Part shown: piece by piece, positions 1 to 50,831 of the stretch | Position numbering within the stretch: the first letter of the stretch is position 1 | Layout: each line of letters opens with the position of its first letter | Virus record (IMG/VR): IMGVR_UViG_3300000101_000007 | Span: 56,356-107,186 of that record | Direction: 5' to 3' (one strand) | DNA: 50,831 nucleotides | Source of the DNA: a virus | Notes under the pieces: generated by a model | Databases searched by the model: none | What the model was told of the DNA's origin: nothing | What the model saw: only the letters and a program-made list of their open reading frames with translations | Program-made: the position numbers and the translations under genes

Positions 1-260
1 CTCTGTTCTTTCCATTCATCTAATGAATAGTGTTTTCGCATTACAGTAATCATTTTGTGTTCTTGTAATACTTTAGCCATTTCAAATGTACCAACACCGT
101 CCATGTTACTTGACATGATTGGTACTCCGGTCCATTCGTTACCGTAATGAAATTTAAATGTACGAGTTAAGTCAACATCACGTCTGCTTTCTAATTTAGA
201 ACGCTTCGGCTTAAACAGTACATCCTTGTAATCTAGTTTAATATCTTGTTCGATTCGCAT
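1..260 (-). CDS. guaC: GMP reductase, N-terminal part (runs off left edge)
   Basis: Only the first 86 codons are present; the gene continues beyond base 1. The start MRIEQDIKLDYKDVLFKPKR and the following NMDGVGTFEMA and MRKHYS stretches match the beginning of GuaC, a TIM-barrel enzyme of the IMPDH/GMPR family that reduces GMP to IMP with NADPH. The catalytic Cys loop lies outside the window. It begins 9 bases after the exonuclease gene at 270-854 and shares its strand, so both probably use the promoter at 894-922. With NrdA/NrdB and PRPP synthetase elsewhere in the window it fits phage remodelling of purine pools. IMP dehydrogenase is the alternative, but the N-terminus is of the GuaC type. 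Confidence 0.85.
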   Translation of the reverse strand, partial: MRIEQDIKLDYKDVLFKPKRSKLESRRDVDLTRTFKFHYGNEWTGVPIMSSNMDGVGTFEMAKVLQEHKMITVMRKHYSLDEWKEQ

Positions 261-269
261 ATTTGACAC

Positions 270-854
270 TTATCCTCTCATATTAGCGTATGGCTGAATA
301 AACCTGCCATCAATTGTTGAACTTGAACGTAATGTACGTAAAACATTTTGTACACCGACTGCTTGGTTCCATGCATCTTCTAACGCATGGTGTGCAAGTA
401 CTGGTGGCCTGTGAGGATTGATACCAATGTCAAACAATGTTCTCGTATCTCGCACTTGCCAAAAATTCCAGGGGCATAATTTTTCTAGCTTTTTAAAAAT
501 GTGTTCACAGATAACTATATCAAAACTAGCACCATGACTCCATACACGCTGAGCACCCCAACAAAATTTATACAGTTTGTTCATTGCTTCGTCAATGGGG
601 ATTCTACCTTCTGTACTGAATGCTTCTTCTTGTGCGGCCTTGCTTTGTTGACCCCACCATTCAATTGTTGATTGTGATGTTGTAAGTCCAAGTGCATCGC
701 AACTGTCTACGTCAACTTTTACATAGAATTTTTCTGCGGATTTTTGTGCTTGATCTTCTCCGAACGGATCAAACTTAATTGCACCTATTGTTAGCACTGT
801 CGCTGTGGGCAGTACATCGAGTGTTTCTAAGTCGATCATTATATCTGTTCTCAT
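270..854 (-). CDS. DEDD-type 3'-5' exonuclease
   Basis: A 194-aa protein with the layout of the small 3'-5' exoribonuclease family (RNase T/Rv2179c-like). Exo I is at residues 5-12 (IMIDLETL, with the D and E ligands), a middle motif surrounds WSHGASFDIVI, and the C-terminal Exo III is HHALEDAWNQA, giving the H and D of a DEDDh site. Proteins of this type are common in marine T4-like phages and trim RNA or DNA 3' ends; the real substrate cannot be read from sequence. It is the first gene after a consensus sigma-70 promoter (894-922) and is followed by guaC. Confidence 0.8.
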   Translation of the reverse strand: MRTDIMIDLETLDVLPTATVLTIGAIKFDPFGEDQAQKSAEKFYVKVDVDSCDALGLTTSQSTIEWWGQQSKAAQEEAFSTEGRIPIDEAMNKLYKFCWGAQRVWSHGASFDIVICEHIFKKLEKLCPWNFWQVRDTRTLFDIGINPHRPPVLAHHALEDAWNQAVGVQNVLRTLRSSSTIDGRFIQPYANMRG

Positions 855-893
855 TTAAATGCCTTTGTGTGTGTTAATTTCAATTACTTTATA

Positions 894-922
894 ATTATAG
901 CAGAGAGTTGTGACGTTGTCAA
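894..922 (-). promoter_or_regulatory. Perfect sigma-70 promoter for exonuclease-guaC
   Basis: On the minus strand: TTGACA (917-922), 17-base spacer, TATAAT (894-899). Both hexamers match consensus exactly. The start codon at 854 is about 30 bases downstream of the expected transcription start. Confidence 0.85.
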
Positions 923-936
923 CCGGTAAAGGCTGA

Positions 937-1269
937 TTAATGTCCTCTTTTTCTTTTTGGAGCAGTACCTTGTTCTAGCTCACGCTCTTTTCTCCGCCAA
1001 CGGGCTACTGCTGCCGCTTTGGCTTTCTTGCGCTTCTCACTAGGTTTTGTGTAGAATTCACGATCACGGATTTCTTGCATCAATCCATCACGTTCTATTT
1101 TCTTTTTTAATCTACGGAGAGCTTTATTGACATCTTCACCGTCACGAACTGTAACTGCTAATCCTTCCGGATCAGGTGTCCATTGCTTACGAGGTTTATT
1201 AAATTTGTCACCTTTATTATTAGACCACTGCTTGTTCGTTGAGTGCTTTCGGTTTCTATCATATGCCAT
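937..1269 (-). CDS. rpsU: Phage-encoded ribosomal protein bS21
   Basis: 110 aa. Residues about 37-100 hold the bS21 signature (VTVRDGEDVNKALRRLKKK, then REFYTKPSEKRKKAKAAA), the small 30S protein next to the anti-Shine-Dalgarno region. The family is usually about 70 aa; here a basic 35-residue N-terminal extension and a short Lys/Arg tail are added. bS21 is a known phage-borne ribosomal protein, notably in pelagiphages, and may bias host ribosomes toward viral mRNAs. Its start overlaps the end of the 126-aa upstream gene by 11 bases, so the two are probably translationally coupled. Confidence 0.9.
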   Translation of the reverse strand: MAYDRNRKHSTNKQWSNNKGDKFNKPRKQWTPDPEGLAVTVRDGEDVNKALRRLKKKIERDGLMQEIRDREFYTKPSEKRKKAKAAAVARWRRKERELEQGTAPKRKRGH

Positions 1270-1639
1270 AACTGTTTTTTGCTTTCTCCATTAAATTGTT
1301 TATTTGTTGTTGATCCAGAATCTCTCTGCTGTTAGCCACGGATAGTTTTGTGCTGCCAAAATAATAACTATTAGGCTGAGCCAAAAAATATCCTGTTGTC
1401 TGTTGATCTTCTGAATTTGCATTTAGTATTACTATAACACATTTATGCTTTTTGTCAACCACCCATTTTGGATCATCGCTTGGTTTGGCAACATAAATTA
1501 TTGTGTTAGGTAATTCTAAAGTCTGGATAGTATTACTTACTAATTGACTTTGCTCTGGTGTGAGGTCATACGTTAATATTCTTAATGCGTCTGTTTGAAT
1601 ATCGTCTGGGTATGTTACTATGCTTACTGTGTCATTCAT
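1259..1639 (-). CDS. Conserved hypothetical protein upstream of bS21
   Basis: 126 aa, soluble, with no recognisable motif. Beta-rich segments alternate with charged stretches, for example KWVVDKKHKCVIVILNAN. Its start codon forms an ATGA overlap with the stop of the -1 frame of the preceding membrane/coiled-coil gene (stop at 1636-1638), which argues that the -1 frame is really translated. It overlaps the bS21 gene by 11 bases at its 3' end. Function unknown. Confidence 0.7.
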   Translation of the reverse strand: MNDTVSIVTYPDDIQTDALRILTYDLTPEQSQLVSNTIQTLELPNTIIYVAKPSDDPKWVVDKKHKCVIVILNANSEDQQTTGYFLAQPNSYYFGSTKLSVANSREILDQQQINNLMEKAKNSYGI

Positions 1640-1781
1640 TCGATGTTGCTTTTATGCGTTGCCATACTGAGTTAGGATTTTGTTCTGCATTCTGTATATA
1701 TCCTAAACTTCCTTTTCTATTGTTTTCTTGACTTGCTCCGCCCCATCTTTCTCGATCCAGCTTAAAGATTCCTTTTTTTTT
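1636..1781 (-). other. Candidate -1 frameshift extension (A AAA AAG slippery site)
   Basis: Frame read after a -1 slip in the 1703-3769 gene. Reading resumes as KGIFKLDRERWGGASQENN and continues for about 48 codons, including GYIQNAEQNPNSVWQR, to a TGA at 1636-1638 that overlaps the ATG of the next gene (1639). The slippery heptamer is the dnaX-type A AAA AAG in the correct phase. A homopolymer length difference (8 or 10 A in the true genome) would give the same extension without recoding. Confidence 0.5.
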
Positions 1782-3769
1782 GAAATCTCTTCTTCTAGCT
1801 CTGGAAACACTTTATAGTCTGCTTCTGGCTTTAAATATTTTAACCACGGTAGCTCTTTTATTCTACCAAGTGTATGTTGAATTCTTTTATCTTTAAGTTT
1901 GTTGTTCTCAGGGTCTTCAGCCTTCCATTTCTTCATGGCCTCTTTTTCTTCGTCACTTACACCTTCAAACTCTGCAGACTCGTCATCTTCTTCTTTGTCG
2001 ACCTGTTCTTCTGCTGCCTTGTTTGCTGCATTTACCCAACTGTTCCATTTATCAAGATCTTCATTGTCTTGCTCAGGTACATCTTGTTGCTCTTCGTCAG
2101 CAAGTCTAACTGGTGCAGTATCTTCAACTGGTGGAATGTTATCAGCAATTTTTTGAGCTCTAGCAGTTTCGTAAGAATTACGGTCAAACTCTTCGTTGTC
2201 TTTTAATGCTTGTTCGTGATCTCTATCGATATTCTCTTGCCACGCTTCATCATATTCTTTATCCGTAAAGGGTGGCTTAGGTGTTGGATCTAACTTTGGG
2301 GAGCCGTCATCGTCCCCTCCTGGACCAGACCTTCTGTTCCATTCAAATGTATACTGTGATGCAATAAGCAATAGTACTGCAAGTGGATCAAAAACAAATA
2401 TAATAATGATAATGACCCAACGTACTGCTTCTTCTAGTAAGTTGTTATCTGCTTGTTCGCCATAAACAAATTCAGCAATATACTTAATAGGTCCTACTTC
2501 AGCTTCTAGCTTACGATACTCTGCTTGTAGTGCATACTTTTCTTCTGTTAGTGTATCAAGTTCATCTTCAGCAGTTTTAATCTTTACAGCTTGTTCACTA
2601 ATAGCGGCATCAATTTCATCTGCTTTATCTGTTTGTGCTAGTTGTCCACGTAGTCTTTCAATTAGTGCTTGACTATTTACAACTTGTTTCTCTGCACTTT
2701 CACGTAGTCTTTGTATTTCATCTCTAGCAGTTTGAATCACAGGACTTTCGTCTTTACGTACATCGTCAATTTTTTCTAGCATTTTAAGTTCACGATCTTT
2801 AAGTGCAGGTATTTGCACTGTGCGAATATCTTTAATAACTCCTGCTAGTCTTTCTTTTTCTTTATCAACATCTTCACTTGCACCTTGACGTAGTTCTGAT
2901 ATCTCTACGTTTAGTTCTTTGATACGCTCCCTTTGTGCTTCAACCCAAGTTGCTAATGCTCTACGTGTATTACCGCCAAATAATCCGTCACTTGATACTC
3001 CAATGATTGCTTGGCCTGCTTTTACTTGTGAATCTTCTTCGCTATTAATTTGATTAGTTACACGAATAATTTCTTCTTCAATCTTTTGAATGTTATCTAG
3101 TAAAGGTTGTGTAACACTTGTATCGGTATTTAAATTTTCAATCTTTGTTTCGTATTCTTTTGCACTAGTTTCTAAACGTAAGATCTCTGCTTGTATGTTT
3201 GTAAGCTGATCTTCGTATGGTTTTGTTCTGTTGCCGTCTGTAGCTCTAGCGTCTTCAATAATTTTGTTCTGTTGATTAATAGCCGGTTTAATCCGTTCAA
3301 ATGCTTTATCAATACGTTCTTGTTCTTTATCGATTTGATTCTGTATATTCGCATCAGAACCTGTACCACTAGTTTCTAATGCTAGTATCTTGTCATCTGC
3401 ACGTTTTATAATAGCATTAAGTCTGCCAATCTCTGTATCTATTTGTATTACTTTTGCAACACTTTCTTCACTTGCACTTGTTTGCTCAATATGTGCTTTA
3501 GATAGGAAACCAAAAATACCCATGCTTGTAATAAACATAAGGATAAAAACAGCCGTGGAGAGATAGGTCTTCAACCACCAGGTAGCTTTGCTCCAATACT
3601 TGTGAAGCCATACTGCGGTAACAAGTTTACCAACTTCTAGTGCAACACCCATAATAATAATAGGAGTCACAGCGGCGGCAAAAATAGCAGCCAATCCTGC
3701 TACACTGTAGTATATCGCAATAGCACTAATACATAGTGCTGTGAGTAATGTTAAGATTCCGTATATCAT
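1703..3769 (-). CDS. Large membrane/coiled-coil protein, possible -1 frameshift at its 3' end
   Basis: 688 aa from the ATG at 3769, chosen over an upstream GTG at 3784 because AAGG lies 6 bases before it. Two to three hydrophobic helices occupy the first 100 residues (SVAGLAAIFAAAVTPIIIMG, then an AVFILMFITSMGIFGF helix). They are followed by about 330 residues of charged coiled coil, another membrane segment (VIIIIIFVFDPLAVLLLIAS) and an acidic cytosolic tail. Similar proteins of unknown role occur in marine T4-like phages. Near the C-terminus nine A residues contain A AAA AAG in phase (about 1772-1781). A -1 shift there would replace the last roughly 22 residues with about 48 others and end at 1636, coupled to the next gene. 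Confidence 0.75.
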   Translation of the reverse strand: MIYGILTLLTALCISAIAIYYSVAGLAAIFAAAVTPIIIMGVALEVGKLVTAVWLHKYWSKATWWLKTYLSTAVFILMFITSMGIFGFLSKAHIEQTSASEESVAKVIQIDTEIGRLNAIIKRADDKILALETSGTGSDANIQNQIDKEQERIDKAFERIKPAINQQNKIIEDARATDGNRTKPYEDQLTNIQAEILRLETSAKEYETKIENLNTDTSVTQPLLDNIQKIEEEIIRVTNQINSEEDSQVKAGQAIIGVSSDGLFGGNTRRALATWVEAQRERIKELNVEISELRQGASEDVDKEKERLAGVIKDIRTVQIPALKDRELKMLEKIDDVRKDESPVIQTARDEIQRLRESAEKQVVNSQALIERLRGQLAQTDKADEIDAAISEQAVKIKTAEDELDTLTEEKYALQAEYRKLEAEVGPIKYIAEFVYGEQADNNLLEEAVRWVIIIIIFVFDPLAVLLLIASQYTFEWNRRSGPGGDDDGSPKLDPTPKPPFTDKEYDEAWQENIDRDHEQALKDNEEFDRNSYETARAQKIADNIPPVEDTAPVRLADEEQQDVPEQDNEDLDKWNSWVNAANKAAEEQVDKEEDDESAEFEGVSDEEKEAMKKWKAEDPENNKLKDKRIQHTLGRIKELPWLKYLKPEADYKVFPELEEEISKKKESLSWIEKDGAEQVKKTIEKEV

Positions 3770-3784
3770 GTTTTCCTTATGCAC

Positions 3785-4228
3785 TTATTTACCTGAATAC
3801 CAGGCCCATGAATTAGTACTATTATAATGACAAGCAGTCACAGTCATGACTTTTTGTTTACTATATGCAATAGCACTTAAATGTAGCCTCCTACAATAAC
3901 CTGACCCTGTCGGCCATGTTAGCACTGGAGTTGACACGCCACTAGCATTGTCACGATACCAAGTAACTTGTTCTCCATTCTCTGCATAATGCAATGCGTG
4001 AGTCACACTTGCCATATATGCATTCTTTTGATTGTTGTTTAGTTTCTTATACCAACCAAAAGACCATTCAAGAACTCGACTTGCCGGATGGTTCGACGAG
4101 TACTCAAAAAACTTAGGGTTAGTAAAGTCTTGTGCTTGTACTGGGTGACATGTACTAATACTGATCAGTATGCACAATTTCCCAACTACCATCAGGTTTC
4201 TGACAGCTGATACCTTTGCGTTGAACAT
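3785..4228 (-). CDS. Secreted protein with 17-kDa surface-antigen-like C-terminus
   Basis: 147 aa from the ATG at 4228, which has GGAGG 5 bases upstream; a TTG at 4240 is less likely. A hydrophobic N-terminal stretch ending in HPVQAQ looks like a signal peptide cleaved after AQA-type residues. The C-terminal half (GVSTPVLTWPTGSGYCRRLH, then TACHYN) resembles the C-terminal domain of rickettsial-type 17-kDa outer-membrane antigens. It overlaps the preceding lipoprotein gene by about 74 bases, an arrangement reminiscent of nested spanin genes, but no spanin function is shown. Confidence 0.7.
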   Translation of the reverse strand: MFNAKVSAVRNLMVVGKLCILISISTCHPVQAQDFTNPKFFEYSSNHPASRVLEWSFGWYKKLNNNQKNAYMASVTHALHYAENGEQVTWYRDNASGVSTPVLTWPTGSGYCRRLHLSAIAYSKQKVMTVTACHYNSTNSWAWYSGK

Positions 4229-4481
4229 TATGTCCTCCAATCATCATCCAGTAATTAAATTCTCCACAGTTAGGAGCCATTCCAGATCGTTTAGCAAATA
4301 GCCTTTCGATCTGACTATCAGTACATTGCACCCTTGTCTTACTGTCGACAGTGGATCCATTTTGTACTGTAATGTCTTCTGATGTGTGGCAATAATTTGG
4401 CTTTTGTGCAGTTACAGGGGGAGTCGATGCACACCCTGTAAACATGATAGCCGCTGCCACTATTGCGAGTAGCTTAAACAT
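4155..4481 (-). CDS. Lipoprotein
   Basis: 108 aa. The N-terminus has a short charged start, a hydrophobic run and the lipobox IMFTGC around residue 17, so it should be lipidated and anchored in the envelope. The mature part contains four further Cys residues (YCHTSED, QCTDSQ, NCGEF, SCQKPDG) that could form disulfides. It starts one base into the stop of the neighbouring lipoprotein gene (4481) and overlaps the downstream secreted protein. Possible roles are superinfection exclusion, lysis or envelope remodelling; none can be chosen from sequence. Confidence 0.75.
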   Translation of the reverse strand: MFKLLAIVAAAIMFTGCASTPPVTAQKPNYCHTSEDITVQNGSTVDSKTRVQCTDSQIERLFAKRSGMAPNCGEFNYWMMIGGHNVQRKGISCQKPDGSWEIVHTDQY

Positions 4482-4975
4482 TATGCCGGGTCTTTCGCTT
4501 CAGCGATCAAACGATCAAATGTTTCTAATGGCATCTTAATACGAACGTATGTATGCACATGTCCTGTACTTGACAGTTCATATGAATACTTTTTAACTTC
4601 AAGATGCTCTCTAATAGTAGTATTCTGAACAAGGTGCTCTACAAATGTTCTTGTATTACGATTGTTGTTCTGAATGTCTACTGTAGTAGTTGAGTTAACG
4701 GTACCATTAATACGTTCTGCAAAACCTTTTACAGCAAATGCATACGCTTGTGATTCTGACGCTTGTTCAAACTTACTTTCACCCATGCCACATGCATAAG
4801 CATAGTCGTCTTTCCAAAACAAGAAACCTTCTGAACCAATTTGTTCACAATCCATGTACCATGATGGATTAGCTTTAGTTTCTCTGACGTCAATTGTTTT
4901 CATTGAGCTACACGCACCTAATGCGAGTACTAGTGTGCCTACAGTCAATGCCTTCATAGTTGCCTTCATTTTCAT
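4481..4975 (-). CDS. LPP20-like lipoprotein
   Basis: 164 aa with a lipobox LALGAC near residue 22. The mature domain has the NPSWYMDCEQ, AYACGMGESKFEQASE and VKKYSYELSSTGHVHTYVRI elements seen in LPP20/LpoB-like lipoproteins, which sit at the inner face of the outer membrane. It is the first gene after the strong promoter at 5009-5037 and leads a three-gene set of secreted products. Role in infection unknown. Confidence 0.75.
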   Translation of the reverse strand: MKMKATMKALTVGTLVLALGACSSMKTIDVRETKANPSWYMDCEQIGSEGFLFWKDDYAYACGMGESKFEQASESQAYAFAVKGFAERINGTVNSTTTVDIQNNNRNTRTFVEHLVQNTTIREHLEVKKYSYELSSTGHVHTYVRIKMPLETFDRLIAEAKDPA

Positions 4976-5008
4976 AACAGCCTCTCTGTATGTGTTAATG
5001 TAGTCTAT

Positions 5009-5037
5009 AGTATACTAGGTTTTACTCGGTAAGTCAA
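5009..5037 (-). promoter_or_regulatory. Sigma-70 promoter for the lipoprotein genes
   Basis: Minus strand TTGACT (5032-5037), 17-base spacer, TATACT (5009-5014). One mismatch in each hexamer. It lies 34 bases upstream of the ATG at 4975. Confidence 0.75.
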
Positions 5038-5321
5038 GTCTTAATTACTTTTTTGGAATTCTTTTTTATCCAAAATAACCACTTCATTTTAGTACCATCT
5101 CTATCCCAATCAATGAACTTATTAGGTACCAGTCTAAGATGGAAAGGATATTTACGTCCTACCATATCATTCCAGCACTCTGTTCTTTGTTGTCTCCAGG
5201 GAAATATACTTGACCCTGTCCGAGATAATCCCACACAGGCAGGATACTTATGATCATTAATCAAATCTCGAATGTATTGGGTCAAATAATTATCTTTGCA
5301 CGTAGAATATATGTAAGCCAA
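5034..5321 (-). CDS. Hypothetical protein downstream of SleB hydrolase
   Basis: 95 aa if read from a TTG at 5321; a GTG about 29 codons later is an alternative start. The composition is basic and aromatic (RKYPFHLRLVPNKFIDWDRD, then KWLFWIKKN) with no known motif. It overlaps the last 32 bases of the SleB-like gene. Its 3' end overlaps the -35 region of the next promoter. Reading frame and composition look genuine but the start is uncertain. Confidence 0.55.
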   Translation of the reverse strand: MAYIYSTCKDNYLTQYIRDLINDHKYPACVGLSRTGSSIFPWRQQRTECWNDMVGRKYPFHLRLVPNKFIDWDRDGTKMKWLFWIKKNSKKVIKT

Positions 5322-5895
5322 TCCTACCGATTAGTAACATACTGGTATTCCATTTAGGATTAACATAAGTTGCATGGTAGTGTGTTGCGCCTTCAGATAT
5401 ACCTGTTAAGTAACCTGAGTTGACCATGCGATACGCAATAGTTTGTGCTTGTCTCCATTCGTCACCAATTGGCGGTTCGTCTGACTTACCATCACAGAAC
5501 CAACTAAATTGACACTGATGTCGAATAGGGATCATAACACGTTGATCATCTGGTAGCTCTGGAAACTGTTTTGTTTTCCAGCTTTCTTTCCAACGTGCTT
5601 GGTATACTACTTCGCAAATTGAGTTTGGATAAGAAGTAGAAGATACTCTGTTCATTACTACATCACTTACTGCTGCTTTACCTGCTAGGTTATCTCCTCG
5701 AGCTTCGTAGTAAATGTTAAGTGCCAAACAGTATTCGTCTGGGTGTGATTTTGAATTATATAACTCTCCAACAATTGTTGAATCTTTATCATCCATCAAT
5801 GTTGATGCATGAAGATGTTGTCCGCTCTGCGCTGTAGATACTACTACAAATGCAAGTGTTGTGAATATTATTAATGATCGCATAATTAGTTTCAT
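5290..5895 (-). CDS. SleB-like cell wall hydrolase
   Basis: 201 aa. An N-terminal hydrophobic segment (SLIIFTTLAFVVVSTAQ) looks like a signal peptide or anchor. The rest is a Hydrolase_2/SleB domain: CLALNIYYEARGDNLAGKAA carries the catalytic Glu, followed by VMNRV, CQFSWFCDGK and GATHYHATYVNPKW, ending near the family's usual end (RIGLHIFY). Such enzymes cut peptidoglycan glycan strands. With the glucosaminidase at 6642-7301 and the lipoproteins it suggests a lysis or envelope module, although a T4-type lysozyme is not seen. Confidence 0.85.
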   Translation of the reverse strand: MKLIMRSLIIFTTLAFVVVSTAQSGQHLHASTLMDDKDSTIVGELYNSKSHPDEYCLALNIYYEARGDNLAGKAAVSDVVMNRVSSTSYPNSICEVVYQARWKESWKTKQFPELPDDQRVMIPIRHQCQFSWFCDGKSDEPPIGDEWRQAQTIAYRMVNSGYLTGISEGATHYHATYVNPKWNTSMLLIGRIGLHIFYVQR

Positions 5896-5936
5896 CCTTT
5901 ATTTAGATTGGTGTTATACATACTAAACATAGTACT

Positions 5937-6395
5937 TTAGTTGCGCCTCATCTGTGCAATTTCTGTCGCTTGTTTCTTTCCTGTCTTATCGTCATCGTCC
6001 GCGAACACAGGAACCATATTGCTTTTGTGCATTGTAGCAATACCTATAAGTCTACGTTCACCTGTGTATTGTAAAGGCTCCTTCCTAGTGCATGGTGCGA
6101 ATGTATTCTTAGAAACATAACTAGGTATTTTATCTGCCTCTCTAACAATAGGAGTAGAAGTATTACGTAATGGTGCAACTGCAGGTATTGACTTAGGTCT
6201 GTATTCACCTCGACAATAAGCAATGTATTCTTCAACTGTATCAAACTGATGTGAATGTAGATGTTTCCTACGCATATCTTTATTATGCTTTCTCCAGTTT
6301 ACAGTAAACTCTTCAATTTTCTTATCTGTTAGTTTTTTCTTCTTACGCTTTGTTGTATTCAACGTGGTTAATCCACGAGCTAGATGCATTGTCAT
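5937..6395 (-). CDS. Conserved phage hypothetical protein
   Basis: 152 aa, strongly basic N-terminal half (KRKKKKLTDKK) and a C-terminal segment TMHKSNMVPVFADDD of a type I associate with marine T4-like phages. No catalytic motif or membrane segment. It sits one base from the SWIM-type gene and is probably co-transcribed with it and with the glucosaminidase gene. Confidence 0.65.
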   Translation of the reverse strand: MTMHLARGLTTLNTTKRKKKKLTDKKIEEFTVNWRKHNKDMRRKHLHSHQFDTVEEYIAYCRGEYRPKSIPAVAPLRNTSTPIVREADKIPSYVSKNTFAPCTRKEPLQYTGERRLIGIATMHKSNMVPVFADDDDKTGKKQATEIAQMRRN

Positions 6396-6396
6396 A

Positions 6397-6642
6397 TTAG
6401 GCTCCTAACGCAAAATTATAATCACAGGCTTGTTGCCAACGTTCAGCAATAGCTCTAGTGTGTTTACATTTACCATGCATTGTCATACCTATACAATCAC
6501 AAGTAAAACCTTTTGATGTCCACTCAACAGTATAGTCATCACCACGACTACCTTTTACTGGCCACTGTGTGCCAACTGCCCAATGGTCTTTCATATTCAT
6601 AAAGTCAGGCTTGAAGTACCTAGGTCCGTATTTGCTTTTCAT
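6397..6642 (-). CDS. SWIM-type zinc-finger protein
   Basis: 81 aa. The C-terminal half contains FTCDCIGMTMHGKCKH, a CxCx(n)CxH SWIM zinc-binding motif used in DNA or protein contacts. The N-terminal half has no known domain. It overlaps the glucosaminidase gene by one base (ATG inside the preceding stop), so it belongs to that operon. Confidence 0.8.
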   Translation of the reverse strand: MKSKYGPRYFKPDFMNMKDHWAVGTQWPVKGSRGDDYTVEWTSKGFTCDCIGMTMHGKCKHTRAIAERWQQACDYNFALGA

Positions 6643-7301
6643 TATGGTAACTCCTTACTTGCAATAGTGTTTACAATCATATTACTATACTTTTCGTTTA
6701 CACTCCATGGAGAAATGTTCTCACTAAGTAATTTGTAATCTACAATGCCGGCAGCAATTTGTCTTGTACGTTCTACACGAAAACCTTCGTATGCATAATG
6801 TTCATTAAGAATATTAATTGCATGTTGTACACTTGCACATTTTGTAGGATAAGTTTTTACACCAAACTCTGCATTAGGTAAATCCAATGGCTTCATTTGT
6901 GGAACATCGGCATCCCAAGTACGAATACCAAAAAGGTTGTTACCTTCTTTAGTAAATCTACTAGTACCCCAACCACTTTCTATACCTGCCATTGCAATGA
7001 TGATAGCACTCGGAACACGCTGTTCACGTGGAGTAGTAAAGTTAATGTAATCGACACAATTGCCTACTGCATCCATAAATGACTGTGGATCAGTATACAC
7101 AAAGTCTGGTTCGTGCATACCAAGAGCAACTGCCTCTTTTAAGAAGTTAGTTTCAATCTGCTTTTGATAACCGCTAACTGTAATTGCATTAGGATTAAAT
7201 GTACCTACTGCAAATGTAACACCCAAAGCAGCGAGTGAAACACCAGTAATTATTGCCTTACGTTTTATGCCTGTCCAATTCATTCTGAGCCTCTTCTTCA
7301 T
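6642..7301 (-). CDS. Secreted Bax-like endo-beta-N-acetylglucosaminidase
   Basis: 219 aa. Residues about 13-35 form a single hydrophobic helix (IITGVSLAALGVTFAVG) serving as signal or membrane anchor. The domain that follows matches the Bax/glucosaminidase family: VPSAIIIAMAGIESGWGTSR has the catalytic Glu, followed by GNNLFGIRTW and FGVKTYPTKCASVQHAINIL. It should cleave peptidoglycan between sugars in the periplasm. It is first in an operon driven by the promoter at 7315-7343. Confidence 0.85.
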   Translation of the reverse strand: MKKRLRMNWTGIKRKAIITGVSLAALGVTFAVGTFNPNAITVSGYQKQIETNFLKEAVALGMHEPDFVYTDPQSFMDAVGNCVDYINFTTPREQRVPSAIIIAMAGIESGWGTSRFTKEGNNLFGIRTWDADVPQMKPLDLPNAEFGVKTYPTKCASVQHAINILNEHYAYEGFRVERTRQIAAGIVDYKLLSENISPWSVNEKYSNMIVNTIASKELP

Positions 7302-7314
7302 TAGTTATAGTAGT

Positions 7315-7343
7315 ACTATAGCACCTTTTGAAGCAAAGGTCAA
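7315..7343 (-). promoter_or_regulatory. Sigma-70 promoter for glucosaminidase operon
   Basis: Minus strand TTGACC (7338-7343), 17-base spacer, TATAGT (7315-7320). It lies just after the terminator of the upstream outer-membrane protein gene. Confidence 0.75.
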
Positions 7344-7380
7344 GAAAAAAGGTGCCATAATGTTGGAAATGGCACCTTTT
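7344..7380 (-). terminator. Rho-independent terminator after outer-membrane barrel gene
   Basis: Minus strand stem AAGGTGCCAT / ATGGCACCTT (10 bp, 10-base loop) followed by a T run. It begins 11 bases past the stop of the 7392-8015 gene. Confidence 0.9.
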
Positions 7381-7391
7381 GGTTAGATTTT

Positions 7392-8015
7392 TTAGAAGTT
7401 TACGTGAAATGTCAACGCTAATTCTCTATCAACAGAGTTGAAACTTGAATCTAGATCTTGCATCAAAGCAACCTGAATAGCTGCCTTGTCGCTTACTGGC
7501 ATAGATACACCTACTTCAGCATATGCATCTGCTCTATCAAGATTAAATAAGTCACCTTCTAGTGATGACCAATCATATCCTAGTTCTGCGTATGGAGTTA
7601 CCAATCCCGCATCAAAAGCAGCACCAAGTGCTGGACTAATTCTTAGTTCGTCTTTAGTAAATGAATCGCCTACAGTATAATGTACTTCTGGAGCAGCGTA
7701 TAAAGTAAGACGAGGTGCCTCACCTGTTACTGGATCTATTGCACCAGTTGTAAATAGTTTACCAACTGTAAAACGATAGTCATCGTTTGCACTGTCGTCG
7801 ATAAACTCAACTTGTCCGTATACCATACCAAAGTTATGCTTGATACCATAAACGTTTGCTGTGTCAGCGAAGTCGTAGTTAGCACCTGTACCTGCAGAAA
7901 CAGTAGTGTTGTCTGAAGTAAGGTTAATGTTCATACTAATATCATCGAAGTTATCAGCATGAGCTGTTGTTGCTAACGCAATAGCGAAAGCAGTGGTCAT
8001 TATTATTTTTATCAT
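7392..8015 (-). CDS. Outer-membrane beta-barrel protein
   Basis: 207 aa. A clear Sec signal peptide (IIMTTAFAIALATTAHA) is followed by alternating amphipathic strands and a C-terminal Phe (ALTFHVNF), the usual BAM recognition end of outer-membrane barrels. It resembles small porin-like or OmpW-like barrels. A phage-encoded outer-membrane protein could block receptors, alter permeability or coat the infected cell; nothing in sequence decides. The gene stands alone between a terminator and an untranslated leader with a hairpin (about 8040-8058). Confidence 0.8.
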   Translation of the reverse strand: MIKIIMTTAFAIALATTAHADNFDDISMNINLTSDNTTVSAGTGANYDFADTANVYGIKHNFGMVYGQVEFIDDSANDDYRFTVGKLFTTGAIDPVTGEAPRLTLYAAPEVHYTVGDSFTKDELRISPALGAAFDAGLVTPYAELGYDWSSLEGDLFNLDRADAYAEVGVSMPVSDKAAIQVALMQDLDSSFNSVDRELALTFHVNF

Positions 8016-8111
8016 TTTTATTATTTTCCTATAATTTTGAAGGCGCAGAGTTGCGTCCTTTTTCCAACACTGATTTTATTTAAAGAATACACAATCAAAC
8101 TTATATACTCA

Positions 8112-8693
8112 TTAAACTGTTTCAGTGCCCTTGATGTCTTTAATAAAGGTAAACTTCTCTGTTTGGCTGCTTAGATATTCAATCACTTTCTCTGGTGCTG
8201 TTTCACCATAGGGATCGCTATCAGCGCCATCACAGTTCTTGCCTGGCTCTTCGAACCATGCTTCAATTATACCGTCATTAACGACAGCCGCATAACGCCA
8301 TGAACGTTGTCCAAAACCCAAATGCCTTTTGTCAACTAGCATTCCCATCATTTGTGTAAACAGTGCATTGCCATCTGGAATGACTTTTACTCTTTCTACA
8401 CATTGGTCTTTGGCCCACTTGTTCATAACAAATGCGTCATTAACAGAAATGCAGTAAACTTCGTCTACTCCCATTTCTTTAATCTTGTTGTAATTTGTTT
8501 CAAATCCTGGTAGCTGATATGTGCTACATGTCGGAGTGAATGCTCCTGGTAAACTAAAAAGAACTACTCTCTTTCCTGCAAAGTAGTCGCTGCTGTTAAC
8601 ATCTTGCCAACGGTAAGGGTTCGACCCTTCGATTGATTCATCTCTTACTCTGGTTTTAAAAACCACGTTAGGTATCTTTACACCTTCTCTCAT
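8112..8693 (-). CDS. Peroxiredoxin (Prx5-type)
   Basis: 193 aa. KRVVLFSLPGAFTPTCST contains the Thr and peroxidatic Cys of the PxxxTxxC site at about residue 52, and the C-terminal Arg region RSWRYAAVV fits the Prx5/hybrid family. It reduces H2O2 and organic peroxides using glutaredoxin or thioredoxin; a glutaredoxin is encoded at 13194-13445. A phage peroxidase is consistent with the oxygen and iron chemistry of neighbouring genes. A -10-like TATAAT lies at 8745-8750 but the -35 is weak. Confidence 0.9.
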   Translation of the reverse strand: MREGVKIPNVVFKTRVRDESIEGSNPYRWQDVNSSDYFAGKRVVLFSLPGAFTPTCSTYQLPGFETNYNKIKEMGVDEVYCISVNDAFVMNKWAKDQCVERVKVIPDGNALFTQMMGMLVDKRHLGFGQRSWRYAAVVNDGIIEAWFEEPGKNCDGADSDPYGETAPEKVIEYLSSQTEKFTFIKDIKGTETV

Positions 8694-8782
8694 GTTTAGT
8701 TCATTCCTTTATTGTATGATTAAACTCGTATAGAATTATTTACTATTATATAGTAGGGAGTATGTTAGATCTGAGTGTATTT

Positions 8783-9070
8783 TTAATAATATGGGTTATT
8801 AAAGTTGGGGTCATCCATTCCGTCTACTGCTGTTACTTCTGGAATATAATGTTTAAGCATGTTCTCTACACCCATTTTAAGAGTTACTGTACTACTTGCA
8901 CAGCCGGAACATGATCCTTGTAGTAAAACACTTACTCGACCTGTCTTCTGATCAAAGTCTTCAAACTTAATAAAACCTCCGTGTTGTTCTACAGCAGGTT
9001 GTACCTGCTCATCAATAAGTTTATTGATTCGGCTAACTGTATCATCGTATTCTTCTTTATTCATATGCAT
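8783..9070 (-). CDS. NifU-like C-terminal domain (Nfu) Fe-S carrier
   Basis: 95 aa, essentially only the Nfu domain: IDEQVQPAVEQHGGFIKFED, then LLQGSCSGCASSTVTLKMGV with the CxxC that binds a bridging 4Fe-4S cluster between two subunits. Nfu proteins deliver clusters to client enzymes. AGGA stands 5 bases before the ATG at 9070. It starts 15 bases after the tRNA-Trp end, in the transcription unit that begins at the tmRNA promoter. Clients are not obvious, since the Rieske-type protein here has lost its cluster ligands. Confidence 0.9.
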   Translation of the reverse strand: MHMNKEEYDDTVSRINKLIDEQVQPAVEQHGGFIKFEDFDQKTGRVSVLLQGSCSGCASSTVTLKMGVENMLKHYIPEVTAVDGMDDPNFNNPYY

Positions 9071-9085
9071 ATTTATCCTAGTTAT

Positions 9086-9159
9086 TGGCAGGCGAACAAG
9101 GAATCGAACCTCAAGCTACGGTTTTGGAGACCGCCGTGTTACCACTACACCATTCACCC
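9086..9159 (-). tRNA. tRNA-Trp (CCA anticodon), encoded 3' CCA
   Basis: The minus strand folds as a cloverleaf: acceptor GGGTGAA/TTCGCCT, D stem GTGT/ACAC, anticodon stem GCGGT/ACCGT with loop CTCCAAA (anticodon CCA), T stem TGAGG/CCTTG with loop TTCGATT, discriminator G and templated CCA at 9086-9088. It lies directly between the tmRNA and the Nfu-like gene. Confidence 0.93.
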
Positions 9160-9177
9160 TTTGTCAATAAAAGTGCA

Positions 9178-9495
9178 ACTTTTCTGTTGCCAGGTAAGTT
9201 GCCAACCCCGTTACCTAGTTAACTAGGCTGCAAGAGCAAAATTATCGTTTGCGTCTATAAAGTTGCTTGATTTACGGTCATCGCCTACCGGTAACTCCAC
9301 GTTCTCTCATACATCAGTCGATCCTAGTTCGCCCCCATCATAAACACACTACTTGCAGTATCTTCCTCTGCGTAACCTCAGCATTAGAGGTAACTTAGTT
9401 TATTCGTAGCCTTGCCACTTCTAGTTCAAAGTAGTGTGCTTATGGTGGAGGCGCGGGGTACCGCCCCCCGGTCCTGTCTGTCGTTGATTGGCTTC
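9178..9495 (-). ncRNA. ssrA: Permuted two-piece tmRNA, tag ANDNFALAA
   Basis: Transcript order is acceptor piece, intervening loop, coding piece, as in alphaproteobacterial permuted ssrA. The acceptor piece (to 9443) ends with T stem CGGGG/CCCCG, strand CGCCTCC, A and templated CCA. The coding piece begins at 9336 with GGGGGCG, which pairs fully with CGCCTCC. A GCA resume codon at 9250-9252 opens the tag frame encoding ANDNFALAA, with stop TAG at 9223-9225. The intervening segment is flanked by 19-base arms that pair with G.U wobbles and extend the acceptor stem. The T loop (GGCGGTA) is atypical. The outer ends are approximate. Confidence 0.92.
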
Positions 9496-9510
9496 AACGT
9501 TACATGTATA

Positions 9511-9539
9511 TTTATACTACCATTGTAACAGTTTGTCAA
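9511..9539 (-). promoter_or_regulatory. Sigma-70 promoter for tmRNA-tRNA-nfu unit
   Basis: Minus strand TTGACA (9534-9539), 17-base spacer, TATAAA (9511-9516). The same -10 is also a perfect TATAAATA late-type motif (9509-9516), so the unit could be read early and late. Confidence 0.85.
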
Positions 9540-9552
9540 CCTTTTTTTTAAA

Positions 9553-9639
9553 TTAATTTCTACCCATGTGTTTAGGGCCAGTATCTTGCGATAACCAATC
9601 TAAAAGTTTAAACCAACGTTTGCTGATACGGATCAACAT
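9553..9639 (-). CDS. Small ORF overlapping the end of the Rieske-type gene
   Basis: 28 aa starting at an ATG inside the 3' end of the oxygenase gene, reading MLIRISKRWFKLLDWLSQDT then GPKHMGRN. Composition is protein-like (basic and aromatic, amphipathic), and the frame ends just before the tmRNA promoter. No homology can be claimed. It could be chance. Confidence 0.4.
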   Translation of the reverse strand: MLIRISKRWFKLLDWLSQDTGPKHMGRN

Positions 9640-10678
9640 CTAAGTACTTGCCCCATTCGGTATAGTAATGACGCATACCTACTTCATCATGTATAGTACC
9701 GTTCTCATGACGTCCGTGTAGTATGTTTCTACGTTCAGTACCCGGAGCCATCGAAACACCTTGTCCAGTAACACCTAGCAAGTCTTCGTGCAAGTTACGT
9801 CCAAACGGTCCCCATATAGTGTTGTGATGATCTATACGTTGCTTACGTTCTTCAGGTGTGTCTTTTAACAAGCCGTATCCTCTAAACTCTATAAGCACAC
9901 TGTTAGGACCTAGTGGAGTAACACTATCACTACGATAAGCACTTCCACGTAGGTTAAAGTTAAAGCCTGGAAACAAGTCTACCATGTACCATTGGTTGGG
10001 CGGCAGGGTAGGAAAACTTAATGCTTCTCTATCTCCTGCGCCTTCATATTCACCATAGTTTACTGTGAAACTGCTTACGTTTACATGTCCGTTATCGAAC
10101 GCAATGTTCTTACGTGCAAAGTATTCATCATTAAATCCTGTCACACGATTAAAGTAATGCATAAAGTCGTGATAGAATTCACTGTTAGTGTCGTGCCATA
10201 GTTTGTAGTTGGTTGGAATGATTGCTTTATGATAGTGAAATACTTCTAATTCTTCAGTATCAATAGCACCGGCAATACAATCAAATGCACCTGCGGTCCA
10301 TTCTTCTACATTCATCTTTGGATTAGGATCTAGTGTTACCCATACCATACCCCCGTGCTTAACCTCACAGTATAGTTCAGGCTCACTGGTTACAATAGGT
10401 GCTTTTAGTTTGCCAGAAACTTGATATTGCGAATCATATATTCTATAAGCCTTGACTCTATCACCTGCATTTACTATAAGGATATTTTGAAACGCAATTT
10501 GCGATGTTCGATAATCGCCTTCGTTTCTTATTTCACTCTTGTGGATAACAGGTACCCATACTTTAGCAAAGATATTTTTAATCTCTTGTTCGTATATTTC
10601 TTGACTAGAATATATTTCGCTACTTACTGCTTCTACTGGTGGTACTGACAACCAACTCTTGTGGTTACGTGGTGGCAT
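9608..10678 (-). CDS. Rieske-type ring-hydroxylating oxygenase alpha subunit lacking the Rieske ligands
   Basis: 356 aa from the ATG at 10678, which has GGAG 8 bases upstream. The C-terminal catalytic domain is typical: NYKLWHDTNSEFYHDFMHYF carries putative iron His ligands, then HEDLLGVTGQG for the Asp ligand, and the family tail DEVGMRHYYTEWGKY. In the N-terminal domain, where CxH and CxxH should bind the 2Fe-2S cluster, sequence passes straight from VKAYRIYDSQYQ to VSGKLKAPIV; the cluster hairpins are absent. His spacing at the iron site is HxxxH instead of the usual HxxxxH. Substrate unknown. No reductase or ferredoxin gene is adjacent. Confidence 0.75.
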   Translation of the reverse strand: MPPRNHKSWLSVPPVEAVSSEIYSSQEIYEQEIKNIFAKVWVPVIHKSEIRNEGDYRTSQIAFQNILIVNAGDRVKAYRIYDSQYQVSGKLKAPIVTSEPELYCEVKHGGMVWVTLDPNPKMNVEEWTAGAFDCIAGAIDTEELEVFHYHKAIIPTNYKLWHDTNSEFYHDFMHYFNRVTGFNDEYFARKNIAFDNGHVNVSSFTVNYGEYEGAGDREALSFPTLPPNQWYMVDLFPGFNFNLRGSAYRSDSVTPLGPNSVLIEFRGYGLLKDTPEERKQRIDHHNTIWGPFGRNLHEDLLGVTGQGVSMAPGTERRNILHGRHENGTIHDEVGMRHYYTEWGKYLDVDPYQQTLV

Positions 10679-10785
10679 AAACATTTCTCCATTTATATAT
10701 AATAACATATACACACTGTTATTTAATATATAATAGCATATAAAATGAAGAAAGTCTAATTGATTGTTCCTATGAGGTAATAGTC

Positions 10786-10813
10786 AAAAGAAAAGGCCCC
10801 GAAAGGCCTTTCC
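10786..10813 (-). terminator. Rho-independent terminator after cold-shock gene
   Basis: Minus strand stem AAAGGCC / GGCCTTT with short loop, then TTCTTTT. It lies 16 bases after the cold-shock gene stop. Confidence 0.88.
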
Positions 10814-10828
10814 TTAAATATTCAAAAC

Positions 10829-11032
10829 TTATGAAGGTCGAATATCTGATGCTTGTGGACCTTTAGGTCCTTCTGCCATTTCGTAAGTAACTACTTGGTT
10901 CTCGTTAAGAGACTTGTAGCCGTCACCTGAAATAGCTGAGAAATGAGCGAATACATCTTTTCCGCCATCGTCTGGAGTAATAAAGCCAAAACCTTTGTCT
11001 GCATTAAACCATTTTACTTTTCCTGTTGCCAT
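10829..11032 (-). CDS. Cold-shock domain protein
   Basis: 67 aa from the ATG at 11032. RNP1 ([12 protein letters not shown]) and RNP2 (DVFAHFSAI) are intact, and the length is that of CspA-family proteins. These bind single-stranded nucleic acid and melt RNA structure. A longer upstream reading frame overlaps the 11053-11370 gene and is not needed. It is followed by its own terminator. Confidence 0.93.
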
Positions 11033-11052
11033 TTTTATTTCCTTAGTTATTA

Positions 11053-11370
11053 TTATGCCGCCTGTCTTTCTACTTCTTTGTCTTTCACGACATGGGTAGC
11101 CGACTTCTTGCCTGTTTCCGGTCGGATAGGCTCCAACCATGAGTCCGCTATGTATGCTTTAGGTGAATCTCCAAACTGATTTTTCAATCCAGTTGCTTCA
11201 ATCCACCAGTAATGATCTGTCACAGGACACATGCATGAGACACCTCTAAAATCAAAGGTATCATTCTGCTTGTACTTTCCAATGTATTCTTTAACAAGGA
11301 CAATTTTGCCGATATTTTCAGGTCTTACTGAATGTACCACTTTTGCTAAATCACCTTGTTCACACTTCAT
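11053..11370 (-). CDS. Conserved phage hypothetical protein
   Basis: 105 aa. An SH3-like beta pattern with [21 protein letters not shown] opens the protein, and [16 protein letters not shown] and SWLEPIRP follow. Two Cys and a His could bind metal, but no known motif fits. It lies 20 bases upstream of the cold-shock gene and 1 base after the DUF454 gene, so all three appear co-transcribed. Confidence 0.65.
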
Positions 11371-11371
11371 A

Positions 11372-11791
11372 TTACTTTAACCAAGCTACTCGCTTTCCTT
11401 CTTTAACACGTCGAGCGTGTTCCTCTTCTGAGCCAGGATATCGCCAAGCCCAGATTGCTACTAGCACCATTGCACCACCACTCCACATAATTGCTTTCAG
11501 ATTCTCTGTAGCAAACCATGTAAAGATAATAGTTGATGCCATTACCAATACCATTAAGTATTTCCCCTTTGTAGGGAAAACACGTTTTTTGTTCCAATTT
11601 GTTAAAAACTTGCCAAACCATGGATGGTTGTATAACCATTTTTCCATTCTTGGCGAACTCTTAGCAAAGGCCCATGCAGCAATCACTAAAAAGATGCTGA
11701 ATGGAATACCGGGCGTTACTATTCCAATGTAGGCTAAACCTACACATAGAAACCCTATGCCCATGTATATATATTTTTTAATTTGATTCAT
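11372..11791 (-). CDS. DUF454 (YbaN-like) inner-membrane protein
   Basis: 139 aa with about four hydrophobic helices. The family signature is clear: LAYIGIVTPGIPFSIFLVIA, AWAFAKSSPRMEKWLYNHPW and a second hairpin around VLVMASTIIFTWF. Function of DUF454 is unknown; in bacteria it is a small polytopic inner-membrane protein. It is first in an operon under a perfect sigma-70 promoter (11812-11840). Confidence 0.85.
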   Translation of the reverse strand: MNQIKKYIYMGIGFLCVGLAYIGIVTPGIPFSIFLVIAAWAFAKSSPRMEKWLYNHPWFGKFLTNWNKKRVFPTKGKYLMVLVMASTIIFTWFATENLKAIMWSGGAMVLVAIWAWRYPGSEEEHARRVKEGKRVAWLK

Positions 11792-11811
11792 TTATGTACC
11801 GCCTTTGTTAT

Positions 11812-11840
11812 ATTATATAGTATGCTATGCTTTTTGTCAA
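11812..11840 (-). promoter_or_regulatory. Perfect sigma-70 promoter for DUF454-csp operon
   Basis: Minus strand TTGACA (11835-11840), 17-base spacer, TATAAT (11812-11817). It abuts the stop codon of the upstream spike gene. Confidence 0.85.
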
Positions 11841-12878
11841 CTACGATCTGACTGGGCGGAAAATACCAGATATTCTTCCATTACTTGATCTCCAACCACC
11901 TCTCCAGCTATTTGTAATCGAACCACCTGAGGGATTGTTGTTAGTTGTACTAGCTTTATCACTTTGGTTGCCGCCGACAAAAGTATATACACCTGGCGAC
12001 GGAACAGTGTATATAAAGTTAACGTGACTGTAGTTCCAAACTACAATGTCACCTGGTTGACCATCTGATAGTGGTACAGAAACACCACCATATAAACTTG
12101 TTTTATCTCTAAAGTCATATGCTCTAGCACTTTGCATATATTTGTAACCTGTTCTTTTTAATACCCAATTACAGAATCCTGCACACCAAGGTGTTTGATC
12201 TGTTTTCCAATATGATGTATCTGGAAAACCTAATTCTTTCCATATACCTATAATATTTCCGTTACTAGGATCAACAGTTTCGTCCCATGCATTGGTTGCT
12301 GCTTCGTCTAGTAGTTGAGTTAAGAATCCTGGAATACCATCTGCTGCTGCTGTTGAATTGGCAGCACTTGCATCAACTAAGGCTTGTTCGTTTGTTCCTA
12401 AGTCGTCAACACCTGCTGCTGGAGCGCCTTCATACTTTTGTGGTACTTGGTTCTCTGCAATGGTGCCGTCAGCTTGTCCACCACCAGTTGCTCCTACATC
12501 GGGAGGATTTGATATTGCTTCTTGGATTGCTGTATTGATTGCTGCCGCTGCCGCAGGTGAAATTATAATCGGAGGTACATATCCTTCGTTTGCCCACACA
12601 TTGTTTGAGCCAGATGCTGCCGCATTAGCTACCCAACTTCCATGTCCACCAGTTGCATCGTCCTTACGATGAACAGGAATATTGTTAATCCAAACACTTA
12701 ATGAACCGCCTGTTGCAGGGTCACCACATTTGGTAGTATCGCCTATGCGTACAGTGTTTTCGTTATTAGTAAACACATCTGGAGAACCAACTGTGTATGC
12801 TTCTTGATGAAATGGGTTTGGTGTAGGACTTGCATGTCCTTTGTGTTTATCTACGTTTGTTCTTACTACTTCTGGCAT
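11841..12878 (-). CDS. PAAR-like spike-tip protein fused to a CHAP/NlpC-type peptidase domain
   Basis: 345 aa. Residues 1-100 are PAAR-like: glycine, His and Asp rich with VGSPDVFTNNENTVRIGDTT and VWINNIPVHRKDDATGGHGS. A low-complexity Ala/Gly linker follows (about 105-190). Residues 215-345 resemble a papain-fold CHAP domain, with TPWCAGFCNWVLKRTGY holding the nucleophile Cys and DGQPGDIVVWNYSHVNFI holding the His. The likely role is a central tail-spike tip that also cuts peptidoglycan cross-links during entry. It replaces the separate spike and lysozyme arrangement of T4. Confidence 0.8.
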   Translation of the reverse strand: MPEVVRTNVDKHKGHASPTPNPFHQEAYTVGSPDVFTNNENTVRIGDTTKCGDPATGGSLSVWINNIPVHRKDDATGGHGSWVANAAASGSNNVWANEGYVPPIIISPAAAAAINTAIQEAISNPPDVGATGGGQADGTIAENQVPQKYEGAPAAGVDDLGTNEQALVDASAANSTAAADGIPGFLTQLLDEAATNAWDETVDPSNGNIIGIWKELGFPDTSYWKTDQTPWCAGFCNWVLKRTGYKYMQSARAYDFRDKTSLYGGVSVPLSDGQPGDIVVWNYSHVNFIYTVPSPGVYTFVGGNQSDKASTTNNNPSGGSITNSWRGGWRSSNGRISGIFRPVRS

Positions 12879-12890
12879 ACTAGTACTTAT

Positions 12891-13184
12891 CTATTTTGCT
12901 AGTGCAATACCTGTGGTAGTTTCAGTATACTGTTTGCTGATGTTATCTTCTGTTTTAGCAACACAACTTACTGCGTTTGCTTTAAGCATAAATTTGCCAG
13001 CTGGTGATACGCTAAACATAAATGGTGCAAGACCTAATCCTTTTTGCTGTGCAATAAGAACCATTGGCTTGTGCAATGCATAGTGTGTATCAGTTTCTTC
13101 TTCTAAACGTCCTACAATTTCTTCGCCTGACGCAAGTTTAAAGGAGACATTATCGCCTACTTTGTATGGGGTATCAATTAACAT
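12891..13184 (-). CDS. Conserved small phage protein, Sm-like fold suspected
   Basis: 97 aa. KVGDNVSFKLASGEEIVGRL and HYALHKPMVLIAQQ form a short beta-barrel pattern like Sm/LSM-type proteins of cyanophages; GLAPFMFSVSPAGKFML follows. No catalytic residues. It sits 12 bases upstream of the spike gene and 9 bases downstream of glutaredoxin, in the nrd operon direction. Confidence 0.65.
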   Translation of the reverse strand: MLIDTPYKVGDNVSFKLASGEEIVGRLEEETDTHYALHKPMVLIAQQKGLGLAPFMFSVSPAGKFMLKANAVSCVAKTEDNISKQYTETTTGIALAK

Positions 13185-13193
13185 ATTATTATC

Positions 13194-13445
13194 CTAAAGT
13201 GTGTGTCCAGTACCGTTATAACCTGTGTCTTCAACGTATTTGAGTAATTCGTTGTATCCACCGATCTTTTCTCCACGTACTGTAATTTGTGGGAATGTTC
13301 GTGCTGTTGGGAACTGTTCAAAAAGTTGCTCACGAGTAAAGTCAACGTCTAATTGTTTATAGACAAATTCAAATTGATTCGTTTCGCAAAACTTCTTAGC
13401 CCTGTCACAGAACGTACAAGCTGGTTTTCCGTATATTTCTATCAT
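13194..13445 (-). CDS. Glutaredoxin
   Basis: 83 aa, a complete GrxC-type glutaredoxin: CTFC active site at residues 10-13, the TFPQI cis-Pro loop (ARTFPQITV) and IGGYNELLKY for glutathione binding. It recycles the C-terminal disulfide of NrdA and may also serve the peroxiredoxin. It lies just downstream of nrdA-nrdB, the usual T4-like neighbourhood. Confidence 0.95.
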   Translation of the reverse strand: MIEIYGKPACTFCDRAKKFCETNQFEFVYKQLDVDFTREQLFEQFPTARTFPQITVRGEKIGGYNELLKYVEDTGYNGTGHTL

Positions 13446-13448
13446 GTG

Positions 13449-13616
13449 TTATCCTACGTAAATTGTTTCTTTCTTTTTATTAGTTACCTTAACCATGATA
13501 GCACCAGCGTTCTTCTTGGATATGGCCGCATTGACAGCAGTGGCTTCAGTACCGTATGTACCGTACGTTGTCCACGCTTCGAATGGGGAATGTCTTCTAA
13601 ATTGAACTCTGAACAT
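13449..13616 (-). CDS. Small conserved-looking phage protein
   Basis: 55 aa from the ATG at 13616. It starts MFRVQFRRHSPFEAWTTYGT and is followed by an alternating beta/alpha pattern ending in KKKETIYVG. It fills exactly the space between nrdB and the glutaredoxin gene on the same strand, with short gaps on both sides, which supports coding. Function unknown. Confidence 0.7.
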   Translation of the reverse strand: MFRVQFRRHSPFEAWTTYGTYGTEATAVNAAISKKNAGAIMVKVTNKKKETIYVG

Positions 13617-13628
13617 ACTATTACTTAT

Positions 13629-14732
13629 CTAAAGTTGGAAACCTTCGAATGTATTTTCATCAACATCTTGCTTAACTCCGCCGATAATATAACTTTCGAT
13701 TTCAGTTTCCTGTGGTGCAACTTGTAAGCCTGAGCTAGATAGCCAGTGTTGTGTCCAAGGTAAAGGATTTGTTGTTAACGGGCGATCAAATATTGGATCC
13801 ATGCCTAATGCTTTAAGTCTTTTGTTAGCAATAAACTCTACATATGCATGTAACAAGTTTGCATTAAGTCCTATGATAGAACCTTTTTCAAACAAGTAGT
13901 CTGCCCATTTCTTTTCTTCCTCAACACAAGTACGCCATAGTTCATAAGATTCTTCTTTGCATTCTTTTGCAATCTTAACAAAGTCTGGATCATCGTCACC
14001 TTTGGCCCAATGCTTAAGAATATGTGTTGATAAGTTTAAGTGCGTTGCTTCGTCACGTGCAATTAATGAAATAATCTTTGCAGAACCTTCCATCTTCTTT
14101 AGCTCGCCAAATGCAAACGTACATGCAAATGAAACATAAAAACGTAAACCTTCTAAAATGTTTACAGTCATCATTGCTTTGTACAATTGCTTTTTAACTT
14201 CGTACATGTTACCTTTACCTTTGTACATGTAGTCTGTTACAATATTATGAAACTTATCGTATTCTGCGGATACACTTTCTGCTCTTGCAATAATTTGCTC
14301 ATCATCTAAAATAGTATCAAACACTTCTGCTGGATCAGCATATACATTTTTTACAATGTGTGTGTAAGAACGACTATGGATAGTTTCTTGGAAGTCCCAT
14401 GCTACAATACAACTTTCTAATTCTGGATTAGAACAGTATGGTAAGAACATAAGACAAGGTCCACGTCCTTGTACACTATCAAGTAGGGTTTGATATTTTA
14501 AGTTTGATGTAAAGATATGTTTCTGTGCATCTGTAAATTCTGCATAGTCACCTCTATCTTTCTGTAAGGAGACTTCTTCAGGTCTCCAAAAATAACCTAA
14601 CATAGTCTGGTTAAGTTTGTCATACTCCGGATAACGAAATACGTCATAACGTTGAGTGTTTTGATCTTCTCCAAAGAACATATACTGCTTTGTGAAGTCT
14701 ACCTTATTACGATTAAAAACTGTTTTGCTCAC
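13629..14732 (-). CDS. nrdB: Class Ia ribonucleotide reductase, beta subunit
   Basis: 367 aa from GTG at 14732, with GAGG 11 bases upstream. A TTG at 14783 inside nrdA is an unlikely alternative, since homology to NrdB begins at the GTG. Diiron and radical residues are visible: LDSVQGRGP (Asp), FQETIHSRSYTHI (ExxH plus the radical Tyr), FAFGEL and IARDEATHL. The C-terminus ENTFEGFQL is the tail that docks on NrdA. It generates the tyrosyl radical needed for dNTP synthesis. It follows nrdA directly. Confidence 0.95.
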   Translation of the reverse strand: MSKTVFNRNKVDFTKQYMFFGEDQNTQRYDVFRYPEYDKLNQTMLGYFWRPEEVSLQKDRGDYAEFTDAQKHIFTSNLKYQTLLDSVQGRGPCLMFLPYCSNPELESCIVAWDFQETIHSRSYTHIVKNVYADPAEVFDTILDDEQIIARAESVSAEYDKFHNIVTDYMYKGKGNMYEVKKQLYKAMMTVNILEGLRFYVSFACTFAFGELKKMEGSAKIISLIARDEATHLNLSTHILKHWAKGDDDPDFVKIAKECKEESYELWRTCVEEEKKWADYLFEKGSIIGLNANLLHAYVEFIANKRLKALGMDPIFDRPLTTNPLPWTQHWLSSSGLQVAPQETEIESYIIGGVKQDVDENTFEGFQL

Positions 14733-14748
14733 TGTGTGTGTTTCCTCT

Positions 14749-17079
14749 TTATATGTTACACGCTTCGCATTCTTCACCTTCAAGGTCTTCTACTGGTTGT
14801 AGATCACCGTTCATGTGTGTATGCCCATTCATTTCGACTTCTGCTGCTGCTTCTTTTGTTTCATCATCACCTTTAAAGTCATAGGTGTTTTGATAATAGC
14901 TTGTCTTCCAACCTAACTTATAAGTTGTCAACATGTCTTTCATCATTACGCTTAACGGAACTTCATTGTTCTCAAATTGCGTAGGGTTGTATGACCAATT
15001 ACCACTAATGGATTGATCAAAGAATTTTTGCATTACTGCTACAATGTTAATATACCCATCATTGTTTGGCATATCCCAAAGTAAAGTATAGAAGTTCTTT
15101 AGTTGACTATACTGTGGAACAACCTGTTTAAGAGGCCCTTTTTTACTTTTCTTAACGGACAAGTATCCTCTAGGTGGCTCAATTCCATTTGTTGCGTTCG
15201 ACACAACGGAACTGCTCTCCGAAGGCATTTGTGCAGACAATGTGCTGTGCCTAAGGCCGTGTAATTTGATGTCCTTGCGTAAAGTAGTCCAATCATACTG
15301 TAATTTTGTCTTTACAACTCCGTCTATATCTTTTTTGTATGTATCAATCGGCAATATGCCGTCCGCATATTTAGTACGATCGAAGTATTCACATGCACCA
15401 CGTTCTTCAGCAAGTGTGTTACTTGCAACTAACAAGTAGTATTGGAACGCTTCTGTAAGCTCGTGTACTAATGCCCATGCTTTAGGATCATCATACTTAA
15501 CTTTATTCTTTGCAAGATAGTGTGCAAGTCCAATGTAACCTATACCTAATGAGCGTCTTGCTTTTGTACTAATCTCTGCTGCCTTAACAGGATAACCTTG
15601 ATAGTCAATAATTTCTTCTAATGCTCTAACAGCAAGTTCACATAGTGGCTCAAGCTCTTCTAGTTTATTAATTAAACCTACGTTAATAGCACTTAAAATA
15701 CATAATGCAATTTCGCCTTCTTCATCATCAATGTGTTGAATTGGTTTAGTTGGCAGTGTAATCTCTTGACACAAGTTACTCATGTACACAGGATCTTTGA
15801 AAGAACTGTGTGAGTTGCTGTGGTCAACATTCATAATATAGATACGTCCTGTTTCAGCACGTTCTTTTAACATGTTACCAAACAATTCTTTTGCGCTTAC
15901 TGTTTTCTTTCTAATAGATGTTTTGCGTTCTGCTTTTTCATATACATCTTTGAACAAGTCGTTGTCGCCTGAGTAGAAAGCATCATAAACTTCTGGTACT
16001 TCATGTGGCGAGAAAAGAGTTATGTCTTTATTGGTCAAAAGCCTTTCATAAAATAATTTGTTAATTTGAATAGAATAATCTAATCTACGTACACGATTGT
16101 CTTCAGTACCCTTATTGTTTTTCAACACAAGGATGTCATCAATCTCGTAATGCCAAATAGGAAAATGAGTCGTTGCTGACCCACCACGTACACCATTCTG
16201 TGTACAACTTCTTACTGTGGATTCATATACTTTTAGAAATGGGATAACACCAGTATGTGCTACTTCTCCACCTCTTATTTTTGAGTTAATCGCTCTCGTA
16301 CGACCCGAGTTAATACCAATGCCTGCTCGCTGAGCAATGTAATAACCAATAGCGGAGTTGCTACTAAAAATACTAGACAAAGTATCGTCAACATCAACCA
16401 ATACACAACTAGCAAACTGACGGATTGGAGTACGAACTCCAGCCATGACTGGCGTCGGGATATTGATTTTAAAAAGGGAGGTCGCATCGTAATATTTCTT
16501 TACATAATTTAATCTTGTATCTTTAGGATAGTTTGCAAACAACGTTGCCGCAATCATCATATACATGAACTGCGGAGTTTCGTAGATGTCGCCATTACTT
16601 CTATCCTGACACAAATACTTATCCACAACTTGACGAAGACCTGCATACGTAAATTCTTCATTACGATCATGCTTTAGCCAGGTATTCATTTTCTTTAGTT
16701 CAGTATCGGTATATTGATCTTTAATTGCACTATCATAGACTCCACGCTCTATGTTACGATCAATTATAGTACTGAGAGAATCATGTTCATACTTTGTATA
16801 TACTTTTTTATGTAGTCCATATAACAACAATCTTGCTGCTGCATATTGATAATTAGGATTTTCTAACGATATAAGATCGTTTGCGCTCTTAATTAATATT
16901 TCTTGGATTTCTTCTGATGTCATGCCGTCATAAAACTGTAAATCAGCGTTCATCTCGATCTGCGAACTACTCACTCCAGCAAGACCAGCACAAGCTTCTT
17001 CAACAACAAAGTGCATTTTATCTAAATCTAAAATCTCTCTGCTGCCGTTTCTTTTTGTGATGTATATATCTTTGCTCAT
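14749..17079 (-). CDS. nrdA: Class Ia ribonucleotide reductase, alpha subunit
   Basis: 776 aa, close to the usual 760. An N-terminal ATP-cone (KRNGSREILDLDKMHFVVEE) is followed by the catalytic barrel with FASCVLVDV, the thiyl-radical loop SNLCQEITLP and EIALCILSA; all three active-site Cys are intact. The mobile tail ends in ECEAC, which glutaredoxin reduces. It converts NDPs to dNDPs. A 177-base leader upstream contains a small hairpin and candidate promoters. Operon order is nrdA-nrdB-small ORF-grx. Confidence 0.97.
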   Translation of the reverse strand: MSKDIYITKRNGSREILDLDKMHFVVEEACAGLAGVSSSQIEMNADLQFYDGMTSEEIQEILIKSANDLISLENPNYQYAAARLLLYGLHKKVYTKYEHDSLSTIIDRNIERGVYDSAIKDQYTDTELKKMNTWLKHDRNEEFTYAGLRQVVDKYLCQDRSNGDIYETPQFMYMMIAATLFANYPKDTRLNYVKKYYDATSLFKINIPTPVMAGVRTPIRQFASCVLVDVDDTLSSIFSSNSAIGYYIAQRAGIGINSGRTRAINSKIRGGEVAHTGVIPFLKVYESTVRSCTQNGVRGGSATTHFPIWHYEIDDILVLKNNKGTEDNRVRRLDYSIQINKLFYERLLTNKDITLFSPHEVPEVYDAFYSGDNDLFKDVYEKAERKTSIRKKTVSAKELFGNMLKERAETGRIYIMNVDHSNSHSSFKDPVYMSNLCQEITLPTKPIQHIDDEEGEIALCILSAINVGLINKLEELEPLCELAVRALEEIIDYQGYPVKAAEISTKARRSLGIGYIGLAHYLAKNKVKYDDPKAWALVHELTEAFQYYLLVASNTLAEERGACEYFDRTKYADGILPIDTYKKDIDGVVKTKLQYDWTTLRKDIKLHGLRHSTLSAQMPSESSSVVSNATNGIEPPRGYLSVKKSKKGPLKQVVPQYSQLKNFYTLLWDMPNNDGYINIVAVMQKFFDQSISGNWSYNPTQFENNEVPLSVMMKDMLTTYKLGWKTSYYQNTYDFKGDDETKEAAAEVEMNGHTHMNGDLQPVEDLEGEECEACNI

Positions 17080-17148
17080 TTCTCTCTCTTTAATTTTGTT
17101 ATTCTCAGTACAGAGGTATTTAGTTTTAGTACCTGCGAATGCAGGATC

Positions 17149-17250
17149 TTAGTGGCTAAAATTTATACCAGTGAACGTTTTATAATACTTGTTTAATTGT
17201 ACAGTCAGAATGTGTATTGAGCAAGAAGAAAATATATCTTTCTTAGCCAT
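17149..17250 (-). CDS. Small ORF between tail gene and nrdA
   Basis: 33 aa: MAKKDIFSSCSIHILTVQLN, then KYYKTFTGINFSH. It begins 6 bases after the stop of the tail gene and ends directly before a hairpin (CCTGC/GCAGG at 17132-17145). Position and composition suggest a real peptide, but no family is recognised. Confidence 0.5.
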   Translation of the reverse strand: MAKKDIFSSCSIHILTVQLNKYYKTFTGINFSH

Positions 17251-17256
17251 TCCTAA

Positions 17257-18828
17257 CTAAACTCCGTACTGTATGTCGAATGACAGAGATCCTGTAGCGC
17301 CTGTAGCAATAGGATTCTTATAAGACAACACTACAGTATCAGTACCACTGTCAGTGTCATTATCACGTAGGGCGGCTGAAAACTCAAAACCAGTCATTAC
17401 AACACCACCCGCCGAAGCAGTAGTAGTGTCGGAATATTCGTAATTATCTGATAAAGATAATTTTGAGATGTCGTCACCGATTGTGATATGAGCGGATCCT
17501 CTACGAACATGGTTAGCAAGTCTTAGTGTGTAGTTAATTTTCATAAATGCGTTAAGTGCTGAGAAAACAGCAACAGGTCTAAAACTATCAGTTGTATAAA
17601 TTTCTGAATAGTTGTTGTCTGTAAAACTAGCAAAGTCTCCACCTTGCACTTCTGCAATGGCTGCTACAGTCTCTGTGTTCACGACACCTGCGTCTTGTTG
17701 TCTATCACTTGTACATTCACGGACTACGTTGTTTCTACTTTCACCAAACTCAACAATAGTTGACGTTGGATTTGCAGATGATCCTGTGTTGTTTCCACAA
17801 CTTACAAAATCACATCTACTAATTTTTGTACCGTATCCATAGTTTGCATAGAATGCTTGTTTAGCAATCTCAGTAAAGTTACAGTCATTAATAATCCAGT
17901 TATTACCTTGCCCTGTTACTCCTGCAATGTAAATGGCTGTGTCATTAACGTTGAAGTCACTGTTTATGATTTCAACTTTGGTTGCTGTGTTTACTGTTTG
18001 ATTGCACTTTATACTGATGGAGTTGTCTTTGAACTTACATTGTTTAATTTTAACTGCGTCTACTTTGAGACCTGCTAAATCGTTGTTCCATATTACAGAT
18101 GCACTTTCTGTAGCATAGTTTGAAACTGGTGCACCTAAGCTATATTCTCCATCGAATATAATTCCTTCTAGCTCTACATCTTTAGCGCCTGTAAGAACAA
18201 GTGAACCTGAAGAACGTTTAATAGTAAGGTTACTAATATGTATGTTCGTTGGACGGTCGCTACTTGTAAATGATGCTAAAGAAGTTCCTTGTGAACTAAT
18301 GAGCTGTATGTTTCTTGTATCTAAGTTTAGTATTGCACCCTCTGCTGTTTCACCTCTAATGATTGCGTTACTAGGAACATCAAGTTCTCCAGTGAACAAG
18401 TATTCACCATTAGGTACAACTAATACTTTCTTAAAGTCAGGGTCTGCATTTCTAAATAATTGTGTAAAAGCATTTTCAAATGCAGTTACATTATCAGTTG
18501 AACCGTCACCTACTGCTCCAAAGTCTGCAACACTAACTTCCATCTCATCAATCTTACCTAATAGTGTACGTGATTGACTTTGTGTAATTGAAGGATTGTC
18601 TGATGCAAATTTATAGCTAGATGCTAGTTCTAAAATATTATCATGTTCGGTTAATACTTTTGTATTACCTACGTAGGGAGCACCTTCTGTAGTTGATCCA
18701 TTACCAATATATAGTTCTTGTGTGTCTACTGCCCATGCTAATTCTGCTGAACTTAATTGCGGTACACCACTAGAAGAGTTCTTTTTACCTCTTCTGATCT
18801 GGATCTTTGATATTTGAACTACAGCCAC
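17257..18828 (-). CDS. Tail protein with pectate-lyase-like beta-helix
   Basis: 523 aa from GTG at 18828 with AGGAG 7 bases upstream. The N-terminal segment (KIQIRRGKKNSSSGVPQLSS, then ELAWAVDTQELYIGNG) is the tail-fibre attachment type found in T4-like marine phages. Residues about 95-400 start with SVADFGAVGDGSTDNVTAFE and continue as a right-handed beta-helix of the pectate-lyase/tailspike type. Likely a distal tail or receptor-binding component that may bind surface polysaccharide. The late-type motif at 18854-18861 lies 26 bases upstream. Confidence 0.85.
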   Translation of the reverse strand: MAVVQISKIQIRRGKKNSSSGVPQLSSAELAWAVDTQELYIGNGSTTEGAPYVGNTKVLTEHDNILELASSYKFASDNPSITQSQSRTLLGKIDEMEVSVADFGAVGDGSTDNVTAFENAFTQLFRNADPDFKKVLVVPNGEYLFTGELDVPSNAIIRGETAEGAILNLDTRNIQLISSQGTSLASFTSSDRPTNIHISNLTIKRSSGSLVLTGAKDVELEGIIFDGEYSLGAPVSNYATESASVIWNNDLAGLKVDAVKIKQCKFKDNSISIKCNQTVNTATKVEIINSDFNVNDTAIYIAGVTGQGNNWIINDCNFTEIAKQAFYANYGYGTKISRCDFVSCGNNTGSSANPTSTIVEFGESRNNVVRECTSDRQQDAGVVNTETVAAIAEVQGGDFASFTDNNYSEIYTTDSFRPVAVFSALNAFMKINYTLRLANHVRRGSAHITIGDDISKLSLSDNYEYSDTTTASAGGVVMTGFEFSAALRDNDTDSGTDTVVLSYKNPIATGATGSLSFDIQYGV

Positions 18829-18853
18829 TTATTTGCTCCTGAAATTGTTATTA

Positions 18854-18861
18854 GTATTTAT
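18854..18861 (-). promoter_or_regulatory. Late-type promoter motif for tail gene
   Basis: Minus strand ATAAATAC, close to the T4 late -10 consensus TATAAATA, 26 bases before the GTG start. Confidence 0.6.
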
Positions 18862-18924
18862 GTCAATCAGTTCGCAAGTAGGGATCGCTTGTGTAACCTT
18901 GTTACAGTTGCGTGTATAGCACTA

Positions 18925-19635
18925 TTATGCTTTTGATGCGTAGTATTCTTCTACTTTAGAAAGCCACTTGTCTTGATATTCGTTCCAAGTATCTGGAGTA
19001 ACGTCGAACTGTTGATACTGTAAGTCTCTACTACACATAAAGATGTGTCCTTCACGTATTTCAGTACCGTATACTTCATTGTGTGCCATTGCATAAGCCA
19101 CTAACTGTAGATAGTAATCTTCAACCCATTCTGCTTTCTTAGGTTTGTTAGTTTGCTTATGGTCCATAATAGCAGGCTTACCTTTGAACACACCACATAA
19201 GTCTGTTGTGCCTGAATATAAACCTGGAAAGTATAATGCTTGTTCTATTGACCATATTTCATCTACATGTTTTAAACCATTTTCAATGATAACGTCCGCC
19301 ATCTTGTTTGCTTGTACATGCACAGGATTATTGCCTGGTTGTCGTTGTTCACCTACAACATATCTTTCTAAGTTGTTGTGCATTGCAGTACCAACTCCGG
19401 CTGCTTCAGTTGTGATGCGTTTTGCATTTGCCTCGCCAACTCGTTTGCGCCATTCAATAAGGTGAGTCATATCTTTAGTTGAACTAAGGATAGTTGTTAC
19501 ACTTGGTAACTTCTCATCGTCTGGGGTTAGGTAAACACGTTTGCGTGTTACAGGGTCATTGATCTGTTTTAACGATTTATATTCAAAACGTTCAACAAAA
19601 GGTGGTGGCGTCATTTCTATAGTTTCATTAGTCAT
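18925..19635 (-). CDS. PD-(D/E)XK exonuclease (RecB/Cas4-like)
   Basis: 236 aa. A PD-(D/E)XK core is visible: AAGVGTAMHNNLERYVVG at about 79-96, EQALYFPGLYSGTTDLCGVF with the motif D, then AIMDHKQTNKPKKAEW with the D-x-K, and YYLQLVAYAMAH (QxxxY). Similar nucleases process DNA ends in phage recombination. Driven by its own promoter at 19643-19671. Confidence 0.82.
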   Translation of the reverse strand: MTNETIEMTPPPFVERFEYKSLKQINDPVTRKRVYLTPDDEKLPSVTTILSSTKDMTHLIEWRKRVGEANAKRITTEAAGVGTAMHNNLERYVVGEQRQPGNNPVHVQANKMADVIIENGLKHVDEIWSIEQALYFPGLYSGTTDLCGVFKGKPAIMDHKQTNKPKKAEWVEDYYLQLVAYAMAHNEVYGTEIREGHIFMCSRDLQYQQFDVTPDTWNEYQDKWLSKVEEYYASKA

Positions 19636-19642
19636 ACTGTAT

Positions 19643-19671
19643 ATAGTACTACCTTTCTAGTAGTTTGTCAA
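19643..19671 (-). promoter_or_regulatory. Sigma-70 promoter for PD-(D/E)XK exonuclease
   Basis: Minus strand TTGACA (19666-19671), 17-base spacer, TACTAT (19643-19648), a few bases upstream of the ATG at 19635. The very short leader suggests that transcription begins almost at the start codon. Confidence 0.7.
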
Positions 19672-19678
19672 GTGTGGA

Positions 19679-20047
19679 TTATGTTTCTTGGGATAATTGC
19701 TGTGGTGCTGCACTTGCTGCCGTTTGATCTACAGCGTCTTGACTGCTTTGATCGCCTTGTGGAGATTGGGGATCTGCGTCTGGTGCACCTGGTACATCCA
19801 ATTCAATTCCGTCTGCGTTGAAGTTCTTTACAAGACTTTGGATTGCAGGACTGCTATCGTAAATTGCTTTGAACGTTTCGTAGTCTGCTGCTAATTGGAT
19901 TTTATTTTTTAATGCTAAGTTTGAAAGTCCTGCCCAATTCATTTTGGCTGCGGACTTTTTCATTTCTGCACGGCCGATAATATTTTTTAACAAGATTACA
20001 TACTTGTCAATAGTTTCATCAGTGCCTGTGAATTCAAAGAACCTCAT
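19679..20047 (-). CDS. Conserved phage hypothetical protein
   Basis: 122 aa. The start MRFFEFTGTDE is of a type common to marine T4-like phage small proteins. A helical middle (IDKYVILLKNIIGRAEMKKS) and a Pro/Gln/Asp-rich disordered tail follow. It sits two bases from the next small gene and likely belongs to a virion or assembly operon. Confidence 0.65.
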   Translation of the reverse strand: MRFFEFTGTDETIDKYVILLKNIIGRAEMKKSAAKMNWAGLSNLALKNKIQLAADYETFKAIYDSSPAIQSLVKNFNADGIELDVPGAPDADPQSPQGDQSSQDAVDQTAASAAPQQLSQET

Positions 20048-20049
20048 TG

Positions 20050-20391
20050 TTAAACCTCTGACTGTGCTTTTCTAAGTTCTCTAACCTGTGCTTCAAGCTC
20101 TTGTATTTTATCTGCAAGTTCTTTTCTTTCGGCTGCTTGTTGTGCTGGATCTGGTTCTGTCTTTGCTAAAGCCTTTTGTACTGCACCTGTGCCTGATTGT
20201 GCTGGAGTCTTCATAGCTGCTGCAACTCCTGGTTCACCCATTGCGCCTGCCATTGAACCTATTGCACTAGTTGCACCAGATACAGTCTTTGCACCAAGTT
20301 TTGCAACACCGCCGATACCTCTGGCTACTGCACCTATAAGTTCAGTAACTTCTTGGTCATCTGCATCTTTAATGAACTCATGCAGTTTCAT
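20050..20391 (-). CDS. Small phage protein with Gly/Ala-rich centre
   Basis: 113 aa. The start MKLHEFIKDADDQEVTELIG is helical. A Gly/Ala-rich segment (ARGIGGVAKLGAKTVSGATS) that could insert into membrane or pack in virions follows, and the C-terminus is a coiled coil (ADKIQELEAQVRELRKA). Similar short proteins occur in marine myoviruses. Role unknown. Confidence 0.65.
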   Translation of the reverse strand: MKLHEFIKDADDQEVTELIGAVARGIGGVAKLGAKTVSGATSAIGSMAGAMGEPGVAAAMKTPAQSGTGAVQKALAKTEPDPAQQAAERKELADKIQELEAQVRELRKAQSEV

Positions 20392-20394
20392 GTA

Positions 20395-21198
20395 TTATCC
20401 TGCTAATGTCTTAAGTAAGTTTGACTCGTAATTAATAGACTCACGCTTTTCACGTCCTGCTGTTTCCATTCCGCCTGATGCTGGTTCTGCTGTTGCAAAA
20501 TCATCTGCTGGCTCTTCAGCTGGTGCCTCAGCGTCTGCTGGTGCAGCCATGTCGTCCATTCCACCTTCTTCTGGTTCAGCACCTAACATACCTGTTGCTG
20601 CTTCTTCGCCAGTAAGTTGTCTAATAGAACTTGCTAGTGTTTCACGTGTTGTTTTAAGATTCTCTAATGCTTGTTGGATAGCTGGAGCAGAAGCTTCAAT
20701 AAATGCTTTTGATTGCTCTTGGCCCATCTCATCTCTAATTGAATCGCCTAGTTGAAGAAGTGTTTCATTTTCCATTCCGGAAAGTTCTTCAATCCAACGT
20801 CCAACTCTGTCTACCATAGTTTTAGCAGTTACAATAGCACTTGCTTGTTGGATTTCACCTTCGTTTACTTTCATGTCATCTCCTGTATTTTCTGTTGCTT
20901 CAGCTTGGGGAGCCGCTTGTGCAACGTCTAGGGAATCAATTGCTGCTTCTTCACGTTCTAGTATCTCTACATTAATAACATCAAGCATTGCTTGTGCTGT
21001 TTGTAGCGTGTCGTCTGTCAAGTCCTCATTAAATTTTGAACTTGATTTAGCATCATGGATTTGTGTACGTAACTTGTTACGTGCATCTTCTAGTTTCGCC
21101 ACATCAAATGCTTCAAGATTCAGTTTCTTACCGAATGTCTTGTGCATTGACTCATTCAGCTTTGCAGCCTTTGTTCTAAATAATTCGTTGTGTTTCAT
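20395..21198 (-). CDS. Prohead-core-like protein
   Basis: 267 aa, highly helical and acidic. The start MKHNELFRTKAAKLNESMHK and KLEDARNKLRTQIHDAKSS resemble the prohead core or scaffold-associated proteins of T4-like cyanophages. The C-terminal third is Ala/Pro/Glu rich and probably disordered, as expected for a core protein cut by a prohead protease. The assignment rests on composition and remembered family resemblance. A late-type motif is at 21227-21234. Confidence 0.55.
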   Translation of the reverse strand: MKHNELFRTKAAKLNESMHKTFGKKLNLEAFDVAKLEDARNKLRTQIHDAKSSSKFNEDLTDDTLQTAQAMLDVINVEILEREEAAIDSLDVAQAAPQAEATENTGDDMKVNEGEIQQASAIVTAKTMVDRVGRWIEELSGMENETLLQLGDSIRDEMGQEQSKAFIEASAPAIQQALENLKTTRETLASSIRQLTGEEAATGMLGAEPEEGGMDDMAAPADAEAPAEEPADDFATAEPASGGMETAGREKRESINYESNLLKTLAG

Positions 21199-21226
21199 TT
21201 TCTACAATCCCCAAAAGTTGTTATAT

Positions 21227-21234
21227 GTATTTAT
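21227..21234 (-). promoter_or_regulatory. Late-type promoter motif for prohead-core-like gene
   Basis: Minus strand ATAAATAC, 29 bases before the ATG at 21198, the same spacing as at the tail gene. Confidence 0.6.
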
Positions 21235-21675
21235 TCAAAACTCCGCTAATTGCTCTGCTTCCGACTTGGCATTTATTGCTCTATACTTAGCATCTTCGTA
21301 CCTGGTCCACATAATGTCAGCTTTTAGCTCGTCTTTTGCATTACAAGCTCTATGAAATCTGTCTAAAAATATATTACTATCTACATAATGACGGCTGTAA
21401 TATAAGTCTGCTGCAAATAATCTGTCTTGTAGCCCTTTATTCTTGTTCCATGCTAACAAGTTTGCGATGCGTATTGCTACTGCATTCAAACTTATGTTCT
21501 CATATACTAATTTATCCTTTTTCAATATATTTTTGAAAGGACCATTTGACTGGATCAGAACATCACCAACATGGATACCCTTGTCTGACCTAGAAGGCAG
21601 TATGGTTCCTTGTTCGAGAAACTCTCTGTAAGTCTTAGTTACGAGCTGTTCAAATCGTTTAGAAATATTTGTCAT
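21235..21675 (-). CDS. Conserved phage hypothetical protein
   Basis: 146 aa, predicted mostly helical (RFEQLVTKTYREFLEQGTIL, then ADLYYSRHYVDSNIFLDRF) with no motif I recognise. It starts directly after the terminator of the 21728-21955 gene, so it must have its own start signal; the sequence TGTAAATACA just upstream may be a late-type element. Probably virion-related. Confidence 0.6.
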   Translation of the reverse strand: MTNISKRFEQLVTKTYREFLEQGTILPSRSDKGIHVGDVLIQSNGPFKNILKKDKLVYENISLNAVAIRIANLLAWNKNKGLQDRLFAADLYYSRHYVDSNIFLDRFHRACNAKDELKADIMWTRYEDAKYRAINAKSEAEQLAEF

Positions 21676-21699
21676 AAAAAAAAGGACCTTTCGTCCTCT
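21676..21699 (-). terminator. Rho-independent terminator after coiled-coil membrane gene
   Basis: Minus strand AGGAC / GTCCT stem with a 5-base loop followed by eight T. Confidence 0.85.
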
Positions 21700-21727
21700 G
21701 TATTTACAACTTAATTAGTTTGGTGGG

Positions 21728-21955
21728 TTACATCTTGAGTAGCATAGTAACTACTATTGAAAGGACTGCTGCAATTATTGTTCCTGCTGTACCAATTATA
21801 ACTTTGGTTAAGCTCTTTTGACCGTCTGTAATATCTCTGTGAATATGCTCTACTTTCTTTTCTAGGTTGTCGAGACGACCTTCCAATTGCTCGTACCTTT
21901 CTTGGCACAAGTCAACATGAGCTTCTAAATTCTTTTTTTCTAGGCTAGTTGCCAT
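21728..21955 (-). CDS. Coiled-coil plus single-TM protein (XhlA-like)
   Basis: 75 aa. Residues 5-45 form a coiled coil (CQERYEQLEGRLDNLEKKVE), and residues 50-74 form one C-terminal membrane helix (VIIGTAGTIIAAVLSIVVTM). This is the topology of XhlA/haemolysin-like accessory holin proteins. A role in lysis is possible but unproven. Confidence 0.7.
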   Translation of the reverse strand: MATSLEKKNLEAHVDLCQERYEQLEGRLDNLEKKVEHIHRDITDGQKSLTKVIIGTAGTIIAAVLSIVVTMLLKM

Positions 21956-22076
21956 TTAACATTCTCTCCGAATACCGTTAATAAATTAACACTCTTGGTA
22001 TTGCCTTTTTGAATGTGCCTTGTGTAGCTGTTATCTGTCCTGTGCTTTGGTTGTGTGCCTTTAATGTCTAACAAAA

Positions 22077-22084
22077 GTATTTAT
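22077..22084 (-). promoter_or_regulatory. Late-type promoter motif
   Basis: Minus strand ATAAATAC 122 bases upstream of the coiled-coil membrane gene. The intervening bases (21956-22076) hold an open frame with no start codon, apparently no gene. Confidence 0.5.
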
Positions 22085-22368
22085 CATTTTCCTCTAGAAG
22101 TTAGAGCTCTAATCATTTTTTTGATGAGTCCTAATTCCTCTTTAACCATGCCTAAACCGTCCTGTGCCTTGGTTGATCTTTGGATCATATCTTTTATTAC
22201 TATCATAACCCAAATCCACCATGTAAAACACACTGTAGACATTATAACTATCCCAATGTATGCAAAGATGTCTAATTTTTGATAGACACCAAACAATGCC
22301 AAGAGAAATCCTACGAACATGAAGCAGCTCGTACCGAACATAATTATATTCCAATGGTGGTCTTTCAT
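22084..22368 (-). CDS. Two-TM small membrane protein
   Basis: 94 aa with two hydrophobic helices (TSCFMFVGFLLALFGVY and YIGIVIMSTVCFTWWIWVMI) and an amphipathic C-terminal helix (GLIKKMIRAL). It is the size of a class II holin but has no diagnostic sequence. It lies next to the XhlA-like gene, which makes a membrane or lysis pair conceivable. Confidence 0.65.
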   Translation of the reverse strand: MKDHHWNIIMFGTSCFMFVGFLLALFGVYQKLDIFAYIGIVIMSTVCFTWWIWVMIVIKDMIQRSTKAQDGLGMVKEELGLIKKMIRALTSRGK

Positions 22369-22410
22369 ACTATTATTTACTCGCTGATTGGTAGAAGATT
22401 CAGTCTACAC

Positions 22411-22788
22411 TTAATTGGCTGGTTTAAGCCATACGTTTGCGTGTTCGCCTCTTGTTATAAAGCACTTCTTGTCAAACGTAACGTTATTATTTAAATTACT
22501 AATTATCGGAATACTTTCTAAGTCATCTTTAAGTAAACCTACTGGGTCGCCGTCTTTTAAAAATACATCTTCACTTTCTACGTAGAATGACCAATACCAT
22601 TTAGTATCAATATCTTTGTACTCGATCATTTCAGGTTGTTGGTCCCATGTGCATAATGCTCTAAGTTCTATGCCTTGCACTAACGCATTGAAGTTTGATT
22701 GTTGGGCATGTCGTAGGGAACTTGTGTCTTGCCTATCGGGATTGGACTCTGTTATGTCAACGGTGGTTTCTACTTTGTATCTGATCAT
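22411..22788 (-). CDS. Conserved hypothetical protein
   Basis: 125 aa, beta-rich and soluble (KWYWSFYVESEDVFLKDGDP). No motif is recognised. It is the first gene downstream of the terminator at 22809-22840 and precedes the two membrane genes on the same strand. Confidence 0.6.
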   Translation of the reverse strand: MIRYKVETTVDITESNPDRQDTSSLRHAQQSNFNALVQGIELRALCTWDQQPEMIEYKDIDTKWYWSFYVESEDVFLKDGDPVGLLKDDLESIPIISNLNNNVTFDKKCFITRGEHANVWLKPAN

Positions 22789-22808
22789 TACTCATATTTA
22801 CCAGCCAT

Positions 22809-22840
22809 AAAAAAAGGGTGCCATATAACTGACACCCTTT
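22809..22840 (-). terminator. Rho-independent terminator after small virion-type genes
   Basis: Minus strand stem AAAGGGTG / CACCCTTT with an internal mismatch, then a run of T. It ends the 22858-23670 pair. Confidence 0.87.
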
Positions 22841-22857
22841 CTCGTATTTAAAATCTA

Positions 22858-23274
22858 TTAACTAAATGTTGCTGCTGCAATTGTAAAGTTAGTAGAGTTG
22901 CCTGAAGCTGCATTTTCAGCTGCTTTGATAGCTGCTTCTAATACACCATAACCAACAGTAGTACCGTCAGTGTCATAGATGTGTGAAGTATCTAATCCAA
23001 GTGTTAGTGCCATCACTGTGTCGCTAACTCTTTCAAAGTGGAATACTTCTGCACCTGCTTGAGCAATACCTTTAATTACTGCGTCTGCAGAACCACCAGC
23101 TGTAGTAAACTGGGCTGCTGCAAATGGTGTATCACCACCAGCTGTAATTTTTAAGAAAGTAAGCTCACGTGTGCCCAACTGTGACATTGGTTGTGCTGCT
23201 TTTTGGTTATTAGCGCCAACTGTATAAGTTGAAACACCATCACCTCTTACGACTTGTGCGTATAAATCTGCCAT
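22858..23274 (-). CDS. Small virion-type protein
   Basis: 138 aa, low in charge and rich in Ala, Thr and Gly (AAIKAAENAASGNSTNFTIA), starting MADLYAQVVRGDGVSTYTVG. Small virion-decoration or tail-associated proteins of marine T4-like phages look like this. Strong leaders and its own terminator suggest high late expression. It pairs with the 23296-23670 gene, which also starts MADL. Confidence 0.6.
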   Translation of the reverse strand: MADLYAQVVRGDGVSTYTVGANNQKAAQPMSQLGTRELTFLKITAGGDTPFAAAQFTTAGGSADAVIKGIAQAGAEVFHFERVSDTVMALTLGLDTSHIYDTDGTTVGYGVLEAAIKAAENAASGNSTNFTIAAATFS

Positions 23275-23295
23275 GTTATTCTCCTATATCCCTAA

Positions 23296-23670
23296 TTAAC
23301 CTGAAATACCAGGAATAGTAGCTTCAATTGACATAGTAACGCCAGTTGATCCTGTACCGAAGTTTGAACCTGCTGTCATTGCGCCTGTACCTTGTACAAC
23401 TACAAATGCATCGTTAGTGTTTTTGTCTAAGCCAACAATTGTGTTTGCATCATTAGTACCAGAAACGTCACCAGCTGCAATATAAACTAATGCTGCTTCG
23501 ATTTCTGCATCTGTGATAGATGATTTAGCTAATTTAATAACTCTAGTTAAACCTGCAATACCGTTAGTATCACCGTTTGCTGGTAATCTGTTGTCGCCTA
23601 ATTCTGCAACACCAACACCACTGTTATTAAAAGTTTGGAAGACGCCGCTTCCGTTTGATAGATCTGCCAT
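23296..23670 (-). CDS. Small virion-type protein, partner of preceding gene
   Basis: 124 aa, Gly/Ala/Thr/Asn rich (DLSNGSGVFQTFNNSGVGVA, then TGAMTAGSNFGTGSTGVTMS). GGAG is placed 6-9 bases before the ATG. An ATAAATAA late-type motif lies at 23731-23738. Same style as the neighbour and probably structural. Confidence 0.6.
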   Translation of the reverse strand: MADLSNGSGVFQTFNNSGVGVAELGDNRLPANGDTNGIAGLTRVIKLAKSSITDAEIEAALVYIAAGDVSGTNDANTIVGLDKNTNDAFVVVQGTGAMTAGSNFGTGSTGVTMSIEATIPGISG

Positions 23671-23788
23671 AATATTATCTCCTCGATTATTAAATGATCC
23701 CGCTCAGGGACCGGCTTTTTTCTTACACTCTTATTTATCTTTTGGGTAAAATATTGTGGGGAATGGGGTGTTTTTTGACTAAAAAGAC

Positions 23789-24901
23789 TTAATCTGCTCT
23801 AAAAGGTGTCCATCTATCACGTGGAACTAACTTAACTTTGTCTCTAGTCTTAACAAAGCCTTCACCTCCGGGCTTGCCACCCGTTGTAGCAACTACATCA
23901 CCTTCTGCTTTGTCAAGCTCTGCAATTACTTCATTCTTAGCTTTCATAAGCTCTGTAACAAGGAAAAATATGTTTGCCGCAGTTTGCTTACTACTGTCTA
24001 TAATACTTATAATCTTTTGCTGTTTGTTAGCGGAAACCTTTGAATTTTGAAGCCAATTGAGGAAACTGTCTACTCTCATGTCGTCTAGCTTTTTAGCTCT
24101 GCTCATTTGATTTACAAATGTGTACATGATTTCACTGATATCACTTAGCCCAGGACGCTTCTCAAAAAACTTAGCAATGTTTGCTTGTTCTTTATTTGCT
24201 ACCTTTTCTATATTGCCTAAGTTGTCTGCATTTACTGGCGGTGCTTTACTTACGTACTGTTGTCCTAATACTAAAAGATCTGCTGAGCCATTAAATTGTT
24301 TTACATCTTCTATAGGTGTGCCTGACTTATCGCCAAAGTATTCATATGCTGAATGTGCTGCAACACCAACTTTACTTTTGCCTACTCTACGTCCAATATC
24401 ACTTTGTGCTTTAACATTGTAGGTAGTTTGATTAGGAGTAAAACTAATTGCTCCGTCACTGCCTTGATAAGGTTTACCTGGATGGTATAGTAAGTCACCA
24501 TACATATAACCTTTGAAGTCCGGTGGAGTCGCTGCTTCGAATATCGGCCACAGGCTTGCCATATCTTTTGCAAACTTAGGTCTCCAATCTTCGCCCTTGC
24601 CTCTGCTGTTAATAAACTTTTCTAAGTCATCAGCTGAGTTAGACTTACCTTCTTCTTTACCCCAATTATTTTTTCCAACTAATCTAAACTGGCCGTCATC
24701 TTCACGTCCCCAGTACACTGTTGGATTACCATCCCATTTAACTGCAACATCACTAGCATCTTGCTCCATGCTCTTTAAGATTTCAACTGCACGTTTAGCA
24801 CCATCAGATGGATTAGTAAATACTAGGTCTTCTAAGTGGTTAAACTCTCTGCCTACTGCTTCTACTAATACAGCTTCTGTTAAAAATTCAAATGCTCTCA
24901 T
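23789..24901 (-). CDS. Conserved marine T4-like phage protein (MRAFEF family)
   Basis: 370 aa. The start MRAFEFLTEAVLVEAVGREF and the central HLEDLVFTNPSDGAKRAVEI, VKWDGNPTVYWGRED and YMYGDLLYHPGKPYQG segments belong to a family I know from cyanophages and pelagiphages. VKWDGNP followed by a GDLL segment is reminiscent of ligase or nucleotidyltransferase nucleotide-binding motifs (KxDG), so an adenylating activity is possible. Its start overlaps the 49-aa gene by ATGA. It forms a cassette with the nucleotidyltransferase-like gene upstream. Confidence 0.7.
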   Translation of the reverse strand: MRAFEFLTEAVLVEAVGREFNHLEDLVFTNPSDGAKRAVEILKSMEQDASDVAVKWDGNPTVYWGREDDGQFRLVGKNNWGKEEGKSNSADDLEKFINSRGKGEDWRPKFAKDMASLWPIFEAATPPDFKGYMYGDLLYHPGKPYQGSDGAISFTPNQTTYNVKAQSDIGRRVGKSKVGVAAHSAYEYFGDKSGTPIEDVKQFNGSADLLVLGQQYVSKAPPVNADNLGNIEKVANKEQANIAKFFEKRPGLSDISEIMYTFVNQMSRAKKLDDMRVDSFLNWLQNSKVSANKQQKIISIIDSSKQTAANIFFLVTELMKAKNEVIAELDKAEGDVVATTGGKPGGEGFVKTRDKVKLVPRDRWTPFRAD

Positions 24902-25047
24902 GTCTTTTTCTTCTTCTTAGTTTTATCTACGTATGTTGCGTGTGGCACATTTAAGTTCTTCTTGCCATACACGGGTCCGACTTTATGCATCTTAGAAAGT
25001 TTGTCAGCTATCGAATAACGTATGTCTACTACCTCGCTTATTCTCAT
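24898..25047 (-). CDS. Small basic phage protein
   Basis: 49 aa: MRISEVVDIRYSIADKLSKM, then a lysine-rich end. It overlaps both neighbours in ATGA style (24898-24901 and 25044-25047), which strongly supports translation. The MRISEV start resembles short tags in other marine phage proteins. Function unknown. Confidence 0.75.
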   Translation of the reverse strand: MRISEVVDIRYSIADKLSKMHKVGPVYGKKNLNVPHATYVDKTKKKKKT

Positions 25048-25820
25048 TTTACAAGGTCTATAAATTTACGCATCCAAGCATTGTGATCTGCTTGGTAAGT
25101 TTCGACTTTTTTATTGTCCGGTAATTCTAAACCGTCTCTTGCGAAAGACTCAACAGCGTCTGCAACAAGTTCTTCGTAGTTTGGTAACTTCCTAATAAAG
25201 TTAACAATTGATTCTACTGATTCAAGTGTTGATGGTGTTGCTGTTTGGCCTAATAAAGTCTTAGCGATCTGGTTGGGGTCTTGCGATACCAATTCGTTAG
25301 TTTCTCTATTTTTCAGTCCTTCATTTGCTGACCATTTCATGCCCTTGGTTTTTGCTATGCTGGAAAGGAGGATGTGTCGATGCATACCTTTATAAGGTGA
25401 GTTTGGTCCACTTCCCTGCAGGCTGAACTTCATCCAATCTGGATCACCAAACATAAAGTCTGTTTGCACAAAGCCGTTTGAATCATCCCCTTTGATTGGA
25501 GTTTTAAAGTGTACGTTGATGCCTGACTTACGTATCCACTCTTTACCGTTAGCCTCGCCACCGATTTTATCTTGTACCCAAGCAAGAAGCGTAGCTTCTA
25601 AGTCTGCTTTTGTTGTACTCGAAACATCGACTGCGAGATCTAAGTCACCACTGGTATCTTTCTTACCAGTTGTTCCTAACATATTGTCTGTGAGTTCTAA
25701 GTTAGTAATTCCTTCCAACCATTGGACAGTAGGTAATACATCGCTCTTTGCAATCCTAATGGTTGCTGGCTTACCTTCCGCATCTTTAAATATGTTACCG
25801 CCTTCTAAAAGTAGGGTCAT
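25044..25820 (-). CDS. Nucleotidyltransferase-like phage protein
   Basis: 258 aa from the ATG at 25820, which directly follows the upstream stop. SGDLDLAVDVSSTTKADLEA contains the paired Asp (DxD) of the nucleotidyltransferase superfamily, and FVQTDFMFGDPDWMKFSL could supply the third Asp. Substrate unknown; RNA or protein modification is conceivable. It forms a conserved-looking trio with the 49-aa and MRAFEF genes. Confidence 0.65.
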   Translation of the reverse strand: MTLLLEGGNIFKDAEGKPATIRIAKSDVLPTVQWLEGITNLELTDNMLGTTGKKDTSGDLDLAVDVSSTTKADLEATLLAWVQDKIGGEANGKEWIRKSGINVHFKTPIKGDDSNGFVQTDFMFGDPDWMKFSLQGSGPNSPYKGMHRHILLSSIAKTKGMKWSANEGLKNRETNELVSQDPNQIAKTLLGQTATPSTLESVESIVNFIRKLPNYEELVADAVESFARDGLELPDNKKVETYQADHNAWMRKFIDLVK

Positions 25821-25821
25821 G

Positions 25822-26082
25822 TTAGCGTTCTCGTTTCTTTGATTCAACGACTCTTTTAATACCTCTATCAAATTTGGAGGAGTCTGAGCCTTTTATAGAA
25901 TTTATAAATCTACGCTCCAGCTCAATGGCTGTTGTTTGGTCGTAATGTTTATGCATAGATTCGATTAAATTTATTGCTGAGTTAATAATATTAGTTGCAC
26001 GACTCTGTATTAGGGATTCTGTATCTCTACGATCCGCAATTTCGTTAAGTTCCTGTAAAATCGACCTTGTTTTAATTTTCAT
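25822..26082 (-). CDS. Helical hypothetical protein
   Basis: 86 aa, all helical and charged (LQELNEIADRRDTESLIQSR). It is the first gene after a perfect sigma-70 promoter (26131-26159). A role is not evident. Confidence 0.65.
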   Translation of the reverse strand: MKIKTRSILQELNEIADRRDTESLIQSRATNIINSAINLIESMHKHYDQTTAIELERRFINSIKGSDSSKFDRGIKRVVESKKRER

Positions 26083-26130
26083 CGTGTTTTCCTAAATATT
26101 ACTAAGTGTATTTACCCTTTTACGTAACAA

Positions 26131-26159
26131 ATTATACAACAATGATTTACAAGTGTCAA
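26131..26159 (-). promoter_or_regulatory. Perfect sigma-70 promoter for the 23.8-26.1 kb trio
   Basis: Minus strand TTGACA (26154-26159), 17-base spacer, TATAAT (26131-26136). Confidence 0.85.
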
Positions 26160-26239
26160 GTCCTTTTATTGTTGCAAATATAGCATGGCAGCCTTGCGCG
26201 GAAAACCGCTCTAATTAGGGCAGTAATACTGTACTATTA

Positions 26240-26247
26240 TATAAATA
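26240..26247 (+). promoter_or_regulatory. T4-type late promoter for small-peptide operon
   Basis: Plus strand TATAAATA, exact T4 late consensus, followed by C. It opens a leader of about 190 bases before the first ATG at 26442. Confidence 0.6.
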
Positions 26248-26251
26248 CAGG

Positions 26252-26441
26252 TGACAAACAAAAAGGTGACTAATTGATCCTAATAAACTTGTCAACATAT
26301 ACATACAGACACCAGGAAAGACTGGGGCATCGTCCATGCCTTACAAGTGATTGACGGGGACCAAAGGTTCACGCACCGCCGGGGAAGTTCCGGGGTATTG
26401 CTTTCCTCAAGCATCCACAAAACTTAATCAAGGAGAAAAAA
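26252..26441 (+). ncRNA. Structured 5' leader RNA, candidate cis-regulator
   Basis: No convincing ORF fills this region. It is locally GC-rich in an AT-rich genome. GGAAAG (26315-26320) can pair with CTTTCC (26401-26406) to close a domain of about 90 bases. Inside are the hairpin GGCAT-CGTCC-ATGCC (26326-26340), whose loop can pair with GGAC at 26358-26361 as a pseudoknot, and a second hairpin CCGG/CCGG (26379-26393). AAGGAG lies just before the ATG. No known riboswitch fits convincingly. Confidence 0.5.
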
Positions 26442-26621
26442 ATGGTTGTAAACCTTTTCAATGGCCTTGTGAGTTTACTTGGAAACCCAAGCCCAACTAA
26501 GGCTTTCGAAAAAGAGATGCTCACTTACGCCAAAACTGAGTACGGAAATGATTGGCAATATGCCTATCACTACATGATCACCCACAAAGGACATGGTCCT
26601 AAAATGGGAGTGAATGCCTAA
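26442..26621 (+). CDS. Small peptide, first gene of DUF1127 operon
   Basis: 59 aa: MVVNLFNGLVSLLGNPSPTK, then a charged part with TYAKTEYGNDWQYAYHYMIT. AAGGAG stands 8 bases upstream. Its stop overlaps the DUF1127 start (TAATG), so translation is coupled. Not recognised by family. Confidence 0.75.
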   Translation: MVVNLFNGLVSLLGNPSPTKAFEKEMLTYAKTEYGNDWQYAYHYMITHKGHGPKMGVNA

Positions 26622-26875
26622 TGACACAAGCAATTTTAACTGTATCTAATTTGTTACAAGATGCCCTAGAAGGGCTTGTTGATTTAGTAAAACAATGGAG
26701 ACGCAACAGAGCCCGCAAGGCTATGGCTGCATCAACTCGCACACAATTATCCCAACTAACTGATCACGAACTTAAAGATTTAGGAATAGGTCGCAGCGAT
26801 ATTGAAAGTATTGCTAGAGGCACGTTTCACGATCCAAGAGTCGGAACTAATAAGAATTTAAGAGGATGGGTATAA
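26621..26875 (+). CDS. DUF1127 (YjiS-like) small protein
   Basis: 84 aa. The C-terminal 45 residues are a DUF1127 domain: RAMAASTRTQLSQL-type arginine-rich helix, then LTDHELKDLGIGRSDIESIA and a FHDPR tail. DUF1127 proteins are abundant in alphaproteobacteria, where some control RNA turnover, phosphate or carbon metabolism. A phage copy suggests mimicry of a host small regulator. It is linked by TAATG overlaps on both sides. Confidence 0.88.
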   Translation: MTQAILTVSNLLQDALEGLVDLVKQWRRNRARKAMAASTRTQLSQLTDHELKDLGIGRSDIESIARGTFHDPRVGTNKNLRGWV

Positions 26876-27090
26876 TGACTGCGATAACACAAACTACATG
26901 GAATCTTACATGTAAACTTTGTACCATTATAAGGAATGCTTTGTTTGCATTCTGGGTTGGTACAATTGCCTTTGGCGAAACAGCAGGTCGTGCTAGAGCT
27001 GCTAATGAACTTGCCCGTATGGGTTATTTAAACGAAGCTAAGAAACTAATGACGGAGAGAGAGAATGCTTTTGTTAAAAAGATTGTATAA
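26875..27090 (+). CDS. Small membrane-associated peptide, GRARAA type
   Basis: 71 aa from the ATG at 26875 (TAATG overlap with DUF1127; AGAGG upstream). One hydrophobic stretch (IIRNALFAFWVGTIAFG) is followed by GRARAANELARMGYLNEAKK, a motif repeated in the next protein. Probably a small inner-membrane-associated factor. Confidence 0.7.
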   Translation: MTAITQTTWNLTCKLCTIIRNALFAFWVGTIAFGETAGRARAANELARMGYLNEAKKLMTERENAFVKKIV

Positions 27091-27319
27091 CAATTTAGAG
27101 ATTGCCGGTTACGGTAGAGCTGCAAACGCAATGCGTTTACAAGGTTATCCAACTTTAGCAAAAGAACTATTGATCGAGCAAGAGCGTTTAAGAAGTGTTA
27201 AGCGTAGAGCAATTGAAAGACTAGAAAGAGTAAAGAAAGCCAAATCTAACTATGAGCCTGGTGATCATTACTTTAAAGGAAAGTCAAAGTCTGTCGCATT
27301 CTGGAAAGGACACGCATGA
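27065..27319 (+). CDS. Small basic protein related to its neighbour
   Basis: 84 aa. GYGRAANAMRLQGYPTLAKE echoes the GRARAANELARMGY segment of the preceding protein, which suggests duplication. A basic helical middle follows (SVKRRAIERLERVKKAKSN). It overlaps the upstream gene by 26 bases and the next by 4 (ATGA). Confidence 0.7.
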   Translation: MLLLKRLYNNLEIAGYGRAANAMRLQGYPTLAKELLIEQERLRSVKRRAIERLERVKKAKSNYEPGDHYFKGKSKSVAFWKGHA

Positions 27320-27366
27320 TGTGGCCATATACTGAAGACGAAGCTGATTGGTTAAGCGGAAAATAA
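27316..27366 (+). CDS. 16-residue peptide
   Basis: MMWPYTEDEADWLSGK, starting in an ATGA overlap with the preceding stop. A WPYTE-E-WL pattern of very short proteins is one I associate with marine bacteria and phages, which makes it more than chance. It ends just before a strong hairpin (27377-27402). Confidence 0.55.
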   Translation: MMWPYTEDEADWLSGK

Positions 27367-27376
27367 AACTAAATGA

Positions 27377-27402
27377 CAGAGCTGTCCGCCAAGACGGCTC
27401 TG
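27377..27402 (+). other. Stable hairpin at end of small-peptide operon
   Basis: CAGAGCTGTC / GACGGCTCTG, 10 pairs with one T.G and a 6-base loop. No T run follows, so it is more likely a 3' stabilising or processing element than an intrinsic terminator. Confidence 0.6.
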
Positions 27403-27431
27403 CCATAACTTCTTTGTGTTATGAAATATTT

Positions 27432-27665
27432 TTATTTTCGATTATAGATATGATATAACACCCATACAGCAACTAAGCCAACTAATCCCTGTGCAGATAA
27501 CGCTGTTATCATTCCAGTGATGTTACTTACTACGCTGATGTTTGGCCAGAACGGAATGTTCTGCCCGTTGAATAAGACTTCAAGCACAATGCCTAAAGCG
27601 ATGAATGATACACCCACTTCAGTAATTGCAGAGGCCCAGCCTTTTACTTTATTTAAGATTTCCAT
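27432..27665 (-). CDS. Small two-TM membrane protein
   Basis: 77 aa from the ATG at 27665, with GGAG 9 bases upstream. Two hydrophobic helices (GVSFIALGIVLEVLF and LVGLVAVWVLYHIY) flank a short loop. The architecture resembles small holin-like proteins of cyanophages. It is convergent with the small-peptide operon. Confidence 0.65.
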   Translation of the reverse strand: MEILNKVKGWASAITEVGVSFIALGIVLEVLFNGQNIPFWPNISVVSNITGMITALSAQGLVGLVAVWVLYHIYNRK

Positions 27666-27813
27666 GTTGGTTATCTCCTTCTTGTTTCCTGACAACACTC
27701 AAGCGTTGAAGTCAGTGTAATATTTAGGTGTGTGACTCTAAGAGCAAACATAGCATAAATGGTTTGCGGCACCTACAACAAAGGTGTTTGGTAAAGAAAA
27801 ATCATTAAGTACG

Positions 27814-27842
27814 TTGACAAAGGTAAATAATAGTGTTACATT
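27814..27842 (+). promoter_or_regulatory. Sigma-70 promoter upstream of 27885 gene
   Basis: Plus strand TTGACA (27814-27819), 17-base spacer, TACATT (27837-27842). The region 27699-27813 otherwise holds only an inverted repeat GCAAAC/GTTTGC (27744-27767) and no gene. Confidence 0.75.
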
Positions 27843-27884
27843 ACTAATGTAGCATAACACACAACACACACAAGGAGAAGTAAG

Positions 27885-28154
27885 ATGTCATTAGACAAAA
27901 TCAAAGACGCACTACCTAAAGTGCAATTCAATAAAAACGGTTACGAAATTCGCACAGAAGTTTTAGATATGGCTAAAGCGTTCACAGAGTTTGAATATTC
28001 AAACAGGTGGATGGGCTTTGAAGTATCGGCAAAACGTGATGAAAAGACTGGTCAAGTTATCAATAAAGTTGACATGCCAGAGATTCCAGGTACTAAAGAA
28101 GTTTTAGAAACAGCCGAGGAGTTTTACAAGTTCGTAACAGGAACCTCAAAATAA
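27885..28154 (+). CDS. Conserved phage hypothetical protein upstream of heme operon
   Basis: 89 aa, soluble: MSLDKIKDALPKVQFNKNGY, then WMGFEVSAKRDEKTGQVINK and a helical end. AAGGAG is well placed before the ATG. It has its own promoter (27814-27842) and terminator (28247-28278), so it is transcribed apart from, or only partly into, the heme operon. Confidence 0.7.
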   Translation: MSLDKIKDALPKVQFNKNGYEIRTEVLDMAKAFTEFEYSNRWMGFEVSAKRDEKTGQVINKVDMPEIPGTKEVLETAEEFYKFVTGTSK

Positions 28155-28246
28155 AAAACTACACAAATATAATTTCCTAATTGACGGGATGAAGATATAC
28201 AAGACGGCATAGCCAAAACAATAGAAAGAAATTAAATTTGAAGGAA

Positions 28247-28278
28247 AGAAAGGTAGCCAGGTTGCTGCCTTTCTTTTT
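28247..28278 (+). terminator. Rho-independent terminator before heme operon
   Basis: AGAAAGGTAGC / GCTGCCTTTCT, 11 pairs with one T.G, 6-base loop, then TTTTT. It insulates hemF from the upstream promoter. Confidence 0.9.
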
Positions 28279-28287
28279 GAGTACAAC

Positions 28288-28295
28288 TTAAATAC
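28288..28295 (+). promoter_or_regulatory. Late-type motif at the hemF start
   Basis: Plus strand TTAAATAC, one base from T4 late consensus, ending 4 bases before the hemF ATG. There is no Shine-Dalgarno sequence between, so a leaderless mRNA is possible. The same arrangement precedes the hemA locus. Confidence 0.4.
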
Positions 28296-28299
28296 TGCC

Positions 28300-29118
28300 A
28301 TGAACACATTGTATACTGAATGGTTTGCACAACTTGCGCAAATTATAGAAGATAACATCAATGAAGTAGAAGCTAGATTCACACCTAAAGATCCTATTAA
28401 AATGGAAGAAGGTGGACATTCAAGCAGAGAGGGATGGACTCAAACACACAAAGTTATACGTGGAAATGTATTTGAAAAAGGTACAGTAAATTACTCGTGT
28501 GTTACTGGAGAGTTTGATCCAAGATTCGCAAAAGAGATTCCAGGTACAACTGACGAGAACAGAGAGTACTATGCTACAGGTATAAGTGTAGTATTGCACC
28601 CTACTAATCCTTGGGTACCAGCAATGCACTTCAACACAAGATACCTTAAGACACATGACAAAGAATGGTTTGGTGGTGGTATGGATCTAACTCCTTGCTT
28701 AGATGACGAGCAGTTTAAAGTAAAGTATCACCAAGAGCTTAAAAAGGTTTGTAGTGAGTATGATGCAACTTGGTACGATAAGTTTAGCAAAGCATGTGAT
28801 GAATACTTTTACTTGCCACACAGAAAAGAAACAAGAGGTATTGGAGGTTTGTTCTTCGAATATCATTCGCCAGAGGACATGGACTTTAAATTTGTAGAAC
28901 GTATGGGCATTAAGTTTGCAGATATAATGAGAACAACTGCAATTAACTACATGAACAACAACTACACAGACGAACATAAAAATATACAAAAGATCAAACG
29001 TGGACGATATGTAGAGTTTAACTTGTTATACGATCGTGGAACTAAGTTTGGTTTTAAAACAGGTGGTAACATGGAAGCAATCCTAATGAGCTTACCGCCA
29101 GATGTGAGTTGGCCGTGA
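28300..29118 (+). CDS. hemF: Oxygen-dependent coproporphyrinogen III oxidase, C-terminally short
   Basis: 272 aa. Diagnostic blocks are WFGGGMDLTPCLDDEQ, HRKETRGIGGLFFEYHSPED and GRYVEFNLLYDRGTKFGFKT followed by GGNMEAILMSLPP. It converts coproporphyrinogen III to protoporphyrinogen IX with O2. The family normally runs about 35 residues past the SLPP motif; this one stops at PPDVSWP. It is first in a tight operon hemF-peptide-hemC-hemE-hemB. There is no Shine-Dalgarno before the ATG, and a TTAAATAC motif sits just upstream. Confidence 0.95.
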   Translation: MNTLYTEWFAQLAQIIEDNINEVEARFTPKDPIKMEEGGHSSREGWTQTHKVIRGNVFEKGTVNYSCVTGEFDPRFAKEIPGTTDENREYYATGISVVLHPTNPWVPAMHFNTRYLKTHDKEWFGGGMDLTPCLDDEQFKVKYHQELKKVCSEYDATWYDKFSKACDEYFYLPHRKETRGIGGLFFEYHSPEDMDFKFVERMGIKFADIMRTTAINYMNNNYTDEHKNIQKIKRGRYVEFNLLYDRGTKFGFKTGGNMEAILMSLPPDVSWP

Positions 29119-29192
29119 ACATTGGGATAGGTGCATTAACTGCTGCTATCTTAGCATTCATTGCTTGGGTCATAAGGAAGGTTAGAAAATGA
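29115..29192 (+). CDS. 25-aa membrane peptide inside heme operon
   Basis: GTG start overlapping the hemF stop (GTGA) and a stop overlapping the hemC start (ATGA), so the frame fits the gap exactly. After four residues it is one hydrophobic helix (GALTAAILAFIAWVI) followed by a basic end (RKVRK), the positive-inside topology of a single-pass inner-membrane peptide. A good Shine-Dalgarno for hemC (AAGGAAGG) lies inside it. It might tether heme enzymes to the membrane or couple translation. Confidence 0.6.
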   Translation: MNIGIGALTAAILAFIAWVIRKVRK

Positions 29193-30010
29193 AGATAGGC
29201 GTAAGAGGAAGTAAACTAGCATTACAGTATGCAAGTAGAGCAGCGGCTCTAATAAGCGACCCAGAGATTGTTACAATAAAAACAGAAGCAGAAATTAATC
29301 CAGACACGCCTATATTGGAAATGGGCGGCAAGGGTGTATTTTGTAAAGCCATTGAGCAGAAGTTATTAGATAACGAAATTGATATTGCTGTTCACAGTTT
29401 AAAAGATTTACCAAGAGACTCAGATGATGTTCTTGAGATATCAGCAGTACTAACTCGTAGCGATCCTAGAGACTGCGTAATAGGCGATCCTAACAAACCC
29501 GGCGCCAAGATAGGAACAGGCAGTCCACGCAGAACTGCACAACTAAAAAAGTTATATCCAGATGCAGAGATAGTTTCTATTAGAGGAAATATTGACACAC
29601 GTATTTCTAAAGTAGAAAGTGGACAGTATGATGCTATTGTACTTGCTGTTGCAGGACTAGAAGCACTAGGATTAGAAAACAAGATAACAAAGATATTTAA
29701 CTTTGACGAAATGCTGCCAGCAGTTGGGCAAGGTGTTATTGCACTACAAACAAGAAAGAAAAGTTCCGCAAGTTATTTGTTAAGCAGTTCATCTGATGCA
29801 GACACATATAAAGGAGCAATGGCTGAACGCAAGATGCTTGAAGTTATAGATGGCGACTGCCATACTGCTGTTGGTTGTATATCTAGTGTTGTTGGAGACT
29901 GTCTAATGATTAGAGCCTACAACTTTGAAACAGATAAGTACAGTGAAGTAATAGGTAAGAAAGAAAACTATCTAGAACTTGGTGAACAACTAGGAACGAA
30001 ACTTATATGA
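29189..30010 (+). CDS. hemC: Hydroxymethylbilane synthase (porphobilinogen deaminase)
   Basis: 273 aa, compared with about 310 in bacteria. MKIGVRGSKLALQYASRA, KGVFCKAIEQKLLDNEIDIA followed by VHSLKDLP, IGTGSPRRTAQLKKLYPDAE and IRGNIDTRISKVESGQYDAI are all conserved. The dipyrromethane cofactor Cys is present in VIDGDCHTAVGC. The C-terminal third domain is shortened. It polymerises four porphobilinogens into hydroxymethylbilane. It overlaps hemE by ATGA. Confidence 0.96.
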   Translation: MKIGVRGSKLALQYASRAAALISDPEIVTIKTEAEINPDTPILEMGGKGVFCKAIEQKLLDNEIDIAVHSLKDLPRDSDDVLEISAVLTRSDPRDCVIGDPNKPGAKIGTGSPRRTAQLKKLYPDAEIVSIRGNIDTRISKVESGQYDAIVLAVAGLEALGLENKITKIFNFDEMLPAVGQGVIALQTRKKSSASYLLSSSSDADTYKGAMAERKMLEVIDGDCHTAVGCISSVVGDCLMIRAYNFETDKYSEVIGKKENYLELGEQLGTKLI

Positions 30011-30984
30011 ATGAAAAATTTAAAAATGCCTGCGATAGGGTAGAACAGTCTTGTCCTCCGATTTGGATGATGCGACAGGCTGGAAGATACCAAGCACCCT
30101 ATATGGAGATGAAAGAGAAGTTTACCTTTGAACAAATGTGTAAGTTACCTAGGGTAGCTGCCGATGTAGCAATGCTACCAATTGATCAATTTGATTTTGA
30201 TATTGCAATACTGTTTAGCGACATACTATTTCCTATTGAGGGACTAGGAGTTCCTTTAAAGTTTGCACCAGGGCCACAGTTTGAATGGTACATCAACGAA
30301 GACAACTATAAAGATCACAAAGACGTTTCACGTGCAGTAGAACACATGCAGTTTCAAAAGGCTGCTGTTTCTTCAACTAGAGAACTGTTAAGCAAAAAGA
30401 AAAGCCTAATAGGATTTGTAGGCGGCCCGTGGACACTGTTAAACTATGCTACAGGTAAAAAGCCTAATATGGATTTAAAATGGAAGGCAGCATACATGGA
30501 AGAAGTTATTGTTCCTGTGCTATCACGTAACATACAACTGCAACTAGAAGCAGGTGCAGAGAAAGTTATGATACTTGATAGTGGTGTAGCCAACATGAGT
30601 GAGTCTTTTTTTAAAACACATTACGTTAATCTATTACAACCACTAAAACACGCTGATACAGGTTACTACACACAACATCTAAATCACAAGTGTTTGCCTA
30701 CACTGTATAGAATGGGCTGGGCAGGATTGGGTATTGATAGTACAGTTGATATACATAGAACATTTAAGAAATATCAAGAAGGATTTATACAAGGCAACTT
30801 CGATGAGAAGTTAATGATGACTCCTGAACTATACTTAAAGAAAGAAATATCAGAATGGCTTGACAGTATGGAGCGTATTGATAGAACTGGTTGGATATGT
30901 GGGCTAGGACATGGCATACATAAAGAAACACCAGAGGACAATGTAAAACTATTTGTAGACATGGTTAGGGAAAGATTCGAATGA
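30007..30984 (+). CDS. hemE: Uroporphyrinogen decarboxylase
   Basis: 325 aa. The signature PPIWMMRQAGRYQAPYMEMK is followed by FDFDIAILFSDILFPIEGLG with the catalytic Asp, and GFVGGPWTLLNYATG. It is a full (beta/alpha)8 enzyme that decarboxylates uroporphyrinogen III to coproporphyrinogen III. AGGA sits 10-12 bases before the ATG. ATGA overlaps join it to hemC and hemB. Confidence 0.96.
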   Translation: MNEKFKNACDRVEQSCPPIWMMRQAGRYQAPYMEMKEKFTFEQMCKLPRVAADVAMLPIDQFDFDIAILFSDILFPIEGLGVPLKFAPGPQFEWYINEDNYKDHKDVSRAVEHMQFQKAAVSSTRELLSKKKSLIGFVGGPWTLLNYATGKKPNMDLKWKAAYMEEVIVPVLSRNIQLQLEAGAEKVMILDSGVANMSESFFKTHYVNLLQPLKHADTGYYTQHLNHKCLPTLYRMGWAGLGIDSTVDIHRTFKKYQEGFIQGNFDEKLMMTPELYLKKEISEWLDSMERIDRTGWICGLGHGIHKETPEDNVKLFVDMVRERFE

Positions 30985-31829
30985 GGCTGATACAACCTTA
31001 TTTTATTAATAATCAAAATAACGGCGATGACTGGTTACATTCATCTAAGCAATGTGTTCTTGGCAACGATAATCATCCTTGGTCAGTCAAAGGCGCAGTA
31101 GATACTATTGGTAGAGATATCATGTTAGGTGTCAAAGACATCTTAATATTTGTTATGCCAGACAAGACGGAATCCCCAAATTGGGAGTTAAACAAACGTG
31201 TTGTTAGCGAAATCAAAGCAGCACACGGAGATAAAGTAAACTTACATGTTGATATATGTTTGTGTTCTACTACGCTAGATGGGCATTGTTGCTATCCTGA
31301 GGACATGAATAAAACGTACGATCAACTACTTCAACAAGCAACTGTTGTACACGAAGCAGGAGCAGATGTATTAGCACCCAGTGACTGTCAAGACAACACT
31401 GTGATAGTACTTAAAGAAAACTTAAAAGCAAAAGTAATGAGCTATTCAACAAAGTTTAGGTCAGCATTCTATGATGGGTTTAGACAAACTATTGGTGTTG
31501 AAAAAGGAATACACAGAGGTTATCAATTAGATGTAACTGATAGAGAACTTGCAATTTGTCGTAGTCAAAAATATCACAGAAACGGTGCTGACATGTTAAT
31601 GGTAAAGCCTGGCATGACTAGCATTGATCTTATTATTCCTATTAAAGAAGCAACAGGATATTCTGTTCCTGTAGGTGTTTATCAAACAAGTGGCGAGTAC
31701 ATTGGTTTACAACGTAATGGTTGGATGGTTCCTGAACTGTTAAAAGAAACACATGATGTTTTTAAACGTGCTGGTGCTTCTTATATGATTACTTACGGTG
31801 CTAGGGAATTATTTAAACAAAAAGACTAG
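30981..31829 (+). CDS. hemB: Porphobilinogen synthase (zinc-type), N-terminally short
   Basis: 282 aa against about 325. Both Schiff-base lysines are present: MSYSTKFRSAFYDGF and MLMVKPGMTSIDLI. The metal loop VDICLCSTTLDGHCC has three Cys, so it is of the Zn2+-dependent type; many alphaproteobacteria use the Asp-rich Mg2+ type. The N-terminal arm that builds the octamer (the RPRR-containing region) is missing, so its oligomeric state may differ. It condenses two 5-aminolevulinates. It is last in the operon and overlaps a convergent gene by 4 bases. Confidence 0.95.
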   Translation: MRLIQPYFINNQNNGDDWLHSSKQCVLGNDNHPWSVKGAVDTIGRDIMLGVKDILIFVMPDKTESPNWELNKRVVSEIKAAHGDKVNLHVDICLCSTTLDGHCCYPEDMNKTYDQLLQQATVVHEAGADVLAPSDCQDNTVIVLKENLKAKVMSYSTKFRSAFYDGFRQTIGVEKGIHRGYQLDVTDRELAICRSQKYHRNGADMLMVKPGMTSIDLIIPIKEATGYSVPVGVYQTSGEYIGLQRNGWMVPELLKETHDVFKRAGASYMITYGARELFKQKD

Positions 31830-32296
31830 TCCCACAAGTTCTCAAAGTAAATCCCAAACAGTCTGAAGCCGTTTGACATGCGTTCTTGGTGTGCTTTTGC
31901 ACCTTCACTGTCCCATTTGTTATAATCATAATCTGACATCCAGTCATCACGGCACTTTTGCTCGAACGCCCAAATCATTTCATCCAACACCCAATCCCAA
32001 CGCTTAAAGAACTTGTCATCAGTTGATCCATCTTTGTTATAAGCATTAATATCTTTTTTAGTAGGACGCAATTCTTTAGGAACATCTGCTACTGCTACCC
32101 AAGGAGCACCGTGCTTAGTTTCTTTTAGTTGAACAAGCATAGGCAAGATAATAGGAGCAAGGGTATGATCCATACTCCAAGTATCATATTTGTCTATACG
32201 AATACTAGTTTTTTGTTTAGGTGAATATCCAAACCGGTCGTATAGCCAATTGTGATAAAACCTGTGCTTAGGAAACTTTCCAATCTTAATCTTCAT
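31826..32296 (-). CDS. Conserved marine phage hypothetical protein
   Basis: 156 aa. The start MKIKIGKFPKHRFYHNWLYD and the block YDTWSMDHTLAPIILPMLVQ followed by LKETKHGAP are of a family common in T4-like cyanophages. Trp-rich and His-rich with no known fold. It is co-directional with and 4 bases overlapping the PRPP synthetase gene, and convergent with hemB. Confidence 0.75.
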   Translation of the reverse strand: MKIKIGKFPKHRFYHNWLYDRFGYSPKQKTSIRIDKYDTWSMDHTLAPIILPMLVQLKETKHGAPWVAVADVPKELRPTKKDINAYNKDGSTDDKFFKRWDWVLDEMIWAFEQKCRDDWMSDYDYNKWDSEGAKAHQERMSNGFRLFGIYFENLWD

Positions 32297-33246
32297 ACAA
32301 ACAAACTACTCACTGATTCTTCGTTAGTTATTCTACGCATTGCTTCTCCAAGCAATGGAGCAACACTTACTTGACGTGTTTTCTTACAACTTTTAGGGCA
32401 ACGATTTACAATAGTATTAGTAACAACTAATTCATCGAGTACACTCTTCTCAACTTTTTGACATGCATCTTCTGATAGTACACCATGAGTAATATATGCT
32501 CTAACACTCAATGCACCAGCTTTCATAATTGCTTGTGCTGCCTTACATAGTGTTCCGCCACTGTCAACAATATCATCTACTAGTATAGCATGTTTACCTT
32601 TAACATCGCCAATGATGTTCATTACTTCTGACTTGCCTGCTTCGGGTCGCATTTTATCTACAATAGCAATGTCACCTGTAAACATGTCTGCAAACTTACG
32701 AGCTCTAACTGCACCGCCTGCGTCTGGTGATACAAATACTGTGCCTTGTTGATTGACTTCAGGATCGTCAATGATACCTATTGTGCGTTTAATGTCTTTA
32801 GCAAATACTACACGGCTTGTTAAATCATCCACTGGGATGTCAAAGAAACCTTGTATCTGTCCTGCATGTAAATCCATTGTAAGTATTCTGTCTGCACCAG
32901 ATGTTGTAATTAGGTTAGCAACTAACTTAGCAGTAATAGGAGTACGACTTGCGCTCTTACGATCTTGCCTAGCATACCCATAGTATGGAATAACTGCTGT
33001 AATACGACTAGCACTTGATCTACGTGCCGCATCAATCATAACCATTAGTTCCATAAGACTGTCATTTACTGGTGTGCTTGTGCTTTGAATAATAAAAACA
33101 TCTTCGCCTCTAACGTTCTCTAAAAACTCTACGTTTGATTCTCCGTCTGCGAAAGTTGAAATATTTGCGGGGACGAGGGTAGCAAAACATTGTTCTGCTA
33201 TCTCTTGTGCTAATGGCTTGTTAGCATTTCCTGAGATAATTTTCAT
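32293..33246 (-). CDS. prs: Ribose-phosphate pyrophosphokinase
   Basis: 317 aa from the ATG at 33246 (a TTG two codons upstream is ignored). It is full length: GNANKPLAQEIAEQC, SRITAVIPYYGYARQDRK, MDLHAGQIQGFFDIPVDDL, FVSPDAGGAVRARKFA and the PRPP loop ILVDDIVDSGGTL. It makes PRPP from ribose-5-phosphate and ATP, feeding nucleotide synthesis together with NrdAB and GuaC. It has its own promoter (33288-33316). Confidence 0.96.
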   Translation of the reverse strand: MKIISGNANKPLAQEIAEQCFATLVPANISTFADGESNVEFLENVRGEDVFIIQSTSTPVNDSLMELMVMIDAARRSSASRITAVIPYYGYARQDRKSASRTPITAKLVANLITTSGADRILTMDLHAGQIQGFFDIPVDDLTSRVVFAKDIKRTIGIIDDPEVNQQGTVFVSPDAGGAVRARKFADMFTGDIAIVDKMRPEAGKSEVMNIIGDVKGKHAILVDDIVDSGGTLCKAAQAIMKAGALSVRAYITHGVLSEDACQKVEKSVLDELVVTNTIVNRCPKSCKKTRQVSVAPLLGEAMRRITNEESVSSLFV

Positions 33247-33287
33247 TTTCAAATGTAGTCCTTTCTATGGTGTGATGTTGTACTTAT

Positions 33288-33316
33288 ATAATAACATGTA
33301 TTTTCTTAAAGATCAA
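33288..33316 (-). promoter_or_regulatory. Sigma-70 promoter for prs
   Basis: Minus strand TTGATC (33311-33316), 17-base spacer, TATTAT (33288-33293). The -35 overlaps the 3' end of the upstream methyltransferase gene. Confidence 0.7.
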
Positions 33317-33903
33317 GAAAAATTAAAGTGAACTCGTGATCTTTTTCCTCCAGTTGGGTTGAAGTTGTGTATAACTTTTACATCCTGGCTTTGTTGATTA
33401 AGTAGTGTCTTTGTTCTAAAATCAAATATAACTTTACTATCACTGGTTGTATGTTTTTCTACCAAACTCTTATAAGTCTTAGCAGGATAGTGAAAGCCAC
33501 AACTTAGCCAACTACTAACTAAATCAAATGTCATGCCTTCAGGTATGTTTATATTGTTAGCATCAACAAAGTTATATTTGATTCCTCGAGAATCCCAATA
33601 TTCTTTTAAGTCTGCAACTGGTTGATAAAACTTAAAGTCTCCTACTTCACCCCATGTTGCTTTTCTTGGTCTGTCAATAGTAGTTTGAAAGTCTCCTTCA
33701 AGCAGCCATAGTTCGGTTCCGTACTTCTTTTGAAACTGCTCACTAACATATGCATAGCCGCAACCGATATCTAATATACGTTTAGGAGGATGAAAACTAA
33801 GATACGAATCTATCTCTTCGAAGCAGTCTTGTGCTGATTGTTGGTATTTAGGTTTTACCCAAGTGTATGGGTAAAACTCTTTTATTTGATTATTGTTTTC
33901 CAT
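33313..33903 (-). CDS. Class I SAM-dependent methyltransferase
   Basis: 196 aa. Motif I is RILDIGCGYAYVSEQF at about residues 40-55; an acidic strand-2 end (LWLLEGDF), a later NFVDANNINIP and MTFDLVSSWLSCGFHYP fit the Rossmann methyltransferase order. Substrate unknown. It directly follows the PiT-like transporter gene (shared base at 33903), so the two form one unit. Confidence 0.8.
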   Translation of the reverse strand: MENNNQIKEFYPYTWVKPKYQQSAQDCFEEIDSYLSFHPPKRILDIGCGYAYVSEQFQKKYGTELWLLEGDFQTTIDRPRKATWGEVGDFKFYQPVADLKEYWDSRGIKYNFVDANNINIPEGMTFDLVSSWLSCGFHYPAKTYKSLVEKHTTSDSKVIFDFRTKTLLNQQSQDVKVIHNFNPTGGKRSRVHFNFS

Positions 33904-34862
33904 TAATATCCATTTGGTACAATTACATAATGTATCATCAACACTACTCCTACACTTGCACCTAAGCCTATCATCATCTTAAAGAAGTCTTTGGTTACAA
34001 GAGGAAATACTGTCTTGAACTTTTCTTTGCCTGTCATAGTTGCCATAGCAAGTTCACGTCCACATAACAATCCTACGAATACCCATGTTGTTGACATAGG
34101 TATATCATTGAGCTCTTTGAAGAACCATAAGCACAACCAATATACTGCATCAATAATTGTAGCACTACGAACATATCTTGTGTTGTGCTTTTCAATTACA
34201 ATGTTTTGTATCTTACCTCCGCCTTCACGGAACATGTATCCTAGTCCTATTACAAACACTGCACTCACTAGCACCATTAAGTCCCAAGGTATCTCTCTAG
34301 GTAGGAACACTGCAATGTTCGCCATGTCATGACTTAGCCAAGTGAACCATAAGAAGCCTGTTGTGAACCATTGTGCTATGCGCCAACGATTCTTATGTTC
34401 TTCTTTGACAGGCTTTGCTTCGTCTAAGAGTTTAGTAACTCCTATCCAAATAACATATGCTGCCACAGCCGCCACAGCATAACCCATCATGCTTTTCATA
34501 AGCATCTTTTCTAGTACAAACGTACTTGCAAAGGCACTTAAAACTAAAAAAGAAGTACTAACTGGTACTCCTATCCGTGTAAGTATTAATAGTAATCCTG
34601 GTGCTGCCGCATGATACCATTGTATCTCTTGGAATGGTATTTTATTAAGTCGTCCATAGCTGATGTCTCCACCGTTCATGTACCAACCATACCATAGGGT
34701 GTATAGCAAGACTACACTTGCCGCTCCCCACATAGTTTTCCAGTTAAATTTATCGTTATTTGATGCAATCCATGTACCTAAAGTCTGTACTGAATCATTT
34801 GCTATTACTGAATAGGCTGCAAATAAGAATCCTATCCCCATCCATAGGGTGAGTGCGTCCAT
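33903..34862 (-). CDS. PiT-like inorganic phosphate transporter
   Basis: 319 aa with about nine membrane helices. Two inverted PiT-type signatures are visible: AYSVIANDSVQTLGTW near residue 20 and TWLSHDMANIAVFLPRE near 175, each followed by a pore-lining Ser/Thr block (GVPVSTSFLVLSAFAS and DIPMSTTWVFVGLLCG). It would import phosphate, a limiting nutrient for marine phages. The sequence is divergent, so the substrate could be another anion. A promoter and structured leader lie upstream. Confidence 0.75.
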   Translation of the reverse strand: MDALTLWMGIGFLFAAYSVIANDSVQTLGTWIASNNDKFNWKTMWGAASVVLLYTLWYGWYMNGGDISYGRLNKIPFQEIQWYHAAAPGLLLILTRIGVPVSTSFLVLSAFASTFVLEKMLMKSMMGYAVAAVAAYVIWIGVTKLLDEAKPVKEEHKNRWRIAQWFTTGFLWFTWLSHDMANIAVFLPREIPWDLMVLVSAVFVIGLGYMFREGGGKIQNIVIEKHNTRYVRSATIIDAVYWLCLWFFKELNDIPMSTTWVFVGLLCGRELAMATMTGKEKFKTVFPLVTKDFFKMMIGLGASVGVVLMIHYVIVPNGY

Positions 34863-34964
34863 TTATTATCTCCTTCTGCTTGCCGCTTTTACCACGGCGC
34901 TCACATAACAAGAGCAGGCTTAACGTTTGCCTGCCAAGAACTTAATTGTTCCAACATTATTTAT

Positions 34965-34993
34965 AATGTAACATCAAAAGAAAGTCTTGTCAA
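34965..34993 (-). promoter_or_regulatory. Sigma-70 promoter for PiT-like gene, with hairpin leader
   Basis: Minus strand TTGACA (34988-34993), 17-base spacer, TACATT (34965-34970). The leader of about 95 bases (34863-34958) can form hairpins GCAGGC/GCCTGC and GCCG/CGGC, possible expression control. Confidence 0.75.
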
Positions 34994-35020
34994 GAAAAAA
35001 GGGTGCCGTTGCCGACACCC
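34994..35020 (-). terminator. Rho-independent terminator after AlkB-like gene
   Basis: Minus strand GGGTGTCG / CGGCACCC stem with GCAA loop, then TTTTTT. It ends against the -35 of the PiT promoter. Confidence 0.9.
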
Positions 35021-35027
35021 CCAAAGA

Positions 35028-36092
35028 TTACGCAAATGTTTTTGCTATTTCTCTTTCTGCTTCGGTTGCAAAGTTTTTATCCCAATTGTCTAAATGCTTT
35101 TTCATAAAGCTATTAAACACAGGAGGTACTAATGCTAACGCAAAGAGTGCAAAGTAACCTACACCTGTATTAGGTGCACCTACTTCATCTAGTTCCCAGA
35201 AGTGTGTTTCACCCCTGTCATGATGATCAGCCTGGCGACCAATCTCTATGAAGAACCAGCTTGTGAATAATGTTGAGTTATCCCAGGAATGTCTATAGTC
35301 TATCGGTTCGCTTTTAACACGAATTAAACCATAGTGTTCTAGATAGTTAAGTGCTTCAAGTTCGAAGTTTGATATTAACCAAACAAGTCCGACACATGCG
35401 ACACCTAACCAACCACCTGCAAAGAAAAACAATGCAAGTGTAGGTACACTCATCATGTAACCTCTTATCCATCTATTACTTACGGATAAGAAAGGTTTCT
35501 GTAAACGTTTCAATCTACCTCTCTCCATTTCAAACAAGAACTTAGATTGTCCTAAGTGTGATTTGATAAAGTGTGAATATAGATCACGTCCACGAGGTGC
35601 AGTTGCAGGATCATCTTCACTTGCTAATTCCAAGTGATGATTGTACACATGAGCATAACAGAAATGTGCTGAACCTGATAGTCCCATCATCCAACGGCTT
35701 ATTACAAATGCAATGCCTTTGGTGTGAGATAGTTCATGCCCATAGATTATGCCTATGCCTGCAAATATACCTGTTGATAGTGTAGCACCTAAAAGTTCTG
35801 CACCTGCCATACCATTATAGATCTGATATGCTAGTGCCAACTGAAGTGCAACAAAGACTGGTAACATCAAATACATTACTGTATTCTGTAACCAGGGGAT
35901 CCCTAAGGTCTCTCCATTCTCATCTAATGCTCCACGAGTCTGAACACTAATAAGAGTATCAAGTATAATGCCTACTCCCAATAAGCCTACACCTGTCCAT
36001 GCCCATGCTCCACCTGCCAACACTCCTGCGAGTGTAACAAGTATTAACAATGGCGCAATGAAGTACCTTATGTTTACGAGAAGTTTACTCAT
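35028..36092 (-). CDS. AlkB-like membrane alkane hydroxylase / fatty-acid desaturase family
   Basis: 354 aa, about six membrane helices. The AlkB histidine pattern is complete: GHELSH (HELxH box), HVYNHH (second box), NYLEHYGLIR (the HYG motif specific to alkane hydroxylases) and RQADHHDRGETHF (third box). It is a non-haem diiron enzyme that hydroxylates terminal carbons using O2 and rubredoxin; no rubredoxin gene is visible. Xylene monooxygenase-type membrane oxygenases share some boxes, but NYxEHYG favours AlkB. Both sigma-70 and TATAAATA elements lie upstream. Confidence 0.88.
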   Translation of the reverse strand: MSKLLVNIRYFIAPLLILVTLAGVLAGGAWAWTGVGLLGVGIILDTLISVQTRGALDENGETLGIPWLQNTVMYLMLPVFVALQLALAYQIYNGMAGAELLGATLSTGIFAGIGIIYGHELSHTKGIAFVISRWMMGLSGSAHFCYAHVYNHHLELASEDDPATAPRGRDLYSHFIKSHLGQSKFLFEMERGRLKRLQKPFLSVSNRWIRGYMMSVPTLALFFFAGGWLGVACVGLVWLISNFELEALNYLEHYGLIRVKSEPIDYRHSWDNSTLFTSWFFIEIGRQADHHDRGETHFWELDEVGAPNTGVGYFALFALALVPPVFNSFMKKHLDNWDKNFATEAEREIAKTFA

Positions 36093-36140
36093 TGTATGCC
36101 TCCTGCCTCTCGGCGGTTATTAATCACACAATGTATTAAC

Positions 36141-36169
36141 ATAATAACACTTGACACACTAAATGTCAA
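36141..36169 (-). promoter_or_regulatory. Sigma-70 promoter with overlapping dyad for AlkB-like gene
   Basis: Minus strand TTGACA (36164-36169), 17-base spacer, TATTAT (36141-36146). A perfect 9-bp inverted repeat CACTTGACA / TGTCAAGTG (36149-36173) covers the -35, a possible operator. Confidence 0.7.
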
Positions 36170-36180
36170 GTGCTTAATAT

Positions 36181-36188
36181 TATTTATA
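36181..36188 (-). promoter_or_regulatory. T4-type late promoter motif upstream of AlkB-like gene
   Basis: Minus strand TATAAATA, exact consensus, 89 bases upstream of the ATG. A 12-base palindrome TCCTTATAAGGA lies beyond it near 36211-36222. Confidence 0.5.
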
Positions 36189-36241
36189 GATAAAGGTGTT
36201 TTTGTGGGTCCTTATAAGGATATAATTATATTACTACGTTC

Positions 36242-36838
36242 TTATGAATGAGTTACTAAATCGTGTATGTGTTTCCAGTTCTTAACTGTAGTAACACCTT
36301 CATGCTTGTAATCCATGTTATGACCGTGTTCGACCAGTAAAGGTTTAAGACCTTGTTCAAGTCCTGCTTCACAGTTCTTAGGTTTATCTTCAACCCAATA
36401 TAGTCCTGTACCTTTATACTTTCTAAGTGCATCGTCTTTGTCTGCACCAGTTCCTAAGTATACATATTTTGTAAATGCTGTTGTACCAAACAACTTATCT
36501 ACATTCATTGTTCTTAGTTTCTGTGCATTTTTATCTAAGGATAGTGAAGTAATTAAATGGAATGTAAATCCATATTCTTCGTGTAGTTTCTTAACATAAA
36601 ACTGTGCATCTCTAAGTCCTGGAAGAAATCCAATCCATGCACTGTTATTAAATATGTTAACAAGTTTCTTTGATTGTTCTTTTGGTATTCCGTAACGCTC
36701 ACCTATATCATAAATGAACTGCGATCCTTCTACTCTTTCAAATCCTTGTTCGCCCATCCAAACGTTAAACGCCCATTCCCAATCAAGCAGGACGCCGTCT
36801 GCATCTACCAGTATTACTTTGTTATCTCGCAATTTCAT
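36242..36838 (-). CDS. HAD-superfamily phosphatase (5'-nucleotidase-like)
   Basis: 198 aa. Motif I is VILVDADGVLLDWEWAFNVW with the nucleophile and acid Asp. HLITSLSLDKN is motif II, and YWVEDKPKNCEAGL contributes the metal-binding Asp. The layout resembles phage 5'(3')-deoxyribonucleotidases that recycle nucleotides. Single gene under a perfect promoter at 36867-36895. Confidence 0.82.
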   Translation of the reverse strand: MKLRDNKVILVDADGVLLDWEWAFNVWMGEQGFERVEGSQFIYDIGERYGIPKEQSKKLVNIFNNSAWIGFLPGLRDAQFYVKKLHEEYGFTFHLITSLSLDKNAQKLRTMNVDKLFGTTAFTKYVYLGTGADKDDALRKYKGTGLYWVEDKPKNCEAGLEQGLKPLLVEHGHNMDYKHEGVTTVKNWKHIHDLVTHS

Positions 36839-36866
36839 ATAACTCCTTTTGCCTTATTACTTCTTT

Positions 36867-36895
36867 ATTATACAATCATTGAGCAGTATTGTCAA
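36867..36895 (-). promoter_or_regulatory. Perfect sigma-70 promoter for HAD phosphatase
   Basis: Minus strand TTGACA (36890-36895), 17-base spacer, TATAAT (36867-36872). Confidence 0.85.
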
Positions 36896-37047
36896 CCATT
36901 AAATTTTAGTTGATATGCTTCTTCAAAACCTTGTTCATAATCTGCAATAGGAGCACCATTACTTCCGTCTTTCCATAGGCGTTTGAAGTAACTGTTGTAA
37001 GAGTCTAGTGCTGTTTCAGGAGTCGTGTTTATATGGCCTTTGACCAT
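36892..37047 (-). CDS. Small protein downstream of lipase, start disrupted or non-standard
   Basis: 51 aa from the first in-frame ATG (MVKGHINTTPETALDSYNSY, then FEEAYQLKFNG). The same frame stays open and protein-like upstream (KIDIKEAYRVFW) up to the lipase stop. An ATG with AAAGG upstream at 37087 would start it if one base were absent: ATG-C-AAG reads MK(I)DIKEAY after dropping the C. So either a later start is used or the gene carries a one-base insertion. Confidence 0.6.
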   Translation of the reverse strand: MVKGHINTTPETALDSYNSYFKRLWKDGSNGAPIADYEQGFEEAYQLKFNG

Positions 37048-37092
37048 CCAGAACACTCGGTATGCTTCTTTTATATCTATCTTGCATTTCCT

Positions 37093-37896
37093 TTATACTT
37101 GTGGTGTTTCCATTCCTTTTACTAGTTTATCACAATGTGCGATATACTCTGCCATAGAGTGGTCCGAGAAGTTATCAATCTTAAATGCTTTTAAACCTCT
37201 CCACATTCCACGTAACTTATCTTTTGTTCTTTGCCAGAAAGAAAGTTTACGTAGGTTACCCCATGAGTTAAAGTAATGGCAGTTTCCATGATGTTTGAAA
37301 CCCATTATTGATAGTGGTACTGTAGTAACAATGTCGTTATTGTTTACAAATCTATGATGCTCAACGTTTAAACTATCACAGTATCCTGTCCAACCAACAC
37401 GTGGTGAACCAAATGTATAAAGTTCTACAGGATCACTTAGCTCTGGATTGTGCTTACATCTTGAAGCCATTATAGTTGCCATTGCAGCACCTAATGAATG
37501 TCCACAGAACCAATGTTGTTTCTTTAGATTAACTTTACGGTCCATGTCTTCTTTCACATGTGGCCATAGTTCATCTACCTCTGTCTTGAATCCTCTGTGT
37601 ACTCTTGAAACTGTTTCAGAAATAATAGGAAGAGCGTTTAAGTCTGCTTTGATGTCGTTGTACTCTGTTGGCTGTGTTCCTCGACAGGCAATGACCATAT
37701 CATTTTTATTCATGAAGCGATATGCTTGTGCTCCATCGATGTTATAAAATTCTACTGTTGTAAAGCCTAACTCTTTTGCTTTGCTTGTTGCATCTTTTTC
37801 GTTCAAGTATGCAATTGCTGATAGTTCAGCAAATAGTAAACTTCGTTGTTTGAAAGTAAGTTCTGCTATTCCTTTCTTTAGCTTTTCTGATAACAT
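37093..37896 (-). CDS. Class 3 lipase
   Basis: 267 aa. The nucleophile elbow is WFCGHSLGAAMA (GxSxG); FGSPRVGWTGYC is the usual block after it, NNNDIVTTVP supplies the Asp, and FKHHGNCHYF the likely His. The N-terminal VIACRGTQPTEYNDIKADL corresponds to the lipase oxyanion strand. No signal peptide, so it acts inside the cell, perhaps on host membrane lipids. Preceded by TATAAATA (37915-37922) and AGGAG. Confidence 0.85.
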   Translation of the reverse strand: MLSEKLKKGIAELTFKQRSLLFAELSAIAYLNEKDATSKAKELGFTTVEFYNIDGAQAYRFMNKNDMVIACRGTQPTEYNDIKADLNALPIISETVSRVHRGFKTEVDELWPHVKEDMDRKVNLKKQHWFCGHSLGAAMATIMASRCKHNPELSDPVELYTFGSPRVGWTGYCDSLNVEHHRFVNNNDIVTTVPLSIMGFKHHGNCHYFNSWGNLRKLSFWQRTKDKLRGMWRGLKAFKIDNFSDHSMAEYIAHCDKLVKGMETPQV

Positions 37897-37914
37897 ATTT
37901 CGCTCCTATGTTTT

Positions 37915-37922
37915 TATTTATA
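37915..37922 (-). promoter_or_regulatory. T4-type late promoter motif for lipase
   Basis: Minus strand TATAAATA, exact consensus, 19 bases before the lipase ATG. Confidence 0.6.
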
Positions 37923-38361
37923 ATGTTAATCCCTGTTGTGGTGCACCTTCAAGATCTTTTCCTGGGAATACTAAACAGGCATATTCATTAGTTACTTTAA
38001 CAACACTTGTAAAAGTTCTTGTTTGCGGATTAGCCCATAGTTCTAGTATTGCTTGTATTGTTCTACCATCTGGAATTTTAAATAATATCTTACCTGCTAC
38101 GAAAGGTTGTTCGCCTGCTTTAACGATAATGTTTATTACATCTTGATAGCTTCCGCAATCCATCATTATCGGTAAACTTAAGAACTGTCCTGGTGGCGGC
38201 ATTGGAATACCTGGTAATGGTGCTGGGTCCACATCTTTTGGTGTAGGCGTCGACTCTTCCGGTGTGTTCGTATTAAGAGCTCCTATTACTCCTCCAGTTG
38301 CTGTTGCAGGTGCAACCCATAAACTTAGAGCTAGTGTTATCAGCGCAATTAATCTAAACAT
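37918..38361 (-). CDS. Secreted hypothetical protein
   Basis: 147 aa. A signal peptide (LIALITLALSLWVAPATA) is followed by a Pro-rich linker (TPTPKDVDPAPLPGIPMPPP) and a small domain with two Cys (MDCGSYQDVI and YACLVFPG). Probably periplasmic; role unknown. It is 12 bases downstream of the thermonuclease gene. Confidence 0.65.
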   Translation of the reverse strand: MFRLIALITLALSLWVAPATATGGVIGALNTNTPEESTPTPKDVDPAPLPGIPMPPPGQFLSLPIMMDCGSYQDVINIIVKAGEQPFVAGKILFKIPDGRTIQAILELWANPQTRTFTSVVKVTNEYACLVFPGKDLEGAPQQGLTL

Positions 38362-38372
38362 TTACTTTCTCC

Positions 38373-38801
38373 TTATAAAACAACTACCCCTTCTCGGAGT
38401 AATTTTTCTCTGTTAGCCATATGCTTCAGTTGGATTTCGTCTTTGCTTCCACCGAAGTATGCTACCGCATGTCCTTCTTCTACCATGATGTCAGTGATCA
38501 TGCGTCCGTCTTCTGTAGAAAAGTCACCTAAGATACGACCGAACTTGCCTTTCATGTCCTCACCGTTTCTATTAATCTGAGTTTTCAAAACAGTTGTCTT
38601 ACCTAGAAGTTCTTTTAGTCTTGCCTTTGCAGCAAGTCCAAACTTCTTTTCTACCTTATCTCTTGTACGACTTTCTGGTGTATCAATTCCCATAACACGT
38701 ACCCTTTCATCTTTTAAAACAACACCAAAACCTAGATCAATATCTACATCAACAGTGTCGCCATCTACAATCTTAACGATCGTGGCTCTATATTCATACA
38801 T
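38373..38801 (-). CDS. Thermonuclease (staphylococcal nuclease fold)
   Basis: 142 aa. The SNase domain is complete: VDGDTVDVDIDLGFG, ERVRVMGIDTPESR with the catalytic Arg and calcium Asp, and GKFGRILGDF with the second Arg. There is no signal peptide, so it acts in the cytoplasm. It could degrade host nucleic acid. ATAAATAC (38831-38838) lies 30 bases upstream. Confidence 0.9.
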   Translation of the reverse strand: MYEYRATIVKIVDGDTVDVDIDLGFGVVLKDERVRVMGIDTPESRTRDKVEKKFGLAAKARLKELLGKTTVLKTQINRNGEDMKGKFGRILGDFSTEDGRMITDIMVEEGHAVAYFGGSKDEIQLKHMANREKLLREGVVVL

Positions 38802-38830
38802 AACGTTATCGCTCCTAATTAGTTATATAC

Positions 38831-38838
38831 GTATTTAT
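38831..38838 (-). promoter_or_regulatory. Late-type promoter motif for thermonuclease
   Basis: Minus strand ATAAATAC, 30 bases before the ATG at 38801, the same spacing as at the tail and prohead-core-like genes. Confidence 0.55.
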
Positions 38839-38853
38839 TAAAAAGGGAAGTGT

Positions 38854-39315
38854 TTATGTCCAGGGACGACTGACTTTAGGTGTACCTGTATTTTCATCAT
38901 CGTCTAGATTGATTGCATCAGCTTCGTAAGGATTAGGAAGTCTGTTTTTGTTCCATGTTTTTAGTGTTCTATAATAAGCAGCATCAGTATCTGCGGCAGC
39001 AAGTCCTTCACGCTTGGCTTGTGCAATAGCACCTTTTTGTTCTTGACGTGCTTCTTTGTTGCCAGTTTTTAACGGAATACATATAATTGTATCCCCTGCA
39101 GCAAGTCCTGCAGCAGTGAGTGTCTTTGAGCCATCATTAGCTTGATTAATTGCAGAGTCTTTCTCAGCAACAATTTCACCGTACATTCCTACTGTAATAG
39201 GAGCACCTTCAATAGCCCTTACTAGTGCTGTAAGTCCATTCATTGTAGTTGAGCCGTAAGTCACAGTTACATCAAACTGTACACCTGTTAGCCCTTTACA
39301 TTTAATTGTTGCCAT
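38854..39315 (-). CDS. Small virion-type protein
   Basis: 153 aa. The N-terminal half is beta-rich (FDVTVTYGSTTMNGLTALVR), followed by a basic helix (EARQEQKGAIAQAKREG) and an acidic tail. Similar low-complexity small proteins in marine phages are virion components. No enzymatic motif. Confidence 0.6.
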   Translation of the reverse strand: MATIKCKGLTGVQFDVTVTYGSTTMNGLTALVRAIEGAPITVGMYGEIVAEKDSAINQANDGSKTLTAAGLAAGDTIICIPLKTGNKEARQEQKGAIAQAKREGLAAADTDAAYYRTLKTWNKNRLPNPYEADAINLDDDENTGTPKVSRPWT

Positions 39316-39346
39316 TAATGATCTCCGTAATTCCTAAAGTTCAATA

Positions 39347-39362
39347 GTATTTAGTTAAATAC
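39347..39362. promoter_or_regulatory. Divergent late-type motifs between virion-type gene and hemA locus
   Basis: Plus strand TTAAATAC (39355-39362) ends 4 bases before the ATG at 39367. Minus strand CTAAATAC (39347-39354) lies 32 bases before the ATG at 39315. The two sit back to back. Confidence 0.45.
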
Positions 39363-39366
39363 ATAT

Positions 39367-39540
39367 ATGTACAACATAATCAAATTCTTTAAAGATTGGG
39401 CTTATGAATACAATAGCCTAATGGACGAATTGAGAAAAGACGGATGGTATTGCTGCCATCATTCAATGGGAACACTATTTTATCATGATAAACAAAGAAC
39501 CAATAAACAAACTACTAAAAAACCTAAAAGACAGCGGTAA
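39367..39540 (+). CDS. 57-aa protein overlapping the hemA start
   Basis: Starts [20 protein letters not shown] and contains WYCCHHSMG, a Cys-Cys-His-His cluster that could bind metal or haem, then a lysine-rich tail. It overlaps hemA by 56 bases in another frame. The late-type motif at 39355-39362 points to this ATG first, so hemA may depend on its translation. Not recognised as a known family. Confidence 0.6.
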
Positions 39541-40690
39541 CTACAGGGTATTCAATGACATTCTAAGAGAAAGGGGCGAGTTCCCTAGAGCTATCTGGTA
39601 TGGACCATATAATATTAAAAACATTACTAATTGGTGCAGCAATGATTACTTGGGCATGGGACAGAACAAAGTTGTTATAGACGCAATGCATACTGCCCTA
39701 GAACAAACAGGATCAGGTTCAGGAGGCACACGTAACATAGGTGGCACAAGCCACTATCACGTTGCGCTGGAGCATGAACTTAGTACATTACATAACAAAG
39801 CAAAGTCCTTGCTGTTTACATCTGCATATGTTGCAAACGAATGGACACTTATTTCATTAAAGAAAATATTCCCTAACATTGTATTTTTAAGCGACAGTAA
39901 GAATCATGCTTCATTGATACAAGGTATTATACATAGTAAAGCAGAAAAACAAGTGTGGCAACACAACGACATGGATCAACTAGAAGAACTATGTGCTAAT
40001 GCTGTACTTGCTAATCAAACTCCTTGTATTGTATTTGAAAGTGTTTACTCTATGGACGGAGACATTTCTCCAATGGAACAGATATGTAATATTGCAGACA
40101 AGTATAAGGCAATAACATACATTGACGAAGTACATGCTGTTGGCCTTTATGGCGAACACGGAGGCGGCTGGACGGAGAAACTAGGACTACAAAACCGTAT
40201 TGATATAATCAATGGCACACTTGGAAAGGCCTTTGGAGTTCAAGGTGGATACATTGCTGCCGATGCAGACGTTGTTGACGCTATTCGTTCAGTTGCTTCT
40301 GGTTTTATCTTTACGACTAGTATGAGTCCAGTTTCATGTGCAGGCGCAATGGCTGCAATCAAATATTTAAAAGACCACAACGAAGTTAGAGATAGCCATC
40401 AAAAACAAGCGAACAAACTTAAAGAAAGATTAACAGCAAATGGAATACAAGTAATGGAATGTTCAACTACACACATTGTTCCTGTGCTTGTAGGAGATGC
40501 TAAGAAATGTAAGTCGATGAGTGATATGCTTATTGACGAATATGATATCTATGTACAGCCAATTAACTATCCAACAGTAGAAGAAGGTACAGAACGTTTA
40601 AGGTTTGCACCTACTCCGTATCATGATGATAAAATGATTGAGGATTTAGTTATTGCTCTAAAGGCTGTGTTTGCTCGTCACCAGGATTAA
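39485..40690 (+). CDS. hemA: 5-Aminolevulinate synthase (ALAS)
   Basis: 401 aa, full length. Diagnostic blocks: [63 protein letters not shown] with the PLP lysine, [10 protein letters not shown] and [20 protein letters not shown]. It condenses glycine and succinyl-CoA to 5-aminolevulinate, the C4 route typical of alphaproteobacteria and mitochondria. It starts the pathway whose later steps are at 28.3-31.8 kb. No clear Shine-Dalgarno. The 3' end overlaps the convergent cupin gene by 41 bases. Confidence 0.97.
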
Positions 40691-41033
40691 TTCTAAACTG
40701 ATCTTCTTCATAGTCTGGTGTTCCTGATTCAAAGATAATTGAATTATGATCTAACGATTCTAATTGATGTGGAGTCATTTCAGCAATGTCAATAGTGTTG
40801 CCTTCTTTAATAACTTGTTCTCTGCTTTGCCCTGTCTTAATATCAATAAATGTAATCTTAAACTTACCTGAATTAACAAACCAACTCTTACGTCTAACCT
40901 TGTGTAACATCATTGCAGTTTTCTTATTAGGATGTTCGAACACTAATAATTTGCCTGCATAAGATTCATTAGATGCCCAGCTGAGCTCCATGCCCCAGGC
41001 TGTTTGTTTACTACCTTGTGAAACTATCTTCAT
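40650..41033 (-). CDS. Cupin-domain protein
   Basis: 127 aa, a single cupin of the mannose-6-phosphate isomerase type: [40 protein letters not shown] and [20 protein letters not shown], with a degenerate metal site. Comparable phage proteins may bind sugars. It overlaps clpP by ATGA and the 3' end of hemA by 41 bases. Confidence 0.8.
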
Positions 41034-41620
41034 GGACGCTTATCAATAATTTGATCAACCAACCCATAGTCTACTGCTTCTTGGGCAGTCATAAAGTTAT
41101 CACGCTCCATGTCGTTAGTTAGTTCATCGAATGTTTTGCCTGCACTGTTATGTTTTTCGTAGATACCTGTAAGCTCTTTCTTAATTTTTATAATTTCTTC
41201 TACTTGGATTTGCATGTCTGTTGCTTGTCCTCTAGCACCGCCACTTGGTTGATGGATCATGTGCCTTGCGTTTGGTAACATATAACGTTTACCTTCTGCA
41301 CCTGATTGTGCAAGTAGACTGCCCATGCTACACGCTTGGCCTGTAACGTATGTTGCAATGCTTGGCTTAATAAACTGCATTGTGTCATAGATACTCATGC
41401 CGGCAGTTACAACACCGCCTGGACTATTAATAAACAATGAGATATCTTTATCTGAATCTTCTGACTCTAAGAATAACAACTGTGCAACAATAAGGTTTGC
41501 ACTTACATCTTCAACAGGACCATTGAGCATTATTACCCTGTCCTTTAATAATCTACTGTAGATATCATAAGCTCGTTCGCCCTTGCTTGTCGATTCAACT
41601 ACCATTGGTACTAATGCCAT
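41030..41620 (-). CDS. clpP: ClpP protease subunit
   Basis: 196 aa, normal length. [20 protein letters not shown] holds the nucleophile Ser98, [18 protein letters not shown] holds His123, and [19 protein letters not shown] holds Asp174. It forms the proteolytic barrel with host ClpX/ClpA; no ATPase subunit is in the window. A phage ClpP may redirect host proteolysis, process virion proteins, or act on ssrA-tagged proteins made by the phage tmRNA, whose tag ends in LAA. Confidence 0.95.
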
Positions 41621-42547
41621 TTATTTTTCCTCTTGTTTAATATTACTTGTTATACTAAGGTCTGCAACTAAATTTGTCAACCATGTTTTTACATCAATCC
41701 GTGGCTTCCAGCCTAACTCTTTGAGTTTGCTTGTATCAGCTAACGTATGTTCAATGTGTCCAATGCGTGGAGGAGTATGAACTTGTTTGCTACTAACAAT
41801 GTCTGCCAACTCTCTAATAGACACTGACTCGCCTGATCCTATATTATATATGTCTCCGCTCTTGCCATGCTGTATAATTAGGCTAAGTGCAGAGATAGCA
41901 TCATTAACATGTATAAAGTCTCTTGTTTGAGATCCCGTAGCATCAAGTAATAACGGATCATTATTTTGTGCTGCCTCAATGAACTTTGATATTACTAATG
42001 AATACTTTCCTCTTTCCATAAACGGACCGTACATTGTAAACGGCCTTACTATAATAAGTTCTGTCTTTGGTAAGCGATTGTGTTGTGCTGTTAGTGCGGC
42101 TTCAGCTGCCATCTTACTAATAGCATATGGACTTGTAGGATTCAACGGGTCTGATTCTTTGTTAGGTATCCAACCATTGTTGCCATACACAGAACTAGAG
42201 CTAAAGTAGATAAACTTTTTAACACCTAGTGTTTGCGATAGTGCATATATCTTTTGGGTAGTTCCTATGTTCATACTATAATACTGTTCGTACTCTTGCC
42301 AACTAGGACTTATCCTAGTCTTGTTAGCCAAATGGATAACAACATCACAGTCCATCATACGTTGTTTAACTTGCCATAGGTCTTCTTGTATATCTATACC
42401 TGCTACATCAAACTGGTCGTAGAAGTCTTTCCTATCTCCAAAAAGATCTAAAGGTAGATCAATACAACTAATATCATGTGAGTCTAGATAAGCATACGCT
42501 AAGTTTCTTCCGAAAAAGCCTGCTGCACCAATGATTAATATCTTCAT
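41621..42547 (-). CDS. NAD-dependent sugar epimerase/dehydratase
   Basis: 308 aa from the ATG at 42547; a longer open frame upstream runs through a promoter region and is dismissed. It is an extended SDR: IIGAAGFFGRNLAYAYL (GxxGxxG), YFSSSSVYG, and the catalytic YAISK of SPYAISKMAAEAA. A sugar-nucleotide role is likely, perhaps surface glycan or virion glycosylation. It is adjacent to clpP. Confidence 0.85.
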   Translation of the reverse strand: MKILIIGAAGFFGRNLAYAYLDSHDISCIDLPLDLFGDRKDFYDQFDVAGIDIQEDLWQVKQRMMDCDVVIHLANKTRISPSWQEYEQYYSMNIGTTQKIYALSQTLGVKKFIYFSSSSVYGNNGWIPNKESDPLNPTSPYAISKMAAEAALTAQHNRLPKTELIIVRPFTMYGPFMERGKYSLVISKFIEAAQNNDPLLLDATGSQTRDFIHVNDAISALSLIIQHGKSGDIYNIGSGESVSIRELADIVSSKQVHTPPRIGHIEHTLADTSKLKELGWKPRIDVKTWLTNLVADLSITSNIKQEEK

Positions 42548-42571
42548 ACATATAATTATTGCTCTTAGGGG

Positions 42572-42600
42572 TTGACAAGTGGTAATCGTGAGTGTAATAT
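42572..42600 (+). promoter_or_regulatory. Sigma-70 promoter for ParB-like gene
   Basis: Plus strand TTGACA (42572-42577), 17-base spacer, TAATAT (42595-42600). Confidence 0.8.
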
Positions 42601-42620
42601 GTAAGTATAAATTAACGCTG

Positions 42621-42675
42621 TGGGCCAGTAATTCGTTACGCACCCAGGCACAAACTAACACTAGCAATTCGTTGC
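42621..42675 (+). promoter_or_regulatory. Tandem UUCG-loop hairpins in leader of ParB-like gene
   Basis: Hairpin 1: GTAA-TTCG-TTAC (42628-42639) with an outer TGGG/CCCA stem (42621-42646). Hairpin 2: GCAA-TTCG-TTGC (42664-42675). Both loops are the very stable UUCG tetraloop. They end 12 bases before AAGGAG (42688-42693), so they may shape ribosome access. Confidence 0.65.
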
Positions 42676-42698
42676 ACATGTTATAAGGAGTTAAGAGC

Positions 42699-43802
42699 AT
42701 GAAGAAAGTTCCGTATAATCGCCAGACGGAGATCAACAAGTATCTGGCAAATTTCAAAATTCCATTCGAGATGAAAGATGACGCAATTGATTTGCGTACT
42801 ATGTCTGACAACTACGACCGTGGCATTATCCCACTTAATGATATTGCAGAAGCAATTGATGTTGTACTTGGTCCTGACAAGAAACCCAACGTCCAAGACC
42901 CATACGATCCTAAAGAAGGTATTGTAAAGTTTGGTTGGATTGATTGGGACGACATGTATTTGTGGCCAAGGTTCCAACGAGATGTTGCACCTAACCATAT
43001 GTATAAAATTGAACAAGACTACGAACACACTGCGGTGCTGTTGCCAACTGCTATATTAGTAGACGGAATGTATATGCTGTGGGACGGTCACCATACATCA
43101 CAAGAAATGTTTAGACAAAAATATACTACATACCCTATGTGGTATATTGATACAGATATGATTACTGCTAAAACAGTACAAGACGCAGGCTTCACAGACA
43201 AAGTAGAGTATGCTGTTTGGTTAGCAGGACAAAACATGATACGTATTAATAGTCGTAACAAACGTAAACTACATGCCTACGATGAGTTTATGATACTACT
43301 AGAAACAAAAGACAGTGCAACTGTACAGATGAACAACATCTTAACTGCTACAGGGTTCAGTCCTAAACGTAACGCTAACACACCAAATGCATTCAGTCAG
43401 ATTAAAAGTGGACAAACTATATTTGAAATGTCAGATGATTACGGTGTAGTAGGCAAATACTTTAAACGTGCATTGCAATTCCATAATGCACATTGGAAGA
43501 AGGCAGCGGCTGAGTTAGAGATATGGAGGCCTATGGCATTATTATATAAGATGGCTGAGGTTGAAGGCTTTGCAATAGATGCAGACTTCGATAAAGAACT
43601 AGGCAAACTGTTTATTAAACTATGGGGAGATCCAGAGTCAGTACAAAAAGGACTCAAAGAAAACTATGAGAATGCTTTGCACACCAAAGGGTTTACTAAC
43701 CCAAGAGACCACGACCAGTGGCGTGTGTATGATGCTATTGTAAATTTATATAACGATAAGGTTGGACGTATTACACTTCCAACTGCACAGTGTAGGTGGT
43801 AA
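42699..43802 (+). CDS. ParB/sulfiredoxin-like domain protein
   Basis: 367 aa. A ParB-like core is visible around WPRFQRDVAPNHMYKIEQDY, TAILVDGMYMLWDGHHTSQE (the DGHH/DGxHR box) and the helical region behind it. ParB-like folds in phages range from nucleases to CTP-binding DNA adaptors. It is first in a plus-strand operon continuing to the ligase, with AAGGAG before the ATG. The exact role is unknown. Confidence 0.7.
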   Translation: MKKVPYNRQTEINKYLANFKIPFEMKDDAIDLRTMSDNYDRGIIPLNDIAEAIDVVLGPDKKPNVQDPYDPKEGIVKFGWIDWDDMYLWPRFQRDVAPNHMYKIEQDYEHTAVLLPTAILVDGMYMLWDGHHTSQEMFRQKYTTYPMWYIDTDMITAKTVQDAGFTDKVEYAVWLAGQNMIRINSRNKRKLHAYDEFMILLETKDSATVQMNNILTATGFSPKRNANTPNAFSQIKSGQTIFEMSDDYGVVGKYFKRALQFHNAHWKKAAAELEIWRPMALLYKMAEVEGFAIDADFDKELGKLFIKLWGDPESVQKGLKENYENALHTKGFTNPRDHDQWRVYDAIVNLYNDKVGRITLPTAQCRW

Positions 43803-43803
43803 C

Positions 43804-44190
43804 ATGAAGTTCTTATACTTAATGAAAGACCCTCTCGGTAGTGGTGATTGTAAGATTGGTATTACTGGAGTGGATCGTGCAATAGATAGACTAGGAGTGT
43901 ATCAGAACAGTTACTCTGCTCGTAGTCACTACGCTACATTTAATCATCTGTGGTATGGTAAGTCAAACCCAATTAGCAAACTAGAGAGTGTACTCAAAGA
44001 CACGTTTGGATATGCTATTATGCTAGAGGGTAGAGGCTATTCAGAATGGATAGCTGAACCAGAGGATGTTATATTAAATAAGATAGCAGAAACAATTGAA
44101 GATTATCACTTTCATGTGTATGAAATTGGACAAGATATCAATGTACACAACATAAATGATGTGATTAATCGGTTGACAAATGAAGGATAA
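43804..44190 (+). CDS. GIY-YIG-superfamily protein (T5orf172-like)
   Basis: 128 aa from the ATG at 43804, which directly follows the ParB-like stop. MKFLYLMKDPLGSGDCKIGI followed by TGVDRAIDRLGVYQNSYSAR matches the start of the T5orf172/MUG113-type GIY-YIG domain (KIGIT, RL and Gln region), and KLESVLKDTFG continues it. Such domains are DNA-binding or nicking. The catalytic Glu is not certain. Confidence 0.65.
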   Translation: MKFLYLMKDPLGSGDCKIGITGVDRAIDRLGVYQNSYSARSHYATFNHLWYGKSNPISKLESVLKDTFGYAIMLEGRGYSEWIAEPEDVILNKIAETIEDYHFHVYEIGQDINVHNINDVINRLTNEG

Positions 44191-44201
44191 TACGCTATAA
44201 T
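44173..44201 (+). promoter_or_regulatory. Perfect sigma-70 promoter for DNA ligase
   Basis: Plus strand TTGACA (44173-44178), 17-base spacer, TATAAT (44196-44201). It overlaps the 3' end of the preceding gene. Confidence 0.87.
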
Positions 44202-44233
44202 AAGTATAACAATTAGGCAAAAGAGAGGCATTT

Positions 44234-45547
44234 ATGAGAACACAACCTGAAATAATTATCGATAAACTTGAAGCAGACAATTCACGTCTAGCAAAAGAGC
44301 AAGTAATACTAGAAGCAATGGAAGAAGGACTTGATGAGTTCTTTGCTGGTTGCCGTATGGCACTTGATAAACTTTATACATTTGGTGTAAAGCAAGTACC
44401 TGAAGTAGATCCTGAATGGAACGGGCAAGGACTAGCATGGGATAAGTTCTTAGAACTTGCTGATGCACTATACAAACGTAAACTTACAGGCAATGCCGCA
44501 CAAGATGCTATTAAGTTAGCAAGTCAGGTAGCAACTGCTGGACAATGGAATAAGTTTTATAGACGTATTCTTATTAAAGACTTGCGTTGTGGTGTAAGTG
44601 AAAAAACTATAAACAAAATTGCTAAGAAGTTTCCGCAGTACAAAGTACCTGTGTTCGAATGTATGTTAGCACATGACAGTGCCAATCATGAGAAGAAGTT
44701 AGTTGGTAAGAAACTACTTGAGCCTAAGTTAGATGGTGTACGTTGTGTTACTATTGTAGATTACGAAGCAAAGTCAGTTATACAATACACACGTAATGGT
44801 AAGGTACTAGAAAACTTTTCACACATCACAGAAGCATTGCATGGCTTTATGGAAGAGATTGGTCGTTCATATGTAATTGATGGTGAAGTTGTTTCTAATA
44901 GTTTTCAAGACTTAATGAAACAAGTACATCGAAAGAGTGATGTGAAAGCACAAGATGCAAGACTTGCAGTGTTTGACATTATTCCATTAGTAGAATTTAA
45001 ACGAGGCGAGAGCATTCAAGGACAAAGGCGTAGAAGTAATATGCTTTTGACTTTTGAAAAGATATTTGAACAATGTTTTTGTGACCTTGTACCGCAAGAA
45101 GAAGTAGAACTAGGTACATTGGTTGGCGATACTATGTTCAAAGACTATAACAAGAAAGCAGTAGAAGCAGGTTATGAAGGTATTATGATCAAAGATGTTG
45201 ATGCTGTTTATCAATGTAAGAGATCACATTCGTGGTTGAAGATGAAACCTTTCATTGAAGTATCACTGGAGATAAAAGATGTCGAAGAAGGAACAGGAAG
45301 GAACGAAGGTAAACTTGGTGCTTTCATTTGTGAAGGACTTGATGATGGAAAGCAAATTAATGTTAATGTCGGTAGTGGTTTTACTGATATTAATCGCGAT
45401 GAGTTTTGGGCTAGTAAAGATACTATCCCTGGGCAAATTGTAGAGGTACGTGCAGATGCTGTTACACAAAATCAAGATGGTACTTACTCGCTTAGGTTTC
45501 CGAGGTTTCTCAGATTTAGAGGCTTCAAGGCAGGCGAGAAAATCTAA
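44234..45547 (+). CDS. ATP-dependent DNA ligase
   Basis: 437 aa. Nucleotidyltransferase motifs in order: motif I EPKLDGVRC with the adenylated Lys, motif III YVIDGEVVSN, motif IV AGYEGIMIKDVDAVYQCKRS and motif V WLKMKPF; an OB domain follows (GAFICEGLDDGKQINVNVG). The helical N-terminal region (ELADALYKRKLTGNAAQDAI) is the T4 gp30-type DNA-binding domain. It seals nicks in replication and repair. It has its own perfect promoter. Confidence 0.95.
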   Translation: MRTQPEIIIDKLEADNSRLAKEQVILEAMEEGLDEFFAGCRMALDKLYTFGVKQVPEVDPEWNGQGLAWDKFLELADALYKRKLTGNAAQDAIKLASQVATAGQWNKFYRRILIKDLRCGVSEKTINKIAKKFPQYKVPVFECMLAHDSANHEKKLVGKKLLEPKLDGVRCVTIVDYEAKSVIQYTRNGKVLENFSHITEALHGFMEEIGRSYVIDGEVVSNSFQDLMKQVHRKSDVKAQDARLAVFDIIPLVEFKRGESIQGQRRRSNMLLTFEKIFEQCFCDLVPQEEVELGTLVGDTMFKDYNKKAVEAGYEGIMIKDVDAVYQCKRSHSWLKMKPFIEVSLEIKDVEEGTGRNEGKLGAFICEGLDDGKQINVNVGSGFTDINRDEFWASKDTIPGQIVEVRADAVTQNQDGTYSLRFPRFLRFRGFKAGEKI

Positions 45548-45582
45548 TATAGTAATATGGGATTTAGAAAACGAGGGATAAT

Positions 45583-45825
45583 ATGAACGAAGATGACATG
45601 AACGAGTTCTATAACATTGTATTTGCAGAAGCAGCAAAGGAATGTGATAAACAACAAGAGATAATGGGTGTGGCAGCAGTACTAATGTCTATCGCACTTA
45701 GGTTATATAAAACTGGTCTAGATGATCATGACTTTGAAAGGGTTGTAGATAATCTTGTGAACACTGCGGACAAAGTGAGACCGTTCTTAGATGAACACGA
45801 AACAAAGTCACATATGTTGCACTAA
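45583..45825 (+). CDS. Helical hypothetical protein
   Basis: 80 aa, acidic and helical (MNEFYNIVFAEAAKECDKQQ). Preceded by GAGGG and linked to the next gene by a TAATG overlap. No family recognised. Confidence 0.65.
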   Translation: MNEDDMNEFYNIVFAEAAKECDKQQEIMGVAAVLMSIALRLYKTGLDDHDFERVVDNLVNTADKVRPFLDEHETKSHMLH

Positions 45826-46289
45826 TGAAAGATATTGAATCGAAACATCTTCAAGGTAATGCATTATGGTTAGTAATGCATCCTTGTCAGTCTATGGGTT
45901 GGGAACAAGATACTCTCTATCCTTGGAAGGCTCCTGAAGCAATTCGATTAGCACAAAAGATAGAATACTATCTTAGACCTATGAAGCACAAGGCTAAAGT
46001 AGTTCCTGATCATTTACAATGTATTAGTCATCTATCTCAATATAAGAACATGCAGACACAAGAAGACCTTGTTGCTTACATGCGAAAGTATAGGCTTGAT
46101 AGCATTGTTTATTGTGGTTTCGATTATGGTATCTGTATTATAAGTGAAAAGCATTTAGGTATGGCTGAGGTTAGTAAGCGAACAAAATACAAACTTTATC
46201 TCAAGCATACATTATGTAGCGGCCCTGTAGATAGTAACTGGCACCTCGGAGACGAAAGAACTAAAGAGTGGGGAGGTCAGATCATATGA
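45825..46289 (+). CDS. Isochorismatase-like fold protein (tentative)
   Basis: 154 aa. LWLVMHPCQSMG opens the protein and LDSIVYCGFDYGICIISEKH resembles the cysteine-hydrolase block around the catalytic Cys (GxxxxxCI). The middle is not typical, so the match is weak. It overlaps the next gene by ATGA. Confidence 0.45.
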   Translation: MKDIESKHLQGNALWLVMHPCQSMGWEQDTLYPWKAPEAIRLAQKIEYYLRPMKHKAKVVPDHLQCISHLSQYKNMQTQEDLVAYMRKYRLDSIVYCGFDYGICIISEKHLGMAEVSKRTKYKLYLKHTLCSGPVDSNWHLGDERTKEWGGQII

Positions 46290-46522
46290 AGAAGTTTGCT
46301 GTAGATATAAACGTAGGTGATACTGCAATGGTCGGACGTTTTAAGAATGTCCCTATAAAGATTGTTGATATTCAGCTTGACGAACATGGACAACCTGTGT
46401 TAATATCAAACAGTGGTAAGAAACATTTATTTGCATGTCGCATAGACAAACTTAGTCCAGGCGGCCAAACACCAGCACAAATCAAAGCGAGAGCTAAACG
46501 TGCTACGAAAGGGAAAAAATGA
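46286..46522 (+). CDS. Small beta-rich basic-tailed protein
   Basis: 78 aa from the ATG at 46286, with GGGAGG upstream. INVGDTAMVGRFKNVPIKIV and LISNSGKKHLFAC suggest an SH3-like barrel, and the tail is Lys/Arg rich (KARAKRATKGKK), consistent with nucleic-acid binding. ATGA overlaps on both sides. Confidence 0.65.
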   Translation: MKKFAVDINVGDTAMVGRFKNVPIKIVDIQLDEHGQPVLISNSGKKHLFACRIDKLSPGGQTPAQIKARAKRATKGKK

Positions 46523-46530
46523 GGGATCAT

Positions 46531-46842
46531 ATGGGTGACGAATACATAATTAGTCCATCAGAAGATATTGCCTACACAGGCACTGGTGCAACAGGAGCAT
46601 TTACTATAGATGTTGGCAGTCTTAGCGACACAGGTACTGAGTTCAGCTACAATACAACTTATTCTACGGAGCCTGAAGTTGGTGGCGAAATGCGTAAACG
46701 ACTAGAAGCTATTGAAGCAAGGCTAAACATTTTAGTACCAGACCCTGCTAAGTTGGAAAAGTACGAAGCATTACAAAAAGCGTATGAACACTATAAGACT
46801 ATGGAACGTTTATGCGTGGAGGAAGAAGAATATGATAACTGA
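46531..46842 (+). CDS. Small phage protein with C-terminal coiled coil
   Basis: 103 aa from the ATG at 46531 (GAGG 6 bases upstream); an ATG at 46519 is the alternative. A Gly/Thr-rich N-terminal half (YTGTGATGAFTIDVGSL) precedes a coiled coil (GGEMRKRLEAIEARLNIL). Similar short proteins carry coiled-coil tails in marine phages. Function unknown. Confidence 0.65.
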   Translation: MGDEYIISPSEDIAYTGTGATGAFTIDVGSLSDTGTEFSYNTTYSTEPEVGGEMRKRLEAIEARLNILVPDPAKLEKYEALQKAYEHYKTMERLCVEEEEYDN

Positions 46843-47128
46843 TGAATATAAATTTGAAACACTATATCACGGAGGCATACAGGCTAGACTAGCGTTTGGT
46901 GACTATGAACTCAGCATTGTGAAGAGTAAGTATACCTATGGTGGCGACAAAGGAATGTTTGAAATAGGAGTATTCAAAGAAGGTATTATGACTGAGATGC
47001 CTGGTATAACTAATCCTGGAGATACTGTAAAAGGACACTTGACAAGTGATCAAGTCAAAGCTATAATTAAAAAAATGATGTTAGCAACAGGCTACCAGCC
47101 AATGGAGATAGAACATGTACAAGATTGA
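46832..47128 (+). CDS. Hypothetical protein
   Basis: 98 aa from the ATG at 46832 (GAAGAAGAA upstream). Beta-rich: FETLYHGGIQARLAFGDYEL, then KYTYGGDKGMFEIGVFKEGI. Overlaps both neighbours by 11-14 bases. Not recognised. Confidence 0.6.
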   Translation: MITDEYKFETLYHGGIQARLAFGDYELSIVKSKYTYGGDKGMFEIGVFKEGIMTEMPGITNPGDTVKGHLTSDQVKAIIKKMMLATGYQPMEIEHVQD

Positions 47129-47381
47129 AGATATTGAAGCTGGCAAGAGTTACGGGTGTATGTTTAAGGTAACAACTATGCTTGACGAATTGGGTAGGCC
47201 TCCAGGTCTATCAGATACTCCTCTAGCAGGGCCAGGTATATATGAGAGCTTTGGTATTATTCAAATGCGTGATCTAGAATCTAAACAAGTAGAACTATAT
47301 GACGAAAAGAGTCGTAAGACTTTCCGTTGTAGTTTTGAAGATATCTGGGACATTGATGATGTTGAGTATGTAGACACATGA
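47115..47381 (+). CDS. Small hypothetical protein
   Basis: 88 aa, beta-rich (YGCMFKVTTMLDELGRP, then YDEKSRKTFRCSFEDIWDID). GGAG is placed before the ATG. ATGA overlap with the next gene. Function unknown. Confidence 0.6.
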   Translation: MYKIEDIEAGKSYGCMFKVTTMLDELGRPPGLSDTPLAGPGIYESFGIIQMRDLESKQVELYDEKSRKTFRCSFEDIWDIDDVEYVDT

Positions 47382-47977
47382 TAGACTACTGGTTTCCAAT
47401 CGGAATTTATCGAAGTTATTATGAAAATCATAATGAGGTAAACTCTGCGATTTGTGATTATGCTAAAGATTTTGAAAAAACAACAGTACCCTCTGAGGAT
47501 ACTGGAGATTGGTGGCCATATTGGTCAAAGATGCAGAACAATATTAAAGACCCATTCACACTTCCTATTCCGCAAATACAAGATTTAAAAAGCTGGATCG
47601 AGAAAGAAACAAACGAGTTTGCTAAAAGTTTTAACAGTTCTGATTATTATCGTATAGAGGAATCATGGTTAAATGTAAATCATAAAGGAGATTTCCAAGA
47701 ACCTCATTATCATCTAGGTTGCGACTTTAGTGCCATATACTATGTTTCAACACCGGCAGACAGTGGCAAATTAGTTTTTGAAAATCCAAATCTATGTTTA
47801 AATCAACGACCTATTAATACTAACAAAGAAACAGATCTTAATTCTACTGCTGCTATCTACGGACCAAGTGAAGGACACTTAATTGTTTTCCGTAGTAATC
47901 TTCGTCATGGTGTCTTGCCACATCGAGGTGATGATCCAAGAATATCTATTGCTGTAAATTTACTTTCAGGAAGTTAG
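47378..47977 (+). CDS. 2-Oxoglutarate/Fe(II) oxygenase (TIGR02466-type)
   Basis: 199 aa. SWLNVNHKGDFQEPHYHLG holds the proximal His pair, SAIYYVSTPADSGKLVFENP follows, and GHLIVFRSNLRHGVLPHRGD with the distal His and DPRISIAVN with the 2OG-binding Arg completes the site. This family is frequent in marine T4-like phages. Substrate unknown. Convergent with the YqgE gene (4-base overlap). Confidence 0.87.
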   Translation: MIDYWFPIGIYRSYYENHNEVNSAICDYAKDFEKTTVPSEDTGDWWPYWSKMQNNIKDPFTLPIPQIQDLKSWIEKETNEFAKSFNSSDYYRIEESWLNVNHKGDFQEPHYHLGCDFSAIYYVSTPADSGKLVFENPNLCLNQRPINTNKETDLNSTAAIYGPSEGHLIVFRSNLRHGVLPHRGDDPRISIAVNLLSGS

Positions 47978-48540
47978 GCTAGCCAAGCATCAACTGTTTG
48001 ACGGCCTGCTGTCTTAACACTGTATTCCCACAGTTCATTAGGGTCTTGATTAAACAACTGTTCGGGTGTAGTATCATTAGCAACTAGCCAAGCACTACTC
48101 TTAACAAAGGGTGGCTTACCTGCTAGTTCTGTTTCTAACTGTCCAGGCCCCCATTGACATAGTCCGTAGCATATTCTAAACCATTGTGGAGCATCGCCAT
48201 CTGATAGGCAATGGAACATGCTTTCGTTTGATGTTACACGCCATTGCTCATTGACGTACATAGTGTGTTCATTCTCCCACTCTGGAGTATGCAACATCCA
48301 TACACTGCCTTTCTGTACAGGGCCTCCCCAATACAAAGGAAACCTAAGGTTGTTTGCATTTGGAACGCTTATTTCTTTTGCTAGGCTCTCTAGGTTGTGC
48401 GGAGTCATTCTATTGATGCACAAAGCCCAAGAGCTATTTTGATTATGATGTGTTACTAGTAATGATGTACGACTAAAGCGACTGTCCACCATTCCTGGAG
48501 GAGCAATAAGAAGACTACCATTTCTTGGTTTAACAGACAT
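47974..48540 (-). CDS. YqgE/AlgH (DUF179) family protein
   Basis: 188 aa. SLLIAPPGMVDSRFSRTSLL, LALCINRM-type core (SWALCINRMTPHNLESLA), YWGGPVQKGSVWMLHT and RICYGLCQWGPGQLETEL are the family blocks. YqgE is a cytoplasmic protein of unclear function in bacteria; phage copies occur in cyanophages. Four-base convergent overlap with the 2OG oxygenase. Confidence 0.9.
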   Translation of the reverse strand: MSVKPRNGSLLIAPPGMVDSRFSRTSLLVTHHNQNSSWALCINRMTPHNLESLAKEISVPNANNLRFPLYWGGPVQKGSVWMLHTPEWENEHTMYVNEQWRVTSNESMFHCLSDGDAPQWFRICYGLCQWGPGQLETELAGKPPFVKSSAWLVANDTTPEQLFNQDPNELWEYSVKTAGRQTVDAWLA

Positions 48541-48543
48541 GTG

Positions 48544-48783
48544 TTAAGACCAATCTGGTAATGGGCCACCATACTTTTTGCCCTTAATCTTTTTACCTCG
48601 TACTTTTACTCTTTCTGATCCTACCTTGTGACTCTTTTCGCCATCACGTGAACGGTAGCCTTGTGATTTACATGATGCTAGTTGACTGGCTCCTAATGCA
48701 CTGTCCGGCTTACCAGACTTACACAGAGATCTACTTGCTGGCTCTTCTACATATACTGCATCCATTACTTCTGAAATTTTCAT
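48544..48783 (-). CDS. Small basic phage protein
   Basis: 79 aa: MKISEVMDAVYVEEPASRSL, then a Ser/Gly/Lys-rich end (KVRGKKIKGKKYGGPLPDWS). Shares the MKISEV start seen in other small proteins here (24898-25047), perhaps a common targeting tag. It overlaps the next upstream gene by 4 bases. Confidence 0.65.
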   Translation of the reverse strand: MKISEVMDAVYVEEPASRSLCKSGKPDSALGASQLASCKSQGYRSRDGEKSHKVGSERVKVRGKKIKGKKYGGPLPDWS

Positions 48784-49016
48784 ATTATGTTCCCTACCTG
48801 GTGTACTGCTGTGATTAAAAGTGCTTTAGTATCTAAGTCATCGCCTGCGTCATTGTCTATCTTGGGTTCTTCAATAAGACGTAACATAATGTCTTGGTAT
48901 TCAAATTCTTCTAGCCCACCGCCTTGATACTGTTCATAGATTTGACAGGCCATAGTTGCTCTTTCCTTAGCCCACTTAGGTCCACTCTCAGCTAACATTT
49001 CTAATTGTTCAATCAT
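48780..49016 (-). CDS. Acidic helical hypothetical protein
   Basis: 78 aa (MIEQLEMLAESGPKWAKERA, then acidic helices). Overlaps both neighbours by 4 bases in ATGA style, so it belongs to a coupled set 48544-49204. Function unknown. Confidence 0.65.
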   Translation of the reverse strand: MIEQLEMLAESGPKWAKERATMACQIYEQYQGGGLEEFEYQDIMLRLIEEPKIDNDAGDDLDTKALLITAVHQVGNII

Positions 49017-49204
49017 CTGTTCTCCAGTATGTCAGTCATTATCTTTGTTGCTGTTTTGCTAAAGAAGCGTGGTGCAACACTGTGTACTACTAGTGCAGGT
49101 ACCAACAACTGTAGCTTAACTGCAACTTTAAGAGCCTTAATCATATGCTCTGGTCCAGTTTCGCCAACTTCTTTCAAATGTAACTTACATTGTTTACTTA
49201 ACAT
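49013..49204 (-). CDS. DUF6356-like small protein
   Basis: 63 aa. HLKEVGETGPEHMIKALKVA and LVVHSVAPRFFSKTATKIMT follow the DUF6356 pattern (E-x-H helix, then HA-x-P-x-F). The second half is hydrophobic and may sit in or on the membrane. An ATAAATAT late-type element is at 49226-49233. Confidence 0.7.
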   Translation of the reverse strand: MLSKQCKLHLKEVGETGPEHMIKALKVAVKLQLLVPALVVHSVAPRFFSKTATKIMTDILENR

Positions 49205-49219
49205 GATTGTGTTTTCCTC

Positions 49220-49654
49220 TTACAAATATTTATCTAAAAGTATTAGTCTTTGCTTTGGTCTGATCGCACTGTTTAGAAACTTTTGTAGGTGATAGAACCA
49301 GTTGCCTAACTGTACATATGTGTTGTCATGTATCTTGTCACCCACAGCATAGTAACTGCTTATACCCAGTGACGCATAGTAATCTATGTCCAGGCCTCTG
49401 CGTCTACCATATTCGGGCATCAAGGACACAAAGAACAGGCATTGGTCAGCATACTCTTGAAACAGGTGAGCCCTATCTAGTTCTTGTAGGTTAAGCCAAC
49501 GCTCACCAAAGCTGGGCTCGGGTATAAGCTCTGGCTTGTCCAGTCTATCCGTGCATAAGTCTATGAGATAGTCTGATATGTGCTTGGGCATTTGAAATCC
49601 TACTGTGTCAGCATGTTCGCTGATGTATGTGCGGAACTCGTCCCTATTAGGCAT
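49220..49654 (-). CDS. Hypothetical protein
   Basis: 144 aa, helical, with aromatic clusters (GERWLNLQELDRAHLFQEYA, then LGNWFYHLQKFLNSAI). No known motif. It overlaps the glyoxalase-fold gene by 8 bases. Confidence 0.6.
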   Translation of the reverse strand: MPNRDEFRTYISEHADTVGFQMPKHISDYLIDLCTDRLDKPELIPEPSFGERWLNLQELDRAHLFQEYADQCLFFVSLMPEYGRRRGLDIDYYASLGISSYYAVGDKIHDNTYVQLGNWFYHLQKFLNSAIRPKQRLILLDKYL

Positions 49655-50057
49655 CGCGCACCATGCTTTTGATCTCTATCACATTATAGTTAGGGTCTTC
49701 AACAAAGAACGTTTCTTGTTCGTATTCAGTACCCTCGAAACGTACATAGGGTGTGTCAAGGAAGCCTACGCTGCTTTCTACACTGCTGCGCACCTGTTGA
49801 TAATCATCGTAGGCTAAGTGTATTCCCAAGTGTGGTACACACACTTCACCCATGTCCACCTCATGTCTATGACGATCAGGGCCCTTTGTTTGTTTAGGTT
49901 CACTTTCATGCAGCGTTAGTTCATTGCCCCAGAAGTCAACGTCTTGCCAACGTCCTGGTTCGTTCATGTCCAACGTGCAGCCTAAGATATCTGTATAAAA
50001 TGGTAGGGTAGTCTCTAGTTTGCCACCTTCAATGGCTAAATGAAACCTGTTGCTCAC
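49647..50057 (-). CDS. Glyoxalase/bleomycin-resistance (VOC) fold protein
   Basis: 136 aa from GTG at 50057 with AAGGAG upstream. Paired VOC modules: FHLAIEGGKLETTLPFYTDI, NELTLHESEP, PHLGIHLAYDDYQQVRSSVE and TFFVEDPNYNVIEIKSM, with His/Glu metal ligands in place. The reaction may be detoxification or C-C bond cleavage, not decidable here. Confidence 0.87.
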   Translation of the reverse strand: MSNRFHLAIEGGKLETTLPFYTDILGCTLDMNEPGRWQDVDFWGNELTLHESEPKQTKGPDRHRHEVDMGEVCVPHLGIHLAYDDYQQVRSSVESSVGFLDTPYVRFEGTEYEQETFFVEDPNYNVIEIKSMVRDA

Positions 50058-50076
50058 GATAGTTCTCCTTCCGTAT

Positions 50077-50331
50077 CTAGTGTAACAGGCGGTCTGGATC
50101 CGCGCCGAATAGTTCTTCTAGGTCTGTGTTGTCTTGGCCCAGTCGAGCCTTAAAGTATTTGATTACACAATTCAAATCACGTGCAGCCAATGTGGCGTCT
50201 GTGGTATGTTTCTCTAATAGGCTAGTGTGCTGTTTGGTTAGTATTTCTAGTTCTTCTTCGAAAAGTTCTGCAATGGTTATTGCTTCTTGAATGATGAGCT
50301 CTTCGTCAGTGTATTCGTATTCTTCTGACAT
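50077..50331 (-). CDS. Acidic helical hypothetical protein
   Basis: 84 aa, very acidic N-terminus (MSEEYEYTDEELIIQEAITI) and helical throughout. It precedes the VOC gene by 20 bases on the same strand. Function unknown. Confidence 0.6.
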   Translation of the reverse strand: MSEEYEYTDEELIIQEAITIAELFEEELEILTKQHTSLLEKHTTDATLAARDLNCVIKYFKARLGQDNTDLEELFGADPDRLLH

Positions 50332-50422
50332 CTAAGTATTCTCCATGTGATCTTCTACACAAATATTTAGCTGATTTACACATACCAGTATACAAATTGG
50401 GCTAATTGCTGCCACATTGAGC

Positions 50423-50452
50423 TTGACTAACCCCATGAACCTGTTATATAAT
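50423..50452 (+). promoter_or_regulatory. Sigma-70 promoter at right end
   Basis: Plus strand TTGACT (50423-50428), 18-base spacer, TATAAT (50447-50452), 7 bases before the ATG at 50459; the mRNA would have almost no leader. Confidence 0.65.
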
Positions 50453-50458
50453 AGTGCT

Positions 50459-50593
50459 ATGAAGATTAAGAAAACACTAAAGGGATTGGGATTGTGGACA
50501 CGCAAACAGGACATAAGAGATCAGATATGGTTCGTAGTTACAGCTATGGCCATGGTGATGTTTTTACTGTTAACAATGAGCACATACCAATGA
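50459..50593 (+). CDS. 44-aa single-TM peptide
   Basis: A basic N-terminus (MKIKKTLKGLGLWTRKQDIR) is followed by one hydrophobic helix (FVVTAMAMVMFLLLTMST). It overlaps the next start by 4 bases (ATGA). A small membrane protein of unknown role. Confidence 0.65.
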   Translation: MKIKKTLKGLGLWTRKQDIRDQIWFVVTAMAMVMFLLLTMSTYQ

Positions 50594-50831
50594 AACGAAC
50601 ACACACTGTAACAGTTGAATTTGAAGTGCCAGCAGAGGAAATGCCTGTTAACTACACACTGCAGAACCTACGTGCAGCAGCATCATACTACATAAGTGGA
50701 CCCAAGTTCCATGCACATGTGGTGACCCGCACAGAGTCTGATAGCCCCGAAGGGGTAGCGCCAGATGCTATGAGCCGCGAAGCGGCACGCGGTAGCGATG
50801 ATTCCGATCAACAAGGTCACACACCATCACT
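50590..50831 (+). CDS. Hypothetical protein, runs off right edge
   Basis: At least 80 codons: MKRTHTVTVEFEVPAEEMPV, then a helix and an acidic, Ser/Asp-rich region (SPEGVAPDAMSREAARGSDD). GC content is higher here than elsewhere. Incomplete; not recognised. Confidence 0.6.
   Translation, partial: MKRTHTVTVEFEVPAEEMPVNYTLQNLRAAASYYISGPKFHAHVVTRTESDSPEGVAPDAMSREAARGSDDSDQQGHTPS

Follow-up and report, generated by a model that had tools for sequence, protein, structure and literature searches.

Does the phage DNA analyzed here carry a working tmRNA in two pieces, and what sets it apart from the two-piece tmRNAs already described? The window, by which we mean the whole stretch of 50,831 nt (positions 56,356 to 107,186 of IMG/VR record IMGVR_UViG_3300000101_000007), was the subject of an earlier note that placed a circularly permuted tmRNA with the tag ANDNFALAA at 9178 to 9495. 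There is a tmRNA at that place, but it extends from about 9503 to 9172 and lies on the minus strand, which the note had not stated (Table 1). As argued below, this tmRNA is real and probably working. What is new is its short, clade-specific tag and, above all, a spacer that is swapped among relatives and often codes for protein.

ARAGORN called a permuted tmRNA with the tag ANDNFALAA* at 9132-9537 (minus), and the 3' end of this call overruns into a separate tRNA-Trp. With cmscan, RF01849 (alpha_tmRNA) matched at 9554-9172 (minus) with 125.9 bits (gathering threshold, 50; E = 4.7e-34), the alignment spanning the whole model (1-355), and RF04321 (tmRNA_permuted) matched at 9503-9223 (minus) with 117.7 bits (gathering threshold, 47). 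The covariance search that had been proposed as a check was thus passed by a wide margin, and ARAGORN and both Rfam models agree with the permuted order of acceptor and coding pieces that had been read from the letters.

The acceptor piece comes before the coding piece. The pairing of GGGGGCG with CGCCTCC, claimed from the outset, gives a seven-pair acceptor stem that includes G3-U70 and is followed by A73 and an encoded CCA. The G3-U70 pair is an identity element for alanyl-tRNA synthetase (AlaRS), and it was kept in every intact relative that we parsed. The extended stem said to flank the spacer (intervening sequence [IVS]) was also recovered, with 16 further pairs, a minimum free energy of −53.5 kcal/mol, and a z score of −7.3; at the ends of the spacer, 12 of 12 closing pairs are formed. 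The tag frame runs from the resume codon to a stop and has a hydrophobic AA end. Judged by its sequence, the window RNA is a genuine tmRNA gene of the two-piece, alphaproteobacterial type.

Table 1. Positions of the tmRNA, its parts, and associated genes (window numbering unless another record or locus is named)
Feature	Position	Strand	Evidence or remark
Permuted alpha-type tmRNA, complete	~9503-9172	-	ARAGORN and Rfam cmscan
Sigma70-like promoter, TTGACA-N17-TATAAA(TA)	9509..9539	-	Directly 5' of acceptor piece
Acceptor piece (T arm, acceptor 3' strand CGCCUCC, discriminator A, encoded CCA)	9443..9503	-	RF04321 and RF01849 alignments
Acceptor 3' strand, CGCCTCC	9453-9447	-	CGCCTCC-A-CCA occupies 9453-9443
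IVS (spacer), 106 nt	9337..9442	-	Closed by 16-bp extension of acceptor stem
Coding piece (GGGGGCG strand, D-like region, resume codon and tag, 3' pseudoknot region)	9172..9336	-	cmscan; predicted fold of piece, z = −5.9
Acceptor 5' strand, GGGGGCG	9336-9330	-	Start of coding piece
Tag frame, GCA AAC GAT AAT TTT GCT CTT GCA GCC TAG (ANDNFALAA*)	9223..9252	-	ARAGORN
tRNA-Trp (CCA)	9086..9159	-	ARAGORN and cmscan, 58.4 bits; 12 nt 3' of tmRNA, same strand
Ring-hydroxylating oxygenase, MsmA-like	9608..10714	-	67.6% identity to MsmA of Puniceispirillum phage HMO-2011
ClpP	41030..41620	-	PF00574, E = 1.2e-78; NF001368, 309 bits
ClpS adaptor	54543-54872 of record G000 (L006:16543-16872), outside window	-	PF02617, 85.8 bits
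Heme-pathway genes	28300-31829 and 39485-40690	+	
Permuted tmRNAs of Rhodobacter phages	L002 2463-2876; L003 2463-2877		MW677525.1; OP009285.1
Nested-gene loci	L022, L044, L049, L122, L137, L254, L360, L363, L408, L412, and >100 others		

The tRNA-Trp gene stands in the same place next to the tmRNA in six related loci (L010, L012, L014, L021, L022, and L058), and the two RNAs probably share one transcript. Matches to TTGACA-N16-18-TATAA were enriched in the window (7 versus 0.25 expected), and a sigma70-like promoter also lies 5' of the tmRNA in L010, L012, L014, L016, L021, L022, L058, L046, and L033. A T4-late-type promoter, TATAAATA, occurred 5 times in the window versus 4.9 expected. Because this sequence was not enriched, only the sigma70-type reading of the promoter was retained.

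The tag had been described as short for the alphaproteobacterial type, with an LAA end, and both descriptions hold, the latter by the ARAGORN call. Against the RF01849 consensus, the cmscan alignment has a 9-nt (three-codon) gap in the tag. Most viral tags of the alpha type are 13 to 14 residues long: among the IMG/VR matches listed, ARAGORN gave tags of this length for 56 of 74 permuted tmRNAs and tags of 9 residues for 4 of the 74. Within the ANDNFALAA/ANENFALAA clade, the length and frame of the tag are constant. A permuted tmRNA with a 29-residue tag, ANDNALSNVTFVDFSAPVTAVNEDFALAA, far above the usual length, occurs at L119 2885-3278 and L139 3776-4169; a tmRNA with this tag shares its contig with an MsmA-like gene.

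We scanned viral sequences and 84,980 species genomes with a degenerate pattern for ANDNFA(L/F)AA followed by a stop. The 18 viral stretches that matched were permuted wherever they were checked (10 called with the tag by ARAGORN and 8 contigs by RF04321, in overlapping sets). The species genomes gave 93 matching places, none of which carries the title Alphaproteobacteria. ARAGORN called 83 of them with the tag, all as one-piece tmRNAs (two of the 83 reading ANDNFAFAA); the remaining 10 were without an ARAGORN call. Among the sequences scanned, every permuted gene seen with the tag was viral. The one-piece tmRNAs of Clostridium, Gemmatimonadota, Cloacimonadota, Spirochaetota, and others encode a tag peptide identical to that of the window, but they have the standard gene order and belong to unrelated lineages. 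The peptide thus seems to have evolved independently in the one-piece genes, by convergence on a short tag.

The earlier note had also held that permuted tmRNAs are rarer still in phages than phage tmRNAs as such, and this did not stand. In 18,146 phage genomes, 53 two-piece tmRNAs have been reported, 50 of them aquatic, and 17 were found among 47 contigs around phage Melnitz (PMC9004378, 2022). Our pattern scan of IMG/VR for permuted tmRNAs gave at least 120 matches. Marine phages thus often carry two-piece tmRNAs, and this kind is already known. As here, methylophage Melnitz, Pelagibacter phage Mosig, and related marine myophages (PMC9004378) have curli genes and a permuted ssrA of the alpha type, directly 3' of an early-type promoter. 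Compared with Melnitz, as that phage is described in PMC9004378, and with Mosig, the window differs in its 9-residue tag and in the tRNA-Trp directly 3'. Unlike in Melnitz-type phages, Rfam searches of the window detected neither a glutamine riboswitch nor any other regulatory RNA. The ssrA gene of alphaproteobacteria (RF01849, Caulobacter type) has the same parts in the same order and the same G3-U70 pair, but the window tag is three codons below the model consensus and the genome around it is that of a phage.

When the tmRNA was compared by BLASTN with cultured phages, the matches were mainly to tRNA-Trp, plus three alphaproteobacterial phages. We found unannotated permuted tmRNAs in the cultured Rhodobacter phages RcSimone-Hastad and RcRudolph. 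These are also alpha-type genes in alphaproteobacterial phages; however, their tag is ANDNVRMDAQALAA and their genomes are unrelated to that of the window. In RcRudolph, an annotated "hypothetical protein" covers the permuted tmRNA.

That the tmRNA is borne by a phage and not by a bacterial contig, as had been claimed, agrees with its surroundings. The window comes from a virus record of 107,186 b that resembles marine T4-like phages; its nrdA is like those of cyanomyoviruses, and it encodes an exonuclease (phrog_298) and a phage DNA ligase. Alongside these T4-like replication genes are the curli genes csgG (E = 1.7e-50) and csgF (E = 7.6e-17), as in pelagimyophages (PMC9004378), a combination that suggests membership in the pelagimyophage/Melnitz-like group. 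The host is probably a marine alphaproteobacterium.

The same phage encodes ClpP, which the earlier note had recognized and which is a possible protease partner of the tagged proteins. It also encodes the adaptor ClpS; with tmRNA, ClpP, and ClpS in one phage, the rescue and the degradation of stalled proteins may therefore both be under phage control. An Hsp20 gene (L006:16909-17367, minus) adjoins the ClpS gene. SmpB was not found in the 107,186-b record. This record is a fragment, so an SmpB gene could sit in the missing part; with none in the record itself, the tmRNA would have to rely on host SmpB. The gene order around the tmRNA is common to other viral contigs, and an MsmA-like gene lies near the tmRNA in many phages, sharing loci with it in L117, L119, L044, L060, L085, and L049. 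We know of no link between MsmA-like oxygenases and tmRNA function.

Taking these features together, we think it very likely that the window encodes a functional, alphaproteobacterial-type, circularly permuted phage tmRNA; in the literature, we found no test of phage tmRNA function. The sigma70-type promoter would drive one precursor that includes tRNA-Trp. The long hairpin of acceptor piece and spacer would be cut by RNase P at 9336/9337 and by 3' processing at the encoded CCA, and the two resulting pieces would stay joined through base pairing. Host AlaRS would charge the tmRNA via G3-U70, and host SmpB would bring it to stalled ribosomes. The sequence A-ANDNFALAA would then be added to the stalled protein, and its LAA end could be read by host ClpX with either host or phage ClpP, the phage enzyme perhaps supplementing that of the host. 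In this way, ribosomes stalled on broken mRNA would be recovered during infection. Because the shortened tag puts any adaptor-binding part near the LAA end, its dependence on adaptors may be altered.

Other roles are conceivable. As a decoy or modifier, the short-tagged RNA could vie with the tmRNA of the host for SmpB or AlaRS, or it could replace the longer host tag by one that host adaptors of the SspB type read poorly and so change the fate of tagged proteins. The permuted form of this tag was not found in cells (84,980 species genomes), the phage supplies its own ClpP and ClpS, and in E. coli the endogenous tmRNA is reportedly inhibited by a phage tmRNA without a tag (DS6A; PMC11915505), all of which would suit such a role. 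However, a pure decoy would have no need of the complete, in-frame LAA tag that is retained, and tags of the usual 13 to 14 residues occur elsewhere in this phage group. We consider this role improbable. The three codons by which the tag falls under the alpha consensus might also be taken as a sign of decay in a passenger copied from the host, its function lost, but this is much harder to sustain. The mature pieces are nearly unchanged among sister phages although the flanking DNA is only ~87 to 91% identical; the acceptor stem with G3-U70, the promoter, the T arm, and the 3' pseudoknot region are conserved; and the ANDNFALAA/ANENFALAA clade holds its length and frame. We give almost no credence to a bacterial contig or a prophage edge with the tmRNA as host integration site, even though tmRNA genes are common integration sites (PMC11915505) and IMG/VR can contain host flanks, for phage genes are found record-wide, the gene order around the tmRNA recurs on other viral contigs, and the permuted tag was found in none of the 84,980 species genomes scanned.

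In the functional tmRNA that we favor, the discarded spacer is an exchangeable slot. The acceptor piece of the window is identical (62/62) to those of L021, L022, L010, and L014, and the first 180 bases of its coding piece are identical at 178 positions to those of L021 and L022. Yet the spacers of the window and L022 are unrelated (106 versus 164 nt), and the window spacer is also unrelated to that of L010. Conversely, one and the same 45-nt spacer occurs in L010 and L046, whose tmRNAs clearly differ (38/62 and 140/183), and L408 and L409 have a common spacer open reading frame (ORF) inside different tmRNAs. Across 78 non-redundant loci, the spacer ends paired at 10.3 of 12 positions, versus 7.1 (maximum, 7.5) when ends were swapped between loci, and most positions of the closing stem show several Watson-Crick pair types. 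This excess and this variety together indicate strong covariation of the closing stem. The comparisons indicate free exchange of the spacer against a constant background of the two mature pieces. It would be a neutral insertion site, and it would tolerate inserted genes because it is closed in structure and free in sequence.

In many relatives, the slot holds conserved small membrane or basic proteins. The window spacer has no nested ORF of 28 codons or more and lacks the combination of a sense ORF and a Shine-Dalgarno sequence that is present in L022, whose ORF matches phrog_16066 (E = 2.6e-5; function unknown). A Shine-Dalgarno-like motif 5' of an ATG-initiated ORF of at least 35 codons was found in 20 of 55 spacers, versus 0.59 expected from dinucleotide shuffles (maximum, 2 in 100), the 55 being the non-redundant spacers of at least 80 nt among the IMG/VR matches listed. 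This test was restricted to the pattern-scan sample, because the other loci, which were left out, had been chosen by ORF motif or spacer length.

The nested ORFs run in the sense direction and make up several unrelated families. Family M, at more than 100 loci, has the core WSICAD and one hydrophobic segment; its in-frame dN/dS is 0.23 (70 distinct sequences), versus pN/pS of 1.25 and 1.92 in the other two frames. For families N, S, I, R, K, and J, pN/pS was 0.16 to 0.63 in small sets. One nested family is DUF2061-like (E = 1.8e-4, slightly below the Pfam cutoff); ten nested proteins gave no convincing Pfam family, and families M and N had no match among cultured phages. At the loci checked, Rfam shows the enclosing tmRNAs to be intact. 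A gp32-like protein, baseplate hub, PhoH, and exonuclease identify several of the contigs as T4-like phages. The small genes nested in the spacers of relatives are well supported. At many family M loci, a short upstream ORF appears by eye to overlap the main start codon.

In many loci, the closing stem contains the Shine-Dalgarno sequence in its 5' strand, where AAAGGAGAT pairs with ATCTTTTTT. Of the non-redundant nested ORFs, 22 end within the spacer, whereas 12 have their stop codon past the cut site. When the stop lies beyond the RNase P cut (about one-third of cases), the spacer, once excised, would be a message without a stop codon, and its product could therefore be tagged by the tmRNA of the same transcript. 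We infer that the nested genes may be expressed and that tagging may feed back on them. We suggest, tentatively and with more doubt than confidence, that the spacer of permuted tmRNAs is a standard cargo site for small genes in marine T4-like phages. Their products would be translated from the precursor or from the spacer after its excision, which would couple protein synthesis to RNA maturation. Should the precursor serve as the message, a single transcript would yield both a rescue RNA and a protein, and the output of the protein would depend on RNA cutting.

Nested proteins are easily missed by annotation because they lie inside an RNA gene. We found no report of nested genes in tmRNA spacers in a literature search that covered few subscription papers. 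The Sinorhizobium "tmRNA sORF" (PMC10117765) was rejected as an example, being the tag region and not the spacer. In L045 (1937-2709, minus), a 499-nt spacer holds a gene for a 120-aa membrane protein that resembles ones near the tmRNA in L049 and L137; this tmRNA passes Rfam at 61 to 63 bits.

The record also holds small-molecule genes away from the tmRNA. The window has HemF, HemC, HemE, and HemB in a row, plus a 5-aminolevulinate synthase (ALAS; TIGR01821, 571.7 bits). Viral ALAS is already known (PMC11480375), and deep pelagimyophages are known to carry coproporphyrinogen oxidase and porphobilinogen deaminase (PMC7029224). Positions 1-38000 of record G000 (L004 and L005) encode a long series of radical-SAM-like proteins, with CxxxCxxC motifs, along with further small-molecule genes, and the HemF-HemC-HemE-HemB row is kept in 11 further viral contigs.

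Follow-up and report, generated by a model that had tools for sequence, protein, structure and literature searches.

What would a virus gain from carrying consecutive enzymes of the tetrapyrrole pathway, and which product would they serve during infection? The question is raised by a stretch of 50,831 nucleotides (here called the window; positions 56,356 to 107,186 of the 107-kb IMG/VR record IMGVR_UViG_3300000101_000007), in which hemF, a 25-codon open reading frame for a membrane peptide, hemC, hemE, and hemB follow one another on the plus strand (28300–31829) with stop/start overlaps, i.e., GTGA at the hemF/peptide junction, and ATGA at the peptide/hemC, hemC/hemE, and hemE/hemB junctions (Table 1). 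The original prediction of four consecutive tetrapyrrole enzyme genes joined by such overlaps was correct in coordinates and strand, and all four match the expected Pfam and NCBIfam families. Just upstream of hemF lies a strong terminator-like hairpin, and a promoter scan returned fewer sites than expected by chance. The small peptide (VNIGIGALTAAILAFIAWVIRKVRK) occurs in five lineages with its hydrophobic core unchanged, and its reading frame shows nearly no nucleotide change where the flanking genes are 81–93% identical; it is absent from the L038 lineage.

Table 1 Features in the window and on the remainder of the viral record (window positions unless marked as record positions)
Feature	Position	Strand	Evidence
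PcyX-type bilin reductase, outside window	record 53270-53968	-	PF05996 search; PcyX 5owg 265 bits
Heme oxygenase (hemO), outside window	record 53961-54506	-	PF01126 search
IMPDH/GMP-reductase gene, 5' part in window	1..269 (record 55506-56624)	-	Pfam on L004
tRNA-Trp adjoining tmRNA	9086-9159		ARAGORN
Alphaproteobacterial-type permuted tmRNA	9172..9554	-	Rfam RF01849 alpha_tmRNA 125.9 bits vs 50
Class Ia ribonucleotide reductase nrdA, nrdB, T4-like marine phage type	13629..17079	-	PHROGs + tblastn; nearest Pelagibacter phage Mosig (70%)
Terminator-like hairpin with U-run	28244..28279	+	MFE -20.6 kcal/mol, z -2.7
hemF, oxygen-dependent coproporphyrinogen III oxidase, 272 aa	28300..29118	+	PF01218 272 bits; conserved in 11 other viral contigs
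Single-pass hydrophobic small-peptide ORF, basic C-terminus, 25 codons	29115..29192	+	GTGA overlap with hemF, ATGA overlap with hemC
hemC, hydroxymethylbilane synthase, 273 aa	29189..30010	+	Porphobilinogen deaminase Pfam 219 bits
hemE, uroporphyrinogen decarboxylase, 325 aa	30007..30984	+	URO-D PF01208 209 bits
hemB, porphobilinogen synthase, 282 aa	30981..31829	+	ALAD PF00490 180 bits, from profile position 26
Fatty acid desaturase	35028..36092	-	PF00487 100 bits
ALAS (5-aminolevulinate synthase, Shemin pathway)	39485..40690	+	TIGR01821 572 bits vs cut-off 339

HemF passes its NCBIfam equivalog cut-off (NF003727, 299.6 vs. 297) and finds its best PDB match in 3e8j (8e-53). HemC also passes (TIGR00212, 269 bits vs. 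164), and alignment with PDB entry 5h6o (2e-47) places the dipyrromethane-binding cofactor cysteine at Cys224 and the catalytic aspartate at Asp73. HemE and HemB match the right families below the equivalog cut-offs (TIGR01464, 211 bits vs. 303, and NF006762, 171 bits vs. 297, respectively). HemE retains the MRQAGRY and FSDIL (Asp72) motifs, and HemB retains the Schiff-base lysines K158 and K209, which align with K205 and K260 of the Pseudomonas aeruginosa enzyme, as well as the C-x-C-x7-C metal site; HemB lacks the N-terminal arm, the NF006762 match starting at profile position 31. Despite the sub-cut-off scores, predicted structures support both identities: the top PDB match of the HemE AlphaFold model (pLDDT 94) is human UROD with a TM score of 0.90, and the top matches of the HemB model (pLDDT 82) are all porphobilinogen synthases. 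Profile matches, catalytic residues, and these two models together uphold the identities originally proposed for the four enzymes and for ALAS. HemE and HemF commit the pathway to the heme branch rather than to siroheme or cobalamin.

Eleven other viral contigs have the operon intact and flanked by the same phage genes, so that it is neither a chance arrangement nor an assembly artefact. Shorter or reordered versions of the cassette are found in about 40 further contigs, hemB is limited to the clade of the window (7 of 50 records), and the operon is under purifying selection with dN/dS of 0.05–0.22. In trees, a check that the original prediction had proposed, HemE, HemF, and HemC each form a phage-only clade (SH-aLRT 98, 99, and 95, respectively), that of HemE being divergent. 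On many contigs hemE or hemC stands alone; such contigs may serve ordinary heme supply, a counterweight to any pathway that joins the cassette to bilin formation.

A phage origin was part of the original prediction, and the idea that the contig is a piece of bacterial chromosome or a chimeric assembly was named there as what would overturn it. We find this hardly credible. A T4-type Gp23 major capsid gene (PF07068), a gene of the kind originally sought on this contig, is not matched anywhere in the 107-kb record that contains the window, and in the first 50 kb of that record the ten proteins that were scanned include almost no phage-specific functions, both of which would fit a bacterial or chimeric source. 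Against it stand the identical flanks in the 11 other contigs, the T4-like replication, tail, and ribonucleotide reductase genes that enclose the operon (PHROGs and tblastn), and the sister records G009, G010, G013, and G022, which have hem cassettes together with hemO and a bilin reductase. Furthermore, three contigs bearing sister cassettes do contain the Gp23 gene. A baseplate hub/tail lysozyme, an exonuclease, and an ATP-dependent ligase were matched in the phage gene set of the window (PHROGs), and NrdA is 70% identical to that of Mosig and 68–69% identical to those of cyanomyophages (tblastn). The replication and ribonucleotide reductase genes are those of marine T4-like phages, and the hem genes, cellular-type metabolic genes amid T4-like neighbours that are syntenic in 11 other viral contigs, have the character of an auxiliary metabolic cassette.

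As for the host, the tmRNA type and the kinship with the Pelagibacter phage Mosig point to an alphaproteobacterium, the tmRNA being an indicator rather than proof, and the infected cells are probably SAR11-like. A point against a SAR11-like host is the GC content of 38%, which is higher than is usual for SAR11 and its phages. When the tmRNA was searched for in 385 genomes belonging to one alphaproteobacterial class, short matches only were obtained, and the best of them, in a 1.3-Mb genome, does not identify the host.

The first step of the pathway is represented by ALAS. The original prediction placed this gene about 8 kb away on the same strand, and it is indeed found 7.7 kb downstream of the operon; since mostly minus-strand genes intervene, it does not belong to the operon itself. 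Assignment of the gene to KBL or BioF is ruled out by its TIGR01821 score (Table 1). The PLP lysine is retained in the motif NGTLGKAFG, and in alignment with 2bwn both residues that mediate heme feedback in the Rhodobacter capsulatus enzyme are replaced (His342 by Lys and Cys400 by His). ALAS is present in 12 of 27 hemF-bearing records compared with 3 of 23 without hemF (p = 0.03, in a test that ignores shared descent and uses fragments). HemD, predicted to be missing, was detected in none of 50 phage records by a search that recovered it in 12 of 14 control genomes. The window's record yielded no ferrochelatase, HemJ, or HemY, and HemY was also absent from all 10 records searched for it; ferrochelatase and HemJ each occur in 2 of the 50 records, and in two sister phages HemJ lies about 1.5 kb upstream of hemO. 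The host must therefore supply these steps.

Outside the window, next to the IMPDH/GMP-reductase gene, the record contains an Hsp20 and a ClpS-like gene (Pfam), hemO, and a bilin reductase gene, the last two overlapping each other. A distance of 30 kb and the opposite strand separate this pair from the operon, which weighs against joint expression. For the reductase, the nearest characterised enzyme is PcyX (265 bits, compared with 59 bits for PcyA); identity to the Mosig reductase is 51%. HemO and/or a bilin reductase accompany 8 of 27 hemF-bearing records, but only 1 of 23 without hemF (p = 0.03, again ignoring shared descent and counting fragments). The suggestion that the phage feeds a heme-requiring process thereby gains a concrete candidate, i.e., the heme oxygenase and PcyX-type reductase of the phage itself. 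No bilin acceptor was identified among the scanned proteins, which are a part of those encoded on the record. Judged by sequence, the record encodes seven putative enzymes for a route from glycine and succinyl-CoA to a phycobilin: ALAS, HemB, HemC, HemE, HemF, HemO, and PcyX.

The explanation that we slightly favour is that an alphaproteobacterial T4-like marine phage carries an auxiliary cassette in which heme synthesis is joined to bilin formation. During infection, phage ALAS, HemB, HemC, HemE, and HemF would drive glycine and succinyl-CoA to protoporphyrinogen IX, with HemD, protoporphyrinogen oxidase, and ferrochelatase contributed by the host. The resulting heme would be opened by the phage heme oxygenase to biliverdin, which the PcyX-type reductase would convert to a phycobilin, probably phycoerythrobilin. 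The stronger version, in which the seven phage enzymes equip a non-photosynthetic alphaproteobacterium with nearly all of a de novo bilin pathway, so that phycobilin is made from glycine and succinyl-CoA, falls a little short of an even chance. We infer activity of the enzymes, flux, co-expression, product, and benefit. Because heme that is built and then opened returns the same iron, a joined pathway would be of use for its bilin (or CO) rather than for iron.

The most serious competitor, which we rate as less probable though far from negligible, is that heme itself is the product and sustains host respiratory cytochromes and further heme enzymes during the shutdown of host transcription, hemO–pcyX being an unrelated cassette. 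Many sister phages with hemC or hemE lack a detected hemO or bilin reductase, the ferrochelatase and HemJ genes of a few records are steps toward heme, and Wegner et al. (2024; PMC11480375) argue for heme as the product in the case of phage ALAS. A heme-degrading or bilin gene, however, accompanies the cassette in the window's record and in eight others, which would oppose a rise in heme. In the non-cyanobacterial phages the published proposals for hemO/pcyX are either iron or a bilin whose acceptor is unknown, and an iron role of phage hemO is discussed in PMC11480375.

That iron or CO is the purpose, with heme turnover by HemO freeing iron for the phage, is very unlikely in the present case: HemO does release Fe(II) and CO, but de novo heme synthesis consumes the same iron without net gain, and a bilin reductase is encoded as well. 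Heme-synthesis genes on the same phage thus argue against iron and for a bilin or a wider tetrapyrrole programme. We give equally little credence to proteins without a role in flux, whether through drifted function, toxic porphyrin intermediates, or a drain on succinyl-CoA. The sub-cut-off scores of HemE and HemB would be consistent with drift, and with no HemD in the 50 phage records an excess of hydroxymethylbilane could close to uroporphyrinogen I; the conserved catalytic residues and strong purifying selection speak against this, as does the presence of HemE together with HemF, which indicates the heme branch.

Among central tetrapyrrole enzymes there are divergent lineages confined to phages; these are widespread in ocean viromes, and their members differ in the steps that they carry. 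With such a cassette a virus apparently supplies the cell that it infects with a large part of a pigment pathway.

The closest cellular parallels are the chromosomal hemC-hemB-hemE-hemH-hemF clusters of streamlined marine bacteria (L269, L270, L273, and the SAR86 genome L263), where the same genes are packed together with hemA nearby. Unlike the phage operon, these clusters have hemH and a longer hemC that is apparently fused to hemD, and their proteins are distant from the phage proteins (HemE 30–45% identical) and fall in separate clades. L261, which has hemF, hemH, and an alphaproteobacterial-type hemE, was considered as bacterial; this was rejected because it has genes in common with the window family (YqgE/AlgH-like), and we treat L261 as a phage whose HemE is a second, independent one. 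Matches to HemE, HemF, HemC, and ALAS among INPHARED annotated phages are mislabelled bacterial sequences or distant paralogues, and hence no isolate in that collection carries these enzymes. Pelagibacter phage Mosig EXVC030M resembles the window's record in having a heme oxygenase gene adjoining that of the PcyX-type reductase, and in its ribonucleotide reductase, but tblastn found no relative of HemF, HemC, HemE, or ALAS in it.

Pelagimyophage PMP-MAVG-4 is mentioned in one sentence as carrying hemF and hemC (Zaragoza-Solas et al. 2020, PMC7029224). It shares coproporphyrinogen oxidase, porphobilinogen deaminase, and GMP reductase with the window's record, is also reported to have a formate dehydrogenase, and is probably a relative of the window's phage, judging from the reported genes; a nucleotide search did not find its sequence in the phage collection. 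That paper describes no hemE, hemB, operon, ALAS, or link to hemO–pcyX. Three-gene loci of phage ALAS (valaS), hemO, and pcyA/X were published in 2024 by Wegner et al. (PMC11480375), who give hemO and bilin reductases as the previously known tetrapyrrole genes of phages. As on the window's record, the ALAS of these loci lacks the heme-feedback residues and is found with hemO and a bilin reductase on pelagiphage-like contigs, one of which also has a fatty acid desaturase gene. The main text of that paper names no hemB, hemC, or hemF, whereas the window has the mid-pathway operon. The novelty originally claimed is thus reduced by the published phage ALAS, hemF, and hemC, and by a cassette that is widespread, while the whole operon is apparently undescribed; within the literature searched, phage HemE and HemB, the operon, and the connection of this operon with hemO–pcyX appear to be new.

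The original prediction of a heme operon in the order hemF–peptide–hemC–hemE–hemB is borne out by the agreement of coordinates, strand and Pfam families, and the same arrangement, with the same phage genes on either flank, is present in 11 other viral contigs from many samples. This is a real, conserved phage operon. Among the contigs that carry it, identities are 87–95% for HemE and 80–93% for HemB, and dN/dS relative to the window is 0.05–0.22 for all five enzymes. The genes between the operon and the 5-aminolevulinate synthase (ALAS) gene are mostly on the minus strand, and ALAS is thus a separate transcription unit. A strong terminator-like hairpin (window 28244–28279) lies 20 bases upstream of the hemF start codon.

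Tetrapyrrole-related features; the window (50,831 bp) corresponds to bases 56,356–107,186 of the 107,186-bp IMG/VR virus record
Feature	Coordinates	Strand	Remark
hemF	window 28300–29118	+	expected Pfam family matched
25-codon ORF	window 29115–29192		fills 70-base hemF–hemC gap
hemC	window 29189–30010	+	expected Pfam family matched
hemE	window 30007–30984	+	expected Pfam family matched
hemB	window 30981–31829	+	expected Pfam family matched
ALAS	window 39485–40690		TIGR01821, 572 bits (cut-off 339)
Ferredoxin-dependent bilin reductase	record 53270–53968	-	profile search of whole record
Heme oxygenase	record 53961–54506	-	profile search of whole record

NCBIfam equivalog cut-offs are passed by HemF, HemC and ALAS but missed by HemE and HemB, and AlphaFold models were therefore built for the latter two, using alignments that included viral and bacterial relatives. 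For HemE (pLDDT 94), every one of the top 24 PDB hits is a uroporphyrinogen decarboxylase, led by human UROD (TM 0.90), and for HemB (pLDDT 82) all top 50 are porphobilinogen synthases. HemB lacks the N-terminal arm; its Lys158 and Lys209 align with Lys205 and Lys260 of the P. aeruginosa enzyme, and the C-x-C-x7-C metal site is present. Cys224 and Asp73 in HemC, Asp72 and MRQAGRY in HemE, and the lysine of NGTLGKAFG in ALAS are retained. In the ALAS alignment, Lys and His replace the R. capsulatus heme-feedback residues His342 and Cys400, as likewise reported for other phage ALAS (PMC11480375).

The 25-codon ORF starts within the hemF stop (GTGA), ends within the hemC start (ATGA), and encodes a short hydrophobic helix, VNIGIGALTAAILAFIAWVIRKVRK, that ends in a basic tail. 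The window and contig L018 share all 75 bases of the ORF, with ~0.6 synonymous changes per site in hemF and hemC; across lineages it is nearly invariant in nucleotides while flanking genes differ at 7–19% of sites. A one-base deletion in L016 alters the C-terminus alone. Such conservation exceeds what a short protein needs, which suggests that the RNA also matters or that the tract was recently exchanged, and the ORF may act as RNA besides encoding a peptide. Speculatively, the peptide could anchor the pathway to the membrane or serve to couple translation.

A sister lineage (L036–L038 and L114) carries hemF–hemC–hemE without hemB or the peptide, with ALAS in three of four members; in L038, the member examined, PRPP synthetase follows downstream as in the window. 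HemB was detected in the window's clade alone (7 of 50 hem-bearing viral records). Outside this clade, about 40 contigs contain at least two hem genes, in orders including hemE–hemF–hemC, hemE–hemC and hemF–hemC, and wider scans matched 189 (HemC), 87 (HemE), 28 (HemF) and 496 (ALAS) viral contigs. In two T4-like phages, L012 and L191, a solitary hemE is flanked by kdsA-like and kdsB-like genes, with cupin- and queuosine-precursor-transporter-like genes nearby. NifU/IscU-like Fe-S scaffold proteins occur close to heme genes in L249 (8056–8445) and L042 (7615–7995); these, like the kds, cupin and transporter names, come from sequence reading.

In maximum-likelihood trees, the main phage HemE forms a single clade (98% SH-aLRT, 30 dereplicated rows) adjoining SAR86 and streamlined alphaproteobacterial HemE, and phage-only groups are obtained for HemF (99%) and HemC (95%); sampling of bacterial sequences was biased by search patterns. 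The window and L036 are apart in the HemF tree and close in those of HemE and HemC, a pattern suggesting that cassettes have swapped individual genes. An independent HemE of ordinary alphaproteobacterial type is found in a second group of phages (L261, L136 and L165). Phage-like L261 (contig 3300009103_001286), with ALAS, hemF, this hemE and ferrochelatase, represents a second, independently assembled heme gene set; its sequence was also read as carrying DnaK-, NadA- and ferredoxin-like genes.

The heme oxygenase and bilin reductase genes overlap by 8 bases, ~1.8 kb ahead of the window start. PcyX is by far the nearest relative of the reductase (5owg, 265 bits, versus 59 bits for PcyA); the reductase and its counterpart in Pelagibacter phage Mosig EXVC030M are 51% identical. 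Each gene occurs in 8 of the 50 surveyed records, ALAS above cut-off in 15, and ferrochelatase and HemJ in two each; HemD, which the original prediction had found missing, was detected in none. One or both bilin genes accompany hemF in 8 of 27 records versus 1 of 23 without it, and ALAS in 12 of 27 versus 3 of 23 (p = 0.03 for each, ignoring shared descent and contig ends). Three records (G000, G009 and G018) combine ALAS with hemF and bilin genes. L368 (G013), which also has hemE–hemF–hemC, carries hemJ, hemO and reductase inside 4.1 kb (6248–10355), near genes read as SSB- and UvsX-like.

From gene content, the phage enzymes would convert glycine and succinyl-CoA via ALA and porphobilinogen to hydroxymethylbilane, which host HemD would close to uroporphyrinogen III; coproporphyrinogen III and protoporphyrinogen IX would follow, and host oxidase and ferrochelatase would complete heme. 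HemE and HemF lead to the heme branch alone, and the gene set is therefore not directed at siroheme or cobalamin. The main rival is that heme is supplied for respiration; the large number of phages in which hemC or hemE stands by itself favors this view. Since the genome also encodes hemO and pcyX, the simplest interpretation joins the two pathways, and heme would proceed to biliverdin and phycobilin. The net product of this joined pathway would be a bilin, because the iron returned by HemO was consumed in synthesis.

The window encodes a permuted tmRNA of the Alphaproteobacteria family (RF01849, 126 bits, cut-off 50) and tRNA-Trp, and its ribonucleotide reductase is closest to that of Mosig, which infects Candidatus Pelagibacter ubique. 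An alphaproteobacterial host is likely, and SAR11 is plausible. Alongside the tmRNA and Hsp20 is a phage proteolysis set of a ClpP-type protease (window 41030–41620; PHROG head maturation protease) and a ClpS-like protein (record 54543–54872). Window 9608–10714 weakly matches a ring-hydroxylating (Rieske) oxygenase catalytic domain (26.8 bits, cut-off 24.9), and record 43843–51306 encodes CHASE2-adenylate cyclase, curlin repeats, and FecR and CsgG domains.

No paper on phage hemE, phage hemB, the operon or its link to hemO–pcyX was found in the open-access literature, in which many journals are missing. By gene content, the window's record holds the fullest phage tetrapyrrole set in this analysis. 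A 2024 paper reported phage ALAS together with hemO and pcyA/X and named hemO and bilin reductases as the phage tetrapyrrole genes known until then (PMC11480375); ferrochelatase is known from podovirus-type pelagiphages (PMC9599517). A 2020 survey mentioned coproporphyrinogen oxidase, porphobilinogen deaminase and GMP reductase for the pelagimyophage PMP-MAVG-4 (PMC7029224). The window's record likewise carries a gene of GMP-reductase type, so the two phages are probably related.
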